DNA from: Lasiosphaeris hirsuta
Lineage: Eukaryota; Ascomycota; Sordariomycetes; Sordariales; Lasiosphaeriaceae
Assembly: GCA_030549175.1 (NCBI GenBank)
Contig: JAUKUA010000004.1
Span: 4,836,001 to 4,900,000, forward strand
Direction: 5' to 3'
DNA: 64,000 nt
The translations under genes were made by a program, and so were the position numbers. The notes under the pieces are model-generated. The model made no database searches, was not told the origin of the DNA, and saw nothing but the letters and a program-made list of their open reading frames with translations. Numbering within the stretch: the stretch's first letter is position 1; every line of letters starts with the position of its first letter. This document shows, piece after piece, positions 1 through 64,000 of the stretch.

Positions 1-925
1 CCCCGGCAGAGAGTCGACCTCGAGAAAGTAGGGCTCCGAGTGGTACAGCGGCTCCCTGTCGTCAAGCGGGCCTTGCCCGTAGACGTTCTGATATCTCATG
101 TTGTCAAAGTTGAAGTAGTTCATGTACGTCTTCTTCTTGAACAGGTTCTTGCCACCTTGCTCGCCAAAACCGATATAGTCTGCTGTAATGGACTTTTCGA
201 CAGCAAGAACAGTCGCATTGTCACGGTACTGGAGGCCGCGGGGCTTGGTCTTCCAAATGATAGCACTAGTGCTGCCCTTGGAGGTCTGGAGCCCAACCTT
301 CTTCACATTGGCACCGTCCGGGACCTGGAGCTCTGGGATCTTCTCGGCGGGCTGAAGGCTCTCAAGGGCACGCACAGCCGTGATTTGGAAAGGATCCCTC
401 CGAATCCATAACTGCAGCTCAACTGCCCGCTTGGGTCCACTGGGGTCAAGGACAGACTGGAGAATGTAGTATTGGGGGTCATCTGTGATGAGCTCGACAG
501 CCCATGTAATTCTCTCCACTGCATCTAGGGTAGCAATGAGATTGCTTAGCGTGTCCTTGATGATGGTCCGTCTAGAGATGTCAATAATCAGCATACCAGC
601 GTGGCCAGGCTGCGTTCAAGCTAGGTAACAGGTTATCTTACGAGTTGAAGTCGGAGTACTGGCTTCCAGAACGAGCTTTGGGATCAAAGCGGATCCTCCA
701 GACCCGGGGCCGCATAAACTGAATCAAGATAAGAGTCTTGTCGTTGAAACGGAAGATGCGGCCATGGCTCGTGGCTGGATTCGCTTTGTTGCCGAGGAGC
801 TGATCGCCGTCCTGGTACGAGATATTACTCGGCCGATTGAACTTCTCGACATTGTTGAAGAAGTCCTCTGCCTTTATGAAGATGTAGGGATCGCGAAGCT
901 TGGTCTGCTCCCAGTAGTCACCCAT
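1..925 (-). CDS. alpha-1,4-glucan lyase, GH31 (5' part, cut by window edge)
   Basis: This enzyme cleaves alpha-1,4-glucans from the non-reducing end by elimination and releases 1,5-anhydro-D-fructose. Only the N-terminal ~280 residues are present. The start is ATG at 925-923; the TTG further upstream is not needed. Exon 1 is 925-642, the intron 641-572 (GTAAG donor, CTCTAG acceptor), and exon 2 runs from 571 off the left edge. Family-specific motifs are clear: KAEDFF near the N-terminus, FMRPRVWRIRFDPKARS, SRTIIKD across the intron, then MNYFNFDNMRYQNVYGQG and DREPLYHSEP. The last two match fungal and algal glucan lyases rather than ordinary alpha-glucosidases. There is no signal peptide, so it is probably cytosolic and acts on glycogen. 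It is transcribed away from the dehydratase gene at 1969-4708, which uses its product. The catalytic part lies outside the window, so activity cannot be judged here. Confidence 0.87.
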
Positions 926-1968
926 AGTGGAGCTTGAATCAGAAGTGCCAAGGTGTGGTGATTGTAAGGAGGCCGAGTACAAGCTTTGAGATTGTTGATC
1001 CTCGGCTGCTTGGAAGAAAACGTTGCGCTATTTTCACCGCATCTTAAACCAAGCAGAATCTCGCAACAGCTCACCGGTTAAAGCCAGTGCGCTGTGGCAA
1101 GGCTGTGGTACGACATGAACCCCGCACCGGTGACTTGGTTTTGCATTGTGAGTGACAAGATCTTATCGCACGGTATCCCCGTGATCTTCATATCCCAGGT
1201 TGTAATGATAACACGAGTGTGCGCGGCTGTGGCGGAAAGTTGGCACGCGCAAGTGACACGGTCGAGAGAGACTGGCGACACGGGGTAGGTAGTACCTTGT
1301 GGACTTCCGTGAATCTCTCACAAATTGGATGCTATAAGCAAGACATGAGTATGGCATTGATCTTTGAAGCCGGACAAGTTGGCGATTCTTGGATAGTAGG
1401 AGTGACGTTGACAGTACCAGGACGGGCTACCACACGGGGGATCTCCGTCAGCCACATTCCTTGGCTGGTCTTGGCCAGCCAATTCAACCAACTCCAACAA
1501 CTGCAACACATCGGACCAACCAGCCCGACAGTCAGCACCAGACCTCCCCGAAGGCCGTCGGACCACCTTTGATACCAATAGATTGTATGACTGGCTAGGG
1601 TAGCGCTTGGGATTTGTGGACGGAACAGTCTTTGACTCTTCGCATTTCAGATAGCACAGCAGTCTGACTGACACAGCCTGACTGGCACAGCCTGACAGGC
1701 CTTCGGCCTGCAGGGCTTGTGCTACCTTCTTTGGATATTAGAAGGGCCTGGAATCCAGCACGTATTTTGACCTGGATCAAGGACCTTGAGGCCAAAGAAG
1801 ATTATCATTGAATTTGAACACCCTTGTTCTCTTTTACATTGCACATACAGTTCCAAGCCGCATACCATATTCTAGATAGCCCCTTGTCACACGAGATCAG
1901 TGGCCGTCCAGTCCTCCAAGTTCTCCTGAGTGTATCAGAGGCACCCATCCAAGTCATGTTCAATTGCC
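926..1968. promoter_or_regulatory. divergent promoter region of the lyase/dehydratase pair
   Basis: A 1.04-kb spacer lies between two divergent start codons. No coding sequence was recognised in it. It carries a short tandem array at about 1664-1701: two 14-bp units (CTGACTGACACAGC and CTGACTGGCACAGC), then a partial third that leads into a small palindrome around GGCCTTCGGCC. A shared promoter for two enzymes of one pathway is an inference from layout. Confidence 0.5.
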
Positions 1969-4708
1969 ATGGCTAACAAATCCAAGAGCCCGATCGTCCC
2001 AATCTTCGAGAGCGCTGTTATAGAAAGTGATCGTCAAGATGGGTATTGGGTCGAGACATTCCACTTCAGCAGGGACGACAAAGCTCCTGGTGTTATCGTG
2101 TAAGTGATTATCATTGCTCAGCACTGATGGCTGTTATACACGCAAGATATTGAGAAGCTAGCTGACTGTAAGGCAGGTCTGGCCTTGTCTCCGGAATCGT
2201 CGAGTTCCTCGACAACCCCATCGCACTGGCAAGTCACGCCAGAGAGGCTGCTCCAGATGATTCATGGACAAGATACGAGGTTGCCAATTTTGACAGCCCT
2301 GTTGCCGTGGTGGCCGTCGACGTCACCAGCAATGGCCTGATGGATGTGCTTGTATGCCATGACTATGGACCTTTCATGCTCGAATGCGACCCCAAAGGGG
2401 GTTGGATAACTTGGCTGGAGAACCCAGGAAGGGACAATCTCAAGAAGAACCCTAAAGATGCCTCAGACAATCATTGGAAACAGCGAAAGATTGGACGTTG
2501 GCCCGCCATGCATAGGATTAAAACCAGGTATTTCACTCAAAGGTAGGCGCCCTGCCTAGTTACTCAGTCGTCTTTGTGTTGATCAGTAGCTAATAGGCCA
2601 ATGCGACCTCATCAGGTCCTACCTCGAGGTTATTGCCGCCTCCGTTGTCTATGGTCCACATGACAAGGTATATCATGGTATTTTTTTCTCTTTTGCCTTT
2701 GTGTGTTACGACGTGGGCATTTGGGCTGATGGGGACAAGACGACACCCATTCCGATCATCCGATTTCAAGCACCCGAGAATGTCCTTGAGTCGTAAGCTG
2801 TCCTCAATCGTTAGGAATTTGCGCTCAAACGGTCAATGTGGGCTGACAATGGTATGTTGGGAACAGAACAGAGTGGCCCAGAGCTATCATCGACGACGAG
2901 AACTTCACCGTTATCCATGAGGTTACTAAGAAGAAGTTGAAGGGCCCCAACGGACTGGACTCGCTGGTTGTCTCGTCCCGTGAGGGCACCACCTGGCTTT
3001 ACTTCGAGAACGGATCTTGGCACAGACAGCTCATCGGCATTGGCGAGCCGAAGGAGCCGCGGCAATCTCCGACGTCCGAGTCTCCCGGCTCGGGCGATCA
3101 CTGGGGTTCCGGCTGTGTGGACGTCGGCGGCCTCGGCGACGACCCCTTCGCCTATATCGCCACGCTTGACCCCTTCCACGGCATTGCGGCTGGCATCTAC
3201 ACCAAGGTCGGCCGTGGCCTCCAAGATACTCAGTGGAAAAAGCAGATACTCGATGTGTACGGCACTCCCAACCAGCTGCAGAAGACGGGAGACGGTCCGG
3301 GCCACTTTATCATCTGTGCTGATTTCGATGGTGACGGAGATGACGAGTTCCTTCTGTCGCTGTTTGGTCCGTTGGATAGAGATGAGAATGGGGAGTCAAT
3401 ACCGGTATGAGACACAGCCATCCATGGCATTGCCGAAAAGGAGAGCCGAGAAAGCTGACGGCTTTTTATGGATAGCCCCCTTCTGGACCGCATCCTAACA
3501 AGGGGATTATGTATTACAAGGCCATCGACGCAAGCAAAGGCTTGTTTGCTAAGTGGAGGATTGCTAATGAGTCATCTGCACGCATCGCCATCGGCAACTT
3601 TGGTGGAAAGGGAAACCTGGACCTCGTCTCCATCTCGTACAACGTTGCAAGATACTACGAGGAGCCCAACCCGGTTGTCACGCTCCATCTCAACAAGACC
3701 CCGAAGCCCGCTCCGCCCATCACTGAGAGCGCCATCATCCCCACGGTATGGGATGGCGAGGGTCTGGTGTATCTTGCGCTCCCGAGCGAGGCGTCGAGCT
3801 CCCAGTCCGCGCCGCTCATCGAGGTTGCCAACTACGCCCTGGCAGTCGAGGTTCACCCACCTGGCACCAAGATCCCCATCGACACGGGCGAGGGCATCAA
3901 GGTGCTGTATGGGGGCGTTGCCGACATCAACGGCTCTCGCACGCCGCTTGGTACCAGCCCCTTCCCAACCCAGGTTTCGACCACCAGCGAGGACTCCAGC
4001 CTAAGCGCCGACGCTGAGACCGGGGCTATCCTGCTTCGTTTGACGCCCGTTAATGATACAGAGGCTGGTGAATGGCCTTCTGCCGCCGAGGTGCCGGTGC
4101 GAACGACGTTTGACACCAGTGAGCTCGGCCTTGACTTTGAACCGCTGGCGTTCAAGAAGGTCGAGGACCTCTGGTGGGGAGAGCCATTCAAGGGCCTGGA
4201 CTTCTACAACATGAGCGGGTTCCACTTCCGCTTTCAGCATGACAAGAGCCAAATCGCCCATTTGCAATTCTGGACAGCCGGTGAGCATCCCCTTACATAT
4301 CTTCCTGATGTTGTTTGTGCCCTCCACGGCATTGCTGACAGTGTGCTGTGACATGAAGGAACGGGCGTGGATTGCGGCGTGCACAATCACACTGATGCCA
4401 TTTTCCAAGAGATCCACATCTGTCTATCTCCCGGGACCGGGAATGGAGGAATGTCTCGCATCAAGGAGGAGTTCGAGGACACGCCGCCGTCCGAGATCCC
4501 GAATCTCGACGAGAGCGCATTTGATCATGTTCCGCTTCCCGAGCTATACGAGCATGGTGGACTATGGCACCGCGACTCGTATGACAAACCGGTTCGGGGC
4601 AAGATGAATCTCGTGTCTTATCCCTGGCACAAGTGGCAGGCCGGAAGTGGCGAGAACGTGGATGCGTGGTTGGCTCTGGAGTTCAACCCTGATCTTCAAG
4701 TGCCGTAA
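1969..4708 (+). CDS. aldos-2-ulose dehydratase-like protein (anhydrofructose dehydratase)
   Basis: Predicted exons are 1969-2099, 2177-2542, 2616-2667, 2740-2792, 2867-3404, 3476-4280 and 4359-4708, giving 764 aa. Intron 2668-2739 is 72 bp with no stop, so it could be retained in frame. The protein resembles fungal aldos-2-ulose dehydratase, which dehydrates 1,5-anhydro-D-fructose to ascopyrone M and isomerises it to microthecin. A beta-propeller-like region fills roughly residues 1-560, with a calcium-type loop DFDGDGDDE near residue 353. A cupin region follows: GFHFRFQHDKSQ, then GVHNHTDAIFQEIH with the HxH and ExH metal ligands (about residues 653-667), EHGGLWHRD and YPWHKW. The protein ends just after this core. 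The basidiomycete enzyme is about 900 aa as I recall and has an extra C-terminal domain that is missing here. There is no signal peptide. The first exon starts at the first ATG that opens the frame. Confidence 0.85.
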
Positions 4709-5604
4709 CCGATATATCGTGGATGATTGTGGAGAAGTCGGATAGATAATGGACAGGGTAGACAATGTTGGAAAGGACTTTGAGAATAGATTGAGATGTC
4801 GTCAAATACAGTATGGTTTCTCCCTAGTCGCTCGTACTAGCACAAAGTATCTGGACCACTTTTTGGTTCCCTGTCGTATTGGTTGATTACGTTAAAGTCT
4901 TTGATTCTTCTTGCTCATACCATCAGGTAACACAATACTGTAACCCCTGAAAACCGTCAGTCACCCAGACTGTAACCCGTGTCGTGGTAAGCCTCACACT
5001 GAAAACCCCTATTCTATTGGTAGGCTCAGCTTGTTGGCGGGTGATGCGGCGTGCGCGGCGACATTAATCCATGTTTTTTCTTGCATCATGACATCTGCCC
5101 TCACACTGGGTGTAATGCTTTACCCAGATCGGCTGTGTTTAGGATTAGTTCAAATTACGTGGGAGTGTCGGAGGTACTACTTTAGCGTGTAGTAACCAAA
5201 ACTCACCGAGGAACGCGCCAGTCGGGGGCATCCGTTCAAAGCAACCACAAATCTTGTTCAGGCGAGGGATAAGGCTTCCACTTGGACCCTATCACGCTGG
5301 ATGGTGGCATCAAGTGCGTTTCAGGTCATGGGAATACATGGCGATAACCTATCAAACCGGGAGCTCCAAGGGCAAGTTTGATGGAGTTCCATAGACGACC
5401 AAGGCACAAGACCTACCGTCGTGCCGCCGGCGGAGGTACGAAGTTACTTGTGAGCATTGATGTTGAGAGCATGTTGCATAAAAGTGCAAGATGAAAGTAT
5501 AAAAGGCGCTACAGATCCCGCCAACGAAGACGATAATTCCACAGGAACAAAACCGTCATTGACTAACTCTGGAACTTCCACAAACTTAAATCATTCATCC
5601 CAAC
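4709..5604. other. intergenic, no gene seen
   Basis: AT-richer spacer. It holds short imperfect repeats near 4935-5010 around ACTGTAACCC and CTGAAAACC, but no ORF with recognisable content. Confidence 0.5.
5496..5506 (+). promoter_or_regulatory. TATA-like element
   Basis: AGTATAAAAGG lies about 100 bp upstream of the ATG at 5605, the usual spacing for a fungal TATA box followed by a short 5' UTR. Confidence 0.4.
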
Positions 5605-6215
5605 ATGCACTCTCCCGCTGCCCCGGCGCTCATCGCCCTCCTCGGCGGTCTCACCCAAATCGCCAAAGCCCAACGCATCATTAGACACACTCACGTTACT
5701 GTCGGCAGTGTCATCACCAGCGTCGAGCACATCCAGCACAGTGATGCCACCGTGGTCGATTTCGCCACGGCCGACTTCAGTCCCTTTAGCGTCGTCAACT
5801 TCACTACCAATGTCGAAGACGGCCAAAGACCATCGCGGCCACACTAACCACGCCATCCCTCGTCGCCGAATGCAGCACTGCCGCTTCGGGCAGTGACGGT
5901 CTTACCAGCGAAGACATGTATCCTTGCACCCAGAACAATCGGGGGGTTTTTTTTTTTTTTTGGATATGTTCGGCCTGGACATGTCGCTGTTCTTAGGGGT
6001 GTTCCGATTAGCGAGTGAGTTCCTCTCGAGTTCCCACGTAAAGTACCCAAGTTTGTGAGCTAACAGAGGCGGGTTCAAGACAAAGCCTATTGGCGATTGG
6101 ACATGGCGACTTGGAGGTGTCCTGCGACACGGATGCAACTCATTGCGAGCAGTCTGGCGTTTCTGAACTCCCGATTGAGGCCGTGTTGACCTGGGTGAGC
6201 CTGAATTCTACTTAA
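5605..6215 (+). pseudogene. degraded small secreted-protein gene
   Basis: The ATG at 5605 opens an 80-aa frame with a plausible signal peptide (MHSPAAPALIALLGGLTQIA, cleavage near AKAQ). The frame stops at 5847 soon after NFTTNVED. A neighbouring frame continues with coherent content (TIAATLTTPSLVAECSTAAS, then GSDGLTSEDMYPCTQNN), so a one-base shift near 5822-5830 is likely. A poly-T tract at 5947-5960 may belong to a former intron. Further coding-like sequence (DLEVSCDTDATHCEQSG) ends at a TAA at 6213-6215. The family was not recognised. A sequencing error instead of true decay cannot be excluded. Confidence 0.4.
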
Positions 6216-7281
6216 AGACGGAGTATCAGGGGATTCAAGAGCATATTGTGTTGGTCCGTGGAGCATGGTACGTCTTGTCAATACGCTATGGTATGTGATT
6301 TTTAGACTACAACAAGCCAGGGAACTTTTGGCAAATTGACAGCATACAACCTAGAGGGAGTTCAAGTATACTTTGAGCCCTTGTCAGCTTTTCTACCAAC
6401 CAATACCTCTATTATTGGAAGTATTTCGTTCCAACCCAAATGCAGTTCAGTCATTAAAACACTTCGCTCGACCCATCGACCCAAATGCCCCGGGAACATG
6501 ATAATGATGATCGGCCCGCTTCGCTGACACGGGAATCCTCGGAATGGAGCGTCCAAGTTTTCCACACAAAGAGCACACCACTTCCCTTTTTTATGCCAAC
6601 CCTGGCTCTCCAATAAAGCCAAGTTGCGGCACAGGTCAGCAAAGGCACATAGCCACGCCGTCCAATACTACTTCCCGTCTTGGCCCTGCACAGTGGCACA
6701 GCGAATCAGTATGGAAGGGTGTGCTGAACCCCCAGCAATCCCGCCACAAAATCCATACCCTCAAACTATTTCGGGGACAAGGCGTAGATGAGTCCCGGCT
6801 TCCGTCTCTCTTAACCGATACCAATGCTGCGGTTTGGCCATGTTTGGCCATGTCTAGCCATGTCTGGCCATGTCTGGCCATGTCCAGCCAATGACCATCC
6901 AATAGCGAGGCGACATTTCATGACGATTGCCAGTGCGTGCCTTACCAACGGCCCGACGTAGCAACACACCGCATTTGCCTTTCGTTAAAGGAACTACTAT
7001 TATTCCATAACTGCTGCATGTAGTGCCAAGACTGAGCTCGATAATAAAAGGATGGCGGGGTGAGAATCTGACTCAGTCATACACCTGTCCTCAACTCCAG
7101 CCGTCTGATCTCCAGACTTTAATTCCAGTGTAAGGTGGTATTGTCATTATTTCCCAGGAAAAGCCAGCAAATTGCAAAAGTTCAGCACATTCCCGCTCAC
7201 ATCCCTCACGATCCAAAAGGCCCTCGCATCCTCAAAGCGCCGACCTCCCGATAACCCAACTCAAAGAGTCGGTAGCACAAC
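6216..7281. other. intergenic with 10-bp minisatellite
   Basis: No gene seen. The segment includes the minisatellite at 6831-6890 and, near 7042-7050, an AATAAAAGG TATA-like element upstream of the Clr5 gene. Confidence 0.5.
6831..6890. repeat. 10-bp tandem repeat, six units
   Basis: Six consecutive 10-mers end in the same GCCA core: GGTTTGGCCA, TGTTTGGCCA, TGTCTAGCCA, TGTCTGGCCA twice, TGTCCAGCCA. Differences between units are transitions, apart from the first base pair of the array. Confidence 0.9.
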
Positions 7282-8926
7282 ATGTCGCCGACCCAGCATC
7301 GGGGGCCGAACACAAGTCAGCCATTGGACGACCGTGGCTGGATTGATGTTGACAAAACTGCAACCACCACCACCGCCTCGTCGGGGGGTAAGAAATGGGC
7401 ATCGAACGAGGACTGGGAGAAGCAGCGGAAAGTCATCACCGAGCTCTACGTCAAAGAAAATTATAAACTACGAGAAATTCATGACCACATGTCGAGAGAA
7501 CATGGCTTCTACGCAACGTGCGTCGCCCTTTCCTCCCAATCCCCCCCCTTTGCATTGCCTTCCTAACACCCCCCGCCCCCCCCCCCCCCCCTTTAGCCCG
7601 AAGATGTACAAAACCCGCTTCCGCCGATGGAACCTCTGGAAAAACACCAAAGCCGCCGACGTCGCCGCCGTCCTGCGCCAAACCACCAACCTCTCCACCT
7701 CGCCACAAACCTTTGTCGTCAACAACAAACAAATCACCACGGACCGCGTCGCCCGCTACATCCGCAACCGCGCGCGCCAGCACCACATCCCGCCCTCCGC
7801 CCTCTCCGCGCTGCTCACCACCACCCCCCACCTCACCCCGCCCGCGAAACCCCTCCCGCTCTCGGCCACCTCCCCCGCCCTCGCCCTCGACGCCACCCTC
7901 CGCGCCGTCCGCGCCTACTTCGCCACCTCCCTCGCCGCCCGCTGGGCCTTTGCCTCCCCCGCCGAGTGCGACCTGGCCGGCGGCGCCGAGGCCTGCCGCC
8001 TCGCGGCCCAGTTCCACGAGCGCTTCAAGACCGCCGCGGGTCTGCTGGCGTCGCCGGTGCCGGCGCAGGCCGTCTCCGGGATGCGCATGACGCGGATTTG
8101 CTTTGCCGAGTTGCAAGGGGTGATGGATGGTGGGTTGGGGCCGGAGGATCCGATTTTTCTGATCTTGTTTTTGATTGTGCTGCAGGCCCTCAGGCGTAAG
8201 GGGCTGAGGGGGATTGAGGTCCGGTTGGTTGGGTATGCGGCCGAGCTGGGCGGGTTGTTGCCGGCGGCGAGGCCCGGGCGCGGCGTGTGGGCCGGCCTGA
8301 GGGACTTGGTGGTTGCCGGGGCCATGGATGATGACGTGTCACTGCGCATCTCGCAGGTCATGGCGGAACTGTGTGCGCGCGAGTTGGGGACGACACATGC
8401 CAAGACGTTGGAGGTGCTGATGTGTGGATATTGCAACTTTGATAAGGATACCGCGACGCAGGAGATGATGTACTTGGGCATGTTGAAAGACTTGGATACC
8501 CTGGGGACGTTTGATGAGAGACATGCTGGTGTCAGGATGTCCTTGGCCTGGTTTTACAACATGTTTGACATGCATGCCAAGGTAGCCCCTATTGTCCTCG
8601 GTGTCGTGGAAGATCCGTGGATGCTTGAGGGGTCCAAGAGGTATCGCGGGGTGACGTACAAGCTGTATTCAGAGCTGGGGATCAGCCGCAAGACGTTGGG
8701 GGAGCTGGAACTAGCCGAAAGGGCTTTCAGGGATGCTATTGGTATTGCCAAGTGGGAGCTGAGCCAGGGTACCGCGAACAAGGCGAGTGTTTTGGAGGGG
8801 TTAGTTAATTTGGAGGAGGTTCTGAGGGAGATAGGGAGAGAATCTGAGGCGGATGAATGCGTCGCCGAGAGGGAGGCTATGGTTCGCGAGGGTCTTGAGG
8901 GCGTTGGTGAAGAGGAAGGGCTTTAG
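7282..8926 (+). CDS. Clr5-domain protein
   Basis: Exons 7282-7517 and 7597-8926 give 521 aa. The intron is 79 bp and has an uninterrupted C tract just before its CTTTAG acceptor. Residues ~40-95 form a Clr5 domain: WEKQRKVITELYVKENYKL, REIHDHM, HGFYATPKMYKTRFRRWNLW, spanning the intron. Clr5 is a fungal DNA-binding-like domain named after fission yeast Clr5. After a low-complexity Ala/Pro/Arg stretch (residues ~120-200) comes a helical region with TPR-like character (around LGISRKTLGELELAERAFRD). Such Clr5-plus-repeat proteins are common in Pezizomycotina and are mostly uncharacterised; a nuclear or regulatory role is inferred only from the domain. The ATG at 7282 was chosen over an upstream non-ATG start because it begins the conserved exon 1 frame. 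Confidence 0.8.
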
Positions 8927-9455
8927 ACATATGCTCCTACCTTTGAAATTACATGACACAGTGTTAGGGGTGGGTCGCCAAGGTACTCAACCGAGTTTAT
9001 ACATGTCATGTCGAACCTTGGCGTATTGCGTTCTGATTTAGAGTAACTCAGCGCAGCCAGGAAGGCTTTGGTAGTAGTTACCAGACAGTAACAGAAAAAG
9101 GGCAATGATTTTGAAGTTTACTACTAGCATGCACCACACAGTACATTCAAGTCGGTAGCCGAACCGCCTTGAGAGGCCCACCACACCCAATGTCCACATC
9201 CGCATACTAGCAAACGCAAAATATGAGCAGAATATAAAAGTGCCACGAATTGAAAACTACTGTACTCAAAGGTTAGGGTAGATCCACTGGGCTGTGCATA
9301 TTGAATATGTCTGTGTCCCCGCGTCTTGTCAAGAATTGTTGGAAGGGGTGAGCCCTCCCAGAAGGTTGTAGCCGCCTCCTGATTGGTAGATAGCTAAGCG
9401 TGGTTCCGGCGTGGCCTACCTACTAAAGAGGGCTAGAGATTTTCCCTGGTCCAGA
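8927..9455. other. intergenic, no gene seen
   Basis: Mixed-composition spacer. An isolated AATATAAAAG at 9231-9240 has no convincing gene after it. The segment abuts the 3' side of the NB-ARC relic and may contain its unrecognisable remains. Confidence 0.4.
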
Positions 9456-9459
9456 ACTA

Positions 9460-9812
9460 TTAATCACAGAATTCATTACTTTTTGTGTTGCCTAACAAGA
9501 AGGCGTACCCGCGGAGTGTGCCAATCGCACGGGCCATTAACTCCGGGCCTAGCTTGGGCAGGATAGACGGCGGGATTCCTCTAGGCTCAATACAGGAGAG
9601 GAATGATAGCAGTCCGGTGGCATCGCTGTCAGATTTGCAGAGGGAGATGTGCTCAAAGGACACGAGCCAGGTAGTCGCTACAGAGTTTTGTGAACCTGTA
9701 CCGAGTGCCGTCATGAAACTCCCAACTTGGCAGGCTGCTGGTATCCTGCTCTGTGTTCCGAAGCAAACCCAGGTATTCGGCAATGGATGCGTGGTTCTGG
9801 GCATAAATGCAA
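9460..9812 (-). pseudogene. relic of an NB-ARC NLR gene
   Basis: Two minus-strand frames carry consecutive parts of the region after the NB-ARC ATPase core found in fungal NB-ARC/TPR proteins. First comes NHASIAEYLGLLRNTEQDTS (about 9800-9735), then, after a frame change near 9690, NSVATTWLVSFEHI, LLSFLSCIEPRGIPPSILP and ARAIGTLRGYAFL. Stops follow at the 3' side and no P-loop or TPR region was found nearby. Only about 110 codons remain, so this is a fragment and not a gene. The assignment rests on the characteristic order of ASIAEYL, VATTWLxSFE and LSCIxPRxIP. Confidence 0.65.
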
Positions 9813-9829
9813 TTGTCAGGGACAGCGTG

Positions 9830-10492
9830 TGACTAGAGCTAAACCAAGTAAATCTGGGCCTGAATGTGGCTGAAATATAATCCCCAACTTACCTTCCATG
9901 GTATCCTATTTGACTCACTTTGAGCCAGCTCCCTTTGAACTGTTCAAACTGTTTGCTGCGCCAAGAACAACTTTGCTAGATAGACCCAGATCCACCCCAC
10001 GCTGACGGCAGAAAGTTCAGGTACCAATTAGAGTCTCTAAGCCTTCAAGATCGAGGTGCTGTTCCTAGCATTTCAGCTAATTTCGTCGTTATCACAGTTT
10101 AGAAAAGGTACTAGGTCAAATTGTAGGCAAGTACTCCCTTTACCTTTATTAGCTGGCCAATTCGACTTGACCACTTCTTTTGCATACCTATTTCGCTTGG
10201 AATTTAGCTTGTATTTTATGACTCAGCTGCTTTGATCTTGTTTGGCTTGAGATACGGAGACATATTTGTCATTCCAGTCGCGTTTGACGCCAATCCTGAG
10301 GCCGTTTTGACCCTCCTCTTACACGTGAACGGTCACTCTGCTCCATGTGGTAGGGTGCATACCATCGGGCTGATGCCCGCGCCGTTTGCACAAACATCAA
10401 AACATCAAACCCTTTACAAGACACAGCAAGCAAGCCCTGAGGTCTCCATTCAAGCACTATCATTATTCCCAAGTATCAATCCCAAGCCACAT
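9830..10492. other. intergenic, no gene seen
   Basis: AT-rich spacer downstream of the BTB gene. Nothing recognisable on either strand. Confidence 0.4.
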
Positions 10493-11675
10493 TCAATCGT
10501 CCCGTAGCTCTAGTCTCCGTATATTCATCTCCACGCCATTAACGAGTGGGTGAATGAAGTTACTCAAGTGACAGGTGTGGCGCTCAGATGAATAATAGTT
10601 GTATGGATCGTCATTACACCAAACTGGTGTCTGAATACTGCGTGCTAAGTTCGCGATTCCCTCAATACTGAATCCAACAAGTGCCGTCGGTCGAGGGAGG
10701 AGACCGTGTGATGCCATCTCCCTGGTGAGCGCACCAAAGAGCATGGAGGAACAGGTGAAAGAGCACTTATTAGCTCGCTCATCTCTCAAATAGGCGAGAA
10801 GACTGTGCAGAATTGTAATGACTTCCTCCACGGCTTCCTGTCTCCGCTGGTCAATTTCACCTGTTGACCGATTAGCTCTCTTCATGTTTGACAGGCCCTA
10901 GATGTGGGGAGCACCTACCGAGTATCTCATCGATAGGTAGACCCGGAGCAGTTATCCTTCCTGGGCTGTGCCTCTGAGCTACCGCTGTGACGCTCCTGAA
11001 CACCTCGGCATGGGAAAACACTTTGGACACTAGGATCCAAAACATTGTATTCATCCCAAATTCCTCGGAAGGACTCTCCTTTCTCAATTTCGGAATCCAG
11101 ATCTCGGTAAAAAGCTCAATCGCTTCGTGGAACTTGTAGTAATCGGTGATCAGCGCAATCTTGGCCAAGGTTTCGAGGCTCACTGATCTAGGAACGCGTC
11201 GAGTATGGCCATGGATGATGTTCATTGTAATGAGCAGCGCCGCCTCATCCCACTCCTCAGCCTCAACAATTCTCTCGCTTTCTGCCCATGGACCGTTCAG
11301 CGCCTTCCTGAAGTATGGAGAAGCTAAGATGAGGTGCCTGGATGAGAGTCGCATTCGGATCTCCCCGAAGATCTCGGTTGGTGAATCGGGCGGTGCAGGC
11401 TCTTCGCCCACCGTTTCTGGCTCTGCTGGGGGCCCATTGGGAGGTTGTGAATATTCGTTGACTCCGGGGTCCAGATTCCGAAATAAATCAGAGTTGTATT
11501 TGCTCCCAATGCTGTCATGCTGTTTGTGGACTGGATCAATTGTCTCTTCACGGTCCCGCTCAAATAGACGGCCTGACCATCGGTGACCCTCGACGCAGGC
11601 TGTCAACGGCATGCTCGGATTGCGGAGAATGAGCAAAAGATCGCCATCAGGGTCCACTTCGTGTGTTGTTTCCAT
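10493..11675 (-). CDS. BTB/POZ domain protein
   Basis: Exon 1 is 11675-10919, the intron 10918-10861 (GTAGGT donor, CAACAG acceptor), and exon 2 10860-10493, giving 374 aa. The N-terminus reads EVDPDGDLLLILRNP, the usual opening of fungal BTB proteins. After an insert of about 80 residues rich in Pro and Glu, the BTB core resumes with RLSSRHLILASPYFRKAL and continues as DEAALLITMNIIHGH and LAKIALITDYYKF. BTB domains dimerise and often serve as adaptors for Cul3 ubiquitin ligases; no Kelch or MATH partner domain is visible, so the function is open. A second BTB gene lies at 60237-61417. The first ATG giving the conserved N-terminus was used. Confidence 0.8.
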
Positions 11676-12434
11676 TTGGGCCGAGAGGCGGAGATCTTGG
11701 GTCAGTCGGGTGGCGCAGTCTCGGTGTAGGCAAAGATCAAAGCTAGAAGAGGGATGAGAATGTCGAGATTCTGGAAGCTAAAAACCTGAGCAACTTTTTT
11801 CTACTTGGGCGTGGTGAATTAGGCCGGCGTGCAGGTCTCTCCTCACACCTGATCCAATAACTTCTCTCCAACCTAGGCTGTGTGACACGATCGAAATCTA
11901 AGCCAGTCACGGCTACTACACGAAACTCAGCTGCCAACGTGGGGCTCTCTGTCCATCATATTTCCCACATGCATTCGAAATCGTCTTGTGCGACGAGGAT
12001 CTGACAAAAGAAAGTGTCAACATATGACTGAAAGACGCCATTTTGAAATGGAAGGCCTCATGTCATAGGTCAATCATTAATATCACACCTTACCACCTCT
12101 CACATTTCACCTGGGTCTGTGGGAGAGACCGTCATCGGACAGCCATATTCCTCCACAGCCAATCAGAGCGCCCACCCACACACTCCGCACGAGTGGCTGA
12201 GGGATTGGCTATGGTTGTGCGTAGGCGCATGCGGGCTCAGCCAAACATCGGTCAGTTTGAGGTGGAGTAGTGGCGCGGCGATGGGAGTCCGGTGGGACAT
12301 GGGGAGGAGGAGGTCAGGACGCTGAAGCTCCAATCTTGGGGGGGAGAAGCAGACTAGGCTGCTCAACAACCTAAACTCTTTTACGTACCACAAGACCTCA
12401 CTCTACCCTGCAACCAAATTTGTAGCATGATACG
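11676..12434. promoter_or_regulatory. divergent spacer between BTB and HET genes
   Basis: About 760 bp separate two divergent starts. It contains CCAAT-type elements (for example near 12158 and 12200) but no coding sequence that I can support. Confidence 0.4.
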
Positions 12435-14544
12435 ATGGGAGCCGACGCAAAAGCCTGGGAGCAGTGTCCGCACTGCAAGGAACTGTTTGGCGGTGTGTAC
12501 GATAAAAGAGTCAAGCTATCAGACATTGTGGCTTCGGCTTCTGGGTGCACAAGGTGCTGGGCCGTGTGTCAAATCTTGCAGCGCGTAACGGATGCGAACA
12601 ATGTCTCTACGACCTTGGTGGGAAGTATCTGGCACGATAACACTCTAGAGATCGGGGTTATCGGGCCAGAGGACACGTTCGAGACCGCTCCTGGGTATAA
12701 GATATATTTAGTACCCCGTCAGTCTCCATCTCACATCCTGTTGAAATAATAAGCAACACATTACTGACCATCACACAGATCATGTCGAAGAGAAACGCGC
12801 TCGCTCGGACCCAACGCTGGGCATACCGATTGCAACTGATCTTGCACACGAAAACTACCGCCCGATCAGAGGACCGCCCGAAGAACGTCTTGCACTGGCC
12901 AAAAGCTGGCTCTCAGAATGCGTGGCTTCGCATGATACCTGCAACGCGGACGTTGAAGAGTACAACTTGCCAAGGCGCCTTCTCGATATATCGGACGACA
13001 ACCTCATCCGGCTAATCCACACGGAACACCATCTCCCTCCGGTATCAGCATACATCGCTCTCAGCTATTGCTGGGGACAGGACGGCGGTAATCTTTGCAC
13101 GTACAGGTCCAATTTGGATCAACACATGGCGGGCATTCCGATACCCTCACTCCCCCCAACCATCAGAGACGTAATTTTTGCTTGCAAGCAGCTTGGCCAA
13201 CCTTATCTTTGGGTTGATGCTCTGTGTATCCTGCAGGACGACTTGGATGACAAGATGACCCAGATACCCCAGATGGCTGACATTTACTCGGGGTCGCTTC
13301 TTACCATCTCGGCAGCCGGCTCCTCGAGCGTGCTCGAAGGCTGCCCGCTGGCGTCGGTCGAGCTGCAGCCTGTCCAGCCGCACGTGTTTGAGCTCGAATA
13401 CCCCCTGGAGACGGGCGGCTCTTCTAGCGACAAACCCGGTCGCAGAGTCACGGCTGTCATTGAGCGGATGGAGCATGAGCGATGCCGCATTCTCCCCGGG
13501 CACTGGGCCCGCGAAACATTTGACCAAGACCCGCGTGATCTGCTGAATGCCATCGAAGAGCGCGCCTGGACCTACCAAGAGCGTTTCTTGGCCAAAAGGA
13601 CCCTCTTCATCGGCAAGGGGGAAATGTCATGGATCTGCGCGAGCGAGGTCCAGTGCGAGTGCAGAAAAAACGGCCCGCAGATAAAGACTGAGGAAGGCGA
13701 CCGCGTGTTTACCCACAGATACAACATCAGCCAAGTGTCTGTGAAGAAGCTGTTCGGTAACTTGGAAATGGACAAAACCTACTCGTTCCTGTGGACTGAT
13801 ATCGTTGCGGCCTACTCGGCCCGGTCGCTGACCCAGTTTAGCGACAGAGTGGCCGCCCTCGAGGGTATTTCTGTGGCTTTTCGAAGAAGATGGCCCGACA
13901 TTTTCAAGGACGACGAATACGTCTTTGGATGCTGGAAACCCTTTCTAGCGCATCTTCTCATCTGGGAAACCTCAGGCCAGCCGGTTTCCGCCCGGATAGA
14001 CCAAGACTTCTTCCCATCCTGGGCGTGGCCATCGTGCGGACGGCCCGTCCGATTTACGAGCTGGGTATGGTATGGCGTCAACCCAAAGTCGTGGGTTCAG
14101 GTGCTGGACCTCGAAGTAAAGCAGGCCGACGGCAGAGGAGGATTTGGGCACGGAAAGGGAACCTTGACGTTGCGGGCCCCCCTGATTCCCGTTCGACAGG
14201 AAGTCGTCAGGTACGACGACGATACCGAGGGGATTTTGCTTACTCCCATTGATACCGACCTGCCATTCCTAACGGGTGGCCCGACTTCTGACGATCCGAG
14301 CAAAGCTCTCGATGCAGACAAGACGGTGACTCATGTGGTCCTTCTCGCGAGCTATCCGTTCAAACCTCTGAAGAAATCACGGCCTTTATCCTGCGCTCTC
14401 CTTTGTGTCGCTCCGGTAATTGGACGAGACGGGGAGTTTCGCCGAGTTGGTATGATGACCACACCGAGAGCGAAAACGGGGTTTTGGGGTTTTCACTTTC
14501 AAAGACTTGTCTCCGCTCATGTAACTGACTTCAAACTAGTCTAG
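12435..14544 (+). CDS. heterokaryon incompatibility (HET) domain protein
   Basis: Exons 12435-12717 and 12779-14544 join through a GTCAGT donor, giving 682 aa; the alternative GTACCC donor breaks the frame. HET domains act in fungal non-self recognition and, where studied, trigger cell death after fusion of unlike strains. The N-terminus has two CxxC pairs (CPHC, CTRC) that could bind metal. The HET core begins with YIALSYCWGQ (about residue 185), then LWVDALCILQDD with MADIYSGSLLTISAAGSS following, and RAWTYQERFL, the usual three blocks. No NACHT, WD40 or other sensor domain is fused. The gene appears intact, unlike several NLR-type loci in the window. Confidence 0.88.
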
Positions 14545-14638
14545 AAGGAGGATGCATTTTTTTTAAATCATGAATGCCATGGCAGGTCGCACGTATCTAG
14601 AAAAAGAAATTATCAACAACAGATGATGCAAAAAGTAA

Positions 14639-14722
14639 CTCTCCCGCCGGGAATTGAACCCGGGTCCCGAGCGAAATCTGAAGGATGACAAGCTCATATA
14701 CTGACCACTATACTACGGAAGA
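14639..14722 (-). tRNA. tRNA-Asp (GUC) with intron
   Basis: On the minus strand the acceptor arm TCTTCCG pairs with CGGGAGA (one T:G pair), the T arm reads CCCGG GTTCAAT CCCGG, and the anticodon stem TGAGC pairs with GCTCG. The anticodon loop is TTGTCA plus C, interrupted after position 37 by a 12-nt insert (TCCTTCAGATTT). Removing it leaves a standard 7-nt loop with GTC anticodon. The D arm (GTAGTATAGTGGTCAGTAT) is the usual tRNA-Asp form. Confidence 0.85.
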
Positions 14723-17700
14723 CTTGCAGGTGTATTCACCAGCTGTAGCTGTCGGTTGATGGAAACTGCTCCACTAGGGTGGCTTATGTATGGGCAGTGA
14801 CCAAACTTGAAGTGAATCGTTGATGCCGTAGAGTCATGTTTGCTATGTTATGCAAGTGTTGCATCAGGCATGTGGGCATATAAGTTGTCCAATTACCTAA
14901 CATCACAGGCAAGAGCATTGCTTTTTTCCAAAAAAAAAAAAAAAAAAAGAGTCATCGCTAGACAATGCAGTGCAGTTGTTGAGATAAGGTACTCGTGTGA
15001 CAATACTACCTCTGACGGATCTTCAGTTAATGTAGAAATGTAGACTGAACTTCGTCATGATATGTATTTCACGTACCTATAGGTAAGGTACCTACATATA
15101 TAGCCTGGGTTAAGGTTCATGTGCTTAGTGTGCTTTTGGGCGACAGTAACACGTTTAGAATGACCAGTGTTCTCCTTGATCTTCTTTCGTTTTCTATGTC
15201 GGATAGGGGGATACCCCATTGCTTTGTACTACCAAGTGTGTAGTATCAAGGCTCTGGTGGTGTAAAGTCCATCCAGGCCTGAAGCCTAGCTTCGGAGTCG
15301 ACTACTCACAACGTCGTTTGTTTCCGGACGTTTGTTCACAGCATCTTTACCTTGTTTCACACAACTCACCATCCCCGAGTCAGAGACCACAACTCCGACC
15401 CTCGGCCCCAGTCATGTCCACAAACCCCGGGCCATTCAGCCTAGCCACCCTCCACCCCCCAAACCACCTCCATTCCAGAACCCTCCCGTGCCCAGCCCTC
15501 GTGGCAACACTCTACCCACCACCGCCCATTGGCCGACCACGAAACGCCCAGCGAGCCAACCGTCCCAGGTCGTCTCTCTGCCGAGCCACACACCCCTATT
15601 TCCCCCTAATTAAGCCTAGACACCGTGAGGCAGGCGAACCCAGGCGGCCGCTTATTGGGTGTTGGGAGGTTTGCTCCCAAACAGCCGACAGACAAGCACG
15701 GGTCCTTAGCGGCAGGGATTGCCCTCGTGGGCGGGCCCCTCGGTACCAGCGCGCTTATGGTTGTGTGTGTGTGGTGAGAAAAGAGTGGGCAAGGTGAAAA
15801 TCCCGAGATGCACGTCGCTATGCAGCAATGCGGCGGTGATCATATAAACAAGGTCCGCGAAGGGGTGGAGATTGGGCGGTATTAGGGGGGGGGGGGGGGG
15901 GGGATGGGGTGCTATCGGAGGGTCTGGAAGAGAGGTGGGTAGAGATTGGTATTGTTCCGAGAGATAGGCGTGATATGCAAAGTGTAGAATGGCGGGCGAG
16001 ACAGTTGGGCGGTGCCAAGGCCAGACCGGCCTGTGGGCCATGAATGCCTTTTACCCGGAGCGGTGCAGGCAGTCCGAGGGAATTTTGGATCAGGTCGGTC
16101 TTGGCCTAGATGGTGATTACGGGATAAATCGTGGGTCAATGCAACGCATTCGCTCGTCAATTGCACTGGGGAATTCCGCCTCCCAGGTTCTGCCAATCTG
16201 CTTGAGCGTTCGTCTACCACGTTGGCTCGCTTGGTTGGGCCAATTTGCAGATCTTTACCATCTCATCTCTGAACCCTACCGATGGTGGATGCGACTTTAT
16301 TTGGCGGTAGGGACGAAAAAGACCCCTACAGCCCGTGCATGGCTCGTTTCCGTATATCGCCCATTCCCACCTGGCACTTACAGGTTCGAGACGCCAGGTC
16401 GTTTTGGGTATTCTGCAAACCCCCCCCCCCCCCCCCCCCCCAAAAAAAAGAACTGCAGGTCAATCTCCGTTGGTCCGTGGACAAGTAGTAAAAACGGAGT
16501 CCAAACGGAGCGAAGCGATCTTCTAGCGCGTTAACGCTATCACGTCGACCGGATGGGCGTGTGAGAGGTCAAGGGGCGCCCGGGAGGCGTCGATATTCAG
16601 TCATCAGACTCAAACCTGGAAAGCGGCGTCTTGGATGCAGCCGTGGTGGTGTTGGCGCATATGTGCTATCGTCGCCGAGCATCGGGTTTCTGGGAGAGCG
16701 AAAGCGTGAGATAAAAGCCCAAGACACGGGCAGCGGACTTGGCTCTGCAAGCCACCGAAACCTCCAAGACCTTGGCGGCCACACACAAGATTTCGCCCAG
16801 CAGAAAAAACGTGGTAGTCTACGTCATGCCGGCCCCATGGTCGGAGATAGTGTGCCTCTGAGCGGCCTTCTTCCCCTTCTCTTGGGGAGCATGAAGTGTG
16901 GGTGCGAGAAGAGAGGCCCGCGCCGCCCCGGCGCAGTTGGGCGAGGTCACGGCATCGCATCGCGGCCTGCCGAACTTGGGGCCTGCCGAACCTGGGCCTG
17001 CCGAACCTCTCTGGTCCGTGACGGGGCCGAGAGGCGGGGCTCGCACCGCGGTCTGGCCCTGATCTGACAGGTACAGTACCTCGGCAATGGGTACAACGTA
17101 TCGCGCTTGTAACAATACACTACCTTTGTCCGATGCCGAACCCTTCGCCCGGCGTCAGCTGAGATATCGTGGCGGTAACGATCAGCGCGTCGCGGGGAAG
17201 GCGGGATCAGCATCCTCACAGTGATGCGCAGCGCTTTTCTACACTACTACTAGACAAGATATGCAGACAGACCGAGATGGGCAATTCGTCCGCTTCCTTT
17301 CTCTCTCGGACAGGCGGGACCACGGTTGCGACAAGGTGCAGGTAGGCAGCGGCCTATTAGTCGAGTATAGCGTAAGCATTGTTAGCGGCCGTGATGACGG
17401 CGACCAAGCAAACGTCGCTTGGCACCGTGCCAGAAACGCGCCTGTCGGCCAGTGGTTGGCAGAGTGGGGTGGTGGTGGTGGTGTGGATGGAACCCTGGCC
17501 GTGGGTGCCACGGTGCCAAGCGCGCGTTCAATTGCTGGATGCAGCACTCACTCGTCGTGGGTGCTGGCCGGCCTGCGGCTGTTGGCCCTGTAGTCAGGGC
17601 GTGTCTGGGTCCCGAACCCCTGGCCCGGGCGAGGGGAGTCGCCTACCGGTGGGTGGAGGCTGAAGATGATGCTGCTGGCATCAGATGATAATGTTGGAAA

Positions 17701-20236
17701 AGGAATAGCGATGGCGCCATGAGAAACTGGAGAACTGGGGAAAAGGGGCGGCGGGGGGGATTTGAGGGGAAATGTGGAGGAGGGGACGGTGGAGATTCTG
17801 GGGTCTAGCGGTGTTGGCAGTGTCGATAGCGTCGTTGTTGCTGTTGATCGATGGCGAATCGACTGGTCATCACCAGTCCGCTAGTCCCAGTCCCACCAGT
17901 CCTGCCAACTTGTGCTCGGTGGACTCGATGGCTCGGCAGACGTTGGACCTGATGATGGATCGAGATTGTGTTCCAGGCTGCGAGGTCCGTTAGAATCTGG
18001 GGAAGTGGTCCGCGTTAACTTCCAGACCGCTAACAAAACCCTAACAGAACCTTTTACCGGACGCGACGAGTCAGAAGGCGCAGAACAGACATGGACAGGG
18101 CCCGGAGCGACTGCCACCTTCCCTTCTCATACATCTGGACCCTGACGTTATTATTTAGGGTAGGTAGACTGGCATGCTTACACGACGTGACTGACAGACT
18201 GCAGACGCTGCGAGACGCTGCGAGACATGATTTGGACCGCTGCTATGCTGCGGTACGGGACCACTGGAATTCGATATTGCAACGGCGCAATCATGGACCA
18301 CGAATGGGCGCTGTGTGGTGCAATGCATGCCTGCGGCGCTGCAAATAATTCGTACTAATAATTGTTTTCCATCCTTTTTTTTTTTTTTTTCTTACTCTTG
18401 CTCACTACTGATCAGTGCCGTGCAACTCGGCTCGGCTCCGCTCGCTGTCCGTGCTATGGTAGCGTCTGTGCTATCGATGGCGCGCCTGCCCAACCTCTCA
18501 TACGAGATCTGGGCAGATGCTGCTTCCAGAAACTTTCCTTGGTTCTTCTTCCCTTGGCCCGCCCCTCGCAAAAAGGGCCATCATTTCCGAAACGATGCCG
18601 CGCTTTGACTGGATGATGTCCCGACGCAGCACGTGGGAGAAAACAGAAAACAGAAAACAAAAAGGGCGGCCGAAAAGGAAAGCGGATGGCGATACCCTGG
18701 TGGCCGTGACACACGCCGACTGCAAATCTGCAAATCCAAGTTGGGTTTCGCTTCAGACCGCTTCAGACGCAGCCACCATTCATGCTTCGTTTCCTCACGA
18801 ATTTATCCATCTGCCCGAAAGCTTCACCCGGCGCGCCGGTGGTGGCCGCCACGTGCGGGGAGAGAGCTAGGGAAGTTAAGGTAGTTTAGTGGGCTACGGG
18901 CCTGGCTGCCGTCGTGCCCCAAAGCTGTCGCGCGGGCAATTGGGGGGTGTTCTCCTCAGCGATTCCCCCGGCAGCCCGCCGAGATCTCAAAGACACTCGC
19001 TTGCGACCCAATCGAAAGCGGCCACGGCCGCCAAGCCGGGCGAATTGCACAGATCCGGGCTGTTGGTGGCGTTCGCACTGGGGCGTGATTCGGCTGCAAC
19101 CCCGCGCCAAATCTCACGCTCGCGACTTAAAAGCAGCAGCTTGCCAAGTCTTGGCCAAGCCTCCAACATCCTCTTGGCATACGCCGGTGGATTGTTTTCG
19201 AGAGCGATGCCCAGAAATAACGACACTCTCTATGACCCTCTTCTGGGCCCTCTCTGCCGGATTACTGAGCCATACACGGCCGCAGCTCGATTCGTTCCTT
19301 GGTTGCATCATATCAGACCGTGCCGCGCACTTCTTGGCATTCTTATCCTCCATTCCTCGCAGCAGAGCCACCGTTTCTTGAAATGGAGCATGGCGGGAGC
19401 GAAAGGGGCAGAAGAGCAGCAGCTCCCTGCTGATCGTTCCCCCTTTGGACCCTCTGGACGCAGAAGCTAGCCAACGAATTGCCATCTCGACATTTCTTGT
19501 GTTCCCCGACGAGAATATCGCCTGTACGTCCAGGAATAATGCGCCGATGGCTGAAACCCCCCCGGCCAACCGCCCAGTGCTGGTCCGTCGTCCTCGCGCC
19601 TCTCCCCCAACGAAATGTTTCCCTCTCGATGCGGTAGGGCATGCACTGTACCCATACGCTACTAGGATGAGGATGGAACCAGATGTGACGGTTGCAGCCT
19701 GATCCACACCCTCTACCATCCTTCGTCCTGCCTTGTCACCCCGTCTTCTGCTCTGGACGACCATCCGCACTCTCGCATATTCACACGGCCAGCCATTGAG
19801 CCGGGGTGGGAGGGGTTCCCCCGGGCAGGCAAGCTCGAGTCGCAAGCGCGCAGCTGTGTATTGCGGTGTATCGGGCTGTATTTGGGTCCCACGAGCCAGC
19901 GTGGCATGGGAATTTGCCAAATGATGCCGCCCTTTCTGTCGCATTGCCATTGCTAGGGTAGGGGGGGGGGGGGGGGGGGGAGGTAAGATGGGGTCCCGTC
20001 CCGGTGTGTACCTCTCTCCCCAATGCTCCGGTGAGCCGTCGTCCATGCCCACTGCAACCTGCAGTCGAGACAGGGCCTTGTTGTTGGCCCAGCCAAAAAC
20101 ACACACATATAAGATCGGCACGCCAGCCCGTGACGGCTTCTGTGTCTTGGCCCCAACCCGACTCGTCTTTTTCCCTCCCTCCCTTGTTTTGCTGGCATCG
20201 CGCACCCTGACCCGGACCCGACCTTCCACTGGCATC
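14723..20236. other. 5.5-kb gene-free, GC-rich region
   Basis: No conserved protein was recognised on either strand. ORFs here are arginine-, proline- and serine-rich and overlap freely, as expected by chance in GC-rich DNA. The region has several long homopolymers: A at about 14931-14948, G near 15887-15903, C near 16421-16440, T near 18366-18380 and G near 19962-19981. It may hold long regulatory sequence or a non-coding transcript, but nothing in the sequence shows this. Confidence 0.5.
20106..20113 (+). promoter_or_regulatory. TATA-like element of the MFS gene
   Basis: CATATAAG lies about 125 bp upstream of the MFS start codon at 20237, after a CA repeat. Confidence 0.4.
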
Positions 20237-21995
20237 ATGGGTTCCTCCGCCGAGGTGTCCGCCCCGGACGTGCCCACGACCGAGTCCGACAGCGTGACCA
20301 ACGAGAAGGCCGTGTCCAAGGAGGCCTACGCCGAGAATGTCGACAACGTCGAGGCCGCGGCCTGGGACGCGGCGTCGACCAAGAAGCTGCTGCGCAAGAT
20401 CGACGGCAACCTGATCCCGTTCCTGGCGCTGTTGTACCTGCTCTCATTCCTAGACCGCACCAACATCGGCAACGCCCGGCTCGACACACTCGAGAAGGAC
20501 CTGGGGCTGGTGGCGGCCAAATTCCAGTACAACGATGCGCTCGCCATCTTCTTCCCCTTCTACGTCGCCGCCGAGATCCCCTCCAACATGGCCATGAAGC
20601 GCTTCCGCCCCTCCATCTGGATCCCCAGCATCATGGTCGCCTGGGCCGTGTGCTGCACCCTCATGGGCATTGTCAAGAACTACCAGGGGCTGATGGCCAC
20701 CCGCGTCTTCCTCGGCATCGCGGAGGGCGGTCTGTTTCCCGGTATCACCTACTAGTACGTCTCAGATTTTTTTTTTGTGGGGGGGGGGAGGTTCCTGTCG
20801 CACGCATCTCTGCTGACACGAGTTGCCCAGCATCACGTTGTGGTACCGTCGCCACGAGTGCGGTCTGCGCATGGCCATCTTCTTCTCGGCCGCCACCGCA
20901 GCCGGCGCTTTTGGCGGTCTCCTTGCCCGTGGCATCGTTGAGATGCGCGGGCTCGGTGGTCTATCGGGATGGCAGTGGATCTTTATCCTCGAAGGCATTC
21001 TCACTTTTGTCGTCGGTACGTCACCCTTTCCCCCCTTCCCCCCCCCCCCCCCCCTCCCCTCCCCCTGTAACAAAAAGAAAAAAAGAAACCCCCCCACTAA
21101 CCCCCGCACAGCCATCATCGCCTACTTCGTCATGAACGACTACCCCGCCACGGCCAAGTTCCTGTCGGAGCCGGAGCGTGTCGAGGTGACGGCGCGGCTC
21201 AAGCGCGACCGGTCGTCGCTCGCCGACGAGTTTTCGAGAAAGTACTTCTGGGACGCCATTAAGGACTGGAAGATTTGGGTGCACATGCTTATTACCATCG
21301 GCGTCTACACCGGCCTGTACTCGTACGCCCTGTTCCTGCCCACCATCGTGCGCGACCTCGGCTACACCAACAACACGGCCCAGCTCATGACGGTGCCGCC
21401 CTACGTCGTCGCCTGCGTCTTCTGCGTCGGTGCTGGTTGGTACGCCGACAGGCTCGGGCAGCGCGGTGTCTTCATGATCTTCTTCATGGGCATGGCGTAA
21501 GTTTTTTCGCATCCCTTTTATTTTCTCTCTCTCTCTCTCTTGATCAATGCTGACACCCCCGATAGCATCGTCGGCCTGATCCTGCTTGTCGCAACACAGA
21601 ACCCGGCCGTCAAGTACGTAGGGTGCTTCTTCCTGGCATCGGGCATCTACCCCAACGTGCCGCAGGGCGTGGCGTGGAACGGCAACAACATTGGCGGCTC
21701 GCTCAAGCGCGGCGTCGGCATCGCCATGCACGTCGGCTTCGGCAACCTCGGCGGCACCATCAGCGCCTACCTGTACCTGTCCAAGGACGGCCCGCGTTAC
21801 TACCCCGGCCACGGCACCCTCATGGGCTGCCAGTTCATGGCCATGATCTTGTCCATCTTCATGACCCTGTATCTCCGCCGCGAGAACGCCCGGCGCGACC
21901 GCGAGTACAAGCCGCCCAGCGAGTACACCGAGGAGGAGCGCGTGGCAGAGAGGGAGAAGGGTGATAATGCCACCTTTTTCAGGTATACTATCTAG
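20237..21995 (+). CDS. MFS permease, anion:cation symporter (allantoate/nicotinate type)
   Basis: Exons 20237-20754, 20831-21015, 21112-21496 and 21566-21995 give 505 aa, normal for the family. The motif FLDRTNIGNARL after the first membrane helix, GGLFPGITYYITLWYRR, and RGxxxAMHVGFGNLGG in helix 10 are typical of fungal Dal5/Tna1-like transporters, which import small carboxylates or vitamins such as allantoate, nicotinate, biotin or pantothenate. The exact substrate cannot be read from sequence. Residues 1-45 form an acidic cytosolic N-terminus and the C-terminus is charged. Intron 1 contains a T run followed by G; intron 2 is dominated by a C tract. The protein would sit in the plasma membrane with 12 helices. 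It stands alone after a long gene-free stretch. Confidence 0.87.
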
Positions 21996-23567
21996 GTGCA
22001 TCGCGTGGGAGACTGGTACATAAATGTTGCAGCGATAAAAGGGGGGGCTTACTCGTGACGGAAGGGAAACCAATGTCTTATGGCTCGAGGACTCGGGGCG
22101 GTGTTTATCATGGCGGACTGCATGATGGAAGCATAAATCTTCTCGTGCACATAGGTCCTCGCAGCGAATTGCATAGCGTTGCTGCCTGTCCTGATCTATG
22201 TTGATGCAGCTCTGACGTGCAATCCCTTATTCCGTGCACTACTTGCATCATGCCAAAGGGCCCGATTTGGACTCGAGTGGGGCATTGAAGAAATGCATCA
22301 GTAGCAAAAAATGCGACAAGCCGGATATGAAATTAGGGTTGTATGCACCTAGTGGACGTAAAAGAATAAGATTGATCATAAAGCAGCAGCTGTAGATTTT
22401 ACAGGCAGCAAGCTGTCACGGACTACAGGTATTACCACTACACCACTTAGCCTTTGTTGAAAGCTGGAAAAGTAGCCCAAGTCTTCGAGTACGGTTGAAT
22501 CGTGAGAAAGAGGGGGGATGAAATCCATCAAGTCCACCATGGCATTCGGCAATAGAAAAATAGATGCAACATGTTGTGTTCGTCAACACCATCCTCCTCG
22601 TTTCATCGAGGCTGCCAAAGTCTAAATCTAAACTTCAGCAACGGCAAGTACTCGTGGCCATTGAGATACTTTTGTACCTGCCGACACAAATCAAGCAGTT
22701 GTATCTGTCAGAAGCTTACAAGGCAGAAATAACTCCGAGCTGGTGGCACAGAGTGTTTCATGCATGTTGCTCGGAACATGTCGTATATGGGGCACAGTTC
22801 AAGTTGTACGCTTGCAGCCTCGATTGGGCAGCTGTTTCTGCCTTTCCACGGACCAATGGCCCTCAAGACTCACCCACGGACTTTTGGGCTGTCTGATATG
22901 GTGGGCAATGAAAGAGAGAAGTAAGGTATCGGGGATTCTTTGGCCCGGAAGCTTTTGTTGATGTTGATCCTTTTCAGGGAACTGTGCACATCACCCCACA
23001 TCCAAGTCAATCGTCACTCAGGGGTAACTACGCCCTCGTCGAAGCGCACACAGAAACCCTGCAAGATGATCCCTCCAGATGCGGTCGACAAGACTCTCTC
23101 TGCTATCGGCGCCGGCTGTCTGGATCTTGATGCAATTAAATTGCAGAGGCCTTGTCCAGCGTGCAGAGAAAACAAGACCATTTGTCGGGGACTGCGAGGT
23201 CCCGCCAAGAATGGCTCGCTGTCGGCTGTTTGCGTGGCTGTCTTATTTTAGAATGCTGTCAGCTTACTGCCATGTGGTGCGGTGCTGAGAAACGCTCGCA
23301 AATAGCAGCGCAGTGGCCGGGTATTCACCGGATCATGACGACGGAGCACAAAGATCCAATCATCCGGCGGCGCAGGCGCATGTCGGCGGTGGTCGGGTGT
23401 TGTCAGATCTGAAGCGCCTAGGGTGGAGGGAAGTGTGATGATGGCAGCAATAACCAACAGGCCAATTAGTACTAGTCCTGTGTCTCGCCGCGCTCGTCTC
23501 TTGTTGTCTTCTCCACGATCTTCTCGAATCCAACACCGTTCGATATCCAGATCTCTCCGTCGCCAAG
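21996..23567. other. intergenic, no gene seen
   Basis: About 1.6 kb. Short ORFs (for example 22564-22896 and 22940-23251, plus) lack recognisable features and have no supporting splice pattern. Confidence 0.4.
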
Positions 23568-24781
23568 ATGCGCTACCCGGTCTTGATATCTCTCGCCCTC
23601 GCGTCTTCGAGGACGCTCGCGGCCCAGGTGCAGAGGGCGCACTCGGCCGAGATCACCTGCTACGCACCCGATGGCGTTACCGTCGCACCCAACGACACAG
23701 TGGTGCCGTGCAACAACCTCGGCATCACGCAGTCCGGCGTGCACTCGAGCTGCTGCCAGCTCCTGGGAGACGAGAGCGACCGCGACCTCTGCGCCATCAC
23801 AGGGCTCTGCCTCACCAACGGCATCGTCCGCCGCGGATTCTGCACCGACCCGACGTGGAAGAGTCCGGCCTGTGTCAAGGTCTGCGACGACCCCATGGTA
23901 GGCCTCCCCTGCAACCCCTTTTTCCTATCGGACGCTAACCAGACCCCCTCCAGGCCGGCGGCTCGCGCAACAGCTTCGCCGAGATGACCTCGTGCACCGA
24001 CGGCACCTACTGCTGCGGGCGCAACAACCTGACGTGCTGCGGGACCACATGGGCTGTGAAACCGCCGACGCTACTCATGAACACCACCATCACCACAACA
24101 CCCTCCTCGACCAAAACAAACATCGCGCCCATCGCTGGGCTAGGCGGAGCCCTAGGCGCTGTAGTCCTCGGTGCGGCCGGCGCCATCCTCTACCTCCTAC
24201 GCCGCATCAAGACCCTACAAAAAACCCAACCCCCAAAGGATAACCAACCCCTCCTAACCGCCCGCCCCGGCAGCGGCAGCGGTGAGCCGCTCCGCTCCCT
24301 GTCCCGAACCCCCGGCACGGCCGGCAGCAGCCCGGGCACGACCCCGTCACACATGGCATCGCCCGCGAGCGGGGGCAACCCCGACATGGAGTTCGCGACG
24401 CTCAAGGCCATGTACGACAACGCGCTGCAGCAGCAGCAGCAGGTACATATGGGGCGGCAGTACCCGCGGCGCAGCCCGAGCCCGGGTGCGCACTTTAGCT
24501 ATCTGTACCGCGCGTCTGAGTTGGATGGCACGGCCACGGCGGTGGCGCCCGCCCGCCCGCCTAAAACGCCGAGTATCTACGAGGCGCCCGCGCACTCGGT
24601 CGAAAGTCCCAGGATGGGGAGTCCCAGGATGGGGAGTCCGAGGATGGGCAGTCCGGGGATGGGACAGGCGAGGCAGGGTCACCTGGATCCCGGGCAGCAG
24701 CCGGGCAGGTATCAGCATCTCGAGCCCGGCCCGAGCCCGGGGCAGCAGGGCGGGCGGAGGTACGGCGGGTCGATGTATTAG
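23568..24781 (+). CDS. Cys-rich single-pass cell-surface protein
   Basis: Exons 23568-23897 and 23954-24781 give 385 aa. A signal peptide (about residues 1-20, ending LAAQ) is followed by a Cys-rich ectodomain with CC pairs (HSSCCQLL, YCCGRNNLTCCG), a short Thr-rich stalk (NTTITTTPSS), one membrane helix (GLGGALGAVVLGAAGAILYL, about residues 195-215), basic stop-transfer residues, and a long low-complexity cytosolic tail. The tail contains a short Gln run and four near-identical 5-residue repeats (GSPRM/GSPGM) encoded by 15-bp units around 24606-24662. This layout is common in Pezizomycotina surface proteins and resembles wall-stress sensors in outline only. A signalling role is therefore a guess. 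It converges with the secreted gene at 25144-25689. Confidence 0.75.
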
Positions 24782-25143
24782 GGTTGGTTTTTTTTTGTTG
24801 GGGGGGGGGGGGGGGTTGTGGCATTTTCAAGCGTTTCTTTTGTTTGTATAACATTGCATTGGGGGCTGTCTCTTTGCATACACCGGAGTTGGGATTTGGG
24901 ACTGGGTCCTGGACGCATTGGGAAGGATGGGATACGGGATGGACATAAAACTGGCATAAACAGGCATGAGTTGTCATTATTACCTTTTATTTCTTTTTGA
25001 GGGGGTTTTTTGTTGTACATAATACAGCTGAAGCAATTCAAACATTGACCTTGAAGTTTTACTTTTCAACAGCGAACCACCCGTTCCAGTGGCGCTGATC
25101 CAATCTACCACCCGACATTCCACCCCTTCAACCCCCTCTCCTC
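24782..25143. terminator. convergent 3' region
   Basis: A 360-bp spacer between two converging genes, with a G tract (about 24800-24815) shortly after one stop codon. It probably holds both polyadenylation regions; no precise signal was assigned. Confidence 0.35.
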
Positions 25144-25689
25144 TCAGACACAAATCCCTCCACAATCAGCCCCACCCCTCTTGGGGTCACAATCATCCCT
25201 AGGATCCTCGATACACCTCCGTCCATCAGCACACCGAAACCCAGCAAACCCGCCACAAAAGACGGGCTTCACACAGATGCCCGGCGCGTCGCACGCCATG
25301 CCGCACCCGCCCGAGTACGGATCGTCGATGCAGATCTCGTCGTCGGCGCAGTTCCGCGGTTGGACGCGGAACCCGCCGCACGACGGGTACGTCGGTCTCG
25401 GCTGCTTGGTGGTTTTGGTGCTGAGGGTCGTCAGCGTCTTGGTCGGGGCCGCGGTCGCGGTGGTGATGGTGGTGATGGTGGTGATGGTAGTGATGGTAGT
25501 GGTGTTGTTCGACGCGGTGGCGACGCAGTAGCCCAGGCAGTTCTCGCCGCGTGTGCACGATGGGTCGCGCCGCTGGCAGATCTCGCCCGTCGGGCAGGGC
25601 GCGATCTTGAAGCCGCAGGGCCGGCGGTCGGATGCGGCGGCCGTGAGGGCCGCGAGGAGGGTTAGGAGGGCGGTGGGGAGGAGGTGCAT
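25144..25689 (-). CDS. secreted protein with three Cys-rich modules
   Basis: An intronless frame of 181 aa starts at ATG 25689. A signal peptide (residues 1-19, MHLLPTALLTLLAALTAAAS) is followed by three related modules with a C-G-x-C-x-D-P-x-C-x-C-V plan: CGFKIAPC...GYCV, CGGFRVQPRNC...GICV, and CGGFAGFRC...CGGICV. The second and third share IDDP/IEDP and end in ICV. Module 1 is separated from the rest by a Thr/Ile/Ala-rich linker built on repeated TTI, encoded by a trinucleotide repeat near 25458-25502; such linkers are usually O-glycosylated. Similar small modules occur in fungal secreted proteins and somewhat resemble protease-inhibitor folds, but I cannot assign a fold or target. Confidence 0.72.
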   Translation of the reverse strand: MHLLPTALLTLLAALTAAASDRRPCGFKIAPCPTGEICQRRDPSCTRGENCLGYCVATASNNTTTITTITTITTITTATAAPTKTLTTLSTKTTKQPRPTYPSCGGFRVQPRNCADDEICIDDPYSGGCGMACDAPGICVKPVFCGGFAGFRCADGRRCIEDPRDDCDPKRGGADCGGICV

Positions 25690-26474
25690 TTTGAGTTTGG
25701 ATGAGAGCTTTGGCGGGTGGTGGATCGCAAGTTGGATGGAGAGAGTTTGCTAGTTTATGTACGAGGTTCCCCGGTGTGGGACTGTTTACGAGATGCGACT
25801 CTCCATATCTTGGATGTCACTGTGAGGCAAACGAGACTCAGCTCGTCGTCGAGGTTGGTCCGGCTGAAATTGCACGTCGTTTCACTGCAATCTCGCTGTG
25901 CTAACCGTCGCGGAAGAATGTCTTGGTGTTCTGAAAGCAGCCGCGGCGGAGTCCTGGCCCGCCCCTGTTTTGGCGATCCCATCGTTTATTCCCATGCCAG
26001 TGGATGGCTGACCTATTTTTGGCATATTGCGCCAAGAATCGCCACGAGAAAGCGTCAACACCGGCCAAGGAAATCCGGGGAAGTGTAGTGCAAAATCTCC
26101 GTCGGGCCTTTCCAGGCCTTGTGCTGACCCGATTTTTATTGAATGGTACGTCTCAATAAGGTAAACCTTCTCAGTTCTGGCATGAGGTATAATGGGGTTG
26201 CATCCCGCAAAGTTTCTTCTGAGCCGACTGGTTTTCATTTTTACCATCAATCCCTTGGATTTGTGCGTAGGTGGCCTTGATTATCATGTCTGGCATCTTG
26301 ATATTATTACTGGATTGGGATTTCAGATTTGTGAAAGAATAACTCTGACACTCACACCATGTCTTTCTAGGCGCCAATACACGCTATTTGTACGAAAGCA
26401 TCATTTGGTTTTGGGTAATCCTTTTAAGATTGACCAGGATACTATTGAGACAGCTGTCATTGAATGTTGAAGGC
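25690..26474. other. intergenic, no gene seen
   Basis: About 0.8 kb. It includes the promoter of the secreted gene on its left; its right part may be unrecognisable 3' remains of the NLR pseudogene. Confidence 0.35.
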
Positions 26475-29077
26475 TCATTTCTCATTGCACATGAACGAAG
26501 CCCTTTGACAGTACAGCACATGAAATATCCTATCAGTGGGCAAGTGGGATTCCAATATCAGCCACCTTGCTTCCAAGATCTCCAGGATCCTACCAGCGTT
26601 GGATGGTGAGTGAAAGCATAAGAAATCCTCCAAAGTTGCAGTCCCGTCAACCTCGTTCAGAGACTCTGGCAGCTCCAGATCGTCTAGATCAATGCTATAA
26701 CTGCCGCTAAAAACTGAGGTCCGGCTGCAAAGATCGGCACCAAGTTGGATTTTTGGTCCCAAAACGGTGAGGCATCCTGGATCGTGGCGATGCCACACTG
26801 CGTGTGAGTCGCTGAACTGCATACAAGCCTCCACCGCTGCCCAGACAAGGGGAACAACACCGCAATCGTCCCGCTTTGTCCGGCTCTGCGTCACAACAAC
26901 CATCAGACACCCCCAAGCAGAATACTCGCCGTCATTGGGGAGTGGCGAAGCACCCTCAAGATCAAGGCTTTGTTCTAACAAGTCTTTCGTGGTTGACAGT
27001 ACAGAATCGGGCGTAATTCTGAGGTATTGTGGTTTTATTAAATTAAGAACTAAAGAGTATCCCTGTGAAATTCGCCATCAACGCCTCTGTCGCCCCAACG
27101 CCAGCCAGGACATTGGGGTCTCTCTCAATCTTCCACCTCACATAAGGGTGGTAATGTAGAAAAAGGGCGGAGTGAAATACAGACAAGAAAGTGGCAGGGT
27201 CAGTTCTATTAACGCTGCAGAATTTTGTCCATGAAACTTCCAGAAATTCGAGTGCAAACTCCCGTTGCCTGGAATACAAAACAGCTTCAAACTCGTCTAG
27301 GTATTCGAAATGCTTCGTTGTTGGCTGTTTCGCGCTTTTGGTAATGACTTCAAATATACTCTGAATCTCGTCGGTGAGGTGCGTGCGATCTCGAAAAGAC
27401 GCTTTGAGAAGCTTTAGAGCAGCAGTAAAAGTCTTCGTATAGGCTTCGACAAGGTCGAAGGCAGACAGATAAGTTCCCCAATTCTTGGAAAGAAACCTCT
27501 CTAGGAATTCAGCTATGGATCTGAGTAAACCTAAAGACCTCATCGTGGCCTTTGTGGTCCCCGGCCGCAGTGGGTTGACATTCCAACAGGCCTCGGTATC
27601 TCCCCGAGATTCGAGTCCGGGAAGTGCTGATTCTGTTCTGGACGGCCTCGGCAGATAGGGAAATGGACTCGCCGCACTGGAGGGCCTCGACAAGAGTTTT
27701 TAGGGTCAAAACAACCTAAAGGAACACGCCGTCGGCCTTCCCGATGACAGCTTGACGCAATTATTTGATGTCTGAGGAGCCGATGGTAGTTGTACCAGCA
27801 AAATTTTGTTCCCCACCAAAGGTTTGTCGAACCACCTCTTCAATGTCTGGTCTTGTGAGATCTTGTAGTCGGAGTCGCTGTCCAATGTCTAGCCGTGCCT
27901 GGAATATTGGTAGTTCTCGACTTGAAACGCGCATCTTTAGTCGGTCGGACGATTTGGCCCAGGCCAAAATGGTAGTGAGGAGGTCGGTATACGTTTTCAT
28001 CTCTTCTTCGAACTCGTCGAGGCCGTCGACGAAGAAGCAGAATTTGTAGCCGTCAAAGATTTCATCCACACGGTAAGCAGCCGCTGGAACGCACCAAGAA
28101 TGTCGTCATTCTCAATTGTTGAAGCTCGGGTGTCGTCCCAAGGCTCGAACTGTGACGGATCCCAGAGGTCGGGGAAAATATCAGGGATAGTATCTGATTG
28201 CTGAAGCGCGATGTGGCTCACCAGAGCCCGGATCAAACCCACAAGGTTCTTCATTTTCCTTCTGTGCTTGCAGAGAAACTTCATAAGAGTCGACTTCCCA
28301 GATCCAGGTTTTCCAGAGATGTGGAAGATACCGTCCCCATTCTCCAGCCAATCGTTGAAAGGTTTGACCAAATGTCGGCTGGATTCCAGTTGCTCAGAAT
28401 CGTTGTTGAAGAGCCATTCGAACGTGGTTTCAGCACCGTCGGCAACTTCCTGGTACCTGTCTGTCATGCTTTGGAAGGTAAAGCCATCCTGGATGGCCCG
28501 CTGGTTTGCCTTGTCCCGACTCTTCTCTAGCTTTTCCAGAAGCTCTTTAGACGTAGCTTTGACTCGTCCGGGGCAGCTTGGGCGGTCGCGCTATTGGGTG
28601 CTCATCAGAATTGGCGGACTCGGACTCCCCTAGTCATGGGCAAAAGACTTAGTATGAGACATGGAGTGATGTGCAGGTGAAGCTGCCCTCGACAAGTGTC
28701 CAGATTCTTCTGGAGCGTTGCAAATTCTTCCTTTGAGAAGACGAGCCTGACTGCCGCCTTGATGGCCGAGATATATCCGGTTGGCCGGCTTGACTTTGTT
28801 GAGTTTTTTTACGACCCGATTGGCTAGTAGCTGACAGTGATTCGAGAGTAGAACCAAAGCCTTCTGTTTGGATGAAGGGATTGTCGCTAGGTTTTGCGGT
28901 GACAGGATGTCGCGTGACATGTCCTGCATCGTGCGACACGTGTCCTCGAGGCTGTCATAGTCGTTAGTTAGCGCGGCCATCTGCCACCAAGGAGAAGAGC
29001 GTTGAGGAGAATTTATAGGTGAATTCCAGGAAGCTGATGGCGGCGCTCGCAACGCCAGCTGCGCTTGCTGGGTCCAT
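26475..29077 (-). pseudogene. broken NACHT-domain NLR gene
   Basis: The order of parts on the minus strand matches a Pezizomycotina NLR. The start MDPASAAGVASAAISFLEFT (ATG 29077) is the common N-terminal NLR module. It hits a TAA at about 28964, and the sequence resumes in another frame (TNDYDSLEDTCRTMQDMS) and changes again near 28800 to reach KEEFATLQKNLDTCRGQL. The NACHT Walker A (ISGKPGSGKSTLMKF) is near 28300 and Walker B (FFVDGLDEFEEE) near 28020, in a different frame from Walker A. A TAA lies at 27761-27763, and a TAG at 27716-27718 replaces the Trp of the conserved GVFLWV box. Helical C-terminal sequence continues to about 27050 and then dissolves into stops. Multiple independent lesions mean it cannot be one splice variant. 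Confidence 0.82.
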
Positions 29078-29388
29078 ATTGTCGCTGGGAGAAGGGGACG
29101 CGCTAGAGATGGGGGAACAAGAGGCCTGTGTTTCACTTTGAGCTGCGAGGGGGAGATGGAGTATCAACTTCGCGTAACTTTGTGCGACGAAGGCCTCATG
29201 GACTCTGCTGTTACTGCCTGAAGCGGGGAGGAGCTGCAGTACCTCACCCAATATCTTCTCGGCGGTGTCACGTGGGACGAACCACACGATACTTGGACTG
29301 AATATGTTCGAGGTGGCTGAATGGCCAAGTTTGAAAAGGTGGCTTTTCTTAGGCACTGTAATATGTGGAAAACCCAGTGTTGTCTTAA
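29078..29388. other. short intergenic spacer
   Basis: About 310 bp between the NLR pseudogene start and the 3' end of the next minus-strand gene. Nothing recognisable. Confidence 0.35.
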
Positions 29389-31105
29389 TTACCTCTGCCT
29401 CTTGACAACAAACGCCCCCCTCTCAATCGTATTCACCAAGATAAACCCACTCTTAAAAAAGGGGTAATGACTCCACGTCCCCAGAAAATCAATCGACCCA
29501 CCATTCGGCTCGCCATCATCCTCAGGGTAGATATCGAAGAACCCGACCTCCTTCACGCGCGCGCCCGTGGGGTCCCGCGGCAGGCTCGAGACGTCGAGGA
29601 TGCGCAGCCCCGCGCCGTAGTGGCTCTGGTACGCGATGCCATCGATGACAAACTGGTTGTGGTCGATGCCGTACGCCGCGCTACGGTACAGGCCCGTCTG
29701 CTTGGGACTCTCCAGCGACCGGATGTCCCAGATGTACGTGATCGGGTACCCGCTCGCCGCCGGCCCCGCCCCGCGCACCTCGTCTAGCTCGTCATCAAGG
29801 AGGAGGAATTCTTGCCATTGCGTGTTGGTCACCCAGCCTTGGTGGGTGTCTGGGGTTTGGGTTAGATTCTCTCTTTTTTTTTTCTTTCTTTCTTTTCTGT
29901 TATTTTGTAGTTAGGGGAGGGAGGAGGCTTACAGCTTGCGCCTTCGTAGCTTGTGCGGGAGATGATGGTGGTGCTATTCTTGTCCGTGACGTCGTATCTG
30001 TCGCCGGGTTAGCCCTTTTCTGGTTTGTTTTCTAGTTTGTTAAGTTGCTCAAAATGTAGAACACGAGGACTTACATGGTGAGTGTCTCCTCGTTGTAACC
30101 ATAGCAGATCTCTTTGCCATAATACTTGGTGTCTGGCCCTCGGTAGACTAAACACTGGGCGTCGTGCACATAGCCATCGCCGGCGGCACAGCCCAGCGTG
30201 GTAGGCTTGCTTGGGTCCTTGAGATCGAAGAAGATGAGTCCGGACGCGCAAGCCGAAGAGCGTGGTTGAGCTCCGACGGCCACGCCGAATTGTTTCTCTT
30301 CGTTGACCAAAACATTGTGCGTCCGGCCAGCTGGGAGATCATTCCAGAAGCCCGTGACATCTGTTTCTGTCGAGAATGTGACGGGGTTCTTGGCGTCGAC
30401 CTTCAAGAGCTGAAGTGAACCGTGTTAGTGGCTTACTTGGTCTGCAGCGTCGGCAGCACGCACCTTGCTCATATCAAAGATCTGCACGCCATGGTTGACA
30501 GCCTCGCTGCCAATGACAATGTAGTGCTTGTAGCCACGGATCTCGCGCCAAATCGACGGCTCTGCCGCAGCCGACTGCGGCAGCCTCCCAAGGTAGACAA
30601 GCTTGCCCTTGTGTGTGACCTCGGCAAAGGCGGCGCCATCGGCCTGCGCGACGACGACAAACTCGCGGCCACCGGGGCTGGTCCACCCCCAGGAGGAAGA
30701 GCCCCGACCCGTCGTGCTACCGAGGTCGGCGTGGCTGGCAAAGTCGTAAAAGTCTACCTTGTTGCAGCGGAACGTGTTCAACGGGTCCCCCGGCACCACC
30801 TTAGCGAGACCGTCCTGGCAGCGGACAAAGTCGCCGCGGTGGGGGTTGCTCTTCCACTTCCGCGAGTCGTAGGCGCCATTTTTGTTCTGGCGGTCCCATG
30901 AGGTCTGCTATGTGGTCAGATGACGTTGTTAGTTAGTGTCTAAGGGGGGGGAGAAACACACCATCTTCTTGCTCATCAACTCATCGTGGACGGCGCCACT
31001 ATCGTAGACTTGCGATATCGAGGCATCTGGCTTGAGCTCCCTTCCCGAGACTCCAGGGGTGAGGAGTGCCGTTAGGGCAATAGTGGCTAGCTGGAGTGCC
31101 TTCAT
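29389..31105 (-). CDS. secreted LVIVD-repeat / choice-of-anchor-B protein
   Basis: Exons on the minus strand are 31105-30962, 30904-30464, 30409-30075, 29997-29933 and 29849-29389, giving 481 aa. A signal peptide (MKALQLATIALTALLTPGVS) is followed by a short propeptide-like segment and an all-beta region of LVIVD-type repeats (GVQIFDMSKV, GLIFFDLKDPSKP, AGLRILDVSSLP). The last repeat sits in the box DHNQFVIDGIAYQSHYGAG, a hallmark of choice-of-anchor-B proteins. A TFRCNKVDFYDF block marks the start of the propeller. These proteins occur in bacteria and fungi and lack an established activity; an extracellular or wall location is inferred. Exon 2 could start three bases earlier. The predicted intron between exons 4 and 5 contains a long T/C tract. 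Confidence 0.8.
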
Positions 31106-32327
31106 TTCGTGTACCAGTTACTTGTAGATCACTGACCAGAATCGACTTGAAAGGAGCTCGAGAGACGCAGGACATGTAGTCTCTTCATTCACAGCGCCGA
31201 ATCGGAAGCTCTCATTTTATACGTCCCGTCTCCATCATTGCCTGCTAGTGATTCCGCAACGAAAACCCGTCCCGCGCCATGACTCCTGGACTGCCAAGAC
31301 GCAAGGCCATTTGTTGTTGAATGGAGAAGGTAACTGTTTCCTGCGGAGACAGAGCCTACGCGCCAGGCTGTCAGAGTCGCAACGGGCGATGCGTAACTGC
31401 CTGCTATGCGATTTCGCGATCGCACGCGTGGCTCTTCCTCCTTCCTAATCAAGGAGAACCATCCTCGACGCCAAGGAGGATGGTGCCAGCATGCCCAAGC
31501 TCACCGGCCGGCAATTGCATGCACGGTAAATTGTCTTCTGACCACCCCCAACGCCGGAAATCACCTTGGTGCAATATGCCGTCGCCGATTTGCAACTCGC
31601 CTATCTTAGTCCAGGTCAGACATGGAACATGGCAAGCGTACCCACGAAGGGAGAGACGAAGCGTGGAGAAACTGACTGTAAGCCTGATATTGTTTTTGCG
31701 CAAAGATCTTCTGAGATTGAGCTCTACAGTCCAAACCCACGGGCCGCCCCTAAGCAAGGCATAATCCCCGGTCTGATGGCGGCACAGACACGTCGGAAAT
31801 TTACTGGCGTTGCAGTCCTGTTGGTCGCCACCTGAGCGTGACCATTAAAGTCTGGCGCGGGGTACCCAATTGTAGCGAGTTGGGACGTGACACAACGACT
31901 CATATCTTGGCAGCCAGGATCAACCCGTCTACCGTATGTGTTCTTCACCTGCTTAGAAAAGGGTTTGAGGGGTTAGTCAAGAGGTGATGTGATCGCAGGA
32001 GTATGCATGTCTGGGGAGTGTTGGGTGTTAATATTAGCAAGGAAAAGCCTAGGCCAGGCATCTTGGGCCGAGGAAGACAAGTGCGCCCTATCAAGACAGA
32101 AATTGAAGGATTTCTAGCTGACACTAAAAAAGTGCGCATCTTAGGTAGCTGTCTCAATTGTCCTCGGCGGCCTTGGTTCTGTTGCCGGGCTATAGCTACC
32201 TTACGGAGCTCGTTTGCGGCCTTGACAAACTGGTCGCTGGGTCGGGCCGTTCACCTCGGGTATTTTTATCCACGGTCGTCTGAGATGGAAAGCGGAAGAT
32301 AGAGAAGGTGGTGCTGATAATCAAGCG
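31106..32327. other. intergenic, no gene seen
   Basis: About 1.2 kb containing the promoter of the LVIVD gene on its left. ORFs in it overlap on both strands without recognisable content. Confidence 0.4.
31213..31222 (-). promoter_or_regulatory. TATA-like element of the LVIVD gene
   Basis: GTATAAAATG on the minus strand, about 110 bp upstream of the ATG at 31105. Confidence 0.4.
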
Positions 32328-33278
32328 CTATGTATCTTGCCCAAGAGGCCAGTCTCTCTCTGGGTCTTTAAGCTCCTGGAAGACTCCCATGAATGCTCGG
32401 TACATCCGTTCTAAAAGACCTGTTAAGCCGAGCTCCCCTGTGCCGCCCCTAGAATTAACCATGGCAATTACGCCTTTCAGATGCTCCCTAGCAATAGCGT
32501 GCTCACCCGAAGTCACCTAGATGAGAAATGATCAGTCACCCATTCGTGCCATGAGCTCTGGAAAGACATTACCTCGTCCACCGCAAGGGCAAGTGCTTTA
32601 GCAATAGTCATGATATTGACGGGGGCAGAAGCGTCATCCATTTCTTGCCGTAGCGTCTGAAGACATATTTGCTTATACTGCAGAGCCAATTGCATGACGG
32701 CGAGGTTGCCTGGCTGGGCATGCAGAATATAGCGGCATGTACTCAAGAGGATAGCGCCGACCATTAGCGCGTCATCTGTGATGGCGAGACCGACCCATTC
32801 TCGAAGCAGCTGGGTCTTGTGGTCTCCTGGATGGTCGAACAGGCCGCAGTGGCCAACAGTGAAAGGCACGACTACGTGAATATCTGTGACCGGAGCAATG
32901 TCAGCAAAGGGGCAAGTAGGTTGTTGATTTTGAGGGGGATCATCTCCCATGCTTTGGTGGGAGGAACACAGCTAGGATGGACATACAGTTATTGAATAGG
33001 AAATATTCCACCGAAGAGAGCGGTCTTGCCGAGGATGAAAACGGGTCTTTGTCACTGTTAAGTGGCTGGCTCAGAGGGCTCAAGACAGCTTCCTCGGATG
33101 CAGTGAGCCCCTCGCTAACCGGGACACCGGCTATCTCTTTTCTGTACTTTTCCGCTCTCTCGCGTCTCCTCTGGGCGTGTGCCTGGCGAAAGGCATGGGA
33201 ATAGGCCAATTTCTTGGGCTTGGATGGAGGGGCTTCTGTCGGATTTGAGACGGCAACAAAGTGGAACTGGCGGGCCAT
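32328..33278 (-). CDS. fungal transcription-factor-like protein without zinc cluster
   Basis: Exons 33278-32987, 32883-32573 and 32516-32328 give 263 aa. The N-terminus (FHFVAVSNP, then KKLAYSHAFRQAHAQRRRER) and the C-terminal GEHAIAREHLKGVIAMVNSR box match a common family of short Pezizomycotina proteins related to the regulatory half of Zn2Cys6 factors (DUF3468-like). No Cys6 zinc cluster is encoded; the basic RRRERAEKYRK stretch is the only candidate for nucleic-acid contact. The start is the first ATG, since the frame upstream has only GTG. It is divergent to a reductase gene at 33792, and the shared spacer contains a 50-bp direct repeat, so co-regulation or regulation of that gene is possible but unproven. 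Confidence 0.7.
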
Positions 33279-33395
33279 ACTTGAAGCCTGACAGGGGAGA
33301 GGTCCAGATGGCACTCGGTGTCAGTGAGGCGATACCGAGTTGCGGAGGATGGAGGTTTTCCGGTCGCGAAAATCTCTCGGACACCCGAAGCGCAT

Positions 33396-33445
33396 TTGTC
33401 AGACGCCTGTTCCTGCCAAGACAAAGGATTTCCCGATCGGGACAT
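33396..33445. repeat. direct repeat copy 1 (50 bp)
   Basis: Begins TTGTCAGACGCCTG and ends CCCGATCGGGACAT. It aligns without gaps to 33516-33565, with eight mismatches. Confidence 0.8.
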
Positions 33446-33515
33446 TGTTATGTAGATTTTGGCGATGTCGGGTCAAGGCCTCTGCCCCGCTCATAGGGTG
33501 AAAGTCTGTCAAAAC

Positions 33516-33565
33516 TTGTCAGATGGCGGTCCCTGCCCAGACAAAGGATTGCCTGATCGGGATAT
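33516..33565. repeat. direct repeat copy 2 (50 bp)
   Basis: Begins TTGTCAGATGGCGG and ends CCTGATCGGGATAT. It starts exactly 120 bp after copy 1. Identity drops to background on both sides. Confidence 0.8.
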
Positions 33566-33791
33566 GACAAGGTACTATCCAGGGCTCCAAAAGCACCTCT
33601 GGCCCAACATCCACGTTATTCCTGACGAGTATCAGAGCCGGGTTCGAGCAGATAGAGGTTATTGATAACTTATCAGACAGTATATAAGGACCTAATTCAG
33701 GGCTTTGATTCAAGACCAACGTCTACCCGTTACTATCTTCTACTCTTCACGTCCATCGAACCCACCGAAGAATCAGGTCTCTTACAACACC

Positions 33792-34924
33792 ATGTCCTCT
33801 TTGACCATGTCGATTCCTCCCGGCTCCTGGATCCTGGTGACTGGTGCTAACGGCTTCCTCGCATCCCATATTTGCCTTCAATTCCTAGAAAGGGGTTTCA
33901 AGGTTCGAGGTACGGTCCGTGTTCCAGCTGAATCTTTGTGGCTCTTGGAAGGCCGATTCAAGCCATATGTCGACATTGGCGCCATCGAGCTCGTCTCCGC
34001 CCTTCATCTCGGTGCTGATGGCGCCTACGACGAGGCAATCAAAGGCGCTGCTGCTATCATCCACACCGCCTACGTTACGAACATCGTGCCCGATCCAAAC
34101 GACGTCATCACCCCTACGGTAGCCGGCATTCGGTCCATCATGAATGCGGCCATCCAAGAGCCTTCGGTGAAGGAGGTCGTGTTTACCAGCAGTGCCCTTG
34201 CTGCCTCGCCACTTGCTCGTGGTGTTGACAATGGCATCATCGGGCGAGACTCGTGGAATGATGCTGTCCTGGAAGCTGCATGGGCGCCACCTCCATATGG
34301 CATGTCTCATGCCATGGCCAACTACCCTGCCAGTAAGGTAGCGGCTGAGAAGGAAGTCTGGGAGTTTGTCAAGGAAAATGACCTCCACTTCAACGTCAAT
34401 GTCGTGTCCCCCGCGGGCATGACCGGAGAGCCCCTCAGCAAGAAACACATTGAAGGGCAGGCCAATTGGGTGGTCCACGCCTACAGAAGCAACAAAGCGG
34501 TAATGGACTCATTGCAAGCCTGTGAGAACTGCTCCTCCTGTTACCCACTAAGCTTCGGCTGAGCCGTGACCTGACTCTTGCAAAAAACCCCCCCCCCCCA
34601 AAAATAGCTTTCTACGGCGATGTAAAAGACGTGGCATTGATCCACGTGGCAGCCGTCCTAGATCCCGAGGTCAAGAACGCACGACTCCAATCTTGGGGGC
34701 ATAGTGCTCACTGGAATGAGATTCTCTCTATACTGCGCAGGCTTCGTCCGCAAAAGGAGTTTGTTGATGACTATTCTGACCCGCATCATCTAAAGGTATC
34801 AGTCGATCAAACAGAATCCGTCGCGCTTCTAAAGAAGTGGTCCGACAAGCCAGGCAAGAATGGATGGGCGTCTTTGGAGGATAGCATCTTTGAAAACATC
34901 ACAAGTCCATACCTGGAGGGCTGA
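33792..34924 (+). CDS. NAD(P)-dependent reductase, extended SDR family (aldehyde/ketoreductase type)
   Basis: Exons 33792-34521 and 34608-34924 give 348 aa. The Rossmann motif TGANGFLASH (residues ~17-26) and the active-site YPASKVAAEK (Y and K about residues 177 and 181) place it with fungal 3-beta-HSD/dihydroflavonol-reductase-like enzymes, such as aldehyde reductase II and GRE2-type methylglyoxal reductases. The catalytic Ser region is FTSSALAASP. The second exon carries the family's C-terminal half (DVKDVALIHVAAVLDPE). The intron has a C tract then A tract directly before its ATAG acceptor. Substrate unknown. The protein is cytosolic by absence of a signal. It is divergent from the regulator-like gene. 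Confidence 0.83.
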
Positions 34925-34991
34925 GAAGACAACCACATTCAGTGGCACTCTTTCAGTCCGCATTCCTAGCTTAGTAGAATCCGAGCAGCAT

Positions 34992-36395
34992 TCACTTGCT
35001 CTTCCTCTGCGCCTCCAAGAACCTCAAGTCCGCGCGGAACCCTTGACAGAACCCGCCCTCGGGATCAGCAAACGCCTCGGCGTACTTGAGCCCGAGACGC
35101 GCATACTTTAGCGCGCTCTCAGCATCGCCGGCGTTGTAGTAGATGCGCATAAACGCCTGGTAGTACTCGCCGACCTTGGTGTCAAGCCGCTCGACCTCGA
35201 CCGTCTCGACGAACTCGCGCGTCAGCTCGACCAGGTCGGCGTAGCTGACGCCCTCCTCCTGCATGGCGTAGTAGACCTCGACGAGGCGGTGGCGGCGGGC
35301 GTCCGAGGCGTCGCGCGCGGCCGCCGGCGCCGTGCACAGCGCGCACGTGCAGTTGAAGCCCCAGTTGGCGAGGGAGCGCAGCCGGTGCGTGGTAGGCATG
35401 CCCAGTGGGATGTCTGGGGGTGTTAGTAGGGGTGTTGTGAATGGGAACTTGAATGGAGGGGGACCGACAGCTGATGGTGATTTCCTCACCAGGGAGGATG
35501 TCGCGTGTGGCGACGGCGCGCATGGCGAGGTCGCTGCGGGTGAAACGGGGGAAGGCACTGCGTCGTCAGTGTCAACCGGCTCGGCACCGCGTAGGGGAAC
35601 TCACTTGGGATCACACGCGTGATTCAACCTCTACCTCGCATCAGTATCAACACCCCCAAACCCTCTCCCTCGACGAGCACTCACCGCAATCTCGGGATAC
35701 AACCCTTTCCCCTCCCTGTCCAGCACACGCACCCCGAACGCATTCGTCCGTACCACATCCTCGACGACATTCGCCCCCTCGCGACTCCGTGCTAGCCGGT
35801 CAACCCGCGCCCAATCCCCCACGCCCTCCACCCGCTTCCAGAACTTCGCCCCCTCAGCCGGCGCCTCCTCCTCCTCCGCCGGCAGGAACTCATTGTCGAC
35901 CAGCACCGCGGGCAAGCTGACCATGACAGTCTCAAACTTCTTGATCAGCCGCGTCGCGACAACCCCCATACCCTTGCCCCGCACGTTGACCACCTTGTAC
36001 CCGACCCGGGCCTCCTGCTCGCGACCCAGCACGCCGCCGACCGCCAGGTGGTCGCGGGCGTGCCAGGCGGGGCTGGGGTCGGCGACGGCGGCGGCGAGGC
36101 TGGCGGCGGCGTCGGGAGTGGTGAGCACCGACAGGCCGGCGCCGAGGTTGTAGGCGGCGGCGGTGTAGAGGCAGAACTTCTGGGCGGAGCCGACGGAGCG
36201 CGGCGTCAGGCAGTACGGTGCTGATGTCCAGGGCAGGCCGGCAGCCTCGGAGGCGGGCGAGTCATCGTCGAAGGGGATCGGGCAGGTGCCGGGCGGGGTG
36301 AAGGGGTGAAGCGGTAAGGGGGACTGGGTTTGCTGTGCGAGGGTGGTGAGGGTGGCGAGGGCCAGGGTCAGGAGGAGGGGTGGTGAGGGGGCCAT
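34992..36395 (-). CDS. SET-domain protein with N-terminal signal peptide
   Basis: Exons 36395-35685, 35630-35605, 35557-35469 and 35413-34992 give 415 aa. The protein starts with a hydrophobic signal (MAPSPPLLLTLALATLTTLA), unusual for a SET methyltransferase but seen in a group of fungal SET proteins. The SET domain opens with VGYKVVNVRGKGMGVVATRLI and includes the AdoMet-binding motif RLNHACDPN, the core residues of which are encoded by a 26-nt micro-exon. GEEITISYIPLGMP and a Cys-containing post-SET block (FNCTCALC) follow, with a helical C-terminal region. SET proteins methylate lysine; the target is unknown, and the signal raises the question of a secretory-pathway substrate. The ATG at 36395 was preferred over an upstream GTG. 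Confidence 0.8.
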
Positions 36396-38296
36396 GGTGT
36401 TGTTCACGGCGGTGGGATATTGGGTGTGAGATGCCTGCGACGGATGCTACATCATACCTGGGTGTTGACGTCCTGGTAGATGGTATACGCAGCAGAGGAC
36501 ACGTCCCGGGACGGCCCATTGGATTTCGGCATCGTTTCCAATTGGCTGTGAGCCGGCTCGGTTTTGCCATGATGGGGCAGACTGGCCAAGCAGCGTCATG
36601 CCCTGGGCACATCGAGTAGTGAATATAGCCGGCTTGGGATATATTGCTCGGCAATATGCTTTGCTTGGTAGCTGTGTCGCCAGCCGTTTGCGAGTTATGC
36701 AGGCCATCTGAGGGACTTGGGGAGCTGGGAATGAATGTGTTGGGGCTCCGTGATAGCACATGGTGTGTGTGACATGATAGAAGCAATTCCGATGCGGTGA
36801 TGCTGCGTGAGATCAAATGCTGTGCAACACTTAAGCCCGTCCCGAGTGTAACCTGGCCATGATCGGTAAGGTGGTGACAAAGCAAATAATAAATACATCA
36901 TGCCCCTGAATGTCTCTAGAAGAAGTGTGCACGCAGGAAATTAAGAGTGAGAATGTGGTGATATTCAGTGAGGTAAGCAGATTGCATCTTTTTGCTTGTT
37001 TTGGTGTTTCCATGCTGTTGGCCATGGCTGAGACATGCTGTCTAGACCAGGTCTAGAACAATCGAAACGGTGTGTGATCTCGATTGTCTTGGTTGAACAA
37101 TGAATGGGACAGGGCGGCTGTCGCGACTCGGGAGTGGACCAATTGGCGCCGCAAAGTCCCCGCCATGTTTCGTGTTGTTTTTCACGACATGGCACTTTGG
37201 CACCGCATCGATAGAAGCATGAGCCGATTAGGCGTTTCCTCGGCCGAGGATCGGCTATAACTGTCCTCAGGTAATGGTGTCCATTGCAGCCAAATGCGAA
37301 ATACCAATTGCTCGATAGCGATGTCAAAATTCGCGCATGAATCTGGCAGGTAGGCTCGATGCAACGTCAGATGCGTGAATGGTAGGATGTCTTGATCAGT
37401 TCATTTGCCCCAGGGGCGCCAATGAGATGGGACCAAAGGACTGCGGGGCACTTTTGGGGGGGGGGGGGGGGGGGGAATGCGAGCGTCGCCACTGGGACTG
37501 AAGAATTGCGCTGCAAAAGTCCCCAAAGTTCCGAGAAAAAAAGGTTCCAAAGTTCCCATCAGCGCACCCCGGGCCATGCAGCTAGCCCCGAGCACCACCA
37601 ACCTACCCAACTACCCTACCACCTGGGCACTACTAAACACGGCAATTGTCGACCCGGAACCTCCTAGACCCGATGCAGCGGCGTAGCCAGAATCACGGCT
37701 GCAAGGTTCCGCTCCGTTAGGTGGGCTTCCACCCAAGTGGCCCACCGGTGCACAACGGGCAGTCGCGATCTGCGAGGGTGGGATCCGACCCAGTTTTGGT
37801 CCTTCCGGGCCTTTGGTCAATGGTTGGATGATGGAGCATGCCCCCCCCCCCCCGCAGTTGCAGAATTACAGATGATGAATCTGACAGTCGGGGAGCCGAC
37901 CTTGGAAACAAGCTGAAACGGATAACTGGCCGTGATGCGCCCCCTCTTCGTTCTTCGTCCGGCCCCCGGCTCTTTCCCTCTCGCTCTCATCTGCTCCTAC
38001 CTAAACACCTCCAGGACGGCCTGGAAACATCACGCCACTGCAAGCACTGATCTGATCTTGCCCCTGTCAGCTGCCGAAAAGAAAAGAAAAAAACCGTGCG
38101 ACTTGCTTCGGCTGTGGAAAGTACCGCCGCGGCGTGGTGGGGGTGACCTGCCGAAACTTCAACTTCTTCAACTCGCCTCCGCGTGGATGCGAGTCAGGTC
38201 CGACTCGGTGCGCGAATAGTGCTCCCACTGGCAAATGCCATTAGTACCCCGAGTCCCAATACTCAATACCACAGCACCACACAACACACGCCCAAA
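36396..38296. other. intergenic, no gene seen
   Basis: About 1.9 kb between divergent SET and P450 genes. It includes a G tract at about 37457-37475 and a C tract near 37841-37853. No credible coding sequence. Confidence 0.45.
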
Positions 38297-39871
38297 ATGT
38301 CCGAGACAATATCGCAGCTGCTGTGCCGGCCCGCCGTGCTGGCCCCGGTTGTGCTCCTCGCCAGCTACCTCGTCTACAACCTCTTCCTCGCGCCGTCACG
38401 GCTCCCGAAGCTCCCTATCATCGGTGCGCGTGATGGCGAGTGGTTCCCGCTCCTGCGCGCGCGCTGGCGCAACCTCGCCGACTTCAAGGCAGCCGTGACC
38501 GAGGCCGACACACGGTACCGCGACACGGCGGCGCTGCTCCCTCTGGCGGGGTCGGGCAACATGGTGCTGCTGCCGCGGTCCGAGATCCAGTTCGTCACGG
38601 ACCAACCCGACTCGGTGCTCAACATGCACACGCAGGTGCTCGACTCGCTACAGATCGACTACACGTGCACCGACCCGTCGCTAGTGCACAACCCCGTCCA
38701 CCACAAGCTCATCACCACCACTCTAACCAACCAGGTCGGCAACCTGGTGCCCGACGTGGCCGACGAGACGGCCTACAGCGTCGGTAAGCAGTGGGGGCCC
38801 GACACCGAGTTCCACGAGCTGTGCGTCTACGACACCATGTGCCACGTTATCGGCGCAGTGACGAACCGCGTCTTTGTCGGCGACCCCAAGTGTCGCGACC
38901 CCGAACTGCTGCGGCTCGGCATGCACTACGCCAAGCTAGTGCCCGTGACGGCCCAGTTCCTGCGCATGGTGTGGCGCCCCATCCGACCGCTCATCGCCTT
39001 CTTCGCCACCATCCCGATCCACCTCGCGACGCGCCGCTTCGAGCGCGTCATGACCCCCGAGATCGACGCACGCCTGGCCGAGTACGATGCCCGCCTCCAG
39101 GACCCCGAGGGCAAGAGCCAGGGCGAGCGGAACGACTTTTTGCAGTGGACCATCCGTCAGGCCAAGGAGAGCGGCGATGCGTACATGTGGCGGCCGGCCA
39201 CGCTGGCGGGGCGCATCCTGCTGCTCAACTTTGCCGCCATCCACACCTCCTCCTTCAGCATCACCAACGCCATCCTAGACCTGGCGACCTCGCGGCCGGA
39301 GTACATTGACGAGCTGCGGGCCGAGATTGAGGGGGTGCTGGCCGAGTTCGGCGGCGAGTGGAACAAGCGCGCGCTGGCCAAGATGCAGAAGCTCGACAGC
39401 GTGCTGCGCGAGTCGGCGCGGCTCAACTCGTTTGTGACGATCGGGCTGTCGCGGCGCGTGGTGGCCAAGGAGGGTCTCACAACGCCGTCGGGCGTCAAGA
39501 TCCCGTACGGCGCCACCATCTCGGTGCCGAGCTACTCGGTGCTACAGGACGACGACGTGTACCCGGGCGCGCGCGAGTTTCAGCCGTTCCGCTTCTCGGA
39601 CGAGCGCAGCGACGAGAGCGTCGAGTACGTCAAGCGCGCGGCCAAGTCGTTTGCCACGACCAGCAAGGAGTACCTCGCCTTCGGCCACGGCCGCAACGCG
39701 TGCCCCGGCCGCTTCTTTGCCGCCAACGAGCTCAAGCTCATGCTCGCCCACATTGTCGTCAACTACGACTTTGAGATGCAGGATAGCCGGCCGCCGAACC
39801 AATGGTTCGGCATGAACAGGGTGCCGCCCATGAAGGCGACGATTCGCGTCAGGAGGAGGGTCAAGGCGTAG
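38297..39871 (+). CDS. cytochrome P450 monooxygenase (intronless)
   Basis: A single uninterrupted frame of 524 aa. The N-terminal membrane anchor (VLAPVVLLASYLVYNLFLAP, residues ~14-33) is followed by a short proline region, as in ER-bound fungal P450s. The K-helix ExxR is in LRESARLNS (about residue 374), the PERF-like region is EFQPFRFSDE, and the heme loop is FGHGRNACPGRFFA with the Cys ligand near residue 468. The I-helix region is LNFAAIHTSSFSITN, as in ent-kaurene-oxidase-like and related fungal P450 families. These are often in secondary-metabolite pathways, but no synthase gene is nearby. It ends close to a long T tract (39888-39913). Confidence 0.9.
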   Translation: MSETISQLLCRPAVLAPVVLLASYLVYNLFLAPSRLPKLPIIGARDGEWFPLLRARWRNLADFKAAVTEADTRYRDTAALLPLAGSGNMVLLPRSEIQFVTDQPDSVLNMHTQVLDSLQIDYTCTDPSLVHNPVHHKLITTTLTNQVGNLVPDVADETAYSVGKQWGPDTEFHELCVYDTMCHVIGAVTNRVFVGDPKCRDPELLRLGMHYAKLVPVTAQFLRMVWRPIRPLIAFFATIPIHLATRRFERVMTPEIDARLAEYDARLQDPEGKSQGERNDFLQWTIRQAKESGDAYMWRPATLAGRILLLNFAAIHTSSFSITNAILDLATSRPEYIDELRAEIEGVLAEFGGEWNKRALAKMQKLDSVLRESARLNSFVTIGLSRRVVAKEGLTTPSGVKIPYGATISVPSYSVLQDDDVYPGAREFQPFRFSDERSDESVEYVKRAAKSFATTSKEYLAFGHGRNACPGRFFAANELKLMLAHIVVNYDFEMQDSRPPNQWFGMNRVPPMKATIRVRRRVKA

Positions 39872-40238
39872 GTTGGCCTCGTTCTGTTTTTTTTTTTTTT
39901 TTTTTTTTTTTTTGGTAAAACGATGATTTTTCTGGAGTTGGGCGCTGGGCGGGGCATACGTCGTGAGTACTGCTGCTAGTATTCGCGAGCCGTGATATAC
40001 AAACGTGGGAAGTAGCATTTATTTGGCTAGAAATGATAAGACAACATGTCATTGTCTCCAACATATTACCACACCTGGCTTTTCTGCTCCTGAATAAAAC
40101 TCCAAGCATGCAACACTCTCCCCCCTCCTGACCTGTTTTAACCAAAAATCCTCAGACTGACCCAACCCGTTACGGAGCCGACATCTAACCCCCCCCCCCC
40201 TCTCGTTAGCCCCACTCTTGCAGAGAGAAGAGGGAACA
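39872..40238. terminator. convergent 3' region
   Basis: A spacer between the converging P450 and DUF3237 genes, with a T run of more than 20 bases just after the P450 stop and a C run near 40190-40200. Confidence 0.35.
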
Positions 40239-40724
40239 TCAAGCACTCACCTGCCAGGTATCGATGGACAGGGTGTTTCCCGTCAACTTGATAATCCCAA
40301 TCGCCACAATCGTATTCAGCCAATAATACTTCTCACTCCCCGTCTCGTAGGCCAGTCGCACAAAGGCCGTGCCGTCGGGCTGCGTCGACCCGGTCTCGGT
40401 CACCTGGATATACGCGCCGTCATCCGTCTTGAAGGTCTGCCGTACATCGGCCGTCACGGTTCCGTTCGCGTCGATCAACGCCCAATCACCTCCGATCGGG
40501 ACCACGGTGCCCTTGAGCTTGGGCCCGGAAAAGTTGCCTCCCACGATCGGTACTACCAGCCGGTACCCACGTGGCCCCAACCCCACGGGCGCCGCCTCGC
40601 CGCCCGTAATGTTTACCGTGTACAGGTACGTCAGCCCGGGCGCCTTGGGATGTTTCGAGGTCGTCGTAGCGGCGGTGAGGGAGAGGAGGGAGAGGAGGGT
40701 GGTGAGGATGGTGACGGTCTTCAT
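40239..40724 (-). CDS. secreted DUF3237-family protein
   Basis: The frame from ATG 40724 gives 161 aa. A signal peptide (MKTVTILTTLLSLLSLTAAT) precedes a compact beta-rich domain with GPRGYRLVVPIVGGNFSGP, then KGTVVPIGGDWALIDANG and QVTETGSTQPDG, the usual DUF3237 blocks. The fold is known from bacterial and fungal proteins but has no agreed activity. The 3' end is uncertain: the frame reads DTWQ then a perfect GTGAGT donor before its stop at 40239, so a short second exon downstream (for example after the CAG near 40160) is possible. A TATA box sits about 100 bp upstream. Confidence 0.72.
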   Translation of the reverse strand: MKTVTILTTLLSLLSLTAATTTSKHPKAPGLTYLYTVNITGGEAAPVGLGPRGYRLVVPIVGGNFSGPKLKGTVVPIGGDWALIDANGTVTADVRQTFKTDDGAYIQVTETGSTQPDGTAFVRLAYETGSEKYYWLNTIVAIGIIKLTGNTLSIDTWQVSA

Positions 40725-40823
40725 TTTGGAAGGGGGGTAGTGGTGATGGCTTGGGGGGGGGTTGCTGGTGGGAAGAATGGGTATGCGATCGCCAGGCACC
40801 TCGAGCCCCGGTGCGCCACAACT

Positions 40824-40831
40824 CTTTATAA
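40824..40831 (-). promoter_or_regulatory. TATA-like element of the DUF3237 gene
   Basis: TTATAAAG on the minus strand, 100 bp upstream of the ATG at 40724. Confidence 0.45.
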
Positions 40832-41559
40832 CTCTGGGCCCATCCCCCATCATCAGCATCTGGCGATGTGATTTCCCAAGTCCGAGGCGGTGTCGTTACA
40901 CTAGTATCGCCTCGGCGCGTCTAGCGAGCGAGCCGCGGTGAGATTGGGGCATCACGCCTTCCATCGCGCCCATCGAGTCCGAACAGACCCAGAGTTAGCT
41001 CCGATCTAGGCAGTCGGGGAGCATTCGGCTGACACACCGGGGCCCAGGCTGCATGAATATTGGGTCGCTTCGCTCCGCCTGTTGGTCGCCTCGAAGGGCC
41101 GCCCGCCGCGCTGATTGGCCGGCCGCGGCGGGAGCGGTTGGTTCATTGGCCCTGCAAAGCTACCGTTGCATGCCGCCCGTGTCCTGTGATGCTGAGATAT
41201 ACGGCCAGGGCACTGGAGAGATACTATAGTAGTGGGTGGCGCGAGCGACGGGTCTTGCCGTGGTCATGACAAATATATGTACGAATACCTCTATCGGTGT
41301 CTGAAAGGAAAGTATCATTTCCGGTTGCCTCAAAGAGTGAGCAGAGGATGGTCTGTTCGGGAACAAGTTTAATGAGCTACCAGAGTCTTTAGTTTTTGGT
41401 AGCCGGGCATTACCAACGCTGTTGATCTTACCTACACTTGATGTAAGAATTAGGAGAGTCCGAGGCCACGCGCACATCTTGATCGGCCATGATGTCTGGT
41501 AGAAGCGTAGTGTCGCTGCTAGCACGCAAGCATGGCCTATGAACATATCACTCCCTCCT

Positions 41560-41900
41560 TGCGTCGTATAATCCAACGTGGACATGGAGGGGCCGTCAAC
41601 CAGTCTTCTGAGCAGTGCTGCGCTGGGGAATGCAGCGCCGGTATTTTCTGGTCCAATCGACACGTTTCTCCCTCTGAAGATGCGGAATACTATACGTAGG
41701 TCTTGAACGTGCTCCTGCAGTGTAGGTGATCCCGCCACGGTGTCATCGCAGTAAACTTGTGTTGCATCGACATCGTCCAGAGAGATATCCACCCACGTTT
41801 GTGGACGCGGTTATTCACAGCTCGATTATGTGCGTGGGAAAGGCCTTTTAAATGGATATTCAAATGCCCTTCATGATGGATGGTAGGGAGGCCTTGTGTG
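41560..41900 (-). mobile_element. Ty3/gypsy reverse transcriptase relic
   Basis: Two overlapping minus-strand frames carry a short piece of a Ty3/gypsy reverse transcriptase palm domain. KGLSHAHNRAVNNRVHKRG (about 41850) corresponds to the SPAHVQR segment. After a frame change comes VYCDDTVAGSPTLQEHVQDL (YxDD box as YCDD), then FRIFRGRNVSIGPENTGAAF and LRRLVDGPSMST. No LTRs, integrase or RNase H remain nearby. It is far too short to be active. Confidence 0.7.
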
Positions 41901-42059
41901 CGTTTCAAAGTACTCGTTTTTGATGCTGGAAAGCTGAGGGTTTCCAAACCTCCCATTGGGCCTTGAAGGAGGAAGGCCACACGCCAACAAACAAAGGGGA
42001 TGGATTGTGGGTTATGTAATGTGCTAATTGATGCGATAACATCACCTACGTCTACCAAC

Positions 42060-43634
42060 GCACACTAGTCTAGCTGCTGCCGTACTTTCCGTACTCGACA
42101 TTTATCCACCCACGATGCACAACTCCAGGCTGGCGGCGAGGGTGACAACCAGATCAAGACTCGGAAGCTCGGCCGGCCTTGCCAACCACCAGCCCGTAGT
42201 CATATGATGCCAGCACCGTAGCCCGCAGCTGCCTGCAGCCGCACAATCAAGAATCAAACAGAATCCATTCTCAATCAAGTCAAGCAACGGACCCCCCCTC
42301 CGAGAAGTGACGAGAGACATGACCTAGCCGCTCTCTCGTCCTCTGGAGAAGACGTGTAAAAAGAAAGAAAAGGCCGCCAGCCCAGCCCAAGAGCGCTGAT
42401 TGGTGCGGGTTCAGGGAAAGGCAATAGCACGCACGGCTAGTTGATGATATCGCACAAAGACTCACCGTCTTGGCTCCCATCTGACGCCAAGCCGGCACTG
42501 ACACCCGTCGACCTGCCTCTGCCCTCCATCCATCGCCCATCTGCCGGAGCGAGATAAGGCACGGGGACGAGGAGGAGATGCAGGCCACGGCGGGGTGCTA
42601 TACCCAGGAGGATGTGAGATGCGTACTTGAGAGTGGAGAGCTGGCCCGTTTACGTAGCTTGGGATAGGGGAACTGGGTCGTTTTTGAGAGTCTGGCAAGT
42701 TCATGGAGCTGGGGTATCTTCAAGTTCCTCACCAGGTTCCTCGCGACCTGGCAACTCCGCTGGGGTTTTCCTCTCGCGGCCGGGAGAAGTGGCAGCGACG
42801 ACGCCCAACCTCTCTCGCCGACCCATATGAGGGATCTCAGAAATAAGTAGCCATCACCGCTGCTTATCTCCCATCCTGACCACGTCCTCAGCAAATTAAT
42901 CAAAGCGCAAGCGCCCTCCCAACACGCGCCGGAAAGCCATGTGCCGATCAGGTACGATACGTCATGACCCCCGGCCGCTGTATTTAACAAGCTTGGCCGC
43001 GCGGAGGGTAAAAGGGGTGATCCCAGCCGCGCGAGTTGCCGAGCTTGCCGGGGGATGGCGGCCGCGACGGCCAAACCCACGATGTACGATGTCCACGGCG
43101 CGACCAGAGGGCGTCCGTCATATCGGAGAATTAGCACGAGCGCTTGGCGCCAGGAAACCAAGACTGGCGTCAACGCTTTCCGCCCTGTCGCCTATTTAGG
43201 CTTGTGTTTTACCCGCACCTACAACACCGCCGTCCACCAACCGGCCGTCGCGGAGTTAATACGCACCACTGCACGCTGCGCACAGAAACTTGGAGGGACC
43301 TGCATATTGCGGGGTCCCCCTAATAAGATCCCGCGGCTCTGCCCAAGGTGCTCATTATACGTTATCAACCAGCGATGTGCTGCTCGACCGGCGCGGTGCC
43401 GGGCGGGAGCTGGGCGTGCCCTCGACGAGAGACGGGAGCAGGACCAGGAGTCGGATACAAATAGGACGGGCGGGAAGCTGACTGGACAGAACCGGGATGG
43501 CTGAGGAAACCTGAAACTGGCTTGACTGGGAAGCCATTCGTCGATTGGGCCGTTGATCACTTGTGTACGGTGAACAACCCGGTAAAGAAGACACATCACC
43601 AAGGATCGACACGAGCAGATCCCACAGGACGGCC
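42060..43634. other. intergenic, no gene seen
   Basis: About 1.6 kb upstream of the repeat glycoprotein gene. ORFs on both strands lack recognisable content. Part may be further transposon debris. Confidence 0.4.
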
Positions 43635-44782
43635 ATGAAGTCCATCTCGCTGCTCGCCGCGGTGGGCCTGCTGGCTGGGCAGGTCCTTGCCCTGCTCAAC
43701 TGCACCGTCGCCGCCCCCACCCTAACCAAGCGGCTCTGCGAGTCCGACTCGTGCGCGAGCTACGGCACCGTGGCTATGGGTGCCAACATCCACGCGGCCT
43801 GCCGCGCTGACTGCAGCACCGACGACGAGTAAGTCAACCTAACCCGACCCAACCCAACCCAACCCACCCCCCGGGGGGGGGAGGGGGGGGTTGGGGAGGG
43901 GCTCGGCGACGACGCCACAACTAAAACCGAAACAGCCCCTGGCTCAAGCTCTACGACGGCTCCTACGTCCGCGCCACCAGCGAGACGGTGTCGGGATGCC
44001 GCCATTTCTGCCAACCCTACTCCGTCCTCGGTATGTCGTTTTGTCCCTATGCCACGGCGGGAATCAGCTAACTAGTGTCTGCAGGTCTGCCCCGCTGCAA
44101 CGACGGCGCGGGAGCCGCCAGCTGCACCGCATCGGCGCTGCTCAAGCGGCAGCCAAAGCCGGTGACCTTTGAGCCGGTGCCCATCCCGGCCATCGCGACA
44201 CTGTGCAACATCTCGGTGGCGCGCACACGCAGTGTCGGTGGTGGCACCGTGCTCCGCCGGTACGTGCCGCACTTCACTAACGAGACGGCACCGGGCAGCG
44301 CCACGGCTCTGCTGTCGCGGGCGCCGCCGGTGAATGCGACGGCCATCGTGGAGCGCAGCACGGTCAACACGACAATTCCGACGCGCTCGGCGCTGATACG
44401 CCGCGGGCCGTACGTCAACACCACCATCGCCGTCCGCAGCTGGAACTCGACCCTGCTCACCCGCGAGGCCAACCTCAACGCGACGGCTTTGCTCCAGACT
44501 CGCGCGGTCAACATCACCATCCCCCACCGTATGGTCCACATCCGTGCGCCGTACCTCAACACCACGGGCTTGGCGGCCCGCGCCGTGAACAACGCCACCA
44601 TCGGGGGACGCACCGTGACTGTGTCGCGGGAGGCGCCGTATCTCAACACCACGCTGCCGCAGGTGCACGCGCGGAGCCTGACGAATGCAACCTTCACCAA
44701 CGGGACGGCGACAGTGGAGGCAGTGGTGGAGAAGAGGATGCCGCCAACCATGGTCAAGCTGCCAGCTCATTTCCTGGCTTGA
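43635..44782 (+). CDS. secreted Arg-delimited N-glycosylation-repeat protein
   Basis: Exons 43635-43828, 43936-44030 and 44085-44782 give 328 aa. A signal peptide (MKSISLLAAVGLLAGQVLAL) is followed by a Cys-rich part of about 120 residues (CESDSCASYG, CRADCSTDD, CRHFCQP, CNDGAGAASC). The remaining ~200 residues form a degenerate repeat: about 11 units of 9-21 residues, each starting with Arg and holding one NxT/S sequon near (V/L)N(T/A)T(I/A), for example RGPYVNTTIAV, RAPYLNTTGLAA and REAPYLNTTLPQVHA. Around a dozen potential N-glycosylation sites result, and KR dipeptides (LLKRQ, VEKRM) flank the repeat region. Intron 1 holds an ACCCA-type microsatellite and C/G tracts. I do not recognise the family. 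Expected location: extracellular or wall. Confidence 0.75.
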
Positions 44783-46389
44783 GGTGGGGCTCGGGCTGAT
44801 GGGGGATACTGTCGTTATCACGTTTTTGGGGTGGATGTCTGATGCCTTTTCGGCGGTATTGTAGATGTTTCGTTTCGAGTAGGATTGGGGTTTACGGTAT
44901 CCGTTTGTTGACGGCATTGGTGGCGGTGCACTTTTGTTCTCTGCTGGAGACGAATCTGGGCACACCAAATTTCCATTTTCGTACTTTGCCCACGTGACAT
45001 TGCTCACCATGGCTCAGGCCTGGCTCAGGCCCGGCTCAGTCTCTGCTCTGGATTTGCTCGGGCTTGCTCACCTTTTGCTCACCCTAATTAGCATTCTCGG
45101 CGGGCTGCGACACAGCATGCTGACCTGCTTCAACTCTAGCTGAGTAGGCCCAGAATTGGTGCCATTTTGGAAAATAAGCAATCTTGCCTTACCACTTGCA
45201 TTCAAATTCGTATTCCTTACCTGTATTCCTTACCTAAGCGTGTATGATACGAGTACAGTATCGATGGATTAGACAAGTAAATAAGTAGATAGATAAGAGG
45301 ATGGATGGGCAGTGAATGACTTCCTCATGGCCCTAGCGCCCACCTGGGCCTACATCTTGCGCCTGGCCGGGAGCCATTCCCAACCTCCTCTTCTTCGTCA
45401 CCCAATATACTCTACTTCACGGAATACAGCACAATTGCCAGTATTTACGTGATTTGAGTCAGGGTCGCCAGATAATCCTATTAGTGTAACTTGGGTTATG
45501 GGTCGACGAGGGTGGTGCACATCAAGTAGCGGAATGGGATTATCACCACAATTAGCACGAGGTAAGTGGGGTGGCGATTGATCAATTAAAGCCTGTCCTT
45601 CTGGTCTGGCGATAGCCAGACCGTCTACCCTCATGGTGGTCAGTAGCGACTAAACTGACTACGTCAGCTTGGCAAGCCACACCGCCTCGCAGAATGCTAA
45701 TCCAATCGACCGCCAGCACCGCGACAGTCAGTGCGTGTTGTATTCGCGTGTAAGTGAATGCGGGGTGCTTGGATACCTTTTTAACGCCTTGTCTGTCGCT
45801 GATTGGGTTTCGACACAGCCACTAATAAGGCTGTGGCTAGGTCTGAAACGGACCGCTGGCGTTTAGCTTGGGGATGATACCAAGCTGAAATTGCGAGTGG
45901 GTTTTAGGTGCCTAAACCACCTGGCATGTACCTGTCGTCAATTTCTTTGCGTCCAGTGCAGGCCTAGAGGTTAAGCCTGGCGGTGACGTATTGCTGATTG
46001 AAGATAACAGCTATAGCTAATCAGATCTCCAGTTCCTGTATGTTGTTGTTTTCACTATGCCTACTATTATGTTTTCTTCGGTTGCTACAGACCTATGCTT
46101 TACATCAAAGCTGCCCTGAGCAATTTCCAAGTTTGTGCGTGACCCTGAGCCGCCCTGATCTAGGGTGGCTATGGGTGAGCTTGGCCTACACAGCAGTAAC
46201 CCAGCTTGGTACCTCGACTAAAAGTCGTCAAATCAGCTTCGCTGTCTAGATGGCCAGGACCCCGGAACTTCTTTCTAGCTACACCTCTCGTCACCATCAG
46301 TGCTACCGCGTTGCCATGCAAGCTTTGTCTACTTCATAAGTGCTTCGAAGGCCTCGTCCAACTTCCGATTGTTTTTCTGCGTCCACTGC
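44783..46389. other. repeat-poor to repeat-like intergenic DNA
   Basis: About 1.6 kb without genes. The right part includes copy A of a diverged repeat (46091-46206). Confidence 0.4.
46091..46206. repeat. diverged direct repeat, copy A
   Basis: Aligns over about 116 bp with 47612-47728; shared blocks include GTTTGTGCGT, CTGATCTAGGGT and GTGAGC. Most differences are C/T or G/A. Confidence 0.6.
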
Positions 46390-46900
46390 GTCAGCTGAAG
46401 TAATTCTCCCTTCACGGAAAGTCTGTGTTGGCGAAAAACCATCCTCGTCTTCCAGCTCTAGGCTGCGCTCAGAAGTTTCAATCGACGAGTATCGGGCAGC
46501 CTTGCGGCTTGCATCCAAGCCATTCGTAGAACGGATCTATACAATATCCGATAATGAACAAAATTCGGGCTCCAGTACACAGTATATCGATACTTACGCA
46601 TCAGCGTTGTCTTTGTAATCGGGATCGAAGTACTTGAACAGCAGCTCAGCAACGTCAAACGCTCCAACCAATAAGGCGCGCTGTCTGACATTAGTGGGTC
46701 TTTCTCCAAATTGTCAATTGGTTGGATCCCCACTGATTGGGATCACTAATGATAAGTACTTACGTGTAGCAGGCTGTCTCCTTGGGTGTCAAGATCGTAC
46801 GGTGTTGCCCAGCGTAGTGCAAAAGCTTTCTGCACCGCACCCACACGTCATTTTGGTGGCGGACACCAAGCCAGACCACATCGTCGTCGCTGATAACCCT
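46390..46900 (-). pseudogene. ankyrin-repeat protein relic
   Basis: On the minus strand, WATPYDLDTQGDSLLH (46811-46764) ends at a GTAAGT donor. After a plausible intron, TARLIG begins the next part and the ankyrin consensus continues in another frame as AFDVAELLFKYFDPDYKD, ending at another GTAAGT donor near 46613. Downstream, EWLGCKPQGCPILVD and KNNRKLDEAFEALMK lie in different frames. The first helices match an ankyrin repeat (GDSLLHTAARLG-like, then FDVAELLFKY). One base shift inside the repeat and stops in the flanks make this a decayed gene. Confidence 0.6.
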
Positions 46901-47611
46901 CCAAAGCGTGAAACTCAATGTCGGTGGTGCTAGAGGCCCCCAGAACTGAGCCGGGCCAGGCTACTTGACACATTGCCGTCAGGCGCAAACTTTCTGATCT
47001 CATTCCTTTCACTGCCTAGGCATATCTCATAGGTCGCCCTGCCTTGCATCAGTGGCCACAGGCCACTGCTGCCGGTATTGCCGTACTGTGACCTCCTGTG
47101 TTAGAGGGTGCTAGGAAAGTATTAAAAGAGGGCGAGGCAGATATATAGGACGTGGACGAATGATAAACGGCGACGAGAACGCCGGCTTATGGAGAGGGGG
47201 ATCGTTGTAAGGAAACCACCCTGGCACACCCACACTGATATGCACACCTATACCTACATACCTGTTTAGTTACCCCCACAACATTTTCTAACCAAGTCTA
47301 TATTAATGGATTGATTGTAAAGCCTGAGCTGAGGGTGAGGCATAGCGAGCACCTCCCTGAGCCAGGTGGGTTCAGGTTTTGGCCGGCTATAGTTACCATG
47401 ATCTAAAATCAGGTGTATGTGACTTGCAAGGACCCGCCCCTGGACCAGTTCTGGGACACCAGTCCACCGCCGTTTTCTTTTGCCCATACAAGCAACCACC
47501 GTTGATAGACGCACTGAAACTACCGCTCGTTCTCAGAGCGTATCTCTGGACAGGTCCAGGTTCCACGGGCGTGGACTTGGATACTGGGGCGCGCGCGGTG
47601 TGATCAACGGC

Positions 47612-47728
47612 CCTATATTTTACGCAAAATTTGCCCTCAGCATCGTCCTTGTTTGTGCGTAACCCTGGGCTGTTCTGATCTAGGGTAAGCAAATGAGTGA
47701 GCCTAGCCTGCACAGCCGTGTGGCCCAG
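47612..47728. repeat. diverged direct repeat, copy B
   Basis: Same orientation as copy A at 46091-46206 and 1.5 kb away. Transition-type differences predominate. Confidence 0.6.
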
Positions 47729-49041
47729 AGAATGACCGACGACCAAATCCATGGGTGTCTGTCTGTCCAACTTCTACGGCCAAGCCTAGATGCCAATGCA
47801 TGCTAATAGCCTGCTGACGGCCGAAGAAACCAGGCGTGACCGCCGCGACCCATATACCGAAAAAGGGACTTCTAACTAGGCTGATGAAGCCATACGTCCA
47901 GCTAACGCGGCACCTCAAAACGCAAGCGCGCTTCAAGTTCTCCCATCCGCTGGGAGCAATCCAGCGCGTAACAGATGGGCTTGATACTTTCAGAAGCGCG
48001 GGACGCGTGAGAGTCTGTAGGAAAAACTATACCACAACTAGCTTAGAGAGGCATCTAAGCTGGATATCACTGTATTACAGGTAATGTAATTAGCGCGCCA
48101 GTTCAGTGGTTGTCTCTTTCACTGCTAGCAAAGCGCCCGCTCGCAAGATATTTCAATTGCTACCGCCGAACATCCATGTAGCCGTCTCACTGTAGCTCCC
48201 GGAAGAGAGTGCCCTGAAATTCATCAACAGCTAACATAAAAGAGGCGTAATTGGATCATTTTGCTTTGTTTTAAATTCCTTGGCAAGGCGCGAGTTGCTC
48301 TGCTTCAGCGACAGGGCGTTCTAGCACGCATGACACGAGTCACACGCATACCCAGGATACGCATACATCGTAATTGGAATTGTTACCTGGGAGCCATTCC
48401 TATGGATTACGCGTCACCTACTATCCATCGAAAGGAAACTTTAGTCAAGGGACCGAAAACGAGCCTCTGAAGCTGCGCAGTAGCCGCGTATGGGATCACC
48501 CTAGCTTAGGGAAGAATCAGCCACAGTTCGCCCCAGCTCAGGATTACGAACGAAAAAGGAAATTTTGTGAGCCGAGATTCGTCTCATGTAACCAGGCTGT
48601 ACTTTGTACCGGGGAGATCTCAGGCTCAGATGGTGGCACGGTCCATCATGAAGGTCGGCGGTACCAGCGTCGTTGTGTGAGCTTCAATTCTACTCCGTCG
48701 AGGGTAATCCTCCTGTAAGGCAGCCCTGTATTTTTTTGGGTCGTTTTTTGGGTCGTTTTTTGGCATTGATCATTGTTGCTTCCATAACTCTTCCTCATTT
48801 GTCGTTGTGTGATGCCTGTCATTGTCAGCGTCTAGGTACTTTCGGCAAGTCCACCAAATGCTGTGTATGTATAGCTGGCGCTGACCAGGTTATCAAGAAA
48901 TTGGGTAATGGACTGCAGAATTACAAATGACACGAATAATCCTAGAAAACTTAGCAAGAATTGTCGTCGGCAGCATTTCTACAGTCGTGTTCAAATGGAC
49001 ATTGGGAAGGTAAGAGAGCCGGGAGTCAAGTCAAGGATCCG

Positions 49042-49072
49042 CGAGATAAGATAAGGGCGCGATAAGATAAGG
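49042..49072. repeat. tandem GATAAG element
   Basis: The unit GCGAGATAAGATAAGGG is followed directly by GCGATAAGATAAGGG, giving four GATAAG cores in about 30 bp. Confidence 0.7.
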
Positions 49073-50295
49073 GACGCAATGAGGGGAGAGGAGTGGAAGG
49101 GATTGGTGGAGGGGCAGTCGGGGCCGTCCGGGGCTTGGCGAAAATGGCGTTAATTGATGAATTGAGTTCGAGTCCGAAACAGCCAGCGGAAGCTGCAATG
49201 TCGCCAGTCATCGCACACACAACCTCCTTGCTCGACATTGTAGTCTTTTCCGTTTCTCCGCCAGAGCTTATGCATCTTTCAGTTGTCGCCAATCCATCTG
49301 CTGGCAGCTGAACCTTTATTGAAGCAAATTTTGCATGAAGCCGTCTGTGACTGTTCGTTCGTGTCAAGGCATGGAGCAAGTGAGGTTGATTCAGGGCTGG
49401 CGGTGTGGTCTGAAATGAGGCGCCAAGACGCGGACAAGCATTCGCGTCGTCCCAGTGCATGGATGTGTGTGTGCCTGTTTGTGCCTGTGGCGTGTCTTGC
49501 AGTCTCGCGAGTCCGTAGCTTCTTTCCCTGTTCCGGATGCCGGCGATTGGATCGAGTGACTGCCGTGTCGGACCGAGGTCAGTCGTTGGGCATGGGAACT
49601 AGCTGTTACACCAGTGCGAGTTGGCGCGCGTTGGTGCACTCCTGGCTGGAATTGGCGGTTTCCCACATCGCTTCATTCGGGCGTCTCGAAGGGGGAAGGC
49701 TAAAGAAGAGGACGGGCGGGCAGGAAAGATAGCGACTAACGTCACACCTGGCACTGGAAGACGCCAAAGATGCAGGTGGAGATCCCCCAGTCAAGGTCGA
49801 TCGGTTCGCCAGCTGGTCCCAGTGGTTCTGCTCAATCTGGCGAATCCAGTTGCCCGGAATGCACAGGTCCCCACTATGCGCCCAGCTGGAGCCGGGTGTT
49901 TTGCGCTGGGCGTCTGCGGGTCTCCCGTGTGCACTGATCAGCGACAGGCTCGTTACAATCTTTTGTTGAATCCGCTTGACGACGTGAGGACCCCGCACCT
50001 CTGTCTTTTTGGCAAGAGCCAAGCAGCAAGAAGCAAGCAGCAGCTTCGTCATACAAATCCCGCAGTGTGAAGAGCAGAACTTTTCCGCAGACATCCTTCT
50101 GGAGAATTGCCTCAATCCTCATACATCGACCCTCGAGCAGTTTTTCGACTTTCCCTCCCCGAATTCCCTCAAAGCACTAGTACTTTACCTCTGCTCCCCC
50201 CACAACCCACGACTTGCCATCCATCCCACTTCCGGATTACCCCGCCATCGACTTTGCCAAACCCAAACACCAGTCTTCCCATCACAACCAGCAAA

Positions 50296-51964
50296 ATGGG
50301 TGCCCTTGATGTACGTTTTCCTTGATAGCGCTGCCTGCGCGTGTGCGTCGCTGTTCTCTCCAGCTTGTGCTGACAGTGTGGCCGACAGGAACTCAACCTG
50401 CCCGCCGGCGTCCTTTATGGTACGCGTGCTCCCCGACACCGGAACAACCCCGCCAGACAAAAGATCGAGAATTGACAAAGTGGAATACAGGCGACGATGT
50501 GCTCAAGCTCTTTGCCTATGCCCGCGAGAAGGGCTTCGCCATCCCTGCCGCCAACGTCACATCCAGCAGGTAAACTATCGTCTTCTCAATTTCGCAATGC
50601 TTATCGGGGGGGAACCCCCACCTTCGGTACCGGCTTCATACCTCAGACACATGCTAACAGCACCCAGCACCGTTGTCGCCACTCTCGAGGCCGCTCGCGA
50701 TGCCAAGAGCGCCATCATGTACGTTTGCCTACTGTCCAGAACCGAACGCACTGTGAACCCGTATTGACATTGTGTCCAGCCTGCAAACGAGCCAGGGTGG
50801 TGCCGCCTACTTCGCCGGCAAGGGCATCAAGAACAGCGCTGAGAAGCAGGAGGCATCCGTCGCCGGTGCTATTGCCGCCGCCCACTACATCCGCGCCATC
50901 GCTCCCATCTATGGCGTTCCCGTCGTGCTCCACACCGACCACTGTGAGCAGCCCCGATACACATAAAACATTTGAACACGCACTAATGATCCGCAGGCGC
51001 CAAGAAGCTTCTGCCTTGGTTGGACGGTATGCTCGATGCCGACGAGGAGTTCTTCAAGAAGAACGGCGTCCCCCTCTTCTCCTCGCACATGATCGATCTG
51101 TCGGAGGAGAGCGTTGAGGAGAACATTAGGTGTGTATTGTGGCAGCCTGTCTCGGCTGTATCCACACCCCGGAAGAAACAGATTGCTAACTAGGTTCAGC
51201 ACATGCGTCGAGTACCTCAAGCGCATGGCGCCCATGAAGCAGTGGCTCGAGATGGAGATCGGCATCACTGGTGGCGAGGAGGATGGTGTTGACAACACTG
51301 GTGTCGACAACTCGTCCCTCTACACCCAGCCCGAAGACATTCTCCAGATGTTTGTGCACCTAACCCCCTGATTAATGGCACATGCTAACATCATGCAGTG
51401 AGCAAGCCTTCCGCCCCATCTCCAAGTACTTCTCGATTGCCGCTGGTTTCGGAAACGTCCACGGTGTCTACGCCCCTGGCAACGTCCGCCTCCACCCCGA
51501 GCTCCTCGGCAAGCACCAAGCCTACGTCGCCGAGAAGCTCGGCAGCAGCGAGGCTAAGCCCGTCTTCTTCGTCTTCCACGGCGGCTCCGGCTCGACCAAG
51601 GAGGAGTACCGTGAGGCCATCAGCCACGGTGTCGTCAAGGTCAACGTCGACACTGACTTGCAGTGGGCTTACCTGACTGGTATCCGGTATGTATCCCCTG
51701 AAGCGAGGTGGTGTCCCCCGCTAACATTGCTAGTGACTACGTCGTCAACAACATCGACTATCTCAAGACCCAGGTCGGCAACCCCGAGGGCCCCAACAAG
51801 CCCAACAAGAAGAAGTACGACCCGAGAGTATGTAGCCCTGTTTCTTGGGATTTCTGGGGGTTCATGTTAACAATTTGCAGGTCTGGGTTCGCGAGGGCGA
51901 GAAGACGATGAAGGCCCGCGTGACGGAGGCTCTCAACGACTTCAATGCTTCTGGCAGCTTGTAA
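50296..51964 (+). CDS. fba1: fructose-bisphosphate aldolase, class II
   Basis: Ten exons: 50296-50310, 50389-50419, 50491-50569, 50668-50718, 50780-50943, 50997-51129, 51200-51349, 51399-51686, 51734-51827 and 51881-51964. They give 362 aa, the normal length for the fungal enzyme. It interconverts fructose-1,6-bisphosphate with glyceraldehyde-3-phosphate and dihydroxyacetone phosphate in glycolysis and gluconeogenesis, using zinc. Visible motifs are AIPAANVTSSSTV, QTSQGGAAYFAGKG, VVLHTDHCAKK (zinc-binding His), EMEIGITGGEEDGVDN, AAGFGNVHGVY (zinc-binding His), FHGGSGS and VKVNVDTDLQWA. The first exon encodes only MGALD and the second eleven residues. All nine introns are GT-AG and 48-99 bp. 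Cytosolic. The gene has a conserved housekeeping sequence and is the best-supported model in the window. Confidence 0.97.
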
Positions 51965-52443
51965 AGTGTTTAGCTCCGGACGCAGTGTGCAGGAAGGGAT
52001 ATACAATACCCGACATGATCAGGTTTATCGAATCATGGCCTTGTCGACATTTGGTTAGAGACTATTTGCCGACACGGGTCTTGGACTCTGACTTGGCTCA
52101 ATGAGTGTCACAGTCGTTGCTGTAATGAAGAAATGGCCCCAACCTACGTATCTGTCAATTAAAAACCGTCCACCTCAGCTATTCCTTGGTGACTTTCTGG
52201 TATTTCGATGTTCGTGGGGAGAAATGTTGCTGTCATGATGGTGATGTGCCGAGGCATGGATGTAGACTACACGGGCCCACCACATCCAAGTCGAGAATCC
52301 TGACATCATTACGAGACATGGGAAAAGGGGACCTTACGTTTGCATGACGACTGCTCTTCTCTTACAGCTTGCTAACCTAAAGTCCCTACCCTAATTCCAC
52401 ATTCTCCCTCCAACCACCCACCTCCTACATCACTGTAGTCAAC
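51965..52443. other. intergenic
   Basis: About 480 bp: aldolase 3' region and the former promoter of the next locus. Nothing else seen. Confidence 0.4.
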
Positions 52444-53075
52444 ATGCTCACCATTTTTTCCGCAACCACCCGACGGCCGACCTGGCCAAGATTGGCGGGG
52501 GACACCTCCAGAACGACCTCTCACCCGCCGACCGGCAGCGCGTCTGCGACGCCGCCTCGCGCGTATCGACGTACGCCCTCGTCGGCTCGCTCTCCGGGTT
52601 CGGGCTCGGGCTGACCGGAGCGCGGCGCATCCACTCCAACCGAGTCAAGTTGTGGGATACCATGTGGGTAGTGGGGCGGCCGACTGAGGTCATCATGTCA
52701 AACGGGCGGCACGATACGTATCGTATCCATTCATTGATCTAGTCGTGTTGAGGAGTAGGGAATGATGGGGCGACTAGAGCGGCCGCTGGATCTGGAGCCG
52801 TATATCCGCCCGACGCGGTGGACCGACCCGGCTACGTATCTAGCGTTTAGGCTCGGCGGGCTCTTCGTCGGCGGGAGACGGGGTTTCTGACGGGCACGGC
52901 TGCCGGCGCACGGCGGATTTCGAAGGACCCTGAGAGTCGACGGCGCATTGAGGAGGCGTTTCGCAAGTTTTAGATTGATGTGCTCCGGCGCGAGATTAAT
53001 ATCCTGGAGGACGAGGTTAGCCATGGGACACCGTACTCGTGGGGCTTAGGGAGCGGGCTGCTGGCATGGTGAGTA
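52444..53075 (+). pseudogene. broken conserved small membrane-protein gene
   Basis: The ATG at 52444 is followed by a T6 run (52454-52459) where one base is missing relative to the coding frame. Beyond it the sequence reads FRNHPTADLAKIGGGHLQND and LSPADRQRVCDAASRVSTYA, then a hydrophobic stretch LVGSLSGFGLGLTGA and RIHSNRVKLWDT. That frame stops at about 52740. Sequence resumes in another frame at about 52789 (LEPYIRPTRW, then LGGLFVGG), shifts again near 52873, and continues as TGFLTGTAAGARRISKDPES with a TAG at 52971 inside RKF-IDVLRREINILEDE. The parts together form one ordinary small protein with one or two membrane segments, of a type I associate with conserved uncharacterised fungal proteins. 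At least three frame changes and a stop mark it as dead. Confidence 0.75.
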
Positions 53076-53165
53076 ATTTGACCCGCTAGTGGGTAGGTTG
53101 GTATTAAGTTGGTTCTAGGAAGGTAGATAATATGTACATTGGGATTGGGCTATGTGTGAAAAGAG

Positions 53166-54107
53166 TTATTGCCCCCCCTCACTCCCCTTGACCGCCTCCC
53201 GCCACGTCCGCGTAATCGCGGTCCAGTACTGTTCCGGGTGCTTGCGCATGTGGCCGACGTGCGAGGTGCCGTCAAATACCTCGGCGTCGACGGCGTACCC
53301 GCGCGCGCGCGACAGCGCGGCGTGCGCCTCGATGTCCTGCCAGTGGATGATGTCGTCCTCTTTAGAGTAGAGGTACAGCTTGCGGGCGGCCGTCGTCGAA
53401 AAGGCCGGGTCGCTAACAGCGCCCGTGCTGAACTCGGCAGCGCTCGTCCGCCCCAGCACCCATCCCGCACCGTGCAGGGCAGCGAGGAAGCCGCCGGCCA
53501 GGACCTGCGTCGCGGCAAAGGGCCACGGGAACCACGAGGCCACGCCCAGCGCCATGGCGCGCGACCACGGCATCAGGTTGGGCATGAAGTCGACGCTGCC
53601 CGGGGTCGAGTCGCACACGAGCATGCGGTGCGGCAAGGTCGCGTTGTGGCGGCGCAGGTAGGCGTTCAGGGTCGAAGCGAAGTTGATGCCGCCCGTGTTG
53701 GACATGACGTGGGCGAGGATGCGGTCGTCGATGATCTGGGCCGCCTTGGGCGGGGCCTCGTCCTGGTGGGCGACGGGGTGGGTGTGGTCGACGCCGAAGA
53801 CGGCGTCGAGCACGGGCTCCATGTCGCGGGTGCGCACGTCGACGTGCTGGATGATGGCGCGCAGGATGGGCGAGAAGATGAGCACCAGCTTGGCGTGTGG
53901 GAACAGGCGGCGGTACCCGTCGACGTACTTGGACACGTGCTTGGGGCTGGCGTCGCCCCAGCCGTAGATGATGACTGTCGTCGGGTGCGACGGGTCGACC
54001 ATGTGCAAATTAGTCGGCACGACGGCGGGCTGCATGTAGACCTGGTCGCTGAGGCGGGCGAAGCCCATCAGCGGCGAGGCCGCGTCGACGACGGTGGTAC
54101 CGGCCAT
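53166..54107 (-). CDS. DUF829 / PaxU-like alpha/beta-hydrolase family protein
   Basis: An intronless frame of 313 aa from ATG 54107. The N-terminal half has TTVIIYGWGDASPKHVSKY and KLVLIFSPILRAI, and the C-terminal half KLYLYSKEDDIIHWQDIEAH and FDGTSHVGHMRKHPEQYW, which are the standard DUF829 (TMEM53/PaxU) blocks. The YGWGDAS turn and the late Asp and His fit an alpha/beta-hydrolase fold, with S in CDSTPGS as a possible nucleophile. PaxU is named after an indole-diterpene cluster, but most fungal members are not in clusters, and none is visible here. A hydrophobic stretch around residues 185-215 could associate with membranes. Substrate unknown. Confidence 0.83.
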   Translation of the reverse strand: MAGTTVVDAASPLMGFARLSDQVYMQPAVVPTNLHMVDPSHPTTVIIYGWGDASPKHVSKYVDGYRRLFPHAKLVLIFSPILRAIIQHVDVRTRDMEPVLDAVFGVDHTHPVAHQDEAPPKAAQIIDDRILAHVMSNTGGINFASTLNAYLRRHNATLPHRMLVCDSTPGSVDFMPNLMPWSRAMALGVASWFPWPFAATQVLAGGFLAALHGAGWVLGRTSAAEFSTGAVSDPAFSTTAARKLYLYSKEDDIIHWQDIEAHAALSRARGYAVDAEVFDGTSHVGHMRKHPEQYWTAITRTWREAVKGSEGGQ

Positions 54108-55502
54108 GGTGAGGATGGGGGGTGGAGGGCGGTGTTTGGTGCTGGTGTTGAAGATGGGGGTGGATGGGAGTGTTGAACTCGAACGTGGGACGAAGAAGGG
54201 ATTTGGTTTCTAGATTTTCATGTCCGGCTTCCATGGCATATTCGACTCCAGCAGAGGGGAGCCCTGCTATTTCATGAGGTCCTCTTTCGCTCCACCGGCA
54301 GGGCTGGGTGTGGGTGTGTCAATTCACAGCCAGGAGCATCCAACGCGTCGACGTCGCAGCCGGGACCTAGCCGACCATTCTGGGAGCCTAACCTGGCCTC
54401 AACATTTGAACCGTTGGGGCGGCGCGGGCCAGCCAGGAATGCCGTCTGTGCATCGGAGCGAGGCTACTTTCGGATGCGGCGAGCTGTCAAAGTGTCAAAC
54501 GGAGGTGAGGCGTGTTGAGTGCCGGGGTGCAGAAGGAAGAAAGAATTGAAGTTGCGACGTGGGATAAACGCGCTTGCTCGGCTGACATGTGACAGCCGAA
54601 TGCCCTGGATGGAGCCCCCACGCCCCCTGTCCCGCCGCTCCCGGGTGGAGGCTTGCGGCTGGTGCGACCTCTGCACTTGTCGACAATGGCAGCGGAGGCC
54701 GTGGTCCTTTCGCTTTCGCTCCTGCCTCTGCCGTTGTTCGCTGCAGGAAGATTGGTTGGTGATGAGGATTGACGCTTTGGCCATGGCTTGCTGGCTGCAG
54801 TCTTGGCCCCACTAATCACTTATTTCCCCTGGCAAGTGGCAGCCGAGGCAAGTGGGTCTTACCTGTCTGGCTAAGCTGATTGATTTATGGGCAAGAGCAG
54901 GACCGACAAGACGCTCTCGACGCGCCGGGATTCAAGGGCACCAAAATGCTCCAAACATCCAACAAACACCCAACAAAATAACAAAATACATTTATGAACA
55001 CTAATCATCCCATGTTTCATGTACCCCATTCTCAGCCTTATCCCGCCAACTACCCTTGCAGTTTTTCTCTCTCGGCTCAAGTGGGCGCGCCTCAGGGTTG
55101 TTGACGCAAGGTGCTTGACGAGTTGACAGATTGGCGACCGCATTTCCTTCCTAACGGGGTGCACAGAGCCCGCCTTGACACTTACTTTCGCCGACCTTCA
55201 TCTCCAGTTCAACACTTCCAGTCAATATCGGATAACGATACATGGTAGCTCCCATCATTCTGTCAATTCACAACTCACCTTCATCAATCACTTGGCGCTG
55301 ATGTCACTCCAATTCAACCAGTAGCCGAGGCTAATAAATGCGGGGCCCAGTAACTACCGCAGCTAGGCATCTGAGTGAGACGGGCCAAGACTACGCCGTA
55401 TACCTAGTATACTCCTGAGGTCCCCCTTTTACGAGTTATCCGTATCTCCACTGCATCTCTATCAGTATCTCCATCTGTATCGTTGATTAGTCATTGCCCG
55501 CC
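54108..55502. promoter_or_regulatory. divergent spacer, no gene seen
   Basis: About 1.4 kb between the DUF829 and thioesterase-fold genes. ORFs here overlap on both strands and have Arg/Ser-rich chance composition. Confidence 0.4.
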
Positions 55503-56536
55503 ATGGCGTTCCTCAAGGAGTCCAACCCCATCTTGATGCCCTTCTCCAAGGCCGTCAAGATCGAGAAACTCGACTCACAGACGTACAGGGCCAACCTCAG
55601 CGAGTCCTATCTCATCGGCCTCGGTGTGTCCCCCCACTCCAACCCTTCCTCACCTCTCTCTGACCCCGCGCCTTAGTCCCCAACGGCGGGTACGTCGGCT
55701 CATGCCTCCTCCGCGCGGCCATGGACCACCTCGCGCCGCGGGGGCAGCCGCACCCCATGACGGCGCACTTTGAGTACTTCACACGCACTGAGGCCGGCCC
55801 GGCCATCATCGTCATCGAGGACGTGAAGTCCGGCCGCCAGTTCTCGACCCTGCACCTGACCCTGTACCAGTCGGCCCTGCTGCCCCACGCCCCCTGGATC
55901 TCGCCCGGCGCCTCCCGCCGTGAGGTAGCCGCCTACATCACCATGAACAACCTGCCCGCCGAGACCGGGCTCTCCCTACCCACCGGCTGGGCACTGCCGC
56001 ATCCGCCGCCCGCCACCCCCGACTTCGCCGCGCTCCGCGCCGACAGCGACCCGTCCTGGACCGCATTCCGCCACATGGCCGGCAGCCCCATCGCGCACCT
56101 CGTCTGCCTCAAGAACCTGCAGTATTTTGTGCCGCGGCGCGGGCACCCGCAGCTGGGTGTGTTCGACCTGTGGATCCGCATGGCGTCGGGCGAGGGCTTC
56201 ACTACCGAGGCGCTGGGCTTCGTCGCCGACTGCCTGCCGTACCCGGTCGAGGCGTACCGGCCGGCCGCGGGGGAGGAGGGCGGGCCGTTCGCGCACGGTG
56301 ACGTGTTTTGGTATCCGACCGTGGTCATGAACGTCGAGGTGAAGCGGGCGCTGCCCGAGGCGGGGGTCGAGTGGCTAAGGATGCGGATCCAGCCCAAGGT
56401 AATCCAGGGCGGCCGGTTCGATTTGGAGGTGGTCATTTTTGATGAGGCGGGCCGCGTGGTGGCGTTGAGTCAGCATGTGAATTTGATTGTTGGGTTGGAG
56501 AGGAATACGGCCAAGAGGGGGGGAAGTCATATCTAG
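55503..56536 (+). CDS. thioesterase-superfamily (double hot-dog) protein
   Basis: Exons 55503-55623 and 55677-56536 give 326 aa. The layout matches the fungal thioesterase-like family (acyl-CoA thioesterase II-type double hot-dog): an N-terminal YRANLSESYLIGLVPNGGYV block, where PNGGY is characteristic, then HPMTAHFEYFTRTEAGPAII with GRQFSTLHLTLYQ closing the first hot-dog. The second half has LGVFDLWIRMASGEGF and MNVEVKRALP and ends RVVALSQHVNLIV. Such proteins hydrolyse acyl-CoA or are uncharacterised; no organelle signal was found. A peroxisomal PTS1 is absent (ends SHI). Confidence 0.82.
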
Positions 56537-56675
56537 TTGTAGTTGTGACCGCGTCGGCCCGCCGCGTCGGGCCGATGTACGGCAAAGACTGAAACAAACA
56601 AGAGGAAACCGGCCACGGCTACCGTCAACCGCTCGCCCCACATAATCACCTACCTAGTCAGCCCTCCGGCTCCGT

Positions 56676-56960
56676 ATGGAGCGAGGATATCGGGGTCGTC
56701 TTATTCTACGTAGCCTGGATCTGGGCATTGCGCTTGCGGTGGTGGGTGCCATCGCCATTGCGTTGGGCCTCGCGCAGGGCACGCGGGGGGGGGGGGGGGG
56801 GAGCAGTATGCTTTGGTCGTGGCGCCGCGGCCATGGCATCTGGTGTGCGACGCGGTGGGACACCGAAACAGAGCTGGCGGATCGGGCCGCGGCTCGGGCG
56901 GCCGACCAGATCCTGACCGGGTATAATGCGATGAGCATGATATCGTTGCTCCCTACGTAA
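56676..56960 (+). CDS. possible small membrane protein
   Basis: A 94-aa frame from ATG 56676 has a basic N-terminus and one hydrophobic helix (DLGIALAVVGAIAIALGLAQ), followed by a glycine run encoded by a G tract (about 56787-56801) and a mixed tail. The helix looks real, but the homopolymer may hide a frame error or an intron, and no family was recognised. It could be a truncated copy of a multi-pass membrane protein. Confidence 0.35.
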   Translation: MERGYRGRLILRSLDLGIALAVVGAIAIALGLAQGTRGGGGGSSMLWSWRRGHGIWCATRWDTETELADRAAARAADQILTGYNAMSMISLLPT

Positions 56961-57489
56961 CCGGAGCCGGAAGGCTGACTTGGTGGCTGGGTGGTGCGAG
57001 CGGCGAGGAGGTACTAATATTGTTGTTATTCATTGACGGTATCCGTGGCTGGTTTCATAAAAAAAAAAGAGGCATTCTAGCATTTCAAAAGGCATATCCA
57101 GTTTGAACTAGGCTTTCCCAGCATTTGAAATGCCATATTTGGTGTCCAATAGGTAAGACCTTTTGTGGGCAAGATAGAGCAGTGGAAAGTGGTGATGGAT
57201 TGTGTGGTGTTGTGGGCCAGGAATTCCTGGCCCTGCAACGGCTATCTACTTGCGTATGTGTGGCCCAAAGGCACTAGGTAGGCGAGGTGTACCCTGCACC
57301 CTCGAGGTGGGGCACCACCTCCAACACCTTTTTACCTAATAAGATGATGAAAGTCATCAGCAAGCGGGCCCTATGCCAAAAACATAAACATCACCACCAC
57401 GCATTAAAGTCTAGTGTGCCAATCCGTGGGATCTACCGCGGGGAAGTGCAAAAAGATCAAAATAAGAGATTGGTCAGGATCTCTTGTGT
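56961..57489. other. intergenic with short imperfect direct repeat
   Basis: Contains two related ~37-bp stretches near 57074-57110 and 57113-57149, sharing AGCATTT and GCATAT/GCCATAT. No gene seen. Confidence 0.4.
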
Positions 57490-57571
57490 CGACATTGGCA
57501 TGATTCGAACATGCGCCTCCGAAGAGAATTGATTTCGAGTCAATCGCATTAGACCACTCTGCCACAATGCC
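57490..57571 (-). tRNA. tRNA-Ser (CGA)
   Basis: On the minus strand the acceptor GGCATTG pairs with CAATGTC. The anticodon stem ATTGA/TCAAT encloses CTCGAAA with anticodon CGA. A long variable arm (TCTCTTCGGAGG) marks a class II tRNA, and the T arm is GCATG TTCGAAT CATGC. No intron. Confidence 0.92.
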
Positions 57572-58166
57572 TGTAATCTTTACCAAAGTTCCCTACTAAC
57601 ACGCCACAAACACGATGGACTTGCAACCATAGGGTCTGCCAGTTCAACACGCTCCGTTGGACACTTGAGAGGTCTTGCTTTTTCTTCTCTTTTTCTTTCT
57701 TTTGATTCTATTCGTTTCCTCAAGGCGGCGAGTTTGGGAGATATGGGAACGCCCCAAGACTCGGTCAAAGTGTGCTGTTGCTATTGTCCAATCGTGGACA
57801 ATCTGACAGTTTTCACTGGCATGCTAACGAGGAGTCTCGTTGAGGCTCTGTCTTCTGATATTTAGAGGAGTGCCACACAATGTTCCTGCCAAGACCCTCA
57901 TATCGCTAGCAGCTCTGTCAGTTTCAGCCGCGGATTTCACAAGGCTCCCGATGCCCACCGCCCCTATCTTTTCAGGTCAGCCGCACGTCTTGCCGCCGGA
58001 TTCAGCTTGGAGCATCGCTTTATCGAAAGTGGCGTTTTCTAGGACTCAATTTTGGCTCCTGCATCACCTCCCTATATCACACATCTCCTCTCGGCTTTTA
58101 ATGTCATCGTTCTTCAACGCTCGCTAACCAACTCAATAACATCCACAATCTCTCGATTCCGATAGC
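57572..58166. other. intergenic
   Basis: About 600 bp upstream of the next gene. No coding sequence recognised. Confidence 0.4.
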
Positions 58167-59288
58167 ATGTGCGACACAGCCTTAGCCTTCGGAGAGGGGG
58201 ATACCTACCTGCTCGAATGCCCCAGCAGACGCTGTTTGTACGTTTAGGGACCATTATGTTGATCCGCGCAAGGTCATTTGCTTGTCAAAGCTGACATGCA
58301 CAAACGGCAGCAACGACCTCCCCCCTGGTATTGTCGAGTCCCTCCGGGATGGTGACATCGCCACCACATTGAACGTGGCCTTTGGACCAGGGGGCAGCTT
58401 TGTCATTGCCTACAAGCAGCCATGTTCTCGGGGTATTTTGATGGGTATGCTATTCTTCTAGTGTGGCTTTCACGGTCTGAGGATGCCTTGGAAGCTACTA
58501 ATACTCCCACAGAGGCTTTTCGCGTTGCACCCGGCTTGAACAAGTGGCTGTTCGAAAAGAACAGCAGTGGCCAAGCAATAAGGTCCTTTGCCAAGCTTCA
58601 GGTCTCAATTGGTCCTACACAAGGTCGCTTCTGGGCGACGGATGGAAGCTCCTGGGTCTGGGAAGGGTTGCCGAAACAGCTCCAACAAAAGGTTTCAAGT
58701 ATGTTGAACAATGGGCTTTGGACTACCGCCACTCCCAAGCTGGTCTCGCTGGGTTTCGGCGACGACTTTGTCATGATTATGGAATCCGGTAACACGATCA
58801 ACGTCTTCTGGGACCTTCCCAACTACCCAGACTTGGAACAGTCCATCAAGGTTGTCGCAGAGAAAGGGCGGCTAGGGGACTTGGGTGTAAGTCAATATTC
58901 CACCGTGGCTTGGATTTGCAACGTTATCCATTGCACGCACTAAAATTGCAGCCAGAACATCAGTTTGAACCCGTTCAAAAAAGGTGTCTACTCCCTGGTG
59001 TGCGACGACATTCTTATTCTCGACGGCATTGCGGACAAATACCGACCGGCGGTCCAGAAGCTGGAGGCCGATATCAAGGCCCACGTGGCAACCACCAAAG
59101 CCAACGCAGCAGCTGGCAATGTCACGGCCTCTTCAAATTCGGCACGGGCGGCGGCCCAGAGAGCCTGGGACATGGAGTACAACAATCCTTACAGCTTGGT
59201 GCGATACATATGCAAGCACTGTGTGCGTGAGCGAGGGCTTTGCGACTGCAGTGTTGCAGATTATCAAGTCGAGCACAAATTTGCCTGA
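58167..59288 (+). CDS. conserved hypothetical protein
   Basis: Proposed exons 58167-58237, 58311-58444, 58513-58886 and 58956-59288 give 303 aa. All joins use GT-AG sites and keep frame. The sequence is mainly beta-like, with repeated GFGDDFVMIMESG and SIGPTQGRFWATDGSSWVW patterns, then an Ala-rich helical region (KLEADIKAHVATTKANAAAG) near the C-terminus. I do not recognise a named domain. The pattern of short strand segments suggests a propeller-like or WD-like fold, which is only an impression. The last exon could instead splice at a GTGTGCGT donor near 59219, changing the C-terminus. Confidence 0.6.
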
Positions 59289-60236
59289 TTTCCTGTACAA
59301 CTTGAATGCAACCTTTGTTTGTTTCCAGCCAGCGCGAGACTTTGACGCTGCCGAAAGTGAGCATGTCTCGTGGCCTGCCACAGGTTTCTTTCTAATCTCC
59401 CATCCCCCATCCGTAGAAAGAACAGCTCGAGGTCTTTCCGGATGTAGGAATGGCCTTTTTGAAATGTAAAAATATGCCTTTCGAAACACCAGAAATGCTG
59501 TTCTCCATGTTAGAAAGGCCTCAGATTTCATGGGCGGCTTCGACATCTAGGCTTTTTACGGAAGTGTTAAGCGCCAATACCGTCTACGAATAACAATAAT
59601 ACCTGCTCCTTTGCCGCTTACTCCACACGGCCACCGAGTTAGCGGTTGCCATCCATCACGCGGTCCTGCTGGCGGCTCGCCCGCCGAGTCGCCAGTTACT
59701 CAAGGGCATCCCGGCTGCCCGCGTCACATGCCGGGGGCAACGACTGGTCTCGCGCTTTGGTCTTTGTGCATTGGTTTCACGATATATCCGAGGTTTACCG
59801 CGTTCCCATGGTTGACTGGTATTGGAACAAAAGAGCGTTAGGCACATCCTATTAGAGATGGTAGTGGTTAGGCCGAATATCATGATTATTTGTCTTTCCC
59901 ATAATACGCAGGATTTTCCGTTGGTTCATGGGCTCTTGCATATACCTGACCAGTGTTGTTTGTTTCCGAGAGGACTCGCAGATATGGAGCCAATGAATCA
60001 TTCCGGCAATGAGGCCCACTGCATATTGTATGTATGCCTCTGGCATTTTTCCTAGCTTCTCGACAAATGAGCTGCCGAATGAAATCTCAATCTAAAATCC
60101 GCCAACAATAGGTATATGAGTAGCTTAGGAGAACCACTTGTGATGGGAAGCTGAAACTCTTCAATATTTACTTACCATCTAGATGTTGATTCCCTGACCT
60201 GCCGACACAGCTCAAACGCAGCCCCCGACCCCCAAA
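59289..60236. other. intergenic, no gene seen
   Basis: About 950 bp. Short ORFs only. Confidence 0.4.
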
Positions 60237-61417
60237 ATGGCCAACAAGCTTACCTGTAGCCCCGTTTTGGAGAGAGAAGCCCTAGCCCCAGTCCTAGAAC
60301 CTATCACAGTGGCTCCATCCGGTGATGTCATTATGGTTGTGGGGAAAGAAAAAAGGCGGATGAGGGTGCACTCGGTGATACTCAGCGCTGCATCACCGGT
60401 TTTCAAGGTCATGTTTGGTCCCAACTTCAGTGAGGGCAACCACCTCTCGACAGTGGACCCAAAGGAGATTCCGCTGCCCAAAGACAACGAGGATGCCCTA
60501 CAGACGATTTTTTACATTGTGCATTTTCGACCTGACGCCATTAACGACCCACCGAGCCCAGACTTGCTCCTTCAGGTAGCCATCGCTGCTAACAAGTATG
60601 GCTTCGTCAACGCCTTAAAGCATCCTCTCCAAGCTTGGATTAACGACAGTGCGATCCAAGAGCCGGAAAAGCTTTGGAAGCTGGTTATGGCATCTTTCTG
60701 GATTCAGAAAGAGGACTACTTCAAAAGTACCACCAAAAAAACTCCTGGCATGGGATGGGGAGCCATACCTCCGTCTCGCGTATATATGGACGATCAGATG
60801 CCTCCTGATGCAGCAAGTCGATTCTTCGGTAAGGCTCTCTCCTATTCTGGCACATTGTGCATTCATCTCCAACGTCTAATCCTCTTTAAGCAATGATGGA
60901 GCAAAAGCGAAATGAGTTCCGGATGGACTTGCCGTCTTTGATTGTAGATATTGGCACATCTATTGCCGATGCATCGGCCTACGAATGTCCCGACAGTCCA
61001 TCAGTTTGCCGGTATGCGCAACAATGTCAAAGTCTATTTTGGGAGCGTGCGTGGATCCAGAGTTCTGGGGACGTTGCGCGCTTACATCCTAGCCATCTCG
61101 CTCGGATTCCTCTCAACGAGGCAGTGGCTGCGGTCAAATCCGTCTGTGTGACCAACCCAGCTGAGAACAATACTCACTGTGTATATTCTACCCATCATCA
61201 TGCGAAGGAACTGGGAATCAGCTTTGGGGAGGCCGCTGCCGTGAATTACACGGCATTAATTCCGGGACTTGAGGGAATTTGTTTGACTTGCGTGAAGACT
61301 GGAGAAGAGCATACGACGCACAGCCCGGTCCCACCGTATGCTGCTAAAGGATTGTGGGATTTGGGAGTCGCGAGGACCTATTGGGCCCATGATATTAGTG
61401 AGGGTTATCACATGTGA
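60237..61417 (+). CDS. BTB/POZ domain protein
   Basis: Exons 60237-60828 and 60891-61417 give 372 aa. The BTB core occupies about residues 22-120: APSGDVIMVVGKEKRRMRVH, SVILSAASPVFKVMFGPNFS, EIPLPKDNEDALQTIFYIVH and LLLQVAIAANKYGF. The C-terminal half contains several Cys and His (CRYAQQCQSLFWE, CVTNPAENNTHC, GICLTCVKTGEEH), which could bind metal. Only the BTB fold is recognised. It differs from the BTB protein at 10493-11675 in its uninterrupted domain and Cys-rich tail. The start ATG follows a CCCCAAA context, and no upstream ATG lies in frame. Confidence 0.82.
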
Positions 61418-61916
61418 ATGATTTTGATGTATGGCCTTACGAAGAGACGTGGTTTTACTTTCAGTTTCTTCCACTTTTTTTTTTTCTTTTAGACTAATAA
61501 TTCACAAATCAATACCAGGTACTGAACTTTGACACAAGGCCGTCAGAATGCACTATTAGATGCTCTTAATTTTTACCCTTAACCCCCCCTCTCCCCCTCT
61601 CCCCCTCCCCCCCTCCCCCCAAAACCCCTCGTCACCCCATGGTAGGACTCACCAGGTTATGATACCCGGCGATGGAAATAAGCTTTACCAGCTGTAAACT
61701 CTCCGAAGCCTGATGTCTGTCCAATCCGGGCAGCCGTGGCGTGGCTCGCCCAGGGCGTGAGGAAAGCGGGGGAGCACGGCACCGCCTCCTGCGCCACGCC
61801 GCCGTTGGGGAGAAAACGCGCTCACCGCCGGGTCGGGGTGCTCTGCGGCGACGGGCATAACCAACCCCGCCTTGACCATCTCAGGCCATCGTCGACGGCT
61901 CATCGCCCAAAGTGGA
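61418..61916. other. intergenic with pyrimidine tract
   Basis: About 500 bp. A C-rich tract (about 61582-61620, CCCCCT units) lies upstream of the NLR start codon. Confidence 0.4.
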
Positions 61917-64000
61917 ATGTCGATGCCAGACAAAGCAAAGACATATCGCGCACGCCAGCTGCCATGTATTTTGACGTCGCTGCCCCAGGTCGCTTCCTTC
62001 CTCGCCGGCGTGGTGCCCGGTCTCGCCGCCGGGGACGTCCATGTCTTTTCGCTCGCCACGAGCCTCAATCCTCTCGAGATCCCCCCGACAAAAGTCGCGA
62101 CTCTTATGTTCGACCGGGTTCCGCCCATATTTGACGGCGACAACACAGAATGGGTTATTTCGGGCCAATCGGCCGGCCTCCTGAGGAATCTGCTCATCGA
62201 TGTGCACTTTCGCGACTTTACGCCGCTCAACGACGTCCTGCCAGAGGACCACTCGCTGGACTGCATTGCAGTATCGGGCCTGGCAAGCCATCCCTTTGGT
62301 TCCTGGCAGCAGCGTGGCCCCCGAACCAGTTTCATGTGGCTGAGAGACAGGTTGCCTCGCGACCTTCCCCATGTTCGAAGTATTATATATGGCTACGATA
62401 CGGCCTTGGTCGACAGCGAGTCTGTCAAAGGGGTTAATGATATTGGCATCGCCCTAATCACCAAAATGAAGTCCATCGGGCGAGCGAGCCCTGCTGCGAA
62501 GCCGCTGGTCATTATTGCGCATAGCCTCGGTGGCATTGTCATCAAGCAGGCCATGGTAGCCATGGCTCGTGCCCGTGAGTCAACGGGGGAGATGCTCGAG
62601 TCTGTTCGCCGTGCCATCTTCTTCGGTGTTCCGAATCGAGGCATGCAGATATCCCATCTCCTTCCCATGGTTCACGATAGGCCTAATAGTCATCTTACGC
62701 ACCTCTTGTCCGCTGAATCCGACTACTTGGAGGAGTTGGACTACCAGTTCTCTGGAATCGTCGAGCACAGGGGAATTGAGATCATGTCCGTCTACGAGAC
62801 GAAGCGTACCGATACGGCCCAGGTATGATAGCAGCTCTTGCTGCGGGTTAGTACCCCTCTGGATTGTACGCTGCTGACCCACACCGGCAGAAAAATGCCT
62901 CGGGACAATGGACGAGAGGTGGCCCCAAGGAACTCATCGTCGATAAATCGTCCGCCATACAGCGAAAGTCCAGCCTGAATCTGCCTGTAGACGAAGACCA
63001 TTCCAACATGGTCAAGTTCGGTGCCGATGATCAAAACTGTCAAGCGATACTCAGTTTCATACTCGATTCCCACCCCATCAATACAAATTCTTGCGAGTCC
63101 GTAAAGCCCATGGATTCGGACAGCATTTCAGGTGGCAGAGTCCAAGTTGGGCCCGATACAATTTTCGAATATAAAATGAAGCTTCGTTATACTATCTGTT
63201 AGCTACCTCGCCATTTTCTCTTGTTCTCTGCTATCGAAGATCGCAAGCTAATGGTGTTTTTTTTTTTTAAAAAAAAAAAAAAAGTAATGAAAACCAGTCT
63301 ATCCATTTGGGAAACTGGCTATCGGCTTAACGACATTGAAGATCGTTACGAATCAACATTCGAGTGGATATTCGATAAGTCCATCGGCTTCACTGAGTGG
63401 CTCAAAGGGACGGGGAAAATATTCTGGATTAATGGCAAGCCTGGTTGCGGCAAGTCCACAATCATGAAACTGGTCCTCAATGATGATCGGACCCGGCAAC
63501 TATTCATGGGTGGCCACCAGTCGCATTCGGATTGGGGGGCGGTGGGCATGGCTGATTTCTTCTTTCATGACCGGGGTTCTCCGGTGCAAAAGTCAATCGA
63601 AGGGATGCTGTCCCGCATCTTGTACCAGCTATTGGGCGATCGTGACTCGGAAGATGCCCGGGGGGTGCCTTTCTGCGTCGCCGAGCTGATACTGCCAATC
63701 TGGGAGAAACTGCTCCCGAGGGAACATGAAGGCCGCGCGGGAAGGGAACATGACGGACGTACGGGCCCTCGTCTTTGGAATCTCGACAGTTTACGACAAG
63801 CCCTCGACATTATCCTTACCCAGAATCGGGCACCGCTTCTCCTCCTTCTCTTTCTCGATGCGCTAGACGAGTTCGACGGTGAGCCACAGGTCATTGCCGA
63901 CTTTGTGCAAGATCTGACCCGGCCGAGGGAGGGCTCACGCACAGCGGTTAAAGTCTGCTGCTCCAGTCGGCCGTGGAACGTGTTCAGGGATTCGTTCAGC
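61917..64000 (+). CDS. NLR: SesB-like alpha/beta-hydrolase + NACHT (3' end beyond window)
   Basis: Exons 61917-62822, 62891-63197 and 63285 to the right edge. The N-terminal ~95 residues (VFSLATSL, PPTKVATLMF) and the HFRDFTPLNDVLPEDH box precede a serine-hydrolase-like domain: LDCIAVSGLASHPFGSWQ, then the nucleophile elbow VIIAHSLGGIVIKQA and FFGVPNRGMQISHL. This domain is the SesB-type effector found at the N-terminus of many fungal NLRs. The NACHT domain follows, with Walker A INGKPGCGKSTIMK and Walker B LLLLFLDALDEFDG. C-terminal repeats, if any, lie outside. Intron 2 contains adjoining long T and A runs just before its acceptor. The start is ATG 61917, since the longer frame begins at TTG. 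Such proteins are immune- or incompatibility-type sensors whose trigger is unknown here. Confidence 0.85.

Follow-up and report, generated by a model that had tools for sequence, protein, structure and literature searches.

A divergent alpha-1,4-glucan lyase and aldos-2-ulose dehydratase gene pair in Lasiosphaeris hirsuta: a probable anhydrofructose route with relatives in fungi and bacteria

Two head-to-head genes

The window—the whole 64,000-nucleotide stretch of Lasiosphaeris hirsuta DNA analysed here—opens on two intact genes lying head to head, as the original prediction had it: an alpha-1,4-glucan lyase gene on the minus strand and an aldos-2-ulose dehydratase (AUDH) gene on the plus strand. 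Their start codons are 1043 bp apart, and the region between them (926..1968) is a possible shared promoter. Judged by eye, the left neighbours are genes of HET and NACHT type and the right neighbours genes of Clr5, BTB and HET type; no sugar gene was seen among them. A wider cluster at the locus was dropped on this account, and the pair is taken as two genes.

The lyase gene enters the window with exon 1 (642..925, minus strand, start codon at 925) and part of exon 2 (1..571, minus strand), then runs leftwards beyond it to C9:4833208; the window itself holds about 285 N-terminal residues. The complete gene has seven exons, with every intron of GT-AG type, and encodes 1099 amino acids that include a GH31 catalytic domain (PF01055, 226.7 bits). 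Among the matches listed, its closest relatives reach 80% identity over the full length. Alignment places the nucleophile (D555) in WQDMTSP and the acid (D652) in GLWTGDN. Because both motifs sit outside the window, the minus-strand motifs that had been called diagnostic are N-terminal family motifs rather than catalytic residues, although the lyase call itself was right. As judged from sequence, the protein belongs to the lyase family and a chance match is excluded. Seven other GH31 loci (L022-L028) were compared with this lyase by tblastn; none of the seven is lyase-like, the best match reaching 114 bits at 22% identity.

The AUDH gene (1969..4708, plus strand) encodes 764 amino acids in seven exons (1969-2099, 2177-2542, 2616-2667, 2740-2792, 2867-3404, 3476-4280 and 4359-4708, all plus strand). 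All six introns are GT-AG, and the translation equals the 764-residue L. hirsuta protein B0H67DRAFT_256768 (P0001) letter for letter. The predicted propeller and HxH/ExH cupin were borne out by Pfam, with both scores well over the cut-off: AUDH_beta_propeller (PF22301, 237.4 bits) spans residues 118-314 (2397..3206, plus strand, introns counted in) and AUDH_Cupin (PF18637, 365 bits) spans residues 466-758 (3731..4687, plus strand, intron counted in). The cupin carries HNH...EIH and YPWH, with HNHTDAIFQEIH at residues 657-668 and YPWH at 736-739; as counted from alignment columns, among AUDH proteins no shorter than 690 aa 115-121 of 122 keep the cupin residues. Residues 9-757, nearly the full length, match the solved structure 4a7k at E=2.4e-111, and a chance match is excluded. 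No second AUDH was matched in the L. hirsuta genome.

The Phanerochaete chrysosporium AUDH (4a7k/4a7z/4a7y) has the propeller, double cupin, HNH...EIH and YPWH in common with the L. hirsuta protein, and is 29-35% identical to nine ascomycete proteins among the matches listed; in contrast, its residues beyond about 735 have no counterpart here, where 25 residues follow His739. At least 100 residues after the YPWH column are present in none of the protein's 46 own relatives (mostly ascomycete) and in 32 of the 76 members of a mostly basidiomycete set. The long C-terminal tail—in the characterised AUDH, presumably a lectin-like domain—is absent from the L. hirsuta protein, and we treat it as optional for AUDH membership. 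By hydrophobicity alone neither protein of the pair has an apparent signal peptide, a reading that is weak for AUDH.

Lyase or hydrolase

Extended to its full length, the GH31 protein groups with lyases and not with the hydrolase-type GH31 proteins used, in line with the original prediction. In the tree, 112 lyase-type proteins separate from four GH31 proteins with Glu at the third position after the nucleophile (nucleophile+3), with a split support of 1.0 and a stem of 1.37; when an algal lyase fragment is added, the hydrolases part from all lyases with a UFBoot of 100. The L. hirsuta lyase lies at a distance of 2.04 from a Morchella lyase and of 4.35-5.38 from three of the four hydrolase-type proteins. 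The tree leaves out one 105-residue fragment, which was distorting, one GH31 sequence lacking the WxDM motif and 14 of the 119 listed lyase sequences (all shorter than 950 aa and unpaired); P0090 was replaced by our own gene model.

Nucleophile+3 is Glu in all four hydrolase-type proteins and Val in the algal structure 2x2h; across the 112 lyase-type proteins it is Ser (62), Thr (33), Gly (14) or Gln (1), with two uncovered. In L. hirsuta it is Ser, so that the hydrolase combination of WxDM with Glu at this position is not found. Rozeboom reportedly observed in 2013 that a Glu-to-Val change shifts a GH31 glucosidase towards lyase activity. Tree and alignment support placing the protein in the alpha-1,4-glucan lyase clade, apart from the hydrolase-type GH31 proteins used.

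Within this clade, the Morchella alpha-1,4-glucan lyase (Q9UVZ1, P0170), which we take to be biochemically characterised, shares the WQDMT motif and 42% identity with the L. hirsuta protein; however, it has Thr at nucleophile+3 and TTPA, whereas the L. hirsuta lyase has Ser and TSPC and falls in a separate subclade. The Gracilariopsis lemaneiformis lyase (2x2h) has WQDMT, VDVDMQD and GDN in common with it, but is far more distant (158 bits), carries Val at nucleophile+3 and branches outside the lyases of fungi and bacteria (UFBoot 97).

The pair in other fungi and in bacteria

Conservation of the pair in relatives, on which the original prediction had been staked, was found: lyase and AUDH share a contig in 19 fungal cases among the matches listed, nine of them on contigs shorter than 200 kb. 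Linkage in these fungi was read from equal-sized contigs (19 cases) and locus tags (two); the tags are consecutive in Monosporascus and two apart in one further case. This linkage is far above chance. The fungi concerned belong to the Sordariomycetes, Leotiomycetes, Dothideomycetes and Pezizomycetes; since four classes carry the pair, the genes are spread more widely than the "Pezizales and some basidiomycetes" of the original prediction and, to our knowledge, reach far beyond the organisms from which the anhydrofructose route was described. Tree distances of lyase and AUDH correlate (Mantel 0.85), and the two pairs of Tricladium have similar partners in both gene trees; the trees disagree on placing the pairs of Escovopsis, Macrophomina/Diplodia and Xylariales. 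Coniochaeta, Aspergillus and Penicillium have an AUDH without a lyase among the 120 of 564 lyase matches listed.

Six bacterial lyase loci were found, five in cyanobacteria and one in Paenibacillus. At all six, an AUDH-type cupin is encoded by a separate gene that adjoins the lyase or stands one gene off (one cupin is a remnant). A propeller gene is also present at four of them, those four having been located via the propeller; the two cyanobacteria located by lyase search had none. As cupin and propeller genes are separate, AUDH in bacteria is two genes and in fungi one. The bacterial cupin gene is predicted to encode an AUDH-like double-cupin fold with the corresponding residues, on a structure model that has nine sequences behind it and in which two of five models are poor (62.8, 58.5). 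Its likeness to the AUDH cupin was recovered by profile-profile and fold comparison; Pfam scored it below threshold in two of four cases and gave nothing in the other two, phmmer with the L. hirsuta cupin half matched none of the bacterial open frames, and a profile search of the bacterial cupin against solved structures gave no match. On plasmids, no bacterial lyase matched at E 1e-100. Rhizobial cupin genes cluster with genes for sugar transporters and sugar enzymes, and on one rhizobial plasmid the surroundings of the cupin gene include a gene related to 1,5-anhydrofructose reductase.

Bacterial loci in which a split AUDH accompanies the lyase are new here and had no place in the original prediction. 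No lyase-AUDH pair or bacterial lyase-AUDH operon is described in the literature searched, as far as the portions available to us extend (PMC6003095, PMC12441222, PMC9061262, PMC12903740, PMC11650716, PMC8023676, PMC4795551, PMC6629992, PMC8185036, PMC11046441 and PMC5969746); in the accessible portion of PMC12903740, "glucan lyase" occurs solely in a reference. The same sources, to that extent, gave no biochemistry for the L. hirsuta lyase subclade or for any ascomycete AUDH.

A candidate anhydrofructose route and its alternatives

We consider it likely that the divergent pair encodes an anhydrofructose route, probably intracellular, in which the lyase would act before AUDH and microthecin would be the product. 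The GH31 lyase would attack glycogen or a different alpha-1,4-glucan from its non-reducing end, with D555 forming a glucosyl-enzyme and D652 serving as the acid. With Ser standing at nucleophile+3 in place of the hydrolase Glu, the glucosyl-enzyme would be resolved by elimination, through removal of the C2 proton, rather than by water, releasing 1,5-anhydro-D-fructose. The cupin and propeller of AUDH would dehydrate this sugar to ascopyrone M and isomerise ascopyrone M to microthecin. Yu reportedly described an anhydrofructose pathway of glycogen catabolism that uses these two enzyme families in this order, lyase and then AUDH, the AUDH step presumably being its second; what distinguishes L. 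hirsuta is that the genes form a linked divergent pair. A dedicated two-step pathway is likely because the pair recurs in other fungi and, split, in a few bacteria.

It is highly improbable that the GH31 protein is simply an alpha-glucosidase and that the pair serves a different function. Many relatives are so labelled in databases, and a sequence search of solved structures gives maltase-glucoamylase 161 bits, about level with 2x2h at 158 bits; tree and Glu-to-Ser position contradict this reading. Fold comparison does not single out a lyase, since Foldseek ranks 2x2h top for the predicted fold and VIA places 24 other GH31 chains (hydrolases by title) above it, with Z up to 35.7 against 33.1. 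AUDH might instead act on glucosone from pyranose oxidase, as in the cortalcerone route, with the lyase an incidental neighbour. Formation of cortalcerone from glucose by pyranose oxidase and AUDH is in print, and in Streptomyces flavidovirens roughly 1 kb separates a propeller-only AUDH relative from a pyranose oxidase (561 bits against a curated cut-off of 544.9). Weak pyranose-oxidase-like stretches also occur in L. hirsuta (C12:46820-47751 and one at C14), but each scores at most 62.5 bits against that cut-off, with exons scored apart (a spliced gene could score higher), and two of the three on C12 contain stops; no pyranose oxidase exceeded the cut-off in the genome under this exon-by-exon scoring. 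With fungal AUDH-lyase linkage far exceeding chance and bacterial lyases adjoining an AUDH cupin, we regard the glucosone route as improbable.

With the first step unchanged, the pathway may instead end in ascopyrone M, in a different enone or simply in carbon catabolism, an alternative proposed because the characterised enzyme has a C-terminal domain that is missing from the L. hirsuta AUDH; the tail counts of its relatives and the company of the rhizobial cupin genes speak for it. However, propeller and cupin are complete, the conserved residues are present and 44 of the 76 proteins in the mostly basidiomycete set likewise lack a long tail, leaving such an end possible but rather doubtful.

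Returning to the anhydrofructose route, we lean, by a small degree, towards seeing the pair as the fungal fused form of a bacterial and fungal module (lyase, propeller and cupin), with lyase and AUDH having travelled together from one fungal lineage to another. Anhydro-sugar metabolism from alpha-glucan would then be widespread in microbes and largely unnoticed, a reading that draws on the rhizobial cupin gene close to the anhydrofructose-reductase relative. With the S. flavidovirens pyranose oxidase as a second partner, the loci suggest that the partner of an AUDH relative is whichever enzyme provides its keto-sugar. For the physiological role of the anhydrofructose route, a compact pair with one upstream region, found in four fungal classes and matched by bacterial gene rows, gives deletion and expression work specific genes to aim at. 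With propeller and cupin on separate genes in bacteria, dehydration and isomerisation could each be assigned directly to one or the other.

The gene pair and its encoded proteins

The window (C9:4836001–4900000) lies in a genome that comprises 14 contigs and 44.4 Mb. On the plus strand, window positions 1969–4708 hold a gene of seven exons with GT-AG introns; its 764-residue translation is identical to the database protein P0001, B0H67DRAFT_256768 [Lasiosphaeris hirsuta]. The minus-strand glucan lyase gene starts at window position 925 and runs beyond the window to C9:4833208 on the same contig—leftward extension, the check suggested with the original prediction, yielded the whole gene, with seven exons encoding 1099 residues. 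P0090, a database-style lyase model, has 19 residues fewer and is otherwise the same. The two start codons lie 1043 bp apart on opposite strands, as expected from the predicted head-to-head pair over 1 kb.

Judged by its sequence, the plus-strand gene is an aldos-2-ulose dehydratase (AUDH) gene. The cupin and propeller first read there by eye were both matched in Pfam (AUDH_Cupin, 365 bits; AUDH_beta_propeller, 237 bits), and residues 9–757 of 764 align with the Phanerochaete chrysosporium AUDH (4a7k) at E=2.4e-111; besides 4a7k, a search of solved structures up to E=1 returned one row only, at E=0.41. Among 122 relatives of at least 690 residues, taken from 152 proteins (P0001–P0070 and P0210–P0291), the cupin residues are highly conserved: H657 in 115, H659 in 118, E666 and H668 in 120 each, and H739 in 121. 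Whereas the P. chrysosporium enzyme carries a long C-terminal tail, the L. hirsuta protein stops 25 residues past H739; the tail is likewise absent from 46 of 46 proteins in the mostly ascomycete set and 44 of 76 in the mostly basidiomycete set. A search of the L. hirsuta genome for a second AUDH copy found none.

By eye, the right flank of the pair (window 7276–14541) holds Clr5-, BTB-, and HET-type-looking genes, and the left flank (locus L010) HET- and NACHT-type-looking genes. The start of a small, secreted-looking protein lies at window 5604–6350, its frame breaking off soon. Farther afield, the bdelloid rotifer Rotaria sp. Silwood2 has a full-length AUDH relative with both domains (P0069; 17 member sequences, 37% identical), possibly a transfer from fungi.

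Linkage and apparent movement of the pair in fungi

The AUDH–lyase pair is conserved in fungi. Each cluster row in the protein search reports the size of the longest contig bearing a member; we compared the 89 AUDH rows listed for the mostly ascomycete set, 120 of the 185 rows of the mostly basidiomycete set (nine repeats), and the best 120 of 564 lyase rows. Among the rows listed, AUDH and lyase rows fell on contigs identical in size in at least 19 cases—one of them L. hirsuta itself—which answers the proposed search for the same neighbour pair in relatives. Organism names agree in both rows for 17 of the 19, the lyase row being nameless in L. hirsuta and Cercophora. Nine cases lie on contigs below 200 kb, where the chance that two genes drawn at random from a 40-Mb genome share such a contig is <0.5% each; as a control for accidental equality, six non-identical size pairs within 50 bases occurred among 94 AUDH rows. 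In Monosporascus the two genes carry consecutive locus tags (DL765_009768, _009769), and in Diplodia their tags differ by two (SLS58_009886, _009884). The linked cases include Sordariomycetes, Tricladium (Leotiomycetes), Lepidopterella, Macrophomina, and Diplodia (Dothideomycetes), and Kalaharituber and Tuber (Pezizomycetes).

The majority of AUDH rows matched no lyase partner among the best 120 of 564 lyase rows, with clusters pooling genomes; because of this pooling, and because most lyase rows lie outside those 120, unpartnered rows are not evidence of absence. In Camillea, the AUDH and lyase rows (P0070, P0100) are on contigs of unequal size. Among the Kalaharituber lyases, at least three in number, the AUDH-linked one (P0194) carries the TGPC motif type at the nucleophile site, and two on other contigs (P0181, P0182) carry TTPA. 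In Tuber brumale the lyase linked to AUDH has TTPA, and the Kalaharituber pattern is therefore not a general rule.

The two genes appear to move together. Across the 19 pairs, distances in the AUDH tree correlate with those in the lyase tree (Mantel Spearman coefficient 0.85), the best of 5000 permutations reaching 0.62; the correlation is owed in part to shared species history. Branches discordant between the trees are Escovopsis and the Macrophomina/Diplodia and Xylariales pairs. Tricladium, with two pairs on separate contigs, provides an internal control: AUDH and lyase of one pair each sit beside Lepidopterella in their own tree, and those of the other each fall among Hypocreales and Monosporascus, as expected if pairs were duplicated or transferred whole. 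Although the pathway and its two enzyme families are already known, the literature that we searched gave no account of the conserved fungal pair or its apparent movement as a unit, nor of the bacterial three-gene form or split AUDH.

Proposed route and other partners of AUDH relatives

The lyase would cut glycogen by elimination, giving 1,5-anhydro-D-fructose, which AUDH would dehydrate and then isomerise; the enzyme activities, their product and the regulation of the pair in L. hirsuta are putative. The route is probably intracellular, since hydrophobicity of the first 40 residues reveals no signal peptide in the lyase and no clear one in AUDH. Ascopyrone and microthecin are reported to act against bacteria (PMC12441222).

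In bacteria, where propeller and cupin are separate genes, partner genes suggest that the substrates are keto-sugars of the anhydrofructose and glucosone type. In Streptomyces flavidovirens, a propeller-only gene lies ~1 kb from a gene scoring above the curated cut-off for pyranose oxidase, with an open frame between. A GMC oxidoreductase whose end is weakly pyranose-oxidase-like is near at loci L041–L043; none of that kind was seen nearby at L044. Of the 26 plasmid records that carry the cupin gene, 22 are from Shinella, Rhizobium, Sinorhizobium or Ensifer. Propeller adjoins cupin in the Streptomyces locus, one of seven plasmid cupin loci read, and no propeller was seen in the stretches read of the other six. 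Four of these six have an oxidoreductase near the cupin, named Gfo/Idh/MocA at L067, L068, and L073 and 'putative oxidoreductase' at L072; no such gene was in view at L069 and L071. For the sole one tested, at L067, the best solved relatives are 1,5-anhydro-D-fructose reductases (125 and 119 bits; next entry 54).

Several further arrangements were observed. The AUDH-type cupin at L067, L068, L072, and L073 sits within sugar-related clusters on rhizobial plasmids. A single strand of L036:5254–9230 carries, in succession, a pyranose oxidase, a sugar-isomerase-like open frame (by eye), and a propeller-only AUDH gene. In Aquimarina and Flavivirga (L042, L043), a propeller-only gene forms a row with genes for a GMC oxidoreductase, a ferritin-like protein, and a glycogen debranching enzyme; the families were read directly in L042 and assigned in L043 through gene similarity. 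Cupin and propeller also occur together at loci in Streptomyces, Kibdelosporangium, and Paraburkholderia (L029–L035, L070); at several of these, a WecB-type epimerase, acyltransferase or FAD oxidase is encoded nearby and the lyase is missing, possibly marking a natural-product cluster. In Planktothricoides the propeller gene (L040:7998–9328) is interrupted, with cupin and lyase frames open. In L. hirsuta itself, three stretches close to the end of a contig (G000:C12:46820–47751) weakly resemble pyranose oxidase, two of them with internal stops.
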